Below, one piece after another: positions 1-64,000 of a DNA stretch of 64,000 nt (positions are counted from its first letter, which is position 1; every line of letters starts with the position of its first letter). The notes beneath the pieces were generated by a model. The model was not told the origin of the DNA. It did no database searches and worked only from the letters and a program-made list of their open reading frames with translations. The stretch covers positions 89,225,583-89,289,582 of the forward strand of contig NC_133390.1 of the NCBI RefSeq assembly GCF_047511655.1. The letters run 5' to 3'. Source of the DNA: Castor canadensis (lineage: Eukaryota > Chordata > Mammalia > Rodentia > Castoridae). The position numbers were made by a program, and so were the translations under genes.

Positions 1-3000
1 TTGAAATGAGTGACACTTTCAGGAGAAATGCAGAGGGAGAAGAATGGAGGGCATCTACAATGCCCAGAGAGAAATCCCATGGACAGTGGGTACTGAACTC
101 CTTGTGTATGGGTGTTTCTGCCTGAAGGCCTGAAAGAAATGAACACAAATCCCAACAGGGTATCATCTTACCACAGGGTAAACCTAATTTGAGCTTGTTA
201 GAAAAATTCAGAGTCTTCAATTCAACAACAATAACAAACAGCATATTTCATTTCCCTCTCTATTCTGCTTCATTTACTAAGAAAGTTGAGGGTATTCATT
301 GGGAATCTATTGTATGTTAAACACTGTTCTAAAAACCACAGATGATATAATAAAAATGCCTCATGGTTACTGAGTGAATCACCATGGTATTGAAATTAAA
401 AGAGAGTTCAACAATAACTAAATAATAAAATGCTGTTGATGGCTAAACAGAAATGAAAATCATCACATCCAAATTTAGTATGTGATTATTTGTTGTATTC
501 AACACATTGATTCCACTGTGTGTGCTGACTGCGTTATTTTAAACTTGCTGATATAACCCTGTATTAGCCTCTAGCCAATAGCATGACGAATAAAAAGGAT
601 TTAGGCCCATTCTGTGCTCTAGAAGTAAAAATAATGTATAGTATTTTATGAAGTGAATTTCCAGAAACTCTCTACAACTCTGCTGACATTTGGGATACAA
701 GTCTATATTTATTAAACCTTAGGAAACTATTGTAACTGTAGGGAAAGCAAAATCAAAGATACACATTTTTAAACTTGAGCAAAAATCTGAGAATTGTCAA
801 TTTTTTTACAAAAATTGTGGCTATAATCTAAAAAAGTGTACATGCACAAAATTAGTTACGACTGTATTGGGTCAGTCAGAGAGAGGTGATGGTTCTATCA
901 TAAGTAAAGTTGTTAGGAAGAAAGATTTCTCTAGGACCATAAATAGGTACTCTTGTCACATGGAAATAAGGGTGTCAGTCCTGTAGACATGACTGGGTCT
1001 TTGGAGTGGGAACCTGGGAACATTTTGTAATATATCATAGCTTCACAAGGGAGGCTTTACATTTTCCTAGCAAGGAAAAGTCAATAGCAATAATATCCTC
1101 AAAAGGAATCTAAAAATGAAGTGCTTTTGCTGGAGAAAGGAATAACTAGTTAGCTATTTGAAACCATAATAGCATATATGAAGTAGCATATATCTCAGTA
1201 ATAAATAATCTTTATTTTATAGGACAGCTGAGTTTAATTAAGATCAGATAAAGAATGATATAGAGGATCTTTTAAAATTTTTCTTTAAAATTAGAATACA
1301 TTTATTTTTGGAGGGAAAAAAGTCCCTGAAGACTTACATTATTAAATACTTTTAACAAAAACAAACCTAGTTTACAAGTCCACAACACATTTGCCTTTAT
1401 GCTTCGCAAATAGTAAAGATCTGAGAAGAGAGAAATTTTTTACTTGTCACTATACACATGGCTTTTGAATCAAATTATCTTTCTTTTGCTCTTCAAGAGA
1501 TTCCTTTGGGTCTCTTGCATTTCTTTGCTACTCCTGTTCCCCAAACCTGTTTATACATTCTCCCTGCTGTATCTGGGCTTCTCTAAGCACTGAATTCAAG
1601 GATTCCAGAAATTACTGCATGGTTATTTTTTCTAATTTTTGTTACATTGTTTCCAAATGTATACCCAGTTAAGTAAATCTGTAACTCTAGTGTTTTAACA
1701 AATAAATCCCAAAATACCAATAGCTTACTAGTCTATACTCCTGTGTTGTGTTTGTTCCTGGTTAGAACAAAGCCCTCTTCTATAAGATAATCCAAGGACT
1801 CAACCTTATGAAAGTCACCTGTCCTCTCAGGTGGGGAAGGTACATTTCTATTTTGATAGTCACAACACTTTTGTTCTCTTTCTGTTGTCAGTGTCTTTTT
1901 TTGTGACCCAACCCAAATGCAAGATGTAGGGAGGGTAATCAATCACCAGGTAGGTATCTGTTTCCTGACCATGATTCTCCACTAAAGAAGAGGGAACACC
2001 AAATTGGTTCTGCTACCAATTTTCAATAAAGCTAAGCTACAATTATACTGTTACTAGGCTTATGATTTGTAAAGCAGTATCATCATTGTTAATTATGGAC
2101 TCCAATCCCAAAGGTCCTTTCTATCTAAGAATTTAAGTTATGTCAAATTAATTTTAAGTGAGGAAAGGAATTATGATTTATTTATTGTACTTCAGCTTTC
2201 CTTACTTTAGCAAGTCATCAAATTTGAAAAAGTGAAGATGCTAATAGTTAGAAAAAGATTAATTCATTTATAAAAGAAATATGTATTGTACACCTATTAC
2301 ATGTTAAGAATTAAATAACCTAGACTGGAGATTATAAGAAATATAAAATTGCATGCCTTTGGATTGCTCATAGGAAATTAAAGGGCACAGTTTAGGGTTG
2401 GGTGCAGGAGAAGGGTGTATTTCTTTGGCATTTTTTCCTTACCAACTTGTTAAAAGCAAATATTTGGTTCTCACTGGCTTCAGACTCCTATCTGTTCTAC
2501 ATAAACTTCATCCTTTAAATCTAAGCAAAGTTCTAAAGCAAATTTTATGAATCTTGTACAAATTTTAAAATCAGTACACATTGTCCTTCGTATCAGATAC
2601 TTCATTTATTATTATTTGATACTGCTGCCTCTGAATGTCAAGGGTGTCTCAGTTGAGCCAAAGCTGGAAATTAGATATGGCTGGTCAGTTGAGTTAGCTC
2701 AACTGTGTATTTCTACCTGTATATTCTCATTCATATATTTCCATCAGCTGAATGTCATAGGAAAATAAAGCATTTACAGCATGTCTCCCAGAAGAGCTGA
2801 CCAGATGGAATTTGAATTTGCAGGAAGGTGTAGATGCTCCATGAAAAGGAAAGATGATTTGGGTATGGCTTGCTCAACTCAGAATGAGACCTGGAAGCTG
2901 GAGAGGACTAAAGGTCCTAAGGTGAGGTAGACAACAATAGTCAGATTTTGAACATGACCTTACTCAGATTCCTGGACAGTATGTGAACCTTGGAAAGAAG

Positions 3001-3254
3001 GGACTCTGCAGCTCTCCCACTAAAATACTAAAATGCATGCCTCTGTTGCAGAACTCTTACAATGAGCCAGGGCCCTGCCACAGTACATACCTCACCATCC
3101 AAGTACTAGGGTAGCCGCGTACAATGCTGAAATAGTCAGCAGCCTTAGCAGAGCAAGAATTCTTCTTCTTTTTGTATAATGTTCCTTTGGCAGAGAAGTC
3201 CTGTAGCCTGTATACCAATCTTCTGTCATTTCTTACTATTTGCACAAACATTGT
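1..3254. other. Unique AT-rich DNA, no gene recognised
   Basis: No exon, RNA gene or young repeat could be recognised. The short open frames here are of random length for AT-rich DNA and lack any protein motif. A weak L2/MIR-like phrase occurs near 285-360 and another near 2270-2340, too decayed to place firmly. Confidence 0.5.
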
Positions 3255-3430
3255 GTTTGGGACACAGTGTCAAGTACACTAGACATGGAGTCAGACTCAT
3301 GTGAAAATCCAGGCTCTCCCACCACCCCTCACGGTCTTTGTCTCCTGTGCCTGTTTTCTCATACTGAAGTAGGTAGAACAATAATATTTACATTACAGGT
3401 TTTCTTGTTAAGGATTAAGTGAAATAATAT
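3255..3430 (+). repeat. MIR-like SINE relic
   Basis: The order of phrases fits a MIR core: a 'gagtcagactcatgtg' block, a 'cctgttttctcatactgaa' block and then 'ggattaagtgaaataat'. It is strongly diverged and no flanking duplication survives. The short CT-rich run 3463-3497 follows it. Confidence 0.45.
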
Positions 3431-3497
3431 TGTGAAATTGTATTGAGAAGAATAAAATACAAAAATTTCTCTCTCTGTCTCTGTCTTTCTCTCTGCC

Positions 3498-4458
3498 ATT
3501 GTTGTTGATTTATAAACCTGATGTAAAGAAAAAATAATCTCATGAAAATAAAAGGCTTTTGTGAAATTCTCATTCCTCAGAAAATAGACAAATGTCTTCT
3601 GGGTGGTTAAGTCATCTTCATGTCACTATAAACTTAGCATTTTGTTACTTCTGGTAAGAAACAAACAATATGATTAAGACAGAAGCATAATCACTGAAAA
3701 AGAATACATAGAAAAGGTTCTCCTATGGGCACATCTATGTGAACTCTGTAGAAAATGTTAAATGATCTTTGAAATGACAAATAATACATTTTGATAAACT
3801 GTGGTAGAAAATTTCTACTTTTAAATGAATGATTTGTGGATCTATTTGCAATTTGAGATGAACCCATAATTCATAGGGGTTCATCATGAATTATCAATGC
3901 TTAGAATCTTGTTTGTAGCTAATGTAGGAAACTGGAGACGTTCTTCAAGAACACTCTGTATTAAGTTGTAACTTCTTTTCTGAAAGCAGAGACTATGAGT
4001 GACTGCACTATTGGCACAAACTTTAAATTTATACTTGATAATTTTAAGACAGTATACATTTTGTGAAGTCCAAAATTTAGCTTAGAGACAAGCACCCAAA
4101 ATTAAAAAATAAAAAAACCTTGCAATTTCAGCATTAACAGAACAAATGATATCCTAATAATTAATACAGCACACATTTTTATAAATCTTGAACTTGTATT
4201 TATTTCAGCTGAGCTCATAATTTTTGTTGATTTAAGGATATTGCTAATGATATTGAAATAAGAAGTTCAATCTCTAGGTTAATCACAAGTTATATCCTAA
4301 TCAAAGAACTAGGTGAAGGAACACAAATGGGTTATTGCAAGCCAACATAGTAACTAGAAAAACCTTTCAAAACGAATCTCCTATTGATGATGATTCTTAA
4401 ATAACCCCTTGCCATGCATAGATTCACCCTTATGCCAGATTCTCCAGTCTCAGCATTT
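3498..4458. other. Unique AT-rich DNA, nothing recognised
   Basis: No coding, RNA or repeat signal was seen apart from A-rich runs. Confidence 0.45.
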
Positions 4459-4476
4459 AAAAAAAAATTGCAGTAA

Positions 4477-4670
4477 GCTGGGCATCAGTGGCTCACTCAT
4501 GTAATCCTAGCTACTCAGGAGGCAGAGATCAGGAAGCTCGTGGTTCAAAGCCAGCCCAGGCAAATAATTTGCGAGACCCTATCTCGAAAAAATCCATCAC
4601 AAAAAAGGACTGGTGGAGTGGTTCAAGGTGTAGGCCCTGAGTTCAAACCACAGTATTGCAAAAAAAAAAA
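4477..4670 (+). mobile_element. Composite B1/ID-type SINE
   Basis: A 7SL/B1-like left half (gctgggcatcagtggctcac, then taatcctagctactcaggag) is followed by an internal A-rich linker and an ID-like right half (ggtggagtggttcaaggtgt ... gagttcaaaccacagta), ending in poly(A). The flanks repeat 'attgcagtaa' on both sides (4468-4476 region and 4672-4681), a target-site duplication extended by A's. Elements of this type are pol III-transcribed and mobilised by L1 proteins in trans. The composite structure is what suggests a rodent outside the mouse-rat group. Confidence 0.85.
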
Positions 4671-4771
4671 AATTGCAGTAAACGAATCTGTTTTTGAGTT
4701 TTTCCTCCAATTTAATTTACACAATACTGCACAAATTTTAAAATGACTTCTTTTAAAGAACAAGCAATAAC

Positions 4772-4900
4772 GGCCGGAGGTGTGGCTTAAGTTGTAGTCC
4801 TAGATCCTGCTTCAAAACCACAAAGCCCTGAGTTCAAACTCCAGGACCTCCTCCACCCCTCTACCTCCAGCCAAATAAAAGAAAAAAAGAGAGAGAGAGA
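4772..4900 (+). mobile_element. ID-like SINE (right half only), diverged
   Basis: The text 'ggccggaggtgtggcttaag' and 'gccctgagttcaaactccag' matches the ID-like half of the composite SINEs here. It ends in an A-rich tail that has grown into a short GA repeat near 4885-4900. There is no 7SL-like half. Confidence 0.6.
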
Positions 4901-5164
4901 TCAGTAGTTTACAAATAGGAACTATTCTTTCCCCAAAAATTGCTGAAATTTTCTATTGAGTTCAAGGTAATTGAAAACACAATGGGCTAAGCTGGACTAA
5001 AAGGGGAAAGATGCAGATTAATTTCAAATACAACAATACATTCTACACTCATCATCAATTTATATGAAGAATTAAAAATTTAGTAAGATTTACAAAGGAA
5101 TCAAGGAAATCTCATATCTTATTAAATTGAAAATTTAGAAGAATATCATTTCTGCTAATGGTCT

Positions 5165-5345
5165 CAAGTTTGTCCCTCAGTTTCCATTGTCCCTTCCCTA
5201 CTTCAGGCCCTCATTTTATCTGCACCATTACCATAGCCTTCTAACAAGCCTCTACCTCCTCCTCCTCCTCCTGTCACCATCCTTCCACAGCTGCCATTTG
5301 GTCATATTCCCACCTCAAAAACTTGACATGGTATTTGCTACCTAA
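5165..5345 (+). repeat. L2-like relic (tentative)
   Basis: The text around 'tagccttctaacaagcctct' and 'cttccacagctgcca' resembles a widespread old mammalian repeat I tentatively place in the L2 group. It contains a short CTC trinucleotide run at 5263-5278. Family assignment from memory only. Confidence 0.3.
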
Positions 5346-5866
5346 AAATTGAAATATTAATCACTCACCTAGATTTTCTGGGTCACCATAGCAAATCATC
5401 TCCCAACCCTTTTAGTCATATAATCTTAGATTTAAACATCAGTAACCTAGCTTAGACTTAATAGAAATAAGGACTTGATTAGATTTCACTAAATTAGGTA
5501 TGATTGGACATACTATCTCTAGAACATGTTTAATAGTTCCTGGAAATAATAGGCATTAATGCATTCTAACTTATTTTTATTGTTAGTGCTATTATTTTCT
5601 ATCCTTACCTAGTACTAATGTGGAATGCTTGCTCAAGTCTTATCTTTCACGAACACTCCTCAATTCTAAAAATCAACTCTCTTCCTCATTGTCCCACAGC
5701 ACAATATTGAAGCCTCTTTTATAACATGTATATCTCATAGCACTGTCTTTTACATTGTCCATTTTTATTGTGAGAGAATATAAATAGTAACTATTTTTCT
5801 ACTTTACCATATTTTGCAGCTTCTATAATACTGTTCTGTATGTAGCAAGTACACAATATATGTTTT

Positions 5867-6107
5867 TTTATTATTATTTATTTTTACTGTTGTTCTGGGT
5901 AGGAGTACATTGTGGCATTTACAGAGGTCCTTACAATATATCAACTATATCATACTGAATTCGCCCCCTCCATCATTCTCATTTATTCCCCTCCCTGGAG
6001 TAGTTTCAACAGGGAGGAGGTAGGGAAAGGTATGGGAGGGTGAATATAGTGCAAATACTGTGTACACGTGTATATAAATGGAAAGATGATACCTGTTGAA
6101 ACTAGCT
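5867..6107 (-). mobile_element. Old L1 3' end with 5' inversion
   Basis: Bases 5867-6008 read as the reverse complement of an L1 3' UTR end (T-rich start, then 'tgttctgggtaggagtacat', 'ggcatttacagaggtcctta'). From about 6010 to 6107 the next segment of the same UTR runs in the opposite direction ('gggagggtgaatatagtgca', 'atgatacctgttgaaact'). A colinear copy at 60609-60975 shows the normal order. The flanks carry a 13-bp duplication with one mismatch: caatatatgtttt at 5854-5866 and caataaatgtttt at 6108-6120. This is the known signature of L1 twin priming. Confidence 0.75.
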
Positions 6108-6120
6108 CAATAAATGTTTT

Positions 6121-7238
6121 GGGGGTGGAGCTGTTGAAGATATAACATAGGAAAGTCAATAAAGATTATATAATGTGTTCAAATGAATTACAAATTCATT
6201 TTACAAAGTATGACTATGGTAACTATGCAATACGTTGTTCCAAACAGGTACACTTCCAGGGCACAAAGAGGATGTTACCGATGATTATAAGGGAACAGTA
6301 CAAAGGTAAATCCCATAAAAACAGATCTGAACATTGCAAAGATTATATTAATTGCATTTACCCTTTCCTTTTAGCCATGATGAAACCAACCCTATTAGGG
6401 AGAAGGTTGGGTATAATCAGGTCTTTAAAATATGGAGAAATAGTTCATAGACATCTATGGAGTAAGTGCCACAGTTTGAGGCTCCTAGAATTAGCTTAAA
6501 TTGACCAGAGTACCAAGGATTTGAACTGAGCTCCCTTCTCTTAAGGGTCTGGGATGGAGAGTAAGAGCAGACTTCCAAAACTTTGCCTGCTGTGGTGAAC
6601 AGAAACATACTAAGGGAGTGTTCCATGGCACAGAAGTGTGCTCCTCTGCAGGAGCCTTGTTTTCTCCTCTCATTCCAGAACTTCTCAAGCCAGGGCCTTC
6701 ATGCTGTGTGCATCTTTCTGTTTCCATCTCTTCTTCCTTATCTTTTAATGCTGGGTGGTTATTTTCAAAATGTTTTATTCCACCCTCTGTACATCCCAAG
6801 TGATCATCTTCTCAGCCATGGAAGTGTTGCCCACAGTGCGTGAAGGAAGGGCATTTTCCAGAGGAGGCAGTACTGCTTGATGGACATGGTCCTGTGGTGG
6901 TATAGGGCAGGAGGTTCAGTAAGCTAGAGACTCCACAGGGTCTGCACTGTAGTCAGATGGCTCTGATTTAAGGGGGCAATCAATGCTTTCTGTGCCAGCT
7001 CTAATTTAGTGTTGCCCTTTAGACTCACTGAGAGAGCAGCCAGCCATTCAGCCAGTGTTCAACCATGTTTACACAAGGTTCCATGTGGAACCACTGGTGT
7101 CAGGTAGGGGCAGCTCAGAACTGACAGCTTGGAGACTGAGAGCATTGGAGCTAATCTAGGCTGGGACACCATCCAGCTGTATAATTTTGAACAAGTCCTA
7201 TACCAACCTGTGTCTTAAAGTTCTAAAAGATAATAATA
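6121..7238. other. Unique DNA, no gene recognised
   Basis: Several overlapping open frames (60-108 codons) lie at 6173-6843 on both strands, but none shows a domain, and the overlap of frames argues against coding. A MIR-like phrase is present at about 7150-7230. Confidence 0.4.
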
Positions 7239-7316
7239 GGGCTAGGGATGTAGCTCAGTGGCAGCACTCTGGATCGCATGTCTGAGGCCCTTAGTTTGAT
7301 CCCAGCACTAAAAAAC
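7239..7316 (+). mobile_element. ID SINE
   Basis: 'gctagggatgtagctcagtg' is the start of an ID element, whose promoter half derives from a tRNA/BC1-like RNA. It ends 'gatcccagcactaaaaaac' with a short A tail. It is about 78 bp, the normal ID length, with several substitutions. Confidence 0.85.
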
Positions 7317-7814
7317 AGAGTCCAGCTGGTACCAATCATTGAATACTTCATAATAAGGATGACCTGAGGGCAGATGTGAAATAACTTGCAAAACTATAAA
7401 TCACTTCAAATGTCTTGTCCTTTATTACTAGGCAGGCTCCTTTATTCCTTATACGTTACGCTCTGAAATCTTTGCGATTTAACTGTTTCTTTAAGTACCA
7501 TTCTGAGTACTGTAAAGCTGTTTTTTTCATGACTGCGATTTTTTTGGCCACACCACCTCAAGTCAAGTATTATTACTTAATGAAAAAGAAGTAAAAGGAT
7601 TTTGCTTTTCAAATTAAGAAAATTAGCTTGAGATGATATAGCTTTTGACAGCAATAATGCTTGTGAGCCAATCTGTCTAACATAAAATGCAGAAACTCTC
7701 AGCTATGGAGGATTTAATTGATTCTGGAAAAACTGCATTTTTGGAAGCACTATAGTATCTTAATGTATCTATTTCATTAATAGTTTGAGGGGGAAAGAAA
7801 CAGACTTTTGATCT

Positions 7815-7915
7815 AGTTCAGCTCTTCCACTCAACTATTCTGTGACCTTCGGCAAGTCACTTAACATCTCTGGGTTTTAATTTTATTTGCAAATTATTTG
7901 AAGTACATAATATGG
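7815..7915 (+). repeat. MIR SINE relic
   Basis: 'tgtgaccttcggcaagtcac' followed by 'ttaacatctctgggtttt' is close to the conserved MIR core. It is one of the clearest MIRs in the window. Confidence 0.75.
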
Positions 7916-8129
7916 AAAGTTCATTCTAATTCTAAAATCCAGAGTATTTCACAACCATTACAATTTTAAAAGCAAGTTTTCTATTTTTTCCTTTCATTCA
8001 GACTAATAAATGCTTGGTTAGGATTAATTTATGTAGCACCAAGCAAATGACAGCCCAGTTGACACAGTACGTATAAAATGAAGTTGTCAAAATGAAAGCA
8101 ACTTTTGAGACAAAGAGTATTAAAATGCA

Positions 8130-8310
8130 ATTGACTTTGAAATAACCTGCCTAGGCATGGCTCACAAATTCTACCCAAAGCAACATTCTTGAGGCTGTTT
8201 GCTTAGTATGCAAATTAAAATTATCATTAAAAGACCAGTGATCATGTGGTGGTTCTATAATTAATGATTTTCACGGCCAAAAGGAGAGATTGCAGTTAAT
8301 TAGCCTACCT
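8130..8310. promoter_or_regulatory. Candidate conserved enhancer-like stretch (POU/homeodomain sites)
   Basis: Within 100 bp there is a perfect octamer ATGCAAAT (8208-8215) merged with a TTA homeodomain half-site, TAATTAATGA (8258-8267) and TTAATTAG (8296-8303). The stretch carries no recognisable repeat. Sequences of this look are often conserved noncoding elements, but conservation cannot be judged from one genome. This is inference from motif content only. Confidence 0.25.
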
Positions 8311-9654
8311 GATATCTTGCTTCTTGAGTCTCTTGGGGTATGGGCTGGCTGATAGGAAAGGGTCCTCAGTCATGGATGCTACACTCTTTAGTTGACCCTG
8401 GTGATCTCATCTACCTCCTCCATCCATCTTAAAACTGAAAGAAGGTTATTCCTTGAAAGACAAGGTGATTATGGTCCTCATGAGAGAAGCAAGGTTGCTT
8501 CCAAGTATAGATCACTATACTTGGTTGCTAATGGAAAGCAAAATGAGAAATTGTGGAAATAAAAATACTTAGCAAGAATTAAGCAAAATGTATGCAAATT
8601 TCATACTAGTTTTTACTTAAAAGGGACAAGTGCATGCATTTTCTTTTGTACATTCCCCTCTGTTTTTGCCTCTTTGTTCCTGAGTGTAGTAGAAAAAATA
8701 GTTTCATGGCTTCCCACCATCTTCTTTTATGAGTGTGGCTACTGAGAACTTTTCTGAAACTCAGTTTCTTTGTACACAAAAACACTCCTAGCTATAAAAA
8801 CTTTCCAATTCAGTGACTTCATAACTTTAATTTTACTGAAAAAAGAAGACAGAAAGAATATTCATGAAGTCTCAAGATCTGAACAGTTATAGACCAGGAA
8901 TTAGTAAATGAGGAGGATTTAAGAATACAAAGCAAAGGCAAATAGGAGATCAAAGTCTCAGTCAAGTTGTCAGGGACCAGGTCAACAAAATCTAGAGCAG
9001 TGGATGTCTGGGCTGTTGGCACTTTCACCTGATCACTTTTTTCCTTCTCTGAACTCTTGGATTTTTCAAATAAGTCAGTTTTGGGAGTTTTAACCCAGGT
9101 TCATGATCTTCTCCACTTCTGCTTTTGGTTTACTGAACTCTCTTGGCAAAAATCATTATCAGGACTTCTTCAATGTTTCCCTTTGTATTAACTCTTTCCC
9201 TTCTCAAAAAGTAGTGCTGCATTCTTTTGTGATTATTTCCCTACTTGTTTCCCTCCTTTCATAGCCAAACTCTTATGAAATCATTTGCTGTCTTTCATTC
9301 CTTACCTGTTAATCTGCTGATCAGTTTCTTTCGGAGTTGGGCTGTCTCAGAAGCTGACTCTGGGACAAGGATTGAAATAAAAGTAGCTAATCTGGAAGAT
9401 GATACCAAAGGATACATTAGGAGTAGCAACAAGTGAGATAGAAAAGAAAACATAGTCAGTGTGGTGTATGCAATCAAATCATCGCTTTTATGCTGGTGAT
9501 TTTTCAATTCTGTATTTCCAGGTCATATCTCAACGTTTAAGACCATGTTTACAAATGTACTAAATGCCCCTAACTGAATGTCTACAACAACTCAAACCCA
9601 ACATCTACACATATTGGCTTCATGTATGTATTCAGGGCCCATCTCTCCTAATCC
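8311..9654. other. Unique DNA, nothing recognised
   Basis: Only short random open frames occur here. No repeat or RNA gene was recognised. Confidence 0.4.
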
Positions 9655-9860
9655 TTGCATATATGACACTGAGTAAGCTATTTAATCTTTACAAGTCCCA
9701 GACACCTCTTAGTAAGAACAGAAATAATAACAGTGCTACCAATATAAGTTGTCTTAAGGATTAAATGAATTCATTTCTCTTGAGCACTAAGTGCCTGTGC
9801 CTGGTGTACAGGAAGCAGGCAGTACTCAATCATTAGCTGACATTGTTAATGTAATAATCA
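9655..9860 (+). repeat. MIR SINE relic
   Basis: 'gacactgagtaagctattta' is followed by 'ggattaaatgaattc' and then 'ggcagtactcaatcattagc', the order expected of a full MIR. Confidence 0.55.
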
Positions 9861-9979
9861 CTTTCTCCACAAACTAAGTTCTTATCATGCATTCCTATCT
9901 TTGTTAATGGCATCACCATCTACCCACTTGCATCAGAAATTTAAAACTCATCCCAAAAGTCTTTCTCACTCTCAACATC

Positions 9980-10440
9980 AGGCACCACATCCTGCCAACT
10001 TCAACTCCCACATATTTCTTAAATTTGTCATTTCCTCTCCATCCTTCTTCATCTGCCTAATGCCAGCCCTCTTGCTTAGATTAGAATTTCTTGGGAAATT
10101 CTGTCTACAGTGCTAAGCATTGTAATTGACACAAAGTGATCACTTAATAAATATTTGAATGAATGAATAAATATCATCAAATCATCTCTGTCATAACAAA
10201 TAGTACCACAACCCTCCTAGATACCTGAGTCCTCCTTGATTCCACATTTTCTTCCATAGCAACATTTGAGCCATGAGTAACCTGGTTTACCTCTAACTCC
10301 AAAATATACCTACAATCCACTCATTTCTCAGCACTTCCTCTCTGCTAGTGTCCTAAATCCAAGACCAGATTCTTATCTGTACACTTAGACTTTCCTCCTC
10401 TTGCCTTTTAGAATGATCAAAACGTAAATTAGATCTCACT
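9980..10440 (+). repeat. L2-like relics (tentative)
   Basis: The segment has CT-rich phrases and 'aagtgatcacttaataaata' followed by 'tttgaatgaatgaata', typical of an L2 or MIR 3' end. The part after 10200 is weaker and may be a second copy. Confidence 0.4.
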
Positions 10441-10456
10441 GTACCTCTATTACCGT

Positions 10457-10469
10457 TCTATGGCTTCTT
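10457..10469. repeat. Left target-site duplication
   Basis: tctatggcttctt, repeated exactly at 10930-10942. It brackets the minus-strand L1 fragment. Confidence 0.85.
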
Positions 10470-10929
10470 TTTTTTTTTCATTTTTCTTTTATTATTCATA
10501 TGTGCATACAAGGCTTGGTTCATTTCTCCCCCCTGCCCCCACCCCCTCCCTTACCACCCACTCCGCCCCCTCCCTCTCCCCCCCCTCAATACCCAGCAGA
10601 AACTATTTTGCCCTTATTTCTAATTTTGTTGTAGAGAGAGTATAAGCAATAATAGGAAGGAACAAGGGTTTTTGCTGGTTGAGATAAGGATAGCTATACA
10701 GGGCATTGACTCACATTGATTTCCTGTGCGTGGGTGTTACCTTCTAGGTTAATTCTTTTTGATCTCACCTTTTCTCTAGTACCTGTTCCCCTTTTCCTAT
10801 TGGCCTCAGTTGCTTTAAGGTATCTGCTTTAGTTTCTCTGCGTTAAGGGCAACAAATGCTAGCTAGTTTTTTAGGTGTCTTACCTATCCTCACCCCTCCC
10901 TTGTGTGCTCTCGCTTTTATCATGTGCTC
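10470..10929 (-). mobile_element. 5'-truncated young L1 3' end
   Basis: The reverse complement matches the 3' UTR of the two long L1 copies at 24.9-30.8 and 51.1-58.3 kb. It includes the C-rich strand of the polypurine tract (10530-10582) and a poly(T) at the left that is the L1 A-tail. It is cut off 5' just inside the 3' UTR, so no ORF2 remains. Perfect 13-bp duplications flank it. Of similar age to the long copies, judging by similarity. Confidence 0.92.
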
Positions 10930-10942
10930 TCTATGGCTTCTT
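10930..10942. repeat. Right target-site duplication
   Basis: tctatggcttctt, identical to 10457-10469. Confidence 0.85.
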
Positions 10943-10984
10943 GATAAAGTCTTTAATATTATCTGTAAGGACTCTGAAGTGTCC

Positions 10985-11340
10985 TACTGACTACTCCCAC
11001 ATAGCTCTTTCCTTTTGTCCCTTTGCACACTTTGTTTTGGCCACAATGGCTTTTGTGTTTTGCCTGGAACACACCAAATGTGCACCTTTTACAACTGCTG
11101 TTTTCCTGCTTGGGCTACTCTTCCTCTGAGTCTTCACATAACTACATATTTCTCATTAATCAAGTCTCATCTTCCCACATTTATCTCATCTAATTTCTAT
11201 TCTTATATCTTTTTGACTGTTTCCTGTCCCCACTTCTATTTAAGATAGAATTCATGTCTGTTTTATTACTGTCACCCAGAGTCCAGAATGATAATTAGAC
11301 ATTGTACGGGATCAATAAATATTTGTCAATAAACATTTAT
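10985..11340 (+). repeat. L2 LINE relic, 3' end
   Basis: 'tttgcacactttgttttggc', 'tttgcctggaacacacc' and a terminal 'gatcaataaatatttgtcaa' follow the order of the L2 3' region. It is strongly diverged and the open frame over it (10875-11129) is not a gene. Confidence 0.55.
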
Positions 11341-14300
11341 TAATGACTGACTATTCAAAGCTAGGCTCTTTAAGTCACTAAAAGAGGAACATCAACAACA
11401 ATAACAAGAATTTGAGTGCAAATAGGTAAGGATGGGCAACACATTTGGAAAATTGGAGAAAGATAACTTATTAAGGTGATAATTTGGGGTGTTACTTTTT
11501 AAAAATTCCATAAATAGCATTAAAATGTGGGAGGGAAAATACTAGCATGCTTTAATATAAAGCAGCAAATGGAAAGTGCTATGGCAAAATGTTCAGCAGC
11601 AATTCTAAGAAGGAAGGTGTCTTCTGAGGAAGATTGGCTTCTATTATTCAAGCCATTTAATAGACAAAGAACTGTTTGACATACTATGTAATGAATGCTT
11701 TTCTTTAATTTATTTCCCAACACAGTCCATGAAATTTAAGTTGCAATAATATTAACATCCTCATGAAACAAAGCATTCAAAGTTCTGATGCCTTGATGAG
11801 CTAACATGAAATAAGGTACGTGTGCTTGTGTGTGTATGTGTGTAGGAGCAATTGGCAGATACATAGGGACAATGCTTCTGATTTAGGGGCCATAGGCTGC
11901 TCATGAAATTGCAGGTGGCACAGCCACATTATGGTCTCCCCGTTTCACTTAACCTGGAAATTCTCAGAAAGTTTCTGAGGTTCTCTTGATTTCCCCTGAG
12001 AATCCCTGTACCAAAAACAGCTCTTACGGTAAACTTGAGATAGAAGCAAATTGGTTTGAGAACATTCCCATGATTCCCATTACCAGAGAATGCTGCTTCT
12101 TTTAATTATAGCACAGATTTTCAGAGTGTTATTTTCAGGAAGAAGGGAGGGGGTGTGGCTACCAAGATATTTTTCTAAAGGGCAGGGTAGGAGAATGAGT
12201 TCCTCATGTTTTGAGGCTGACATGATGGAGGGAGAGTTTCAGCAGTCCACACAGTGGCATAATTTGGAATCATAATCCACTTCCTGAGTTCTAGTGAGGT
12301 CAATAATAAGAAAGTGGAATATATGAAATCTCTTTGTAGATAAAGACTTCCTGTTTATATGTCTAACTCAAGCAAAAATCTAAATAATTGCTAAAAGTGA
12401 TGTGAAGTCTGAAAAACAGTCTCATTCTCATTCCCCTGAACCAGACAATGAAAAATTAGAGGTCTTAGAAAAATTAAAGCTGACAGTTTTCTGTTTCTTT
12501 CCCAAAATATTGGTAAACAGAAAATGTCTACTCTTTTAAAGTCAGCACTGTTGTTAGAAAGTACTGTTGTTGTGGTAGAAATTTCCAGCCGAAGACATTG
12601 AAATTTTCTCTTCTTTCTGGACATCCAGCTAGACTGTATTTCCCAGCCGAATGTTACTGCAAAGTAACTTTAGTCAATAGAATGAGAGCAAAGGAAATAC
12701 ATATTCTTTTAGGACCAGTCCAGAGATCCTCCCATGCATAATTTTCATTGTCCCTTTCTTTTCTGGCTTAGACAAAAATGAAAACAATGACCTTGAAAGC
12801 AACTTACTGAAATTGTCAGAGCCAAAGGATAGAAGAACCTGGGTCTTTGACTTATTTGGTGGAAAGCTATTTTTAAATGAGGATTTGATCTAAGTGAGAA
12901 ATAAATTTCTTTCATATTAGCTTCTGAGATATGGTGATTTGTTTCTTCTATCATCACCTTAATAAATATAGCAGGTTAGACCTGCTGCTTAGAAATTAAA
13001 GGCCCTATTATTTCTGTCACAAGCTTTGCATAAAAAGTGCTGAGAATGTTTTTTATAGTATTTTCAATCTCATAATTTTATATTTTCTCACTCTATATGT
13101 ACCTTTCCAACAGTAATTCCCCATTGGGAAAATTCTGTTTCCTTTGGTATCGGGTATTACATAACTACAAGGAACACTAAGAACTTCCTGACTGAACTTT
13201 TTCTAATTCACATGAATTTGTGTACTGATAGCTTTTTAGGTTAGTTAATAATGAAATTGAAAACTGTGGATATACATTAAAAAGGAAATGAAGAGAAGAT
13301 AAATTCATTATGTTATTCTACGGTTCACAATCATCCCCAAATGGCATACAAAAATAAGTACCTCTCAAACAAACAGCTCTGAAATCAGGTCACAAATCAT
13401 CATTTTCGTTCAGTTGGTAAAAAATATAGCTTTAAAAAAAATAAATGACCAGTCCTCCAAATACCAAAAATATATGTTGGTATCCTATCATGACCACATT
13501 ACCACTGACTAGTATCTGAAAAGTAATAGATTTTTTGAAAAGCTCTATTCAGAGAGACAATCATGGTTTATAGCTTCTCAATACAAGAAGCTTTTATTCT
13601 TCAATCCTATAATTTTCATTTGGAAACAAAAGTGTTTCCAGCATTAAAAATCTTGCAAACCAAGACTTTCATACAGAGTTAATCAATCATAGTTCTAACA
13701 TCATACTGTGTATATGAAAAAACAAACTGTTCTCTGGTTTACAAATTGAAGGTTATAGAAATAAATTCAGAGGTGTTGACTCATGCATGCAGTTATATTA
13801 CTCCATCAGTACTCAATTTGTGTATGTGAATATTTATGAACCTCTGGAGGTTTACCTGTAACATGAATGAGAAATCTTGATAAAGAAAGGCAGGGAAGGT
13901 CTTTTTAACAAAAGTTTGAAAGAAGGATATACTCCTAAATGTAGTAAACAACTTTTTTTGGATCAGAGATTATAAAACTCAGGCCTAGTCAATTAATTCC
14001 TTCTGGATTAATCTAGTCACACAGATAATGCCAATACAGCACTGCTTTCTGAGTGTTCCCAACCTTCACAAAATGAGGGTAGACGTTTGAGAGCCACTAG
14101 TAGTCAATTACTAGTTGGCACTGAGTCTCAGCTGCCTTTTAGGGCAAATTCATTTTTGTCTGAATGTCTCACCAGCTCTCGTCTCAACAGTACTGTCCTT
14201 CGTCTGCTATTTTCTTCCTTCTTTCATAGTCTTACTCATACCTTACATTCCACCCCCTACAACAAAAAAAAAATAGTAATATGGAGTCTTTGCCATTATG

Positions 14301-14370
14301 TTCTATCCATCCACTTCTGCTTCCTACCTTCCCTAACACTATTTCCTTAATCAAAACTTGACTGGTGGAA
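11341..14370. other. Unique DNA, no gene recognised
   Basis: No exon or RNA gene was recognised. A short TG-rich run occurs at 11823-11843. The stretch 12600-12720 ('gtatttcccagccgaatgtt ... caatagaatgagagcaaagg') resembles an old interspersed repeat seen again near 60350-60420, family not identified. Confidence 0.4.
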
Positions 14371-14374
14371 GGAA

Positions 14375-14575
14375 CACGGGACTGGAGTCAGATGGCTTAA
14401 AAACTTTATCACTTATAAATAGGTAATACAAGTTATCTTGGTTTTGAATTTTTAAAAATCTGTAAAATGGACATAAATGTATCTATGTCAAAAGATTAAC
14501 ATAGAAATGAGTAATGTTTATAAAAGGTATCTAGTAGAACTTATAGTACATAGAGGGCTCTCAATAAATGTTAGT
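14375..14575 (+). repeat. MIR SINE relic
   Basis: 'gactggagtcagatggctta', 'aatctgtaaaatggacataa' and 'gggctctcaataaatgttag' give the MIR order from 5' to 3'. Confidence 0.6.
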
Positions 14576-14579
14576 GTTT

Positions 14580-15008
14580 CAGTGTTGCTGTGTATAAATC
14601 ATCCCAAACTTAATAACTTAAAACAGCAATGATTATTTATTATTTCTTATAGTTTCTAAGGATTAAGAATTTTTTTTAAAGGATAGCTGAACCATCCTTG
14701 TTCATGCTGATGTCAAGTGGGACTGCAGTCATCTGAAGGAAGGGTAAGTTGGCCCAGGCTGTCTGCTAGGAGCCTCAATTTCTCTGTATGAAAACTTTTG
14801 CACAAAGCTCATGGTGTGTGGTGGCTGACTTCCCCTGGGATAAGTGATCCAGGAAATCAAGATGAAACTGGTCACATGCCACCCTTTTCAATATATTTTA
14901 TTGGTCACACAGGGGCACTCCTCTTTTAATGTAGGAAGGATCTATGCAAGAGTAGGAATACTAGGAGATGTGGATCATTGGAGGCCATTTTGGGGGCTGT
15001 CTACCACA
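14580..15008 (+). repeat. Ancient interspersed repeat, family unassigned
   Basis: It begins 'tgctgtgtataaatcatccc' then 'aacttaataacttaaaacag' and ends 'ggctgtctaccacag', a pattern of a common old mammalian repeat. I recognise the text but cannot name the family with confidence. Confidence 0.4.
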
Positions 15009-15109
15009 GTTAGACATTGATTCTCTTAGAGAAAACACTGATTATAGTCATACTAACTGGATTGCTTTGCAATTTTGCCTTGATAATGTATTGTTCCTTA
15101 AACCAAGAC

Positions 15110-15212
15110 TCTTTCTCTTTCTCTTTCTCTCTCTCTCTCATCTCTCTCTCTCTCACTCTTTCTCTCACTCTCTCATTCTCTCTTTCTCTCAAACTCTTCT
15201 CCCGCTCTCTCT
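15110..15212 (+). repeat. CT-rich simple repeat
   Basis: An imperfect tract of TCTTTC and CTCT units. Open frames read through it on both strands (15010-15247) only because it lacks stop codons. Confidence 0.85.
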
Positions 15213-18200
15213 TCTTCCCCCACATCTCTAAATTCACTCATATTTAATAATTTTTGTGTGAGCTTTGAAAACATTAGAAAACAATGAGAATGGGCAAAAT
15301 CCTTCAGCATACCCAAAATGCTTCCTGAAAGTTATCCATGCCCTCAAGCCTACAGTCCTCTGATCTATCATTCTTAGTGATTCCAGGTTGCCACCACCCC
15401 CACATGTTAACTCCACCCTTACTTGACCCCAAAATGCATGTCTAAACTTATCCTCTTCATCCATTTATAAAACCCCATCTGTTCTCTATTAGAAAAGAAG
15501 TTCTAGACAGCATAAGCTATGCTATTTTGGTCTAAATTCCCCCAGAGGAGACTAGGAACCAAGGATATGAGTCAAGTGGACTTTTGAGAGGTGCGAAGAA
15601 CATGGACAGACAAGGAAGGAAGCAATGAGAGAAGGAAGACCACCACTATGAGATTTGTTGCAAACTCAGCTACTGTAGTGAGTAAATGATAATTGCTATT
15701 CCACAGCCAAACTTTAGAATATTATGCAAAACTTAGCACTCACAATTACTCCAGTGAAGGAGGTCACAGATTAAATCATTGGTTATGGGCTACCCCTGTA
15801 CTTATACTTGTACCACTTACCCCTTACCTTCTAGCTTGTGGTATTCATAGGCAGAGTAATTCTGGAAGCCAACAAAGATGCCAGTGCTGCCTGTGAAAGT
15901 CAGGCTGGTGTTTGGTAAGGGATCTGAGAGAACAGAGTAAGGCACCGGCAGTGACTCCTTTGTATGTCTTACACCTCATTCATCTTCCCTGTAACTTTTC
16001 AATCCCTTTTTGTCTGGACTTTTCTTGGACAATGATAGCAACAGTATGCAACAAATAGATGATTAAGGAAGGAAGTGAAAGGGAGAAAAGAGAATAAAAG
16101 AGAAAGGAGAAGGAGAGAAAAGAAAGGCAGAGAAAAGAAGTAAGAGAAAGACATGTAAAGGAAGGAAAATAAAGGAAAGATGAGAAGGGAGAGAATAAGG
16201 GAAAGGAGGGAATGGGAAAGGTAGGGTCTGTGTCATATTAGAAGGCAGAAGGCTCCCTTCTTTTTATTATTTTTCAAGGCAGCAACAAATAAAATGTATA
16301 TAGATGTTGAAAGAATAAAATAAATTCCCATGATGGCATACATAAGGCTGTTTAAATGTCAGTTTTGGATTTTTAATATGAGAATAAATTACAGAATCAG
16401 GGTTATAGTTCTTATTTTTTCCTTACCTGATCAAAAGCCAGAAATGTTGCTGTAAGGCCAGTAAGAAGCCTGGCCCTCAGTATATGTAATTTGAGAAAAG
16501 ATTCTAAGAAATAAAAGTGAAAACTTTTTTCTTGCTGTACTAGGTAATGAGTTTTATAATGGGAACACAATTGCAAGTTACATAATCAAGTAGGTCAGAG
16601 CTATTGATCTGCTCAGTGACAAGACATCCTGAGTGAATCACATTATTCTAAAAGGACAGATCTAAAAGCTAATAATGACAAAAAGTGTTACCTGAATTTC
16701 ATACCTCCATTAGTATTAGGCTCACTGCTTCTGCATATCAGAATTGTTAGATACAAGCAGCTTTGAGAAGCAACATGGTATGTGGAAACAGTGCTAGAAA
16801 TCAAGTCCAATATTACATGAACCTGGAGTCACCATGTAAGCTACCTGGGTATCAATTTCATTTGTTATGTTAGGGGATTGCATTTGTAATATTGAGAGGA
16901 GTAAGTCAGAAGTTGTAATTCAGGGACTACTGAATAATAAATAAATAAATAAATACTCAACACGCCTCCAGCTAAAGAGGCAGTCATTATTCAGATGCAA
17001 CCAACAGTTGCCCTAATGAAATTTGGGTTGTCAAATCTTCCATCATTTCTTGAGAATTAAAAGCCAATGTTCATGTGAATTCTTCAGACTTTTATGTGTT
17101 GGTATAATTTTTTTATGAAAAAACAATGTAAGTCAAAGTTTCAGCTGCATGCAGAATATAAGCCCACAGGTCACTGGTTACCTCCAGACTACATGAATCT
17201 CAGATATTCTTGCAATTATTACCCTCTCAAAAGTGACACAGAGACAAAACTATTTTTTGAAGAATGGGACTCTGATGGTGGTTCTGTACCTGCTTACTTC
17301 CCAAAAGGAACTTGATGTTTTGTCTAAACAGTCACCAGTAACCTTTCTTAAGGAGGAATCTGCACAGAGCTTTGGTCCCCTCTCTACCTTGCTATATGTC
17401 CTTAAAATAGTAGGGATAACCAATCCTGCCTTGGAAAAGTTTTCATTACTTACCATAATGCAGATTGTCTTGAAGAACTGGGGACTTTATTGAAGTCTCC
17501 TGCATCATTGTTGCATTCTTCTTTACCTTTATCTAGTATTAGAAAGATTGACAACTTAAGGCCAAGTTATACCCTCAATCCTAGACAATGCCTCTGAAAT
17601 TTGGTTAATTATTTCAAGTAAGTGATAGAAAGCACAATCTAGATATAGAAGAAGAATTCAGGGAGGAGTAATAGCTAACAAAAAATGGATGGAGTAAGGT
17701 TTCAGAAAGGGAGGGATGGGGTCAGGATGCCTTGAAAAGGAATGTCTCTGAGATAAATGAGCAAAACAAGAAATTGTGAAGTCAAACTGTTGAGAGGGGA
17801 AGAAATTAGATGGCAGTTGCCCTTACTTTTTCCTATAAAGTGGAAGCTAAATTTTTGTTCAGGAAGTGATTTTTGAGGATGGAGAAAAACATTGAGAAAA
17901 AGTTCTTCAGAGAATGACAAATGTAGGTGATTTTTAAAATGCCAGATAGATTTGAGATTTAATAGATGTGAGGTGGCAAGAACCCGCCCTGGAACAAAAG
18001 GAACCAGTTTAATGCCCTTTTCTAGGAAAGTAAATGGTAGCTTTAGAATAATCAAACAAAGAAGGAAAAACAGCCTAGGGTGGGAGATGGGCAATTTGAG
18101 TTTCACAGATCTTGGATGCAGAGCTACTCTGAGAGGTTCTGAGTGCAGGATGTAATCGATGGTCCCAGAGGAGTATAGATGAAGGTCATATTTATTGAGA

Positions 18201-18602
18201 AAGTCAAGGATCTGTGAGGTCAGGAGTAGAAGATAATAATATAAAGAACCTAACTCTAAAATCACCGCAAGACAAGAGCTGACATACTTGACGAAGGTAG
18301 GAGATTATTCTGGAGGTTAGTTGTGTCTGGGATTGTGTATAAGCAAGGAATTTACTGTCTTTGTTTTAAGAATATTAACAAATAGCATAAGAAATGCCTT
18401 CTGAGGAGGTAACTGTCTGGGAAATAAGATTGTTAGCAACAAATCACTTCTTCATTTTGGTGAGAAGATAAAAAGGAGTGACCCAGTAACAGTTTCTAGC
18501 AATTGGAAGTGGCTTCCATGGAAAAGGAGAGGCAGAAGATCACAAAAAAGATGGCGGAGGACCAGAGTTAAGCTAGAAACAAATGAAAAGAAAAAAACCA
18601 AG
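15213..18602. other. Unique DNA with a polypurine tract
   Basis: A purine-only-like GA tract lies at about 16060-16225 and an (ATAA) run at 16935-16955. A MIR-like phrase is at 16790-16870. The longest open frame (minus, 17702-18265, 187 codons) has no domain and a composition like random translation. The DNA under it looks like an old repeat I cannot name. Confidence 0.45.
16060..16225 (+). repeat. Polypurine (GA-rich) tract
   Basis: Roughly 165 bp of nearly unbroken A/G made of GGAAA, GAGAAA and AGGAA units. It is an imperfect low-complexity tract rather than a clean microsatellite. Confidence 0.8.
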
Positions 18603-18616
18603 ATTTATACAATCTG

Positions 18617-18810
18617 GCCAGGCACTGGTGACTTGAGCCTGTAATTCTAGCTACTCAGGAGGTAGAGATCAGGAGGATCACAGTTCAAAGCCAGCCCAGG
18701 CAAATAGTTGTGAGACCCTATCTCAAAAAAAAAAAAAAATCACAAAAGTAGGGCTATGGAGTGGCTCAAGGTGTAGGTGGTGAGTTCAAGTCCCAGCATC
18801 AAAAAAAATT
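18617..18810 (+). mobile_element. Composite B1/ID-type SINE
   Basis: 7SL-like half (ggccaggcactggtgacttg ... tctagctactcaggaggtag), A-rich linker at 18723-18740, ID-like half (gctatggagtggctcaaggt ... gagttcaagtcccagcatc) and A tail. The flanks carry a 14-bp duplication with two mismatches: 18603-18616 and 18811-18824. Same family as 4477-4670. Confidence 0.85.
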
Positions 18811-18924
18811 ATTTTTACACTCTGAAGAGAAATCAAACTAAATCACATTGTACCTCATAAATACGTACAGTTATTGTTCAATCAAAAATAAGTAAGAAGC
18901 TAATTTTAAAAATGCAAATGATAG

Positions 18925-19030
18925 CAAGAGATAACTTTAAAATCAAACAGATCTGGGTTTGAATCCTGGTTGACACTTACTAGCTACAAGGATTAATTCA
19001 GTTTTAGAAGCCTTCTTTTCAGAAAAATAA
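18925..19030 (+). repeat. MIR SINE relic
   Basis: 'cagatctgggtttgaatcct' then 'gacacttactagctacaagg' fits the left half and core of MIR. Confidence 0.55.
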
Positions 19031-21597
19031 TATGAAACTAAAATTAGGAGAAATGTGAATTTTTATTATAAATAAATAAATCTATTATCTGCATACTCCC
19101 AGTGGGGGATAGACATCAGATTCATGCTGTGATACAACTTCTGGTGCTGTATCATGTGTCATAATGTGACTCAGGTGACACCCATGAATTCCAACACTGG
19201 GTGGCCATTATAACTTAGCCAAACTTAAGTATGCCACTAAACTGGAATTAAATTTATCTCCAACTCAGCTTTCCATTAGTGTTCTCCCAAAATGTCCAAG
19301 GTCACTCCAGTGCCACAAGGGGGATATGTTGTCAAGGAAATTGGATTACTCCAACTGATTTCTGCTAACGTATCTTACTTTTGAAAATTTAGTACAAACA
19401 TGTGAACACAATTCTAGGGTTTCTTATAGAGCTTAGAAGAAGGTTCTTCATGCAAGTGAAGGAGCCCAGAGCCAAGATGCATTGCCTTTATAGTAAATCT
19501 ACGGCTGGTACTTGTGTAACTTCATGCTAGTTACAGGATTTCTTTGTAAGTATCCATTTCTCTGTCTCACAGGGTAATAAGACAGATGAATTAAAGGAAT
19601 CCACAGTTCCAGACATATAATAAATAACAGATGGCAAATAAAATATATAATTACTCAATTTTGCAAACTAGTATATTTTTATTTTATGGATTTGATTATA
19701 GTAGGTACCATCCAAACTCTTAAGGCTATTAAATGTCTTGGTTGGTTTTCATTTAAGGACCATTAGAGTGGGCTACTTAAGTACATTTTACTGCCCTTAT
19801 AGAACTGAGAGCACTTTGGAGAATTATAATGGAGAGCTTGGCACCACTGGGGAGAGGTGCAGTTTTACAGCATAGCAGTAAAGGTCAAACAGCGTCAGTC
19901 CATAAGGAAACCCTTTTTCTGAAAGGATGTCCACTTTTTTTACCCTGCTAGCTGCAACAGTAACTGGATTCAGGAATGAACATTTACCATATCATCAAAT
20001 ATACAGGAGTGAATGTACACACACTCATGTGTACACACACATCCATATATTCACAATAAACAAACCCACTTTTTGAGCAGCTTAGTAGGCCAGGTGTTGT
20101 GCTGGACTCTTTCATATTTGCCATCTCACAGCAAACCTGTGCTCAAAGGCCCTTACATAAATGAGGAAACAAACAGGGAGAGAGATCAGCCTCCTCAGCC
20201 CTCACTTGTATGTCTTTTGTACAAATGGGAAAGCCAAGGGAGAGAAGCTTTGCTCCATCTGTGTGAGTCTCAGATACACTGCACAAGTGCCAGAACCAAC
20301 TAGCTTAGCTATCCTTTTCCATGCCCTGGTCCTGGGGTGAGGCCAGCACTCTAAGCCAGTCTCCCAAACTGCCTATCAGGCCAAAGAGGACAGGCCTGAG
20401 CTTGATTAAAAACAGAGGGAAAGGCCAGGGACAGAGATGCAAGTGGGGATTGGATAAAGAGTTGAAGAAAAGGAATGGTTCTCTTCAACATGAAGTGGAA
20501 GTCCAAGTGCCTAAAAGATGTATTTTTTGATAATGGTAAGAGGAAACTTTTTGCTTACTTTCTCTCCAACCTTGAGATTGCATTAATCAGAATAGCTGCT
20601 TTATTTTAGGTTTTCAAAATATAATTTCTATAATTTTATATGTAAAAGTTTGTATTTGTAAAACAGATAAAGAACCATTATTTTCCTTACAAATTCATTT
20701 AACCAGCCACTACCATCTTAACATCTAAAATAGATTTATTTCTTAGAAATTGATTACCCTAAGTACCAAGGTGTACATGAAACCATTGAAGTCCCCCATG
20801 TCATTAATGAAAGTACCTGTAGCCAGGCACTGAGAAGAAAGTGAAAAAGTTCTGAAATAATTTTATTGCTGCCCTTTTCCACTTCCCAGACTATCAGACC
20901 TATGGGCTGCTGACCTTGATCTTTTTCTTTCTTGTTTTTCTTTTGTCCTTTAGCATAAAAAGTGAAAAGTGGAGAGGCAAAGTAAGAGGCAGCATTCTAC
21001 ATGGGTGGTAGGAGAGAGTTCCTAGAAGCAGATTCTTAGTGGAGTAGACAGAAAGAGAAGGCAGAGGGAGCAAGGGTAAGCCAGGGGATATTTCAGACCA
21101 TGGGACAGGCCTGATAAGGTCTCTGCCAACCCTATGAGTGCTAGAAAAGTATCCACCTGCACTGGGCTGAAATGGATAGACCTTTATTATATCTTCACTG
21201 TACTCAGTCATTGGATGCCGCCCACCCAGGAAGAATAAAGCCCTCATTCTCAGTAGTTAAGGAAAACTCTGAAGGAGTCAGTGATTAGAGATTTTTGGAT
21301 ATCAGTTGTTTGCTGCAGCTGGGTAGAAATGTATTCCTTGAAGAAAGATCACCGCAACACATTTCTTTATTTCATAATTTACCTCCTGTACTCCCCAAAT
21401 TGCCTTCTTTGAATATTATTTGCCAGCAGATCCTCTGGGTCTCTGATGGGCATGGCTTGCTTGACAGAATATTAGAAAAGGAGGTTAGTAGAACAAGCCA
21501 TAGCTTCCATTTCTGAAGTTGCTCTCAGGGCACCAGCTGGTAATCGTCTTCCTCCTCTACTCAGCTTCCCAGATTCCCTCACCCTCAGCTCCTTCAT
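19031..21597. other. Unique DNA, no gene recognised
   Basis: A MIR-like phrase lies at 19520-19640 and a CA-rich patch at 20013-20050. The 96- and 115-codon open frames near 20013 and 20900 show no domain. Confidence 0.4.
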
Positions 21598-21705
21598 TCT
21601 TTCTTTCTTTTGCGTTGTGCTGGGTGGGTATCTGGTAGCATTTACAATGGTTCTCACAAAGTCTCAAATATATCATGCTGCCCTCCACCTCTCTCCTTCG
21701 CCTCC
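21598..21705 (-). mobile_element. Old L1 3'-UTR fragment
   Basis: It matches in the reverse direction the L1 3'-UTR end seen at 5867-6008 and 60609-60975: 'gttgtgctgggtgggtatct', 'gcatttacaatggttctcac', 'caaatatatcatgctg'. It is short and diverged. Confidence 0.6.
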
Positions 21706-23299
21706 CCTCCCCACCCTCAGCTCTTTCTTTGTTACCTTCCACAGTTTACCTGGAAGCACAACTCAAGCCCTTTTTCCTGAGGAGTCTGAACCTGTCCGAG
21801 TGTTCCGCCTGGGGCCTAAATGGCCTTCTGGTTATACTCTGGCCCTGTCTAGTCATTGGAGGGAGGGAAGCCCTGGGATTACTATCACCTCGGCCCTCTG
21901 CAGCTGAGGCAGATCCTGAGGGACCAATGAATGGAAGCTGTTTGCTGACCACCCTTCCTGCGGCTGGACTGTGAATGCTGCCTTGAAGGCACATCTGAGC
22001 AGCACATTGCCACTTTCACAAAACAAGAAAATATGATTTAGAATTGAATAACATTCACCTATCACTTAGTTTTTGGATGGCATGTTTTTTATTTTTTAAG
22101 TGAGATAGATTATGTTAAAATTTTCTTTAATTTTAGGTTTCTCTTTCGAACCACACTTCTCTGGGTTACTAGTAGAGCAGAGCAGAAGGAAATGACCACC
22201 TGGCTTCTAAAACAGTGTGAGTTTTTACTTTCATGGGTGGTTGTTGAGTTGAAGAATGCAGACCATTTTTGGTGAGTTTCTTCATTTCTTAAAAAAGAGG
22301 CATAAATTCCATAACCAAAGTAACTGCATTTGGGTGTTTTGCTGATAATAAAAAATAAAAAATAAAAGCTTCAAGATTAATCAACATAAAATCCTCACAA
22401 ATTGGCTGAGTGAATGCTAGGAATTAGTGGTAAATCAGAAGAACGGGAAGAGAATAACCAGAGACCATTCTCAATAGGAGAAAAGAAAGAGAAATTACTT
22501 CATTCTCTAATAAGTGGGCATCAGAATGAGAACAAGGCAGACTATCAAGAGAGACTAATCAACCACTGAGCTCCCCGGGAGGAGGCTGTGCTCACTGTGA
22601 GCCACCCAGCAGATTCACCTTACTGTGGACACAGCTGTTTCTTGTAGTTGCTTGCACAAGCGGTAGAATTGCTGTGTCCAGACCTAACTGCAGAACCTGC
22701 TGAGGAAGAGTCCTGTGAATCAATTGGCATGACTGAACTGCAGATAAGCTATGTTTATCACTGTCAGTGAAACTGACAGAATGTAGTGGCTTTAATAAAC
22801 ATGGATACATATGCATGTGTATACATGCTTTGTGCACAAATGTATACAAACTGCAGAAAAATTCCAATGTGATTCATAAGAAAACAGAGATATAAACATA
22901 CATAGTGTGCATATGTATATATACATATATATTTAAGTCTGTATGCTGGCAAATAAATAAACCTATTTCTGTTGACCAAATGAATCTTACCAGCCTTGAA
23001 AACAAATTAACATTTGAAAATATAGCATCAAAACACTTTGGTTGTTGTGGAAAGGACATATTCTATGCCTTGTTGAAACTCTTAAAATGGTACTTGACAT
23101 ATAGTAGTTCCTAAATAAATGTTTGTTGAATGAAAAGTAAGTGGATCCTGAATGAATGATATTTGATGGACTTCAAGGAGTAGGAATGAGTCAAATCTTC
23201 ACGAGCTGTGCTGAAGTTGTGATACTTCACCAAGCTCGAGTAACGATAAATATTATAATGTAGGAATTGTTAGAATAGGAAAGGAATTTAGAAATCGTT
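21706..23299. other. Unique DNA, no gene recognised
   Basis: An AT dinucleotide-rich patch at 22900-22935 and an L2/MIR-like end 'cctaaataaatgtttgttga' at 23110-23130 are the only signals. Confidence 0.4.
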
Positions 23300-23400
23300 T
23301 AGTTAAATCCTTTCTTTTACCCATGAGAAAAAGTGAAGCTTAGAGGAGTGAATGATTTAAAAAGATCACTCAACTAATTTGTGATCTGAACTGTCCTTAA
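23300..23400 (-). repeat. MIR SINE relic
   Basis: 'aagtgaagcttagaggagtg' and 'agatcactcaactaattt' read as the reverse of a MIR core. Confidence 0.5.
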
Positions 23401-24330
23401 CACCAGAGATTCGGGCTTTGAATTTGTAGTGCTATCAGATGATTACCAAGAGATCTTAAATGGGTTCCATGCACAAGCACTCATCTGTCATGCTGTGAGC
23501 ATATGCAGGTGTGTGTACAATATTTTAGATTTTACTTTCATATTTCTTCTTGTTCCCACTCAGTGCCATTTGGATGGGGCTGGTCAGCTCTTTAGACACA
23601 TACATGTGAACCCCATCATGTCCTCCTCCCTTTTCTAGTTCAACTGGTACATTTGACTATTTGAGTATTTTCTTTTTGTGGATATTCTAGAACTAACCCC
23701 ATTTTAGACTCTAATAAACCTGACCTTGAAGCCAGTGTGGGTTCCTATCTCACATGCCCTGTTCTATGTACAACCTCTGCACAGTGAATGTTCCCATCTT
23801 CCACTGGTACAATTACTAGATATAGACCATTTCATCTTGTGCACTGTGCTGTTCCTTTTCCATCTCAATTCCCCTCTGCAGCTAGCCTTGCAACATGCCT
23901 GCCATTATCATTAAAGAGCTCCCAAAACTCCTTTATAGGTAATGACCTTGGCAGATTTGTGCCTAGTACCAAGTCCCTTTCCACATCCAGTTACAGGATT
24001 TGGTCTTCTCTGCTACTCTATCATCTGCAACACAGAAGCTGGCTTTCATTGACCTGCCTATTTTTAATTTCAGTCTTATTTTCCTTCTCCATTATTTCTC
24101 TTCTTCTCAGTTTCTGTAATGCCTTGTTTCAGGTCAAACTCAGCTCAACATTCACTTTCTTCATTTAACTTATCAGCTTTCCTGACAGCTCATTCTTTCC
24201 CTTTGTTGAAGCTGAAGTTTGAAGAATGTCCTCAGTGTGTGAATGGGGTTTTGGTTCATGCTTAGGAAAAAGTAAGCATTTTATTCCTTATTATAGACTA
24301 CTACTTTATAACTTGAAATAAAACGTCTTT
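23401..24330. other. Unique DNA, no gene recognised
   Basis: The CT-rich 126-codon open frame at 23788-24168 has no domain and is probably a by-product of low stop density. Confidence 0.35.
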
Positions 24331-24334
24331 TGTG

Positions 24335-24904
24335 GAGGAACTGCTGTGAGCACTAGGGATGAAGTGGTGAATGAGACCCTCTTGGTCCTCGATGGAGCTA
24401 ACGTCCTACACAAGAGATGGATTAGAAATAAATGTGCCCTCAGTAAAAGTGAAGTAGTGATAGTGCTATGAAGAAAAATAAGCAGGGGGAGGAAACAGAG
24501 AAGAATAAAAGATGTGAAGGAGCCACACTTTGGCAGTGAGAAGCCCCTCTGTGAAGATTTGACACTGAGCAGAGCCAGGAATGAGCTGAGGGAACAGACT
24601 CCACAAAGACCCAGAGGGTCTGTGTTCAGGGACAGAGACTGACAAACACAAAGGCCTTGGGATGTGACCTAGCAAGGCTACTTCAAAGACAAGCAGGAGG
24701 CCACTGTGTCCTGGGGAATGGAGCAAGAGAAGAATGGTAGAAAGATAGAGAGGTTCATCAGGCCCACATCTCACACAGCCAGGGGAAGATTGTGAGGAAG
24801 CAAATGGAGAGAAAGAGCAGAATGACATGTTCTGAATTATGTTCTGAAGAACTATTCCAGCTGCTACATAGAGAATTGATTAGAGAGGTAAAGGATAGAT
24901 CGGC
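24335..24904 (-). repeat. Ancient L2-like repeat, left part of an interrupted copy
   Basis: Phrases such as 'gagcactagggatgaagtgg', 'cacaaaggccttgggatg' and 'attccagctgctacatagag' follow the order of a common old mammalian repeat I tentatively place in L2, antisense. The order resumes after 30828 ('tttcctaggtttgaggtctg'), so the U6-L1 unit interrupts it. Confidence 0.4.
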
Positions 24905-24920
24905 AAGAGTGGAAATGTAG
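24905..24920. repeat. Left 16-bp target-site duplication of the U6-L1 unit
   Basis: aagagtggaaatgtag, repeated exactly at 30813-30828. Its last G is also the first base of U6, so the true duplication may be 15 or 16 bp. Confidence 0.93.
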
Positions 24921-25026
24921 TGCTCGCTTCGGCAGCACATATACTAAAATTGGAATGATACAAAGAAGATTAGCATGGCCCATGCACAAGGATGACACGC
25001 AAATTCGTAAAGCGTTCCATATTTTT
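24920..25026 (+). ncRNA. U6 spliceosomal snRNA, retrotransposed copy
   Basis: This is a full-length 107-nt copy of U6, the RNA at the catalytic centre of the spliceosome. It starts gtgctcgcttcggcagcaca, keeps the AGC triad (24972-24974) and ends in the oligo(T) that marks the natural U6 3' end. Compared with the mammalian U6 I recall, it has five substitutions, most of C>T or G>A type. One changes the ACAGAGA box, which pairs with the 5' splice site, to ACAAAGA (24960-24966). U6 genes need upstream pol III elements; no TATA box is seen 25-30 bp upstream. The 3' end runs straight into L1, and the flanking duplication encloses U6 plus L1. It is therefore a dead copy carried in by retrotransposition, not an active gene. 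Confidence 0.95.
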
Positions 25027-25253
25027 TATCTTTATTTGTTTTTATTTTTTAATTTCAATCCTCTCTCTGTTCCTCTAATGCCTGTTCAGCTTACTGTCGA
25101 TTAGTACCCTAACGCTCCCTGTTGCCCTTTTCTTTAACTTATTGCTTTCCATCTCCGCTCACCGTTCCATTCTAAATATTACGATTGTTGTTATTACAAG
25201 CTAGAAAATACTTAATTGCACACAGTACAGGGACAGTAACAACACCAAAGACA

Positions 25254-26451
25254 ATGACGGGAAGACAGAAAAAACAGGGAAACCAGTTTCCCCACAGCAA
25301 AAAATTAGTACAGGAACCAGAGGGGAATGAAGAAAACAGATACACAGATCCAGACTCCAACAAAATGAAGATAAACTATGCCAAAGGATCCAATGAAGCC
25401 CACAAGAATAAGTTAAAAGAAGACATACAACAGGTACTCAATGAGAATTTTATAGAGATGATACTGGATAGGGTCAACCAAAATGTACAGGAGACACTCA
25501 AGAAATTCCAAGACAACAAAAATAGAGAATTTGAAAAAGCAAAAGAAGAAATAAAGGAAACCATAGAAGCACTGTATAAACACCAAAGTGAAACAGAGAC
25601 CACAATGAATAAACAGATAAATGAACTCAGGACAAAAATAGACAACATTAAAGAGGAAACCACCCAGGATATGGAAAACCTCAGAAAAAAGAACGAAACA
25701 CAACTGCAAAACAAAACGGAAGGCCAATCCAGCAGAATAAAACAAAGAGAAGACAGAACCTCAGAACTTGAAGATGAAATGTTAATTAAAGGAAAAACCG
25801 AATAACTATTAATTAAACAACTCAAGACCTGTGAAAAGAAAATGCAAGAACTCACCAACTCCATCAAAAGACCAAACTTGAGAATCATGGGCAAAAGAAG
25901 GAGAAGAGGTGCAAGCGAAGGGAATGCATAATATATTCAACAAAATAATAATGGAAAATTTCCCAAATCTAGAGAAAGATATTCCCATACAGATGCAAGA
26001 GGCCTCCAGGACACCAAACAGACCAGATCAAAATAGAACTACCCCACAACATATCATAATTAAAACAACAAGTTCAGAAACTAGGGAAAGAATATTGAAA
26101 GCTGTAAGAGAGAAAAAACAAGTAACGTACAAAGGTAAACCCATCAAAATCACAGCAGACTTCTCAACAGAAACATTAAAAGCAAGAAGAGCATGGGGTG
26201 AGATCTTCCGGGCACTGAATGAAAATAACTTCAACCCCAGGATACTCTACCCAGCAAAACTATCATTCAAAATAGATGGAGCAATAAAAGTCTTCCATGA
26301 TAAGCAGAAACTAAAACAATATGTGAACACAAAGCCACCACTACAAGATTCTGCAAGGGATTCTGCACACAGAAAGTGCACCCAACTTAACCATGAAAAG
26401 ACAGGCAGCACCAAACCACAGGAAAAGAAAAAGCAAGACAGTAGAGAGTAA
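25254..26451 (+). pseudogene. L1 ORF1 (RNA-binding protein), disrupted
   Basis: ORF1p is the trimeric nucleic-acid chaperone that coats L1 RNA. I take the start at the ATG at 25254 (M-T-G-R-Q), which fits the usual start of the reading frame. The frame runs through a long coiled coil (roughly residues 50-170), then hits TAA at 25803-25805 where the second L1 has GAA. About 90 bp later a 2-nt deletion near 25892 shifts the frame. The RRM and C-terminal domain continue from 25909 to 26451. Near the end two small deletions (about 26346 and 26376) shift the frame out and back, changing about 10 residues while keeping the final segment. The protein cannot be made intact. Confidence 0.9.
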
Positions 26452-26501
26452 CCTCAACTTAGGTACACACAATCAAACCTTCAAACAACTAAGACAACTA
26501 A

Positions 26502-29500
26502 ATGACAGGAATCACCACATACCTATCAGTACTAACACTTAATGTTAATGGACTTAATTCACCCATCAAAAGGCACCGCTTGATGAAATGGATTAAAAGG
26601 GAAGATCCAACAATTTGTTGCTTACAGGAGACCTATCTCACCAACAGAAATAAGCATAGGCTTAGGATGAAAGGCTGGAAGAAGATTTACCAAGCCAATG
26701 GCCCCCGAAAACAGGCAGGAGTAGCAATACTTATCTCTGACAAAGTAGACTTCAAACCTACATTGATCAAACGAGATAAAGAAGGACATTCCATACTAAT
26801 AAAAGGGGAAATAGACCAAAAGGAAAAAATAATCATGAACCTGTATGCACCCAATGTCAACGCACCCAATTTCATCAAACATACCCTGAAAGACCTAAAA
26901 GCATATATTAACACCAACACAGTGGTTGTAGGAGACTTTAACACCCCATTATCATCAATAGATAGGTCATCCAAACAAAAAATCAATAAAGAATCCAAGA
27001 TCTAAAATATGCAATAGATCAAATGGACCTAGTTGATATCTACAGAACATTTCATCCAACCTCTACACAATATACATTTTTCTCAGCAGCCCAAGGAACC
27101 TTGTCCAAAAAAGATCATATCATAGGGCACAAAGCAAGTCTCAGCAAATATAAGAAAATAGAAATTATACCATGCATACTATCTGATCAAAATGCAGTAA
27201 AAGTAGAACTCAACAACAAAAGTAAAGACAAAATACATGCAATCAGCTGGAAACTAAATAACTCATTACTTAATGAAGAATGGGTCATCAATGAAATAAA
27301 AGAGGAAATTTAAAAGTTCCTGGAAGTCAATGAAAATGAAAACATAACCTAACGGAACCTATGGGACACAGCTAAGGCAGTCCTGAGAGGAAAGTTTATA
27401 GCCATGAGTGCATATATTAAAAAGACTGAAAGATCAAAAATCAGTGACCTAATGATACATATCAAACTCCTAGAAGAACAAGAACAAGCAAATCCCAAAA
27501 CAAATAGAAAGAGAGAAATAATAAAAATAAGAGCTGAAATCAACGAAATAGAAACCAAAAAAAACCATACAAAGAATTAATGAAACAAAAAGTTGGTTCT
27601 TTGAAAAAATAAACAAGATTGATAGACCCCTGGCAAACCTGACTAAAATGAGGAGAGAAAAAAAACCCAAATTAGTAGAATCAGGAATGCAAAAGGGGAG
27701 ATAACAACAAACACCATGGAAGTCCAGGAAATCATCAGAGACTACTTTGAGAACCTATATTCAAATAAATTTGAAAATCTTAAAGAAATGGACAGATTTC
27801 TAGATACATATGATCATCCAAAACTGAACCAAGAGGAAATTAATCAACTGAATAGACCTATAACACAAAATGAAATTGAAGCAGCAATCAAGAGTCTCCC
27901 CAAAAAGAAAAGTCCAGGACCTGATGGATTCTCTGCTGAATTCTATCAGACCTTTAAAGAAGAACTGATACCAAACCTCCTTAAACTGTTCCATGAAATA
28001 GAAAGGGAAGGAAAACTGCCAGACACATTTTATGAAGCTAGTATTACACTTATCCCAAAACCAGGCAAAGACACCTCCAAAAAGGAGAACTATAGGCCAA
28101 TCTACTTAATGAACATTGACGCAAAAATCCTCAACAAAATAATGGCAAACAAAATTCAACAACACATCAAAAAGATTATTCACCATGACCAAGTAGGCTT
28201 CATCCCAGGGATGCAGGGCTGGTTCAACATACGAAAATCAATAAACGTAATAAACCACATTAACAGAAGCAAAGACAAAAACCACTTGATCATCTCAATA
28301 GATGCAGAAAAAGCCTTTGATAAGATCCAACACCATTTCATGATAAAAGCTCTAAGAAAACTAGGAATAGAAGGAAAGTACCTCAACATTATAAAAGCTA
28401 TATATGACAAATCTACAGCCAGCATTATACTTAATGGAGAAAAACTGAAACCATTCCCTCTAAAATCAGGAACCAGACAAGGATGCCCACTATCTCCACT
28501 CCTATTCAACATAGTACTGGAATTCCTAGCCAGAGCAATTAGACAAGAAGAAGGAATAAAAGGAATACAAATAGGTAAAGACACTGTCAAATATCCAAAT
28601 TTGCAGACGACATGATCCTATACGTTAAAGACCCAAAAAACTCTACTCAGAAGCTTCTAGACATCATCAATAGCTATAGCAAGGTAGCAGTATATAAAAT
28701 CAACATAGAAAAATCATTAGCATTTCTATACACTAACAATGAGCAAACTGAAAAAGAATGTATGAAAACAATTCCATTTACAATAGCCTCAAAAAAAATC
28801 AAATACCTAGGTGTAAACCTAACAAAAGATGTGAATGACCTCTGCAAGGAAAACTATAAACTTCTGAAGAGAGAGGTTGAGGAAGACTATAGAAAGTGGA
28901 GAGATCTCCCATGCTCATGGATTGGTAGAATCAACATAGTAAAAATGTCGATACTCCCAAAAGTAATCTACATGTTTAATACAATTCCCATCAAAATTCC
29001 AATGACATTCATTAAAGAGATTGAAAAATCTACCGTGAAATTTATATGGAAAAACAAGAGGCCACAAATAGTCAAGGCAATACTCTGTCAAAAGAACAAC
29101 GATGGAGGTATCACAATACCTGACTTCAAACTATATTACAAAGCAATAAAAATAAAAACAGCATTGTACTGGCACAAAAACAGACATGAAGACCAGTGGA
29201 ACAGAATAGAGGACCCAGATATGAAGCCACACAACTATAACCAACTTGTCTTTGACAAAGGAGCTAAAAATATACGATGGAGAAATAGCAGCCTCTTCAA
29301 CAAAAACTGCTGGGAAAACTGGTTAACAGTCTGCAAAAAACTGAAACTAGATCCATGTATATCCCCCTATACCAAGATTAACTCAAAATGGATCAAGGAT
29401 CTTAATATCAGACCCCAAACTCTAAAGTTGATACAGGAAAGAGTAGAAACTCCTCTGGATTTAGTAGGTATAGGTAAGAACTTTCTCAATGAAACTCCAG

Positions 29501-30330
29501 CAGCACAGCAACTAAGAGATAGCATAGATAAATGGGACCTCATAAAGCTAAAAAGCTTCTGTTCATCAAAAGAAATGGTCTCTAAACTGAAGAGAACACC
29601 TACAGAGTGGGAGAAAATATTTGCCAGCTACACATCAGACAAAGGACTGATAACCAGAATATATAGGGAACTTAAAAAACTAAATTCTCCCAAAACTAAT
29701 GAACCAATAAAGAAATGGGCACGTGAACTAAACAGAACCTTCTCAAAAGAAGAAATTCAAATGGCCAAAAAACACATGAAAAAATGCTCAACATCTCTAG
29801 CAATAAAGGAAATGCAAATTAAAACCACGCTAAGATTCCACCTCACCCCCGTTAGAATAACCATCATTAGCAACACCACCACCAACAGGTGTTGGCGAGG
29901 ATGCAGGGGAAAAGGAACCCTCTTACACTGTTGGTGGGAATGTAGACTAGTACAACCACTCTGGAAAAAAATTTGGAGGCTACTTAAAAAGCTAGACATT
30001 GATCTACCATTTGATCCAGCAATACCACTCTTGGGGATATACCCAAAAGACTGAGACACAGGTTACTCCAGAGGCACCTGCACACCCATGTTTATTGCGG
30101 CACTATTCACAATAGTCAAGTTATGGATACAGCCAAGATGCCCCACCACTGATGAATGGATTAAGAAAATGTGGTATCTACACACAATGGAATTTTATGC
30201 AGCCATGAAGAAGAACGAAATGTTATCATTCGCTTGTAAATGGATGGAATTGGAGAACATCATTCTGAGTGAAGTTAGCCTGGCCCAAAAGACCAAAAAT
30301 CGTATGTTCTCCCTCATATGTGGACATTAG
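26502..30330 (+). pseudogene. L1 ORF2 (endonuclease-reverse transcriptase), disrupted
   Basis: ORF2p nicks target DNA and reverse-transcribes L1 RNA. The start ATG lies 50 bp after ORF1. The endonuclease shows LNVNGLN, QETYL and GDFNTPL. A 1-nt deletion near 26990 shifts the frame; the piece 27023-27313 carries D-H and S-D-Q, where the active-site SDH histidine is replaced by Gln. TAA at 27311 follows. Further indels lie in 27340-27715. The RT palm is at about 27716-28611; a 1-nt loss just before 28600 puts FADD (28600-28611) in the next frame. The tail has the zinc-knuckle-like C-W-R-G-C ... H ... C near 29890-29942, a TGA at 30052-30054, and a natural end at TAG 30328-30330. Dead copy. Confidence 0.92.
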
Positions 30331-30812
30331 ATCAAGGGCAAACTCAACAAGGGGATTGGACTTTGAGCACATGATAAAAGCGAGAGCACACAAGGGAGAG
30401 GTGAGGATAGGCAAGACACATAAAAAATTAGCTAGCATTTGTTGCCCTTAACGCAGAGCAACTAAAGCAGATACCTTAAAAGCAACTGAGGCCAATAGGA
30501 AAAGGGGAACAGGAACTAGAGAAAAGGTGAGATCAAAAAGAATTAACCTAGAAGGTAACACCCACACACAGGAAATCAATGTGAGTCAATGCCCTGTATA
30601 GCTATCCTTATCTCAACCAGCAAAAACCCTTGTTCCTTCCTATTATTGCTTATACTCTCTCTACAACAAAATTAGAAATAAGGGCAAAATAGTTTCTGCT
30701 GGGTATTGAGGGGGTGGGAGGAGAGGGAGGGGGCGGAGTGGGTGGTAAGGGAGGGGGTGGGGGCAGGGGGGAGAAATGACCCAAGCCTTGTATGCACATA
30801 TGAATAAAAAAA
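30331..30812 (+). other. L1 3' UTR with G-rich polypurine tract and A tail
   Basis: About 480 bp between the ORF2 stop and the A tail. A G-rich tract (30706-30773) with many runs of three or more G could form G-quadruplexes, a feature shared by mammalian L1 3' UTRs. A 'gaataaaa' signal overlaps the tail start at 30802. Confidence 0.88.
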
Positions 30813-30828
30813 AAGAGTGGAAATGTAG
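30813..30828. repeat. Right 16-bp target-site duplication of the U6-L1 unit
   Basis: aagagtggaaatgtag, identical to 24905-24920, directly after the A tail. Confidence 0.93.
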
Positions 30829-31075
30829 GGAATGCATGTAGATGGTCTTGGAGTGAGATGTAGGTAGATTTCAGAGGGTAACAGTGTCAGAAGGGCTCAG
30901 ATGCAAGGTATGTTTAGCTGCAATGTGTGAAGGAAAATGAGGCCAGAATGTTTCCTAGGTTTGAGGTCTGAGCAAAAGGAGAATGGAGAAGCCATTAATG
31001 ATTTTTAGAAGTCTGGAGCTAGAGGTACACATATCTGCTTTATATGGCAGGCAAGAAAGACATTCAAGAGCTCTG
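30829..31075 (-). repeat. Ancient L2-like repeat, right part of an interrupted copy
   Basis: Continues the repeat broken at 24904: 'gagaatggagaagccatt' and 'cctaggtttgaggtctgagc' resemble the next segment of the same antisense repeat. Family assignment tentative. Confidence 0.35.
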
Positions 31076-33425
31076 ATTGGATGTAAGTTTGAAAATAATA
31101 AAAAGACGTTTTCTTCTCAGTTTTAGTGCTCTAATTCAAACAATGCTAATTCTATTAACATTATGGATTTTTTTCTCCCTTTCTGAATGTAGGCACTTTG
31201 TAATTCTTTATTTAGCTTTAAATCTACCTTAGGTTCTTCAAGAATTGCATCCTTTCAAATCCCTGTAGGAAACTATTTTGTAATTACTGTGTAAAGAGAA
31301 TTTTCTGAAACAATTTTCTTCATACAAACTGAAAGTACCGATACAAATTTTAAATATGCAAGGCTGAGAAAAATTCCATGAAAGTTCACCTCTTAAAATC
31401 TGAAAAGGAAGCTGTAGATACAATAGGGGAACCTCACTAGTAACAGGTGGACCTGTGATCCCCTTTTCATTCTCTCAGCTATTGATGTCCAATGTTAATA
31501 AGGGACAGCACAGGCTGAGGTCAGCTTTATAAGAAGCTCTGCAACAGTCTGAGAGGTGGTATTGATTTTTAAGAGCTTAGAAGCTGTCATGGTTTACAAT
31601 TAGGAGAATCCTGGACTGAAAGTGAAAGGACCTGCCTTCTAGTCCAGCCATTACCATTTCTACTTTGTGGCCTTCAGCTCACATGACCTACATGGAATTC
31701 AATTCCCAATGCTATGAAGCTGCAGCAGGCTCTCTTGAGGAATCCTTAAAGTTATGTGGAAATAATTTAAGGACCATGAATATAAGTATATATATATATA
31801 TATAGCTTATATATGTGTCTATATATGTGCTGAATAGGAATGAATATATATAGGAACATATATATATTCTAATTTGAATTATCTCTGCTGAAAACTATAG
31901 AAATAATGCTTTATGGGTAAAATTTAACTGAAAGAGAATCAAGGACAATGCTGATTTATACAGCAAAGGAACTTTCTCAGTCTTAGAATTAATGCATATA
32001 AAAATGGTTTCTGTCTATTGTGTATGCAATCTCTTATGGCAAGAAAGTTTTGAAACGATTATTAAACAATGTCAATAAAATTGATATAGTTAATGAAATA
32101 AACTTAAAGGGAAGTGGGAGGTAATGTGATTACCAAAAAAATGCTAGGAATTACTCATGATTTGGTTTTGAGTTTCCAAGAAGGCCCAGCACAAAAGGAA
32201 ACGTGAGTTATGAATCATAGTGTCAATTTTACAAAAGCAAAGAATTTGCTGTGGCGTAGGAATGTCTTTTGTTGTTCATTCCCCCCAAAGAAACAAATTT
32301 GTAGAAGTAATAACTTGAATAGTGTAAGTGGATTTTTCCTTTTATCAATTGAAATTCTGAGTTAATTGCTTGGAATTGAGTCTTCAAATTGAGAATCAAC
32401 CTATGTAATTCATGGGCGCCGTAGAGATCACCTATGACTTCACAGGCACATCTAAGTCCATCCAATTTAGCAAAGTAGGTAATGACCTGGACATTTTTGA
32501 TGAACAAAACACAGGGAAGTAGGAGAGTCTTACAGCAGAAAAGGTTTCAAGTTAAAAATCTGAAACTTTGTATCTGACACCATTGCTTATGACACCATTG
32601 CTTAGCCCAAGACACAAGAATTTTCTCAGCCTGTATTTTTTTCATCTGAAAACTTCTGATTTTGAAACGGATGACATTTAATCTGCCTTTCTAGCTGTGA
32701 GAATCTAAGTTTGCAATTATGTTCTTCTGAAACTAGATAAACAAGACAGGATGTCTTGAAAAAGGAAAATAACATTTAGGATGGTGGTGAGTTACCAGAG
32801 TGCAGAGAAAAGGGTAAACAATGATTCATTAAATGCACTCACATACTGATTCTGTAATATTTTTAAAAAACTAATTTGGTGAGAAGATTTTAAGCGTAAT
32901 TTTTCCTTTATTTTAAATCTTACTCTTTGAATGCTTTGCCTGAGCTTTATCAACTTGGATACTATACAGTATACATAGCTTAAAAATCAAACTTTCCAAA
33001 TCCTCTCACCCATCACAAAGTCCGTGCACCCTCAGACTCCCTCACCTTACCGTAGCAAAAGAACAACACTGAGAAAACATGAATATTAAAAGGAAAGTGA
33101 TATCTACAAAAATATTTGAAGCTGTCAAATAAATTTGTGATCTAGTATATGCAAGATAAATTAAAACCAATTGCCATAGTTTCATTTATACATTTCTTTC
33201 TTGTATCAATAGCTTTATAATATTGTTTTTCTGATTATGTAAGAAATGCATGACTGCTATAAAAAATTTAGAAAGTCCTGAGAACTATAAATGAAAATAA
33301 AAATCACCCATAACCATACTTCTTAGAAAGAAAATGACTATTTTAGTGAAATTCCCTTTAGCACTTTCTCTATATATTTTACTATGATAACATCATTTAT
33401 TGAATTTAATACGTGTACAAACTAT
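31076..33425. other. Unique AT-rich DNA with a TA-rich patch
   Basis: A (TA)n patch lies at 31783-31835 with a related one at 31845-31868. A MIR-like phrase is at 31605-31700. No gene or RNA was recognised. Confidence 0.45.
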
Positions 33426-33434
33426 ACTAAATAC

Positions 33435-33643
33435 TTTCTTTTATTCGAAGTTCTGGAGAATGAACCTAGGGCCTCATGTATGTTTTAGACAAGTGCTTTA
33501 CCACTTGAGCCATGCCCCCATCTCTTGTTTTTATTTTGTGTTTGAGATAGAAACTCATTAATTTTGCATGGTCTGGCCCAGAACTCCTCCTGCCTCCACT
33601 TCCCAAGTAGCTGGAATTACAGACATGTGCCACCACACCCGGC
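33435..33643 (-). mobile_element. Composite B1/ID-type SINE
   Basis: Reverse orientation: T-rich tail, ID-like half ('gagaatgaacctagggcctc', 'accacttgagccatgccc'), linker, then 7SL-like half ('cttcccaagtagctggaatt' to 'gccaccacacccgg'). Flanked by actaaatac at 33426-33434 and 33644-33652. More diverged than the copy at 18617. Confidence 0.85.
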
Positions 33644-33654
33644 ACTAAATACGT

Positions 33655-35754
33655 TATATGCATTTTCTCATTTAACATTTTCAGTATTCTTCATGAGTGT
33701 GTACATGTGTCCACACTTTTATCCATAATACCACATGTATGGACTCTGTATATAAGTTTATACATAATAAACTTTGTAACATTCTATCCATAAAACTCTA
33801 AATCCTTTCCTTTTCTCCTAAGATTATATTCTGCTCAGTACCTGATGTATCCTAGCGTTCTGCATCACTTCCTGGCACCCTTACCCCATAGCCTACAAGA
33901 GGCAGCACTAAGCCCACCTGCGTCCTCTTGGGGCTAACTGGAGAGGGATGGGCTCATCTGAGAAAATGAAATTGTGGGACAGAAAAGAGGCAGCAGGTAA
34001 GGTTGTATGCTGGAAATTGAGCCATTTTCAACCACAGTCACATTAAATAAGTGGAGCAAAACTGTCTGGAGGGAGAAATGAGAGAATGGAGGAGATATAC
34101 TGAGAGAAACAGAGGCAAGAAGCTAGATAAGCTTGTTTCCAGGGACACAGAGGAACAAGGAAAAATAGCTGCTGGGGCACATTTCCAATTGCAGGAGATC
34201 TTACTGTGTGTCCCCAAATGGATTCTCAAATTGCACTCTATCTTTCCTCTAAATATATTTTCAACTTAAACTAATTTGAGTATATTACTCTTCTTGAGAT
34301 ACCTTGTTAATGTGCATTAATAATGATTATCTTGATATGTGCAAGGCATCAGTCCAAGTATTCAGTGTTCACTTATCCTATCCTATCAAATGCTTTTAAA
34401 TCTTTATATATCAACCCTAAAAGGTATTATTACCTTCATTTTACATAGGAGGAAATTGAAACTCAAAGCACTTAAGCAGAAGGTACTAATTAGGAATGGC
34501 GTGTGTATATGCCTCCCACCCCACAGATGTATACACATTCTTTGCCTTTGGCACCTCCTCAAACTCCACTTAAAAATGGAGGATTTTTAAAAAGGCTTGA
34601 GCACACCAGGACTAAGTGCAAGAACCGCACAAAGCAGCTCAATCAAGTATAATTGATTGAGCAAATCCAAGAAAGCTGGGCAAATTTGAAAAGCAACTCC
34701 TCACGCCCCAGATCTGGAACCTGCTCCACACATGGAGGGACCTGTTTCTCACTCCCCTTCTCCTGGCCTGCCCCAGCAGTCACTGGAGGTATAGTGGGGG
34801 AGGGAGAACCCAGGCCCTTTAAGTGAGAGACATCAGAGCATTTAAGGTACAGGCAGAAGTACTCTGTCAAAAAGCAGGGGATTTTGGTTCCTTATATATT
34901 TGACTGCTCTCTCTTCACCTACTTGACTTCCAAAATCCTGGCAGCCTGACTTTTCCCCTGCAGATATGAGATTGGAACATTTGTCTCTGAAGAGTCAGTT
35001 TATCCCAAAAGAAAAATAAGAAGATAAGGACATCACAAATTACCCCCAATGAATCAGCCCATCAACACTCCCACCCCACCTGCACAAAGCTGACTGAAAA
35101 GTCAGCTTTCTAATGCAGAAAGCCTGTGGCCACCAGACTTACACAGCAAAATGCACATGAAAACAAAACATCAGCTTGGATGGATCTTTTCTAAAAGTCA
35201 AAATATGCTGATTGATACGGATATATGAGATATATTCGTGAAATATAAGCTATGAGAGAATAAACCTATGAGATGAAAAAAATCCAAATGCTTTAAAGAA
35301 GTACATTCAGAGAAAAAAAAGTGTTCTTTAGAGAGTAAAATATGATAAAAGCAAAAAAATTCAGTAGGAAATTTGGGAGATAAAATTGAGGAAAGTTCAT
35401 AGAAAGTAGAGCAAGAAGACAAAGCTATGGGAAAACACAGCAAGCAAAGAATAGAAAAAGCGGTGAGACTAATTCATAATCTAGAACAGAGAACATGAAA
35501 AAGGGAAGGGAGGGAATTAATAAAGAAACAACTAGAGAGCTTTTATTTTTCCAGAACTGAAGCACAGTGTTTCCAGAATGAAATGGCCCACTCTGTGTTC
35601 ATGATATCAGATGAGAACTGGCTCACTACAAGACACAGTATGGTGAAATTTCAGAATATTAAAAAGAAAATAATTACAAAAGTATCCAGATGAAATGTTC
35701 ACATTGATTGACAGTATCAGTGATCAATATGGTGGCAAGGCATGGAGGTTCAAG
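33655..35754. other. Unique DNA, no gene recognised
   Basis: L2/MIR-like phrases occur at 34330-34500 ('ggaggaaattgaaactcaaa'). Nothing else was recognised. Confidence 0.4.
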
Positions 35755-35960
35755 AGTCTGTCTCCCAATGCAGCACACCTGGGTTCTAATTTCTAGCTCT
35801 AATTATTAGCCCTACAACTCTGAAAAGTTACTGCAACCCTAGTCACAGCTTCCTCATCTCTAAAATAGGGATTGTTGTGGGAATAAGTGAGATGAGAAAC
35901 ATAAATACATACAGAATTGTGACTGACATAGAGTCAGTGCTGAGAAAATGATAGCCTTTG
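35755..35960 (+). repeat. MIR SINE relic, near full length
   Basis: 'acacctgggttctaatttct', 'ctcatctctaaaatagggat' and 'gagtcagtgctgagaaaatg' cover the left half, core and right half in order. Confidence 0.7.
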
Positions 35961-36764
35961 CTATTGAGCCTTTTATTATTTAGCTTAAAAGCTTGAAGGC
36001 AATAGATCAAAGCCTTCAAAATTATAAGGGTACAAGATTTCTAGTCTGGTGTTCTATATGCAAGCAACTATTGGTTAAGCATGAAAGTAAAATAAAAAGT
36101 ATCTTAGTTATACAACAACATTTTATCTCCTATGTACACTTTCTCAGGAAGCTGTGCTCTGCCAAAACAGAGGAAAACATGGAATCCAGGTAAAAGAAAT
36201 CCCAAGCAAAGTACAGAAAAAGAATGACCAGGATACTGGTGGAAAGATATTAAAAAATAGCAGTTAACCTCAACCAGTCCTGACTTGAACAGGTCAGAGC
36301 CATCTGTGAGACTTTCTTATGTGCATGAAATTGATGTATAGTGTGTACTGGTGTACTAAAAGAAAGTTTACACAACTGGGAAAGTGTTTATCAATAAAAG
36401 GAAAAACTCCTGGAGGCTAAGAATAAACAACAGTAATAATACCTAAACAGAAAAAAGTAATTAGAAACCAAAGAAAATCAGAATTTTTTTTCAGAAAAGG
36501 AAAAATAATAATAGTATCCAACATGATTAACCATGTTTATATGATGTTAAAACTATAATAACGTAACCAGAATTATGATAAACTCTTGGAAACAAGAGGG
36601 AAAGAATAAGGGTGTTTGCATATGCTGGAAATAGAGGAGGTAAAAGAAGGCAAAGTTATAATTTTAAACTTGTTTGCTTGTTTTACTATTTTTCTGAGTA
36701 AGCCTTATACAATTTGAATATCTTAACTATGACTATGTGCAACTTTGACAAAAATAATACTGAA

Positions 36765-36870
36765 TTAAATAAATATTATCTTTAAAATTAAAACACAGAT
36801 AAGTTAAATAAGACACTTGCTCAAGGTCATTCAACTTGAAAGTGGGAGAACCAGGATTGAACACTTAGTC
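36765..36870 (-). repeat. MIR SINE relic
   Basis: 'gctcaaggtcattcaacttg' and 'gagaaccaggattgaaca' are the reverse of the MIR core and left half. Confidence 0.6.
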
Positions 36871-36990
36871 TTTGCATATAGATACTTCATCTTAAATACG
36901 TGGATAATACAGTCTTGAATGAATATTTCCTAATTTATTTAAGCAGTCCTCTATTATTAGCCCTTGAAATTGTTTCAAAAGCTTCATTAG

Positions 36991-37205
36991 CAGGGCGCCA
37001 GTGGTTTACACCTATAATCCTAGCTATTTGGGATAGAGATGGAGAGGACAGTAGTTCCATGCCGGTCAGGGCCAAAAGTTTGCAAGACCCCATTTCAACC
37101 AAAGAAAAGCTGAGTGTGGCAGAGTTTGCCTGTCTTCCAGCTATGGTTGGAAGTGTAAAATAGGAGGATATGGTCCAGACTGACTAGGACAAAAGGAGAC
37201 CATAC
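36991..37205 (+). mobile_element. Dimeric 7SL-derived SINE
   Basis: The left monomer is the B1/7SL-like half of the local SINEs (gcgccagtggtttacacct, ataatcctagctatttggg). Instead of an ID-like half, a second 7SL-like monomer follows (gctgagtgtggcagagtttg, cctgtcttccagctatggtt, ggtccagactgactagg). No clear duplication was seen at the ends. This is a different SINE architecture from the copies at 4477, 18617 and 44242. Confidence 0.6.
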
Positions 37206-37244
37206 CACCTCTTAAATTTATAAAATGCTTCTTTCTTGAAAGCG

Positions 37245-37385
37245 GTCATTCAATATTTATTTAACAAACATTTATTGAATATATGCAGTGTTCCAGGATG
37301 CACCGAGTGCTGGGACACTACAGTGAACAAAACAGTTCCTGCCTTAAAAGCTCAGTCCTTGTGTCCAGATAATCTCAGCAACTGA
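37245..37385 (-). repeat. L2 or MIR-related 3' end relic
   Basis: 'aacaaacatttattgaatat' then 'gtgctgggacactacagtga' and 'caaaacagttcctgcc' is the reverse of a common L2-type 3' end. Confidence 0.5.
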
Positions 37386-38324
37386 AGGAGGAAATGATTT
37401 CTGAGAATAAAATGTGTCTATATTTGAAAAATAAGGGTGAATAACTCCACTTCTTGATTGCCAGCCAAGAACTCAATCTACTTAAAAATCACTAAGTGTC
37501 AGACTATTTAAGCTAATATTCAAGGGAATCATATAATTACAATTAAATATAGGTTCACACATGTTACTCAGAAACCAACTATTCTGTTCTTAAAAATGAG
37601 AAGACTTTTTCATATGAAATATAATATCCCCAGGTGTTTTAAATATGTTCTCTATAATTTTATTTTATCAGAAGAGATATTAGATCCTACTTCAGAAAAC
37701 ACAACTTGGTGTGTTGTTATATGGTCCTTTTTCTCATTGAACTACATTATCAATGACACTTCAAAAGAAATCTGCATAGATACAGGTCCTGGCATATACT
37801 GTAAAATGCCAGCATCAAATGATAGCTCCATGGAAAGAAGGTTTTCAGCCACAAGAATTCACAATCCTGTTGCTTTGCTTATCAGCCTGGATGAGGTTTC
37901 CCATTTGTCCAGAGCTTCTGTGGCAGGCACGTGCTTTTTCCTCTGTTTCCCAGTTCCTCATGGAAACATGCTGAAGAGTCATTTTCAGGCTATTAGATGT
38001 GCAGATAAAGTAACTTTCGTCCTTTACTCACCCCTCACAGTGCTCTCTTTTTGAAAGATGGCTTACTGATCAAAATGGACTTACAGCATATTTGTAGAAA
38101 GACAGATTAATCATTAGGCCATGTCAGGACAATAATTGGGTAGTGTTATAAACATGAGGGAGCATTATCACTCTCCAGTCACAGTGCCAGTGAGTATCTC
38201 AAGTATCAAGCCTGCTTCTCCATGTGCTTCAAGAGAACAACTAATGGAAACATCCTCTATTTTCCTGACCAGGTCTTATGTTTGTGTTTCTTCCTGTGGA
38301 GCACTGAAAGAGAACCGTTCCCTA
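37386..38324. other. Unique DNA, no gene recognised
   Basis: A 152-codon open frame on the plus strand (37596-38054) has no domain, and nothing around it suggests an exon. It may be chance. Confidence 0.35.
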
Positions 38325-38440
38325 AGTGAGATAGTCCTGGGTTCCATCTTCATGCTACTTAGTAACTGTGGTGTTTGGGCTTAAAGATTTGAACTTCATA
38401 TTCCCATCTGTAAAATAGGGCAGCGTCCTCAAGTAAGTGA
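38325..38440 (+). repeat. MIR SINE relic
   Basis: 'gtcctgggttccatcttcat', 'gctacttagtaactgtggtg' and 'ccatctgtaaaatagggcag' are in MIR order. Confidence 0.65.
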
Positions 38441-38839
38441 TGTTATCCACATCCCTTAATTATAGATGGTGCACAGCAACTTCCTCCAAAGAATGCAATA
38501 TAGATAGGGCAGAAAACAAGTAACCTTGCAGTGGAGAAACTGATAAACCCTACACCAAAGTTAACATCAACAGTGTAAGTCATACACCCTGGATATCATC
38601 TGATGAGAATGGTACTTTTGCTTTGTAATCCTCTTCCTAAAAAAAATCTATAACCATAATCTTATGAAAAAAACATCAAAAACTGAAGGAAAGGACATTC
38701 CACAAAATACTTTGTCCAATAATCCTAAAAATGGGGAAAGGGCATCTGTCTTTCCCTGTTGTGAAGATTGCAACAGATATTTAATTATTATGTACTGATA
38801 GATAACTATATATTGATAGCAGTCTTGGCCATGTGACTT

Positions 38840-39035
38840 GGTTTTTTTTTTTGTGGTACTGGGGTTTGAACTCAGGGCCTACACCTTGACCAGCTCCACC
38901 AGCCCTTTTTTGTGATGGGGTTTTTCAAGACAAGGCTCACGAACTAGTTGCATGGGCTGGCTTCAAACCATGATCCTTCTGATCTGTGTCTCTTGAGTAG
39001 CTAGGTTTACAGGCGTAAGCTACCGGCACCTGGCA
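38840..39035 (-). mobile_element. Composite B1/ID-type SINE
   Basis: Poly(T), then 'gtggtactggggtttgaact' (ID-like half), 'gtgatggggtttttcaagac' and 'taccggcacctggc' (7SL-like half). Flanked by catgtgactt (38830-38839) and catgtgattt (39036-39045), a duplication with one mismatch. Confidence 0.85.
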
Positions 39036-39045
39036 CATGTGATTT

Positions 39046-40675
39046 CTTTTGACAAAAGTAACAAGCAACTTGTGCTCTTTCTGAGTTTCTGTTTTGTGGT
39101 TTTCTCACTCTCTTTTCCCTCTGAAACCTCCCTTAAGGCTTCACCAGCAGTCAAAGCGAATCTTAGAATGAACTGCTGAGTAGCCCTGACCTGGAATAGG
39201 TGTATGGCATGAGAGAACAATAAAAGTTGTTACAAGCTACTGAGACATTGGAACCAATTTGTGACAGGATAACAGAACTTAACCTGAGGACCCAGCTCTA
39301 ATCAAGTAATGAAGTTCACACCCTTTCATGTGTTCCCTTGTTTCCCTCCCCTCTTAGGCCACGTCTTCTCAGATTATACTTTCTGATTTCTGAGTTTCTC
39401 CTTGTGTTAAGAACCCATTAGACTTAAGCATTCCAGCTTCTTTTCTTAAGTTTTCTCTTTGCTGTTTCATTACTTTCATTTTTCTATAGTTTTTAGCCAG
39501 AAGCACCTTATGTGATTGAGGCTCAGATAAAATCCCTCTGCCACTCATCTGACTTGCCCTTCCCTCCTCCTGTGTTGATGTCCTGATGAGATCAGATTAA
39601 AATTAAGATGCAGAAGCCCTTTGGATGGAAAAAGAAACCACCACAAGGGAATGAGGGATGTTTTCAAGGAGACTGGGAGCTGCATACAGGCAGTCAGTCT
39701 CAATATTTCTTTTTCCCTTTGCCATCAGCTGTCTCTTGAATTGCTGCCCAGTTGCCAGCTACAAGTCCTGGCTCCCAAGTCAGTGCAGCCAATTCTGCAG
39801 CTCTTGTTGACTCATCCAACCTTTGCAGACCTAGTTAGGCATCCAAATGACTTAAAATATAGATTCCTTACACCTGAGAAATCTGTACTTGAAAAATGAT
39901 GCACAGAGTAAATGGACAGGTCTAATTCCCATTTCACACACATGCAACTTGTATTGGAAAACAATATCAGACTCACCTGGCCTTCGCAAAATCAAAATAT
40001 ACAAGCAACAATCTTTGAAGGAAGGGTCCACAGGCCAAAGCCAGAAACATCAATGGTGCCATCAGACAATGGCAAAAGGAGCCGGTGTTCAGAACTCAGA
40101 CACATCTCATATCAGCTTCAAGAATAACTCATTGGCACAGACAGCAAGACTTGGTCACTGTCATCAAGTAGGCACATAGACAACTTTTTTCTGGCGTGTG
40201 GTAAGAAAGATTGAGGAATTTGATTTTCCTTCTCAATTTCAAACTGCAAATTCTTGTTGCCCTCTGAGGAGGTCATCTCTCTTTCTCATCTGAAGACAGA
40301 GTATGTCTGCCCAGAAGGGTTCTCTGGGCATCTGGGAGCAAAATTTGAGGAGAGAATCAGATACTTCTTTTGTGAAAAGTTTTCTTGAAACAGTCATGCT
40401 CGTTTGAAGGAGATGGTTCTTTACACAGCACAGGGGTGAAGCGTTTCAGTGGGAGGAGACAAATGTCGTAGGTTTTCAGAAAAATGCAGAAGAAAAGTGT
40501 ATACTTTTCTAGAAGAGAGCATTTAGTAGGATACATTTCTCTAGTGCATGGTACAGTAATCCCCTTAACTGCAGTTTTGCTTTTGGTGGTGTTAATTATG
40601 TGTGCTCAACTGTCGTCTGAAAAGTATTAAATGGAAAAATCCCATATTCTGAGAAAAAGAGACCACATTCACTTT
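39046..40675. other. Unique DNA, no gene recognised
   Basis: The stretch 39170-39290 has a faint resemblance to an old LTR 3' end. Open frames at 39621-40179 overlap in two frames and show no domain. Confidence 0.35.
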
Positions 40676-40780
40676 ACTTTTTCTGTAACGGGGTCTCACT
40701 ATATAGCCCAGGTTGGTCTCTAACTTGTTATCCTCCTGCCTCAGTTTCCCAAGTGCTGGGAGTACACCACCATACCCACC
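40676..40780 (-). mobile_element. 7SL/B1-like SINE monomer
   Basis: 'ggggtctcactatatagccc', 'ggttggtctctaacttg' and 'cccaagtgctgggagtac' are the reverse of a B1/7SL-derived monomer. There is no ID-like half. Confidence 0.75.
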
Positions 40781-40910
40781 TCACATATCATTTATTACAG
40801 TATATTGTTATAATTCTTCTATTTTATTATTAGTTATTATCTTTGTGTACCTAATTTATAAATTAAACTTTATCATAGGTATGTATGTATAGGCATATGT
40901 TTAGTACATA

Positions 40911-41310
40911 CAGTCTCAGTATCTACAAGCTTGGTTCCAGGTCCCCTTGAAGACAACAAAATCTATGGATCCCCCAGTCCCATATATAAAATACACAGCA
41001 TTTACAAGTAAGTAGGTTATACTTCATATCACCTCTATGTTATTTCTGTTATCTAGTACAATGTAAACAACATGTAAATAGTTGTTATACTGGATTGTTT
41101 AGGGAATAACAACAAGGAAAATATTTCTGTACATGTTTCAGTACAGGCACAATTTTTTCCTGGATATTTTAAATTCTGGTTGTTTGACTCCATGGATGTG
41201 GAACCCTTGGATTCTGAAGGCACACTATATAGAGTTCAATACTATCACTGACTTCCGGTATCCACTAAGGGTCTTTGGATATACCCCCGGAGGATAAGAG
41301 GGGACTACTG
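40911..41310 (+). mobile_element. MER2-like Tigger (TcMar) DNA transposon
   Basis: A 400-bp nonautonomous DNA element. It starts CAGTCTCAGTATCTAC and ends GGGGACTACTG, giving CAGT...ACTG terminal inverted ends. TA dinucleotides flank both ends (40909-40910, 41311-41312), the target duplication of Tc1/mariner-type elements. Internal text 'aaatagttgttatactggat' and 'gtttagggaataacaacaag' matches the MER2 family as I recall it. It encodes nothing. Confidence 0.8.
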
Positions 41311-41490
41311 TATAGTTCAAAAGACAGAAACTTGCCCAGTTTATTTTGCCATGGTTGATCACTAGATCACTAGATAAAATTTGGGTAAATCTGATTCTGC
41401 ATCTTATTAAGGCTTGGGGGAGATTAGGGCTCTATAGCTTTTTTCTTTTTGCTTTTCTTCCTTTCTTTTGTTTCTTCCTTCTTTCCTTTC

Positions 41491-41497
41491 TCTCCCT

Positions 41498-41545
<48 letters not shown>

Positions 41546-41592
41546 CTCGCTCTCGCTCTTGCTCTCGCTCTCGCTCTCCCTCTCCCTCTCTC
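41491..41592 (+). repeat. Compound microsatellite (CTCCCT)-(CT)-(CTCGCT)-(CTCCCT)
   Basis: A pure pyrimidine-strand tract broken only by G in the CTCGCT units: CTCCCT units, about 20 CT repeats, CTCGCT hexamers, then CTCCCT again. It adjoins the tail side of the minus-strand ID at 41609. Stop-free reading in several frames over it is an artefact. Confidence 0.93.
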
Positions 41593-41608
41593 AATTTCTT
41601 TTTTCTAT

Positions 41609-41676
41609 CAATGCTGAAGATTGAACACAGGACCTTGCATATGCTAGGCATATACCACTGATCTATGCCCCCAACC
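41609..41676 (-). mobile_element. ID SINE
   Basis: 'caatgctgaagattgaacac', 'aggaccttgcatatgctagg' and 'ccactgatctatgccccc' are the reverse of an ID element. The T-rich side that would be its A tail leads into the microsatellite at 41491-41592. Confidence 0.8.
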
Positions 41677-41679
41677 TTC

Positions 41680-44231
41680 TGTATCTTCTAAAAAGCTAAT
41701 TGGAATTTTCACAATGCTTAATAATCAGCACAAAATTTCTTCTTCCTTTCTAGGACAAGAAACAGAGAAACATGGGGAGCAATAAATGGAACAGTGCATC
41801 TGGAATACATCTTACTGCCTTATAGTTTTGCTTATTTCATCAAATTGGTCTAAAACTTTTCTGAACTCACTGTGGAAAACCTTGCTGGTCATCATAGTTC
41901 TGTGATTTTTTTTCCTATTACTTGCTCAGTTGGGTTTTTTAAAGATTATTTCACCATGTAATTTAAATCTTATTTAAAATTTTTCCTTATAGGAGCAAGG
42001 AACAATTTGCTAAATAATTTGGGCCTTTTTCATGTATAAAATTCACAACACTGTCTCTATAGGACTTTTTAAATATACTTTTGAACATGACTTATACCAT
42101 CTCCTTGAAGGCAGAACAGGAAGGTCATATATTAAATGTTCTGATCACCATGTGAAATAGCTAGGAAGAATAAATCAATAGAAACAATTAAAAATATGTC
42201 AAACACAATAGAAAGAACAATTACCCATGAAACAGATACTTATCATCTTGACAGTTTGAGATGGAGGTACAGCCCAGAAGGCACAACATTTGAATTCATG
42301 AGAAGAAGGAAGATACTCTTAAAGTATTGAAAGATAGATCCTGATGCTTTTCAGAATATATTGTTTCATATCTTGTTAGGATTTGATGAAGGCATTCATA
42401 AGATCTGGATTCCTAATATAAATGAACATGTGGACAGGTTATTCAGAGAAATCCTTGTTATTTGGAAAACTCTAATATTCAAATATTAGCATATTACTTA
42501 AAAATATAGGACAGACAGAGTACTAATGACCAAGTATAATAGCTAGGGATAAAACTCTCCGGCCTGATTCTAAGCTTAAAGTCTATGACTAGCTAGGAAC
42601 TTTAAATTGCAAGAGGATGGAAAAATAGGCTGAGATTTGGGGGATGTACTGAATTCATTCTTTGTAGGAGTGGACACTTTAGAGTTCTTGAGCATATTGT
42701 TTATTTTCTTGTATACTGACTTGATGGTTTAAGTATTTATGGTTATTAGATAAGTAATATAATATAGAAACAATGAAGAAATAATAAATATGAAAATAAG
42801 TGCACAGAGAAAAAATCTGACACATTTGTATTAGACAACTGTATTGGTCATATCACAGAACTGACATGAAAGTTAGTTTAAATTAAATATATGTATTTTT
42901 GTTCAGAACTTGCTTCAGTGTTGAATTCTCTTCTTTCAACTCTGTACCCTCCTCAAGAAAAATCAGAACTTTTTATCCATCTTACCAGTGCTCCAAAAAA
43001 AAGTAACACTTATTTTAACAAAAATATTCTGTTTTTATTTTGTCAGAGTTGTAATCCCTTGACTTTTCATTTCAAGAGCTATGTTTTATCCATTCACAGC
43101 AATTGATCTTCTTTGTGCTCTGACAAAATAACAGGTCCCATACTTGTGTGCTCTCTCAACTTGGAATGCCCATGGTCTAAATTTAGTAAGGGTTACTAAT
43201 TTATTAAAGCCTAGGTCAGTGGCATTTCCTTTGTAAAGATTCTGCTGTAAGGAATAAGCAGTTACTTGTTAATCTAACAATTTACATTTATTATAATGTG
43301 GCCAAATATATGAAACTTTCAGCCATATTTTCACAAAATTTACTTCATTGAGTTGCTGACTTATAGCTAATTGTATTCTATTTAAAATTAGTTGTGAGTT
43401 TCAATGATTTACACTAAAATATTCACACTCTCCATACAGTTTGCAGTAAAAGAGAGAATTCTAGGATCTTATATTCCAAGGTGGTTTTGTTTGCTCTTTT
43501 CCTACAATGATGTCTTTACTTTCTCATTACTTTGTGCAGCAAGCAGACTTGGCTTATCTTTGTGTTCTTTATTTTATCATGGCTGTTATTTTCTAAGTAT
43601 TCAGTCTATGACAAATCAATCCATTGATATAATTACATCTGGGAGCATGTCATTTTCGGTAATAGTTCATTAGTTTAACAATGGAAGAAAGTATTTTAAT
43701 ATAGGAACTTTGACTTTTGAAGGGTTTTTTTAAGTTTGAGACAAACTCTTTGAATGTTCTTAATATCATTTTGATCATCATTGCTACTTCTTACAAATTT
43801 TCTTTCAATAAATTTCCTGAGATACTGACTCTTGCTTCTCAGGGACAATTTATGTTTAACTCCTGGTTTGTGTTACGGTCACCAAATGAGTAACTCCAAA
43901 TTAGCAAGGTATTAGTACACCATCTATGAAATGGGGTTTCAAAAAAGCATGTATTAGTGGGTAGCACCCAGTTTCCTCTTAGAGAGACAAATATTTTTGA
44001 TAAGGAAAATATGGTACGAAACATGAGGGATGAGGAATATAATCTAGAGGGAAATATGCAGAAATATTACCTAAACTGTTCAACATAGTTTATCACAAAT
44101 TTGGGGGCTTCAGTGAGGAGAAGAAAATGAGAAAGGAGTTGAAAGGAGTTACAGAGAGAGAAAACTAGAGACTGAAGAGAAGAAATTGGTGAATAATTCC
44201 TGATTATCAGGGTTATTGAAGGAATTCTAAG
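41680..44231. other. Unique AT-rich DNA, no gene recognised
   Basis: No repeat or exon was recognised. Open frames at 42891-43106 and 43404-43673 have no domain. Confidence 0.4.
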
Positions 44232-44241
44232 GAAAAGGATC

Positions 44242-44442
44242 TGCTGAGTGGTACATGCCTGTAATCCTAGCTACTCAAAAGTAGAAGTAATTCAAGGCCA
44301 GCCAGAGCAAAGTCAGCAAGAGATCCTATCTGGAAAAAACAAACTAAAAGTAAACAAACAAAATGGGCTGGGGGAGAGGCTGAAGTGGTAGGCACTTGTC
44401 TAGTAAATGTGAGGCCCTGAGTTCAATCCCCAGTACCACAAA
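44242..44442 (+). mobile_element. Composite B1/ID-type SINE
   Basis: 7SL-like half (gctgagtggtacatgcctgt, aatcctagctactcaaaagt), an A-rich linker, then an ID-like half with better preserved tRNA-like text (gctgaagtggtaggcacttg, aatgtgaggccctgagttca). Flanked by aaaaggatc at 44233-44241 and 44443-44451. Confidence 0.85.
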
Positions 44443-44451
44443 AAAAGGATC

Positions 44452-45100
44452 ACTTAATATAATTTTAAAGACATATATATGTAATTTTGTGCTATAATGT
44501 TCCTCTTCTGTTGGCTTAAAACTTCAGGGAAATATTTTACACAAATGACTGACATAATTTTGGGGAAATCAAGGAAAAGTCTTTGTCTTGGTTTTTGTGA
44601 GACAGAATAAAAAGAATAATCATTGGAGATGAAATACAAAGACAGAGTTTGGTGGCTGAGACTTGAGAACTACTGGTGTCCATGAAAGCACACATGTTAG
44701 CTATGTGTTAGAAAGTAGGCAGGTAGTGAAGGGGATGGGCATTTTATTTCCTAAAGGAACAAGAAGATCGGCTCTTAAAAAGGTAAATTTGACTGACATT
44801 GGGATATGCTTATAAATGACAAGTGTCAAACCTAAAATATTTGCGTTGAAATTTTTATAGAAGGTGCTCCCAACAATGCAAATATGTTTTCTTCATCATC
44901 TGATTGTGTCACATATCTTATCTCCTCTATGTGTATGCATTGGAAGAATGTTATTATCTTCAGTTTCAAGATGCAGAACAAGAACATCAGGAAAGTTAGT
45001 GTTCTTCTAGGGCCAGTCTGAAAGTTACAAGTGGGATGGAACAGAATCCAGAACTCATGACCCAAGTTTAATTTATGATCTGCAAATACTGGATGCACTC
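44452..45100. other. Unique DNA, nothing recognised
   Basis: Only short chance open frames. Confidence 0.4.
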
Positions 45101-45104
45101 ATTA

Positions 45105-45300
45105 GTACCTGGCTCTTCACCAGCTGTGTGACACTGGGTATATGTCTTGGTGGTGTCATGTCTTAGTTTCTTTCTGCAAAAAAGTAAATAATAACATTGG
45201 ATGTTTTGAGGATTAAATAATATACCTTATGCAAAGCATTAAACACAGAGCCTGGAACAAGTAAACATTCAGTAAATTCTGGAGTTAATTATTTATTCTT
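45105..45300 (+). repeat. MIR SINE relic, near full length
   Basis: 'accagctgtgtgacactggg', 'tgaggattaaataatatacc' and 'acagagcctggaacaagtaa' are in MIR order. Confidence 0.7.
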
Positions 45301-46171
45301 TAAGTTATTATTTGGAAAATAAAGATTGATACTAGTGAAATTATCCACATTCCTTTCAATTCTATCATTCCAGAAAGCATTGTCTAAATACATTTGGGAA
45401 TTTCTGGAATAGTATTTTGGAAGCCTTCTGGTTTTTCAGCCTACATCAATATCAGCCTCTTAAACACCACAAATTTATACTAATTGTGCAAGGTCTAAAG
45501 GGAAATCTTGAGTAATCTAAAGGCCTTCTGAAAGTTGATGATCATCCTAAGACTTAGTTGGCCTGGGCCTTCCACAGATGACTAACAAACAGAAATCAAT
45601 GGAAAAAAATCCATAGCAGCTCATGGCACAAGAGCCAGTCACAGTATCTACATAAAATTATGCTGTCTCCTTACCTCATGCTAGAATAGAGGTAATTTTT
45701 CTTTTATTATCAGAATTTAGGTACCAATGTTTAGGACTTACTCCATTTTCTTGAATATAGCTTATATGACATAGACTATAAACCATGAAAGGGACATAGG
45801 AGTGGGTGAAAGGGTTAAGTCACATAGAAGGTATGTATTTAACTTTGTAAGAAACTGCTAACTATCTTCCAAAGTAGTTCTACCATTTTATATTCCCATA
45901 AAATAAATAAAGCAACTCTAGAGGATCTTATAGCTTTGAGAAAGCTACAAGGTGAATTCATAAAGGTGAATATCTGAAACAACTACTCCAAATAACATTG
46001 TAGAAAAGTCAGAGATATGGAGAGGCCTGATGAATACAATACTATAGAACTATAAGGGGGGGTCTAGAAGGTAGATTTCTTTGAGATCATCTAACCCAGA
46101 AGCTTTTAGACTTTATTCTTCTTAGCTCCAAAACATTTCTTTAAAAATAAATCTTATCCATACATTTAATA
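45301..46171. other. Unique DNA, nothing recognised
   Basis: No gene or clear repeat was seen. Confidence 0.4.
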
Positions 46172-46500
46172 TGTAAGTGCAATGGAGTGAATGCTGTGCC
46201 CTCCCCCAAAATTCATGTGCTGAAATCCTAACCCAAATGCAATGGTATAGGAGGTGGGGCTTTGGGGAATAATTAAGTCATTAATATGAGCCCTTATGAA
46301 TAAGATTTTAAAAGACCCAGAGAGTTTTGCTGTCTTTCCTTGTCAGGCTCCAATTCAGAAAAAAGCCCTATCCAGAATCTACCATGCTGACTTACTGAGC
46401 TTGAACTTCCATTCTCCAGAAATGTGAGAAATAAATTTGTGTTGTTTCTTTAAAAAATAAATATGCTATTTTGTTATCACAGTTTGAATTAAATAAGACA
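46172..46500 (+). mobile_element. MaLR-type (MLT1/MST-like) solo LTR
   Basis: Begins TG and ends CA. 'aaaattcatgtgctgaaatc', 'ctaacccaaatgcaatggta', 'ggaggtggggctttgggga' and, near the end, 'gtgagaaataaatttgtgtt' are hallmarks of a MaLR LTR of the ERVL-related class. No internal region or second LTR is present. It is an ancient, noncoding relic; no clear 5-bp duplication survives. Confidence 0.85.
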
Positions 46501-46837
46501 ATAAGTCAGCTGAAAAAAGACTGTTGTGGACAGTCTATATTCCACTCCTCCATCCTTTGGTCTCACTGAAAAATGCCAAGGCTCCATTGAGCAAAGTTTC
46601 AAAACAACTGATCTTGTCCAACTTTCACTTTATGCATGGTGAAGTATAAGGAGTGACAGCAAGTGCCCAAAAGACTAGAAGAGGATCACTTGATCCTTAT
46701 CTGATATTCTCTCTTGTACTATGTGCATGCAGAGAAAATATTTACACTACATAAACAAGTCAGTTGATGGTAATAATAATAAAACTTAAAACCACATAGT
46801 CATGGAATATTTATGATCTCATTGGCTCCCATTTCCA

Positions 46838-46930
46838 GAGTTGCAAAATAAAGCTCAAAGAGAAGTAACTTACCCAAGGTTGCAGAGCTGGTATGTTGGT
46901 AGGTTAAGAATCAAGCTAAACTCTTATACT
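46838..46930 (-). repeat. MIR SINE relic
   Basis: 'ataaagctcaaagagaagta' and 'acttacccaaggttgcagag' are the reverse of the conserved MIR core. Confidence 0.7.
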
Positions 46931-47247
46931 TAGGCTAATACACCATGCAGTGTCTGCATCCACAGAAATGTAAGGCTCACAGACTTCTGCCAAGATTCAG
47001 ACTCATATATCCAACCACTAATGAGATATCTCTACCTTGGGTGCTTTACTGATATCCCAAACTCATAGCAGCCAAAGTTGAAATAACAATTCTGTTATTC
47101 CCTCAAACCCACACAGGTAAGACTTGAGCATCTGTATCTTTGAAAATCACTCCAGACAGTACTAATGTGCAGTTAAGATTGTGAAACACTAGTCTAGAGA
47201 ATAGAGCCCTTGCTCCTTAGTATAGCACACAATGCCTCTAAGTCTAA

Positions 47248-47288
47248 TCTCTCTCTGTCTCTCTCTGTCTCTCTCTCTCTTTCTCTCA
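47248..47288 (+). repeat. TCTCTG/CT simple repeat
   Basis: Short tract of TCTCTGTC units passing into CT. Confidence 0.8.
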
Positions 47289-47319
47289 TCATACTACTTG
47301 GAGGTTATTGAACTTGATA

Positions 47320-47600
47320 CATTCTTTCAACTTTTTGCAGAATATGATCTTTTTCTCTTCCCTTATATCTAATAAACTCCTACTCATCCTTCAAGACACT
47401 GCTTAAGTATTAACTATTTGGTTTCTCTAACCTCCCCAGGCAGAATTCATGATTCATTGTTCTGGTTCTGTATTACCATATATGCTAATCTATTATTGCT
47501 TCTATAATGGCAACCCACTTAAGTAATTATTTCCCTTCCTGGACTAGAAGACCCATGTCTTATTTATATTTCTTAAATAATGGAAGTGAAGTTTTATCAC
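47320..47600 (+). repeat. L2 LINE relic, 3' region
   Basis: 'ctcctactcatccttcaaga' followed by 'cctccccaggcagaattcat' and 'ctggactagaagacccatgt' closely follows the L2 3' region. Confidence 0.7.
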
Positions 47601-47824
47601 TACTCATTTTCCTCTTTTTGGCTCAGTACAAATTTTTCTGATTTCGTAGGAACATTCTCTCTACTGTACACAAACAAGTCATAAACATTGTTTTGGTGCA
47701 TCTGTGTATTATCTGTAGTGAAATTACAGTGATTATCAGAAAAGGAAACAAAGTCATCAATCTATGCAGGTGGATGATGATAGCCTGAGTCCCTGTTATC
47801 TGATTAATTAAACAACATGAACAA

Positions 47825-47935
47825 CACATGCTTACTGTGTGTCTGCTGTATGCTTAGCACTGTATAAAGCACCTCAGCACTACGGCCATAGAAAATCTCT
47901 GTCTTAAGTTGCTCATCCTCTAGTGTGCCATTTTG
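47825..47935 (-). repeat. L2-like 3' end relic
   Basis: 'gcttactgtgtgtctgctgt' and 'atgcttagcactgtataaag' read as the reverse of an L2 3' end. Confidence 0.45.
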
Positions 47936-49860
47936 ACCCACATAAGGACTTGAGGGATGTCAAGCATGCTTGCAAGTTGACTGGGAGAGTACTAGCTGGC
48001 AATCCTTAGCCCCCAGAACAAGAAGAATAAGCAAGGCATGATATGATTTATTTATAGAGATATTTTCAAACTTCTGACTGATGCTATAATTCTGTCATTA
48101 GAATATCATCTTGCCAGCGTAAAGTTTTGATCCCTGTTAAAATGCAAATAACATTGGAAAGGAAAACATTAAGTTGTTATTACATAATTATGCCTTCTTG
48201 TTAACGAAATGCCTAGGAGTAGGTTTTTAGTAAGACAATAATGACAGCAAAAACAAGTATAGACAAAAGGCATTAGCAAGTGAGTAAAAAGTTGTAGATT
48301 TGTATGATGAGAAAATGAATGATTCTATAGGGAATAGAACAATATGAAATTTCCTAGGAGGTAATAGTATATGAAATATATGAATGATATACAAGGAACA
48401 TTCAAATTAGAAAATAACATATATGATACCAGACTTGTGAAAAAGTCTGTTCATGTATGCATGAAAAAAGGATCTAACCCTAGTATTATGTTTTCCTTAC
48501 CTATGCTCTTAATTAGATTTTAAAGTGCAATTTTAAAACTATCACAAATTTTAAAAGAATTCCAGGCAAGTTATAAAGTTCTAATGTGTTGCCTCATGAT
48601 ACTGGATTTTTAATTACATGCGAATGTGAGAGGGACTGTGTGCAGATGAGTTCATGACTAAGTGCCCCAGTGAGGATTCTGCAAAGAAGAGGAGTGCCAG
48701 TGTTGGCAAAAGGATCCATATATACTGAATCTGCTTGTCAACAAAAGCAAGCAAACAAACCCAGAACACCACATAATTTAAAAATGTTAAATCCAAATAA
48801 GGTTTGCAAGATGAATAAATTTTTCCATTTGTGGAGGTAAATACCTGTGACAAGGATGAAAGTTAAGGAACATCTGGTCACTGAAGATGCCAAACAGAAA
48901 TGGCAGTAAGAGCTAAAATGAGTGATATGTAAATTTAAGGAAGATTTTGCATGTAAGTGAAATTACATGTGCATGCTTTGAATGCTAAGTCTGAGGACTT
49001 AGTGATCCTAGTCAAATCACTAACAGAAACCATAAAAAACTGAAATTCCAAAAAGATTGCATGAGATTGTGTATTCATTATGACAATAAATTAACTTGTA
49101 TTGCAATTCACTATGTCCATCTGTCCTTGTCTTTTTTCTTCCCCCTCTTTGAACTCTGAGAGTGAGAGTTTTGGGAGCCTGTTTATTTTCTCCAGTAATT
49201 AATTTAAGGAAACAGTCTATGGGAGATGAAAATCTCCTCACATAGTTCTTGGTTTCTCATTTTCTTATTAAGCTTACTAAGTGCCAATGGAATTATAAAA
49301 CATAAGAAAGTCTAACTTTTCCACCAACTTCTAAAATTCTTGCTGTAAGCAGAATCAAAATTAACAAAAGAAACAATTCAGAAACAATACAAGGATCTCT
49401 GTGGTGCATTAATACCAGGAGGAATTTAAATGCCACATGCAAATATCAAATGACATTTACAAAGCACATACCCTGTCTAATTCTTTTGTGAGCTAATGTG
49501 GTAATTGCAGATTTATAATTTCCAACAAAATCACCGTTGAGAATATTGTAGCCAAGAAAATTTCAATCACAGGATAAAAGCCACAAAGAATTACTGAAAC
49601 TATCAACTAGTAAGATATAAGGTTCAGAGCGTTGATTCTGCAAATGCTGACTGACTGATCCTTTTTCTCCTTGAGAATGAATGTAAGGAGTTGAGTATCT
49701 ATGTAGAATTAATTCCATATTTATGTTTTCATATTTATCTTTATGTGTATCTATGTGCCAACTATGGAGAATATCCAGTTTATAACCACAGTCGACCTCT
49801 TACCAAGCAAAGCCATACTCTAAAATTGGTTCTGTGATATCACATTCTGTGATAATGAAA
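47936..49860. other. Unique DNA, nothing recognised
   Basis: Octamer ATGCAAAT occurs at 48142-48149 and 49437-49444 in AT-rich unique DNA. No gene was recognised. Confidence 0.4.
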
Positions 49861-49861
49861 A

Positions 49862-49995
49862 TAATCTATATCTGCACTGTCCAACATACTAGTTACTGGC
49901 TACATGTGACTGAGAAACTGATTTTTTCCATTGTAGTTATTTTAAATGAAAATTTAAAAAATGGAATTTATCTGTTCAGTAACACATTAGACACT
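49862..49995. repeat. hAT-type DNA transposon relic (tentative)
   Basis: 'atctgcactgtccaacatac' and 'ggctacatgtgactgagaaa' resemble the end of a common nonautonomous hAT/Charlie-group element. Exact family not assigned. Confidence 0.4.
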
Positions 49996-51112
49996 TCAGT
50001 TCCAAAATAAGGAAGTTCTTGAAAAGACATCAATGAAATTCAATCCAAGTGAAGACACTTCCCTTTAGTTACCAACTGTTTGCATGTCAATTATCTGAGT
50101 TTTTCTTCCCTTTTATAGAATTAAGTCACTCACACGGACTGACAGCTGGGAGGAAAATAGGTGGAAGATAAACACAAAATATTTGGGATGCTGAGTGTTG
50201 CTCCTCAGTGAGAGCTATGTATTAGTCTTCTCTATATTTAGCAAATAACAAAGTGTGTTGAACCCCATAGGTGGCCAAATGGTGTTTCTTTTTCAGCATG
50301 TTTGGTGCTTCTGATTATTATGCCTCTGTTCATCATGGGAGAATATGATGGGAGATAAATCCAGACATGTGAAATCTATAAATATATGAAAATATACATA
50401 TACAATTTGCTATGCTCTACTCTTGTCCATGATTGATTGGCCTTAGACTAAACTTTGGCCATTTGTACATAACCTGTAAATATTAACATGTTGAAAATCA
50501 GACATTTAAATCCCTATTATTACTAAAATGCATAGAATAACTTTATAAAATATATTTACGGATTTATTTTTTCCTTCATTTCTTCCACGCATGGGTAAGA
50601 AATGACTATATGAAAAAAGTCTCCAGATATGTAAAATTATGAACACTTTATCTAATTTATTTTTGTTGAATTATATTCTAGATAATATTTTAAGTACCTA
50701 TCTCATCCTAAAAATACAAGCATATGTCAATTAACTGTCATGCTCCATTTTTAAGGAGAGCTTTGTATTTACCAGAAGTATGTACCTTTTGGTCATCATA
50801 GCTGTGAGGAACAAAATGAAAGGAAATTTCTTTTGTGTGAGACAAATCCAAGGCTGTCTTATTTTTCTGCATGTCTTCAAGTGTGACACTATTTGTTCTG
50901 CATTATCTTTACAAGAACATTTTTACAGCCAACAGTTTTAGAAAATGATGTGTCTCCCTTCAGAGCAGAGTTCAGGCATGTCTATTGCCCAGTATGAAAG
51001 ATTGGAGTCGCTTGAGCTCAGAGTTCTCCTGCAACAGAACCATTGTTTGTGTAGCTATCACCTGACTATCTTCACCTCACCCTAGGGCATGTGGGGCGGG
51101 GAGAATCAGTTC
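49996..51112. other. Unique DNA, nothing recognised
   Basis: No gene or clear repeat was seen before the L1 insertion. Confidence 0.4.
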
Positions 51113-51126
51113 AAAAAATAGGATTC

Positions 51127-51135
51127 CAAGATGGC
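51127..51135 (+). promoter_or_regulatory. YY1-type site at L1 5' end
   Basis: CAAGATGGC, six bases into the element. In human L1 the same motif near +13 to +21 directs accurate transcription start. Its presence supports a complete 5' end. Confidence 0.65.
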
Positions 51136-51615
51136 AGCTAGAGGGAGGAAGCAGAAAGCTAGCCTCCTATAGTGAAATCTTGGAGAGATGCTGGAGACAC
51201 ACTTTGCAGGCATAATCACTGAGAAGAGGCATAACTTTGACACCTCCACACCTCCAGCCAGCGCAGAGAATCTCCACGTTAAAGGGGAAACCAGGAGGAC
51301 CCCCCAGGCCACAAGTCACCCGTGCCCAGATGGCTTGGGAAGATGCAGACCAGGTGAACTTCGTAGTACCACGGTACTCCCACAGACAAGCCTGGGCCAG
51401 AGCAGCATAGCCCCCTGGACAGACTGACCTCCACCCAGGGAAAAAAGAGAAACTGAGTAATAAGCAATAAGAACAATAAAGACACACGGGAAAGAGGGTG
51501 GGGGGCCCTGAGCGCTGAAGATTGGGGGAAGGGAATCCTTCCTGGGACTGTAAATAAATGAGCCGGGCAGGCTGGAGAGGCTCTGGTGGGAGCAAGGGTG
51601 CAACCCAGCAACCAG

Positions 51616-51841
51616 GAGCAGGAAACCTTGTGAGAGTGGCAGAGGGAGGAAAACTCCACAGGAGAGGAGGGAAGACCCACTTCCCAAGTGAACTGTAAAC
51701 AAACATGGCGGCTGGCAGGAGCAGCAGCACCACCCAGTAAGCAGGAGCAGGAAAGCTTTTGAAAGTGGCGGTGGGAGGAAAACTCCACAGGAGAGGGGGG
51801 AAGACCCACCTCCCACATGAACTGTAAATAAATATGCAGGC
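51616..51841 (+). repeat. 129-bp tandem repeat in the L1 5' UTR
   Basis: gagcaggaaa at 51616 and 51745, aaactccaca at 51651 and 51780, and aactgtaaa at 51691 and 51820 are all offset by exactly 129 bp. A weaker related segment begins near 51546. It resembles the monomer arrays of other rodent L1 promoters in plan. Confidence 0.85.
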
Positions 51842-52180
51842 CTGACAACGCGGGTGCAGTGTCACCTTTCCCAGTGCTTGGAAAGGGGAAAGCTTGTAGC
51901 AGAGGCTCCCGCACAGGAGAACTCTGAGCAAACAAAGTCTGCAGGGCCAGGTGAGTGCTAAGCTCACCCCAGAGATCTGCATAAATAACGCCTCCAGCAA
52001 CAGCAGGCTGACAGCAGTGGGCAGGCAAGCCACAGCTGCAGATACCATCCTCAGAACTGTCTCCAGACTCTTTTTTTTCTTTTTCTCCCTACCCTTGATG
52101 AGAGAACAACTGAATTACACCTGCATGCTGAAAAACTTACTGAAACTGTATTGCATTTGAACTTCGGACACTTGGTGGGG

Positions 52181-52183
<3 letters not shown>

Positions 52184-52215
<32 letters not shown>
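52184..52215 (+). repeat. (TG)n microsatellite
   Basis: About 16 TG units inside the L1 5' UTR. Confidence 0.95.
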
Positions 52216-52216
<1 letters not shown>

Positions 52217-52737
52217 TTTTACTTTATGCATCCCCTTTGATGAGACAACTACAGAACAACATCTGAGGCACCATCTCCAGGATTTGAGACTGGGATGGAC
52301 ACCCAAATTATTAAGAATGAAACATCATTGCATTTGAAATTGGAGGTTTTTTGGTTTTTTTTTTTTAATTTTCAATTTTTCATCTTATTTTAATTCATTT
52401 TTATAGACAGATATTTCTTTCATTTGCTTATTTTTTATTTTTATTCTTATCTTTTTTTTGATTTTTGATTTTCAATCCTCTCTCTGTCTCTCTAATGTCT
52501 GTTCAGCTTACTGCCAATTAGTACACTAAAGCTCCATGTTTATACCTTTGAAACTTTCTTGTCTGATACCTGGAACTGTTTTCTCCTTCTTGTCTTTGTA
52601 TTTGTTTTCCCTCTTTCTAAACTTCTTGTTTTCCATCTCAGCTCACCCTTCCATTCTAAATATTACCATTGTTATTATTATAAGCTAGAAAATACTTAAT
52701 TGCACACAGTACAGGGACAGTAACAACACCAAAGACA

Positions 52738-53940
52738 ATGACAGGAAGACATTAAACACAGGGAAACCAGTTTCCCCACAGCAAAAAATTAGTACAGGAA
52801 CCAGAGGGGAATGAAGAAAACAGACACTCAGATCCAGACTCCAACAAAATGAAGATAAACTATGCCAAAGGACCCAATGAAGCCCACAAGAATAATTTAA
52901 AAGAAGACATATTACAGGTATTCAATGAGAATTTTATAGAGATGATACTGGATAGGGTCAACCAAAATGTACAGGAGACACTCAAGAAATTCCAAGACAA
53001 CAAAAACAGAGAATTTGAAAAAGCAAAAGAAGAAATGAAGGAAACCATAGAAGCACTGTATAAACACCAAAGTGAAACAGAGACCACAATGAATAAACAG
53101 ATAAATGAACTCAGGACAAAAATAGACAACATTAAAGAAGAAACCACCCAGGATGTGGAAAACCTCAGAAAAAAGAACGAAACAGAACTGCAAAACAAAA
53201 CGGAAGGCCAATCCAGCAGAATAGAACAAACAGAAGACAGAATCTCAGAACTTGAAGATGAAATGGTAATTAAAGGAAAAACCGAAGAACTATTAATTAA
53301 ACAACTCAAGACCTGTGAAAAGAAAATGCAAGAACTCACCAACTCCATCAAAAGACCAAACTTGAGAATCATGGGCATCGAAGAAGGAGAAGAGGTGCAA
53401 GCGAAGGGAATGCGTAATATATTCAACAAAATAATAATGGAAAATTTCCCAAATCTAGAGAAAGATATTCCCATACAGATGCAAGAGGCCTCCAGGACAC
53501 CAAACAGACCAGAACAAAATAGAACCACCCCACAACATATCATAATTAAAACAACAAGTTCAGAAACTAGGGAAAGAATATTGAAAGCTGTAAGAGAGAA
53601 AAACCAAGTAACATACAAAGGTAAACCCATCAAAATCACAGCAGACTTCTCAACAGAAACATTAAAAGCAAGAAGAGTGTGGGATGAGATCTTCTGGGCA
53701 CTGAATGAAAATAATTTCAACCCCAGGATACTCTACCCAGCAAAACTATCATTCAAAATAGATGGAGCAATAAAAGTCTTCCATGATAAGCAGAAACTAA
53801 AACAATATGTGACCACAAAGCCACCACTACAAAAGATTCTGCAAGGGATTCTGCACACAGAAAGTGAAACCCAACTTAACCATGAAAAGACAGGCAGCAC
53901 CAAACCACAGGAAAAGAAAAAGCAAGACAGTAGAGAGTAA
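52738..53940 (+). pseudogene. L1 ORF1 (RNA-binding protein), N-terminus disrupted
   Basis: The ATG matching the usual start is at 52738, but codon 6 is TAA (52753-52755). The frame is otherwise open. The next ATG in frame, at 52849, opens 363 codons to 53940. It keeps a long Glu/Lys-rich coiled coil (about residues 10-145 of the shorter form), an RRM starting around N-L-R-I-M-G, and the C-terminal domain (PQHIIIK to DGAIKVFHDKQK). The missing part would be about 37 N-terminal residues. A shortened protein is conceivable if translation starts at the internal ATG; nothing shows this happens. Confidence 0.88.
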
Positions 53941-53990
53941 CCTCAAATTAGGTACACACAATCAAACCTTCAAACAACTAAGACAACTAA

Positions 53991-56900
53991 ATGACAGGAA
54001 TCACCACATACCTGTCAGTACTAACACTTAATGTTAACGGACTTAATTCTCCATCTAAAGGCACCACTTGATGAAATGGATTAAAAGGGAAGATCCAACA
54101 ATTTGTTGCTTATTGGAGACCTATCTCACTGACAGAAATAATCATAGGCTTAGGATGAAAGGCTGGAAGAAGATTTACCAAGCCAATGGCCCCCAAAAAC
54201 AGCCAGGAGTAACAATACTTATCTCTGACAAAGTAAACTTCAAACCTACATTGATCAAACGAGATAAAGAAGGACATTCCATACTAATAAAAGGGGAAAT
54301 AGACCAAAAGGAAATAATAATTATCAACCTGTATGCACCCAATGTCAATGCACCCAGTTTCATCAAACATACCCTGAAACCTAAAAGCATATATAAACGC
54401 CAACACAGTGGTTGTGGGAGACTTTAACACCCCATTATCATCAATAGATAGGTCATCCAAACAAAAAATCAATAAAGAAATCCACGATATAAAATATGCA
54501 ATAGATCAAATGGACCTATTTGATGTCTACAGAACATTTCATCCAACCTCTACACAATATACATTTTTCTCAGCAGCCCATGGAACCTTCTCCAAAATAG
54601 ATCATATCCTAGGGCACAAAGCAAGCCTCAGCAAATACAAGAAAATAGAAATCATACCGTGCATACTATCTGACCACAATGCAGTAAAAGTAGAACTCAA
54701 CAACAAAAGTAAAGACAAAAAACATGCAAACAGCTGGAAACTGAATAACTCATTGCTTAATGAAAAATGAGTCATTGATGAAATAAAAGAGGAAATTAAA
54801 AAGTTCCTGGAAGTCAATGAAAATGAAAACACAACCTACCAGAACCTATGGACACAGCTAAGGCAGTCCTGAGAGGAAAGTTTATAGCCATGAGTGCATA
54901 TATTAAAAAGACTGAAAGATCCCAAATCAATAACCTAATGATACATCTCAAACTCCTAGAAAAACAAAAACAAGCAAAACAAATAGAAAGAGAGAAATAA
55001 TAAAAATAAGAGCTGAAATCAACGAAATAGAAACCAAAAACACCATACAAAGAATTAATGAAACAAAAAGTTGGTTCTTTGAAAAAATAAACAAGATCGA
55101 TAGACCCCTGGCAAACCTGACTAAAATGAGGAGAGAAAAAACCCAAATTAGTAGAATCAGGAATGCAAAAGGGAGATAACAACAAACACCATGGAAGTCC
55201 AGGAAATCATCAGAGACTACTTCAAGAACCTATATTCAAATAAATTTGAAAATCTTAAAGAAATGGACAGATTTCTAGATACATATGATCTTCCAAAACT
55301 GAACCAAGAGGAAATTAATCACCTGAATAGACCTATAACACAATATGAAATTAAAGCAGCAATCAAGAGTCTCTCCAAAATGAAAAGTCCAGGACCTGAT
55401 GGATTCTCTGCTGAATTCTATCAGACCTTTAAAGAAGAACTGATACCAACCTTCCTTAAACTGTTCCATGAAATAGAAAGGGAAGGAAAACTGCCGGACA
55501 CATTTTATGAAGCCGATATTACACATATCCCAAAACCAGGCAAAGACACCTCCAAAAAGGAGAACTATAGACCAATCTACTTAATGAACATTGACGCAAA
55601 AATCCTCAACAAAATAATGGCAAACCAAATTCAACAACACATCAAAAAGATTATTTACCACGACCAAGTAGGCTTCATCCCAGGGATGCAGGGGTGGTTC
55701 AACATATGAAAATCAATAAATGTAATAAACCACATTAACAGAAGCAAAGACAAAAACCACTTGATCATCTCAATAGATGCAGAAAAAGCCTTTGATAAGA
55801 TCCAACACCATTTCATGATAAAAGCTCTAAGAAAACTAGGAATAGAAGGAAAGTACCTCAACATTATAAAAGCTATATATGACAAACCTATGGCCAGCAT
55901 TATACTTAACGGAGAAAAACTGAAAACATTCCCTCTAAAATCAGGAACCAGACAAGGATGCCCACTATCCCCACTCCTATTCAACATAGTACTGGAATTC
56001 CTAGCCAGAGCAATTAGGCAAGAAGAAGAAATAAAAGGATTACAAATAGGTAAAGAAACTGTCAAAATATCCCTATTTGCAGATGACATGATCCTATACC
56101 TTAAAGACCCAAAAAACTCTACTCAGAAGCTTCTGGACATCATCAATAGCTATACCAAGGTAGCAGGATATAAAATCAACATAGAAAAATCATTAGCATT
56201 TCTATACACTAACAATGAGCAAATGGAAAAAGAATGTATGAAAACAATTCCATTTACAATAGCCTCAAAAAAAAATCAAATACCTAGGTGTAAACCTAAC
56301 AAAAGATGTGAATGACCTCTACAAGGAAAACTATACACTTCTGAAGAAAGAGATTGAGGAAGACTATAGAAAGTGGAGAGACCCCCATGCTCATGGATTG
56401 GTAGAATCAACATAGTAAAAATGTCTATACTCCCAAAAGTAATCTACATGTTTAATGCAATTCCCATCAAAATTCCAATGACATTCATTAAAGAGATTGA
56501 AAAATCTACCATTAAATTTATATGGAAACACAAAAGGCCACAAATAGCCAAGGCAATACTCAGTGAAAAGAACAATGCAGGAGGTATCACAATACCTGAC
56601 TTCAAACTATATTACAAAGCAATAACAATAAAAACAGCATTGTACTGGCACAAAAACAGACATGAAGACCAGTGGAACAGAATAGAGGACCCAGATATGA
56701 AGCCACACAACTATAACCAACTTGTCTTTGACAAAGGAGCTAAAAATATACAATGGAGAAATAGCAGCCTCTTCAACAAAAACTGCTGGGAAAACTGGTT
56801 AGCAGTCTGCAAGAAACTGAAACTAGATCCATGTATATCACCCTATACCAAGATTAACTCAAAATGGATCAAGGATCTTAATATCAGACAACAAACTCTA

Positions 56901-57804
56901 AAGTTGATACAGGAAAGAGTAGGAACTACTCTGGAGTTAGTAGGTTTAGGTAAGAACTTTCTCAATGAAACCCCAGCAGCACAGCAACTAAAAGATAGCA
57001 TAGATAAATGGAACCTCATAAAGCTAAAAAGCATCTGTTCATCAAATGAAATGGTCTCTAAACTGAAGAGAACACCCACAGATGGGAGAAAATATTTGCC
57101 AGCTATACATCAGACAAAGGACTGATAACCAGAATATATAGGGAACTTAAAAAACTAAATTCTCCCAAAACTAATGAACCAATAAAGAAATGGACAAGTG
57201 AACTAAACAGAACTTTCTCAAAAGAAGAAATTCAAATGACCAAAAAACACATGAAAAATTGCTCACCATCTCTAGCAATAAAGGAAATGCAAATTAAAAC
57301 CACACTAAGATTCCACCTCACCCCTGTTAGAATAGCCATCATTAGCAACATCACGAACAACAGGTGTTGGCGAGGATGCGGGGAAAAAGGAACCCTCTTA
57401 CACTGTTGGTGGGAATGTAAACTAGTACAACCACTCTGGAAAAAAATTTGGAGGCTACTTAAAAAGCTAGACATTGATCTACCATTTGATCCAGCAATAC
57501 CACTCTTGGGGATATACCCAAAAGAATGTGACACAGGTACTCCAGAGGCACCTGCACACCCATGTTTATTGTGGCACTATTCACAATAGCCAAGTTATGG
57601 AAACAGCCAAGATGCCCCACCACTGACGAATGGATTAAGAAAATGTGGTATCTATACACAATGGAATTTTATGCAGCCATGAAGAAGAGCGAAATGTTAT
57701 CATTCGCTGGTAAATGGATGGAATTGGAGAGCATCATTCTGAGTGAGGCTAGCCTGGCCCAAAAGACCAAAAATCATATGTTCTCCCTCATATGTGGACA
57801 TTAG
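53991..57804 (+). pseudogene. L1 ORF2 (endonuclease-reverse transcriptase), disrupted
   Basis: Starts 50 bp after ORF1. A 1-nt deletion near 54053 brings TGA at 54069-54071 after 26 codons. Later pieces keep good motifs: QET is altered to LET at about 54115, GDFNTPL near 54420, and SDHNAV near 54670 with the active-site His kept. Other lesions: 2-nt loss near 54378, TGA at 54768-54770 replacing Trp, 1-nt loss near 54857, TGA at 55707-55709 replacing Arg, an extra A in the run near 56267, and 1-nt loss near 57535. FADD of the RT is intact (56076-56087), and the zinc-knuckle-like C-W-R-G-C ... H ... C lies at about 57366-57418. The natural stop is TAG at 57802-57804. Confidence 0.92.
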
Positions 57805-58292
57805 ATCAAAGGCAAACACAACAAGGGGATTGGACTTTGAGCACATGATAAAAGCTTTAGCACACAAGGGAAGGGTGAGTATAGGTAAGACACCTAAAAA
57901 ATTTGTTAGCATTTGTTGCCCTTAACGCAGAGAAACTAAAGCAGATACCTTAAAAGCAACTGAGGCCAATAGGAAAAGGGGACCAGGAACTAGAGAAAAG
58001 GTGAGATTAAAAAGAATTAACCTAGAAGGTAACACACACTCATAGGAAATTAATGTGAGTCAACTCCCTGTATAGCTATCCTTATCTCAACCAGGAAAAA
58101 CTCTTGTTCCTTCCTATTATGGCTTATACTCTCTCTACAACAAAATTAGAAATAAGGGCAAAATAGTTTCTGCTGGGTATTGAGGGGGTGGGGGGGAGAG
58201 GGAGGGGGCGGAATGGGTGGTAAGGGAGGGGGTGGGGGCAGGGGGGAGAAATGACCCAAGCCTTGTATGCACATATGAATAATAAAAAAAAA
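57805..58292 (+). other. L1 3' UTR with polypurine tract and A tail
   Basis: Same layout as 30331-30812; G-rich tract at 58180-58247, then the 'gaataataaaaa' tail. Confidence 0.88.
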
Positions 58293-58363
58293 GGCAGGGG
58301 GTGGAGGGAAAGGGGGAGAAATGACCGAAACATTGTATGCACGTATGAATAAAAGAAAAAAAA
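58293..58363 (+). repeat. Second, diverged L1 3' terminus
   Basis: 'ggcagggggtggagg' to 'cgtatgaataaaagaaaa' repeats the last ~70 bp of the L1 3' UTR plus tail with several substitutions (for example gaccgaaacattg against gacccaagccttg). It lies directly after the first A tail. Confidence 0.85.
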
Positions 58364-58371
58364 TATAGACA

Positions 58372-58925
58372 CTGGCTACTGTTATTGCTGTGAAAAATAA
58401 ACAAGAATATCATAAATCTTCCAACATCCATGAAAATGTGACAGGCTAATTATTACCTTGCAAGTAAGTTAAACCTCAGACCCTTCACAGTTCTAAACAT
58501 GCATATATAGCAAAAATCCATAACTTAGGGTTTTAGTGTGATTCACTCTCCTAGATTATGTAGCTTTCCATTTTCAACTTATTTTCCTTATTTTAACTTT
58601 TAGAAATTGGAAGTTGAATCTTTTCCATCATCTCAGAATTAACAGAATGATCATAAATTTTATGCCTTCAACTTTCTACAGATTTTGAAGAACAAAATAA
58701 ATTCTGAATAAGCCTCAAGGCCTTTCCTAAAAGCTGAGGAAGGGAAATCCAAGAGTGGAATCAGACAGGAATCTGGGCCATGTAAGCTTTAGCTTGTTGT
58801 TACAAAAAACTGGAGTGAGAAGAAATATGAATCAAAGAAGATGGCTCATAGTCACAGAACTGGAGAAAATGCTAGAAGCTATAAATTCAGAGAAAGGCAA
58901 GTCATGGCAACAAAATACAAAGTAG
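58372..58925. other. Unique DNA, nothing recognised
   Basis: AT-rich spacer between two L1 copies. No gene seen. Confidence 0.4.
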
Positions 58926-58929
58926 GGAG

Positions 58930-59882
58930 CATCACAGGATACAATCTACAGAGTACAAAATAGGCAACCCATAGAGTAGGAGAGAGTATTTGTGAATTCT
59001 ATATTTGATAAGGAGTTACTATCAAGAATATACAAAGGATACCTACAACTCATCAATAAAAAATGAACCTGATTTAAGAATGGGCAAAGGACTTGAATAG
59101 ATGTTTCTCCAAAGAAGACATAAACGAGGTTGACAAAACCATGAAAAGATGCTCAGTATCACTAATTATGAGGAAGTACACATCAAACCACAAGGAAATA
59201 CCACTTCACACCCACTAGAATGACTGTGAGAAAAATAAAATAACAAGTGTTGCCAAGAGTGTGATGAAACTGGAACCTTTCTGCACTACTGGTAGGAATG
59301 TAAAACGGTACAGTTGCAGTGGAAAACAGTATGTCTGCTCAACAAAAAAGTAAAAAATATAATCATCTTATAATTCAGTAATTCAATTTTTGGGAATATA
59401 CTCCAAAGAACTGAAACAGGGTATTGAAGAGATCTTTGTACACTCATATTCATAAAACATTTTTCACAATAGTCAAAGCATAGAATAAACCCAAGTGTCC
59501 ATCAACAAAGAACGGATAAACCACATGTGATATGCACATATAATGAATGGTATATCACTCAGCAAAAGGAAGGATATTGTGACACATGCTACAACATTGA
59601 TGAAGCTTGAGGACACCATGTTAAGTGAACTAAATCGGTCATAAAATGATCGAATAAAGTATAATTCCACTTACACAAATTCTACATAGAACAGTCAAAT
59701 TCATAGAGACAGAAGGTGAAATGGTAATGGGTAAAGACTTTTAGTCTTGGAAGAAGAAAAGAGTTTCAAACATTGGGGTTGCACAGTGATGTAAATGTAT
59801 TTAATATTACTGAACTGTATACTTAAAAATGATTAGGATGATAAATTCTAAGTTGTATATTTGGCTACAATTTAAAAAAAAA
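58930..59882 (+). mobile_element. Ancient L1 (L1M-type), 3' part
   Basis: The ORF2 C-terminal region is readable through heavy decay: 'aatgggcaaaggacttgaat', 'ccatgaaaagatgctcagta', 'acaagtgttgccaagagtgt', 'aagtgtccatcaacaaagaa' and 'ggacaccatgttaagtgaac'. The 3' UTR ends 'gaactgtatacttaaaaatg' and an A run at 59872-59882. Many stops and frameshifts; much older than the two long L1s. Confidence 0.85.
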
Positions 59883-60608
59883 CATAAGGCAGAGCAGAAT
59901 AGAACTTAAGTTGTCAAACATTAATGCAGCTCAGGTGTTTAAATCTGAGTCCAAAGTTAAATTCCATAGAAGTCTGTGAGGTTCTTCTCCCTCCATCTAA
60001 TGATAGTGGGTTCAGGAAGGATGCTCTAGACTCTTGTGCAAAACTTATAGTCTGGGAGCCAATTAGACATAAATTAGAAATATCATAAACATTTTCAGAT
60101 TAGCAGAATCTCAAAAATAAGGGAATTACTTCATTTTCTTAACTTTAAAATGATTTTTAGTCATACAAACAATACATAAGTTCATTTCCCTTATGAAACA
60201 GTAAAATATTACAGGTGAGTAAAAAAGCCTTCGATGACTGTGGTAAAAGACCAGATGTTTACCCCAATATCTACCCTTCCTCTGCTGAAGTAATAAAACC
60301 TCTCAATTTAACTACAGTCATGACTAGATAAAATAGTGGCAACATTTCTCAGAACCCCTTGCAACTAGAATCTACCCCTTGACTAAATTCAGAAATATAA
60401 AACATAGCTAAAATGTTACTGGCTGTATGTGGGAAATGGGCTTAAGGACAGTTGACACATGCATTGTGTTTCTTTTTTCTTTTCTTTTTTTCATTCCTTT
60501 ATCCTACTCCCTAGAGCTCAGAAGTGATTAATGACATTCTAGCACATTGGACCAAAAGAATGAGGACAATACCCGAGGAATGACAGAAAATAATGCTGGA
60601 AGGAGATT
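59883..60608. other. Unique DNA with one possible old repeat
   Basis: The stretch 60240-60440 resembles the segment at 12600-12720 in phrases such as 'ccccttgcaactagaatcta'; family not identified. Confidence 0.35.
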
Positions 60609-60975
60609 TTCTCTTTTTTCTATTGTTGTGTTGGGTGTTGATGCATTCTGGCATTTACAAAAGTTCTTAGCATATATCAAATATATCATACTTGAATTCA
60701 CCCCCTCCATCATTCTCCCTTATTCCTACCCTCCCCCATTCCTGGAACAATTTCAACAGGTATCATTTTCCCATTTTACATACATGTGTACACAGTATTT
60801 GCACTATATTCACCCTCCCACACCATTTCTCCCCTCCCCTTTCACAGTGGCACCCCCCCAGAATTGTTCTGCTCTCCAAATTTGTAAAAAAGGGAAAAAA
60901 GGTGACATTTTTGTTTATTTAAGATAGCTACATACAGTTTTCTTGTGACATTTCCATGTATATATTGATGGAATT
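60609..60975 (-). mobile_element. Old L1 3'-UTR end, uninverted copy
   Basis: Reverse orientation: 'ttgttgtgttgggtgttgat', 'aattcaccccctccatcatt', 'caatttcaacaggtatcatt', 'gtgtacacagtatttgcact', then 'agatagctacatacagtttt'. The last part aligns in layout with 'aggatagctatacagggcat' of the young L1 3' UTR, which suggests an earlier L1 subfamily. It gives the reference order for judging the inverted copy at 5867-6107. Confidence 0.7.
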
Positions 60976-61671
60976 TTTATTTGTATTGTCTTTCTCTGGG
61001 CTTTCCCTGGATTAAGAGAATAAACAAATATTAATTTTTTTCATTTACTGGTGAAACAACCCCTTATAGACTATCATCTTTATTTGGAGCCCTCTTTATT
61101 TTCCTGCCCTCATATCAAAATAACCTGTAATCAGTTTTGTGCATAAGTCTTTCATGTTTATCCTGTGGATTGATATCCAACTACAGAAAATACGTAGTTC
61201 TGTTTTTTGAGGTTTTATGATTTAGTTTTCTTTTTTTACATTAAAATGTCATCACAGTTTGTATATTGTACATATTATTCTGCAGCTAAGAACTTACTTC
61301 ATCGTAAGTTTAGTATATTTTTAAGCATATGCTTTCAATGTAAAAATATGATATTCAGCTCAGAATGATTCTTCAAGAACAACTACTTACCACAACAGAA
61401 GATATATAACTGTTAAAATGATAATAGCAGTAATGATGATAACTTTACAATCAAACATCTGAGGAATGATGACTTTTGCTTTATCTGAGTTTAGAATAGT
61501 GGTCCTGCATGTTTTCTTGGACTTTTGACTAAGATTATAGGTAGTTATATAGTCCTACTACTTCCCTATCCCAGATTTACTAAAAGTATCTAACCATGTT
61601 TGCTTAAAGAGGAAAGTTGGATTTGCCCCCATAAGTAGAAATCAGGTTGGTAATGCAGATAGTTCTCTATC
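60976..61671. other. Unique DNA, nothing recognised
   Basis: No gene or clear repeat. Confidence 0.4.
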
Positions 61672-61895
61672 ACCACTGGGAGGGGATAGTTGATGGGGAA
61701 AAGAGGAGTGAGCATAAATACAGTGCAAAAAATGTGTACACATGTATGTAAAGGCAAAAATGATATCTGTTGAAACTATTCCAGGTATCGGGGAAAGAGG
61801 AATAAAGGACAATGGTAGAAGGGATGAATCCATGTCTGACATATTTGACACATTTAAGAACCTGTGTAAATGCCACAACAGCACGGCAATAGAAG
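61672..61895 (+). mobile_element. Old L1 3'-UTR end, plus strand
   Basis: Forward copy of the same family: 'cagtgcaaaaaatgtgtaca', 'gatatctgttgaaactattc', 'gtagaagggatgaatccatg', 'tgtaaatgccacaacagcac'. The usual bases before the tail are missing and no A tail remains. Confidence 0.65.
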
Positions 61896-63049
61896 GGTCT
61901 TCTAGCCCACAAGTTTAAGTCAGAAGTCTTGGCTTCTCCAAGATAACAGTTTAAATATTAAAATCCTGTGTCGGTGTAGGGCTTCATAGAAGACAATATC
62001 AGCAAACTTACTGTATCTTATAAATACACTTCCTGTGAGTATTATGTGCAGGTGTGCCCTTCTGGAGTTATTGGGAGTGAGGAAGCATTTCATACAGTGA
62101 GAACTGATGCATTGTGTTTGATGTTTAATTTTCAAACTAGACATAGAAATCACTAATTTAGCTTCTTCTGATACAGACTAAACCTAATCATCTTGATGAT
62201 TTTGTTTTCCTACAGTGTTTCTCACTGGAATTTCTGAAGAATTCCAAAATACTACCAGGTGGTATATCAAGTTACCATCAGGTCTGACATATTTAAAGTC
62301 CTCAGTAAGTATTTTTTGTATGAATGGGAGTGAATGAATGATTAACTAATGCAGCAAACAAGTGCCTTTAAAGTATTGTTCCAATTCCATATAACAAAGG
62401 TGTGTTTCCTTCCTTCCCTCGGTTCTGAGATGGAAATTGAGCCATTCTAAAGCCAGATGATAATGCGTTCCTCACAAGGCGTAGATCAAGTTCTCTGACA
62501 TGTTCTTTTCCACATAGGGACTTTCTGTCATACTCAGGGAACCTCAGTAATTCCAATTCTGTGAATTGCTCAAGTCAGGCATTAATGAAAAGGATTCTCT
62601 TCTAGCTGATAGAATCTCATTGGCAATTTGTCTTTTGTAAAGTGAAGAAACATAGAACTTCCCTATTAATGAGTGAAATTATTCAGTAATTTACATAACA
62701 CCTGGAAACTTATGTGCATGTAAATTACCTAAAGGTGGTTCTGATAACCGATTCTGTTTTTCTTTCAAGGTCTAGATCAGCTCTTATATTTTTGCTAGCT
62801 GCCTACCCTGTACTAACCTCTTCTTTACTGTGCTTTAGGGTCAAAGGACAGTGGCAGCATGTACTAAAGAATCCTTTGCCTGGGCTTAGCACTTCATTGT
62901 GTGCCAGGTACTTTCCCTACCCTTAGAGAAGAAATTGAGACTCCCATTCTAGTTGCACTAACTGTCCACTAGGCAAGGTGTTTAATGCTCCATCATCTCA
63001 TTTACGATAAAATATCTGAGAAAGAGCCTCATCTTCCTCACTTTGTAGA
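61896..63049. other. Unique DNA with faint L2/MIR phrases
   Basis: 'gtgtgccaggtactttccct' near 62900 looks like an L2/MIR 3' region. No gene seen. Confidence 0.35.
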
Positions 63050-63215
63050 TGTAAACTTGAGTTCTTTTGACTTCTCTAAGCTATAGTTTCCCCATCACTA
63101 AAATGGAATAATACAGAGCTCAGACTTGCCAGATAGATAAAATGAGATAGTTCACATACAGCAAATAACACTGTGCTAGCACATAGGAAGCAATCCACAA
63201 AGGTTAACAGTTACT
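63050..63215 (+). repeat. MIR SINE relic
   Basis: 'gctatagtttccccatcact', 'aaaatggaataatacagagc' and 'gtgctagcacataggaagca' are in MIR order. Confidence 0.65.
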
Positions 63216-63239
63216 ATAATGCTCTCCATTATACAGAAC

Positions 63240-63335
63240 AAAAACTTAGGCTCAGACACAATAATTACTTTGACCAAAATTAAAGTCTAGTAAGTGATGA
63301 AGCTATAAATCAAATTCATGTCTGCCTCAAACCAG
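63240..63335 (-). repeat. MIR SINE relic
   Basis: 'aaaacttaggctcagacaca' and 'gtctagtaagtgatgaagct' read as the reverse of MIR. It lies in inverted orientation to the MIR just upstream. Confidence 0.55.
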
Positions 63336-64000
63336 AATCTAGTGCTATATTGAAATGCACTACTGCTTCAGGGAGAAGTAAAGTGAGGTGCTATCACTGT
63401 TGACCCAGGAGGCTGCAACGAACTTCCAATAGACTAAGAGCTGCCTGACCCCCTGTTAGAAGAATGAAAATCTGCCGGGCAGGTGGGCATTCACTTTGCC
63501 CTGTTAACTGTGGGAGTTCTGATATTTTGCATCTAAGGAGCTTGAGAACATGGTGAACCATGTGGTACCTCAAGCATTTTGATAGTTTGCAATTTCTCAA
63601 GTCTGAACACAACCATGCATCTCCTCATCCCCAACCAAGTATTTCCCCCTCTGCCCGCTTCATATCCTAGCATCTTGGCAGCTTGGGCCTGCTCTGCCTC
63701 ATCAGGAATGTGGTGCCAGGAAGAAGTAGCCTTCTGGTTGCCCAACCAGCTGGGATCTGCCAGAATCATTTATGACTCTGAAAAAAAAATGCAACAAACT
63801 CTCTGTGGTGCTCAAACTCTGTGCTGAAGCCCACAGCTGCCTGGCTCCAGAGTTGGCAAACTTACCCACTCTATTATATAGTGCGTAAGAAGATGTGGGG
63901 GCAGGAGCAGAACACAAGTTTTCATATGGAGCAGCCACACAGCAGCTGGATTCATGACCACCAGATAAAGGCTGATGGAGCCAAGACATCAAAAGAATGA
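63336..64000. other. GC-richer unique DNA, unassigned
   Basis: This end segment is less AT-rich than its surroundings and has a 'tattatatagtgcg' TATA-like patch near 63869. It could be an unrecognised LTR or unique DNA. Overlapping open frames of 70-96 codons on both strands show no domain. Confidence 0.3.

Follow-up and report, generated by a model that had tools for sequence, protein, structure and literature searches.

A U6 snRNA sequence that runs into an L1 poses the question of whether the two arrived together or whether an L1 landed beside an older U6 copy. The case analysed here lies in a 64-kb stretch of DNA (the window; contig C5:89225583-89289582 of a 2.81-Gb genome) whose sole gathering-level Rfam match is a complete U6 snRNA retrocopy, 3´ T run included, at 24920–25026 on the plus strand (RF00026, model positions 1–105 of 105, 106.5 bits, E 9.7e-27). 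L1 sequence abuts the U6 T run with no gap and in the same sense as the full-length U6, the L1 ORFs and domains also lying on the plus strand; because the adjoining L1 tract is T-rich, the joint can be located only to within a few nucleotides. The L1 part spans 25027–30812 (5786 bp) and ends in an A run, after which comes the second copy of a 16-bp target-site duplication. The first-pass annotation had described a complete U6 running straight into L1, and both its anatomy and its coordinates proved correct. We conclude, with a probability of roughly 0.96, that U6 and L1 were inserted together in one event, as a U6/L1 chimeric retroinsertion.

The argument for one event is carried by the duplication and not by divergence. 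The left copy, AAGAGTGGAAATGTAG, lies at 24905–24920 on the plus strand, its last G being U6 +1, and the right copy is exact at 30813–30828 on the same strand, directly after the A run, so that one perfect duplication encloses U6 and L1 together, as had been claimed. With up to three mismatches allowed, the 16-mer matches these two places only in the window; since 1.16 matches are expected from shuffles at that threshold (two or more in 32 of 100), the weight of the duplication lies in its exactness and its placement at both borders. Two separate events, in which an older U6 pseudogene received an L1 precisely at its 3´ end, are exceedingly unlikely. The single duplication surrounds both parts, and the same three-mismatch search of the window found no third copy at the U6–L1 joint. 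No second duplication of at least 14 nt was found at the U6 or L1 borders among 20 of the 22 repeat families listed, and this covers a different duplication around the L1 alone, which had been named in advance as contrary evidence. In addition, end-to-end U6–L1 joints occur at 28 other independent places read in this genome.

The observation that would fit two events is the greater divergence of U6 compared with the L1. The U6 part carries 5 substitutions in 107 bases (4.7%) relative to the majority sequence of 37 U6 copies from this genome; these are the copies, of the 80 read, whose alignment starts at base 1 and spans 107 bases exactly (the window copy and three copies from one array, L012–L014, are included). 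Two of the five changes fall at CpG sites where about one third of the 37 copies vary likewise. Terminal branches for the L1 were 2.0% over 550 nt on the ORF1 side (8-row tree) and 3.05% and 2.3% in two more 3´ pieces (5 and 9 rows), estimates drawn from few copies and from trees that are mostly weakly supported. At L1 branch rates of 2.0–3.05%, the probability of five or more U6 changes is 0.07–0.23. A cruder count of 6 private L1 changes in the 550 nt gives 0.007, and this count is a low estimate of L1 divergence because it omits changes shared with any one relative. The excess in U6 is therefore within chance on the three tree estimates and beyond it on the fourth, and the divergence of the two parts is compatible with one event on the former, less so on the latter, without amounting to proof.

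Joined host flanks, which represent the empty-site form, matched nothing beyond this place when searched against the window and 88 loci. The insertion site is presumably spanned by an ancient mammalian repeat; a pattern for this repeat was tried as a source of a paralogous empty site and matched eight places, three of which were read. A profile of these three found neither joined nor separate host flanks, and the approach was dropped.

To place the L1 part within its family, we used as a ruler another L1 of this family in the window (W2; 51121 to ~58290). The chimera's L1 is 95.4% identical to W2 52606–58289 over a 5702-column alignment. By this ruler the family is ~7.2 kb at full length, with a 5´UTR of ~1.6 kb that starts with GGATTCCAAGATGGC, and the U6 joint lies ~1.32 kb into the 5´UTR (~1325 on W2). 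The window copy thus lacks ~1.3 kb at its L1 5´ end and retains 5786 bp, so that the term 5´-truncated is apt. Immediately after U6 comes the end of a 5´UTR intron at 25027–25089, comprising the T-rich tract, a pyrimidine tract and the putative 3´ splice site TTCAG, as aligned with W2, L002 and L004–L006. The 5´UTR then continues from the acceptor to ORF1 (25090–25253), and alignment revealed that ~60–66 nt near 25122, present in all five aligned copies (W2, L002, L004, L005, and L006), are missing in the chimera. The ORF1 region (25254–26451; PF02994, PF17490) is disrupted by a stop at 25803–25805, and the ORF2 region (26502–30054; PF03372, PF00078) is broken several times and split among several frames. 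The RNA-binding, endonuclease and reverse transcriptase domains are nevertheless recognisable. Hence both ORF regions are present, as the first-pass annotation had it, but neither is intact. The 3´ part, which contains a G-rich tract at 30708–30761 and ends in a short A tail, occupies 30055–30812; all of these L1 segments are on the plus strand. Lacking the first ~1.3 kb of its 5´UTR, with broken ORFs and with no daughter copy found, the U6/L1 copy is most likely inert.

Other traces of the family in the window include W2 itself, which is near full-length and carries 1.8 copies of a 129-bp repeat unit in the 5´UTR (51603–51836). At 58222–58363 the W2 3´ terminus is followed by another L1 3´-end copy of ~70 bp, the two being 86–87% identical, and a 3´ fragment of the same family at 10487–10929 on the minus strand is 96.7% identical to the 3´ end of the chimera.

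The length of the L1 part makes it conceivable that the joint pre-existed in a longer-lived, mobile U6–L1 source element of which the window copy is a daughter. The genome-wide searches leave this barely credible. The joint pattern, at up to three mismatches, occurs at one place in the whole genome (a control pattern matched none), and a 356-base query across the joint has its full-length match only here among the 40 places scored from 2834 candidates. At the remaining 39 scored places the match starts no earlier than query base 115 and so includes at most the final T-rich bases of U6 and the sequence after them. The joint is independent and no copy of another chimera.

Such joints are common in this genome. 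A 39-nt U6 3´-end pattern, at up to three mismatches, found 152 places (control pattern, 0), of which 100 were listed and 80 of those 100 read. At 31 of the 80, U6 runs into L1 within 25 nt; because L012–L014 form one tandem array, three of these rows count as one event, which leaves 29 independent joints. The search for further U6–L1 joints that had been proposed therefore yielded 28 besides the present one. Outside the 31, below the survey cut, are L015, in which U6 has an A tail and L1 flanks it on both sides, and the looser L059 and L027. On the W2 ruler the L1 starts at ~1325 in the window copy, at 1781, 4347, 4512 and 5561 in four others, and at 6125 or beyond in the other 24. The L1 part described as unusually long is, at 5786 bp, the longest among the 29 independent joints read. 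Exact repeats of 9–17 bases around U6 and its downstream part were present in 16 of 29 rows, a count made without a shuffled control. Its rows omit L013, L023 and L064 from the 31 and add L027; some loci had only 300 bases downstream, and L019, L045 and L052 are weak.

At L012–L014 (contig C12:12239693-12248450) a U6/L1 chimera lies inside another L1 and now forms a tandem array of three or more units, each ~2.86 kb long and 98–99% alike; the array perhaps arose from unequal crossing-over between the two L1s. At L010 (1432–2429, U6-strand numbering) U6 is fused to a retrocopy of clathrin light chain mRNA (PF01086, E 2.3e-33) that has an A tail; a 16-bp repeat starts 874 nt downstream of U6.

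The window copy has the structure expected of target-primed reverse transcription in which U6 is added 5´ of the L1, and we infer that the L1 endonuclease and reverse transcriptase were the agents. The endonuclease would have nicked the target on the strand reading CTCTT/GCC. The corresponding top strand, GC/AAGAG (GGC/AAGAGTGG), is non-canonical for this enzyme, whose textbook site is TT/AAAA; the 14 other chimeras listed for this genome include TC/AAG and AT/AG but no GC. L1 RNA would then have been reverse-transcribed from the A tail over ~5.8 kb. U6 RNA, attached in sense orientation at the 5´ end of the L1 sequence within the T-rich 5´UTR tract, would have been copied up to or beside its first base, where copying presumably stopped, and joining of the second strand would have left the one 16-bp duplication around both parts.

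By which route U6 was joined is more evenly balanced, and we give even odds to ligation of U6 to the L1 RNA before reverse transcription as opposed to template switching. Bases common to U6 and L1 at the joint average 1.0 across 24 clean joints, compared with 0.28 across 5860 W2 positions; the 24 leave out the window copy and include the three L012–L014 array copies. At 13 of the 24 there is no shared base and U6 ends in its own 4–6 Ts. The scarcity of shared bases, and their absence from these 13, favors RNA ligation, while the small excess over W2 leans to switching. The window joint, depending on the relative aligned, admits from about 2 to about 8 shared T-rich bases. We rejected a specific claim of microhomology at this joint, as the 8 shared bases (TATTTTTT) came from one alignment and other relatives give about 2. 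End-to-end template jumping needs no homology either, and neither switching nor ligation uniquely predicts the slight surplus of shared bases. RNA ligation also has in its favor an experimental report (Moldovan 2019), as conveyed in PMC13174262 and PMC13247085.

The same features recur in chimeras from other mammals. PMC4476161 sorts the U6 copies of 48 vertebrate genomes into classes, with retrotransposon-joined copies in most of the mammals tabulated and a duplication at 13 of 14 human U6 copies joined to retrotransposons. PMC13174262 describes 180 human U6/L1 loci in which U6 is typically full-length and in sense in 98.3%; the L1 part is frequently 5´-truncated, full-length partners are also mentioned, and there is usually no further spread. 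These accounts bear out the earlier statement that U6–L1 chimeras are known from other mammals. Like the chimeras they describe, the window copy has a complete sense U6 5´ of the L1, a joint at the T run, one duplication around both parts, and an A tail; it differs in that its L1 part is longer than in the 28 other independent joints read here. The U6/mRNA chimeric pseudogenes treated in PMC4476161 have the same joint at the U6 end, as at L010, the partner here being an L1. The long L1 part is the extreme of a known distribution and no new kind. The insertion is real and was read correctly at first pass, and it is ordinary in kind: a clean, long example of a recurrent by-product of L1 movement.

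The position of the joint relative to an apparent 5´UTR intron of this L1 family was also considered. The first 5´UTR block ends in ACAAG or ACCAG followed by GTGAGC or GTGAAC in L002, L004, L005, and W2; at the same donor position L006 reads ACCACGTGAGC. In L003, L007, and L008 the first block is joined directly to CTTACTG, with ~1.1 kb in between missing, and in unspliced L1 copies CTTACTG comes after TTCAG. The predicted intron in W2 is 51354–52506. The U6 joint falls ~63 nt upstream of the acceptor, the AG of which ends at 25089, and use of this acceptor is suggested by L003, L007, and L008. As U6 would lie near the 3´ splice site, it might have been joined to L1 pre-mRNA held in the spliceosome, an idea that we regard as highly unlikely. 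The intron position concerns a single joint of the 29, which proves nothing, and the L1 part next in length (starting at 1781) begins beyond the acceptor, so that any link to splicing is speculation. Were the idea true, spliceosome-held L1 RNA would be one source of U6/L1 chimeras, and comparing joint positions with L1 splice sites across mammals could show whether splicing contributes.

The spliced integrated retrotransposed elements described in PMC5860796 provide a parallel, in that the 5´UTR of the present family likewise has a donor and an acceptor, apparently used by L003, L007, and L008. The window copy differs from those elements in being unspliced at the joint and in having U6, not the first 5´UTR block, before the L1. 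Judged from their sequences, L003, L007, and L008 apparently represent integrated spliced L1 RNAs; in each a first 5´UTR block of 238 nt is joined to the acceptor (L003, 1163–1434). Among the 39 other copies scored with the joint query, four more match only from near the CTTACTG acceptor point.
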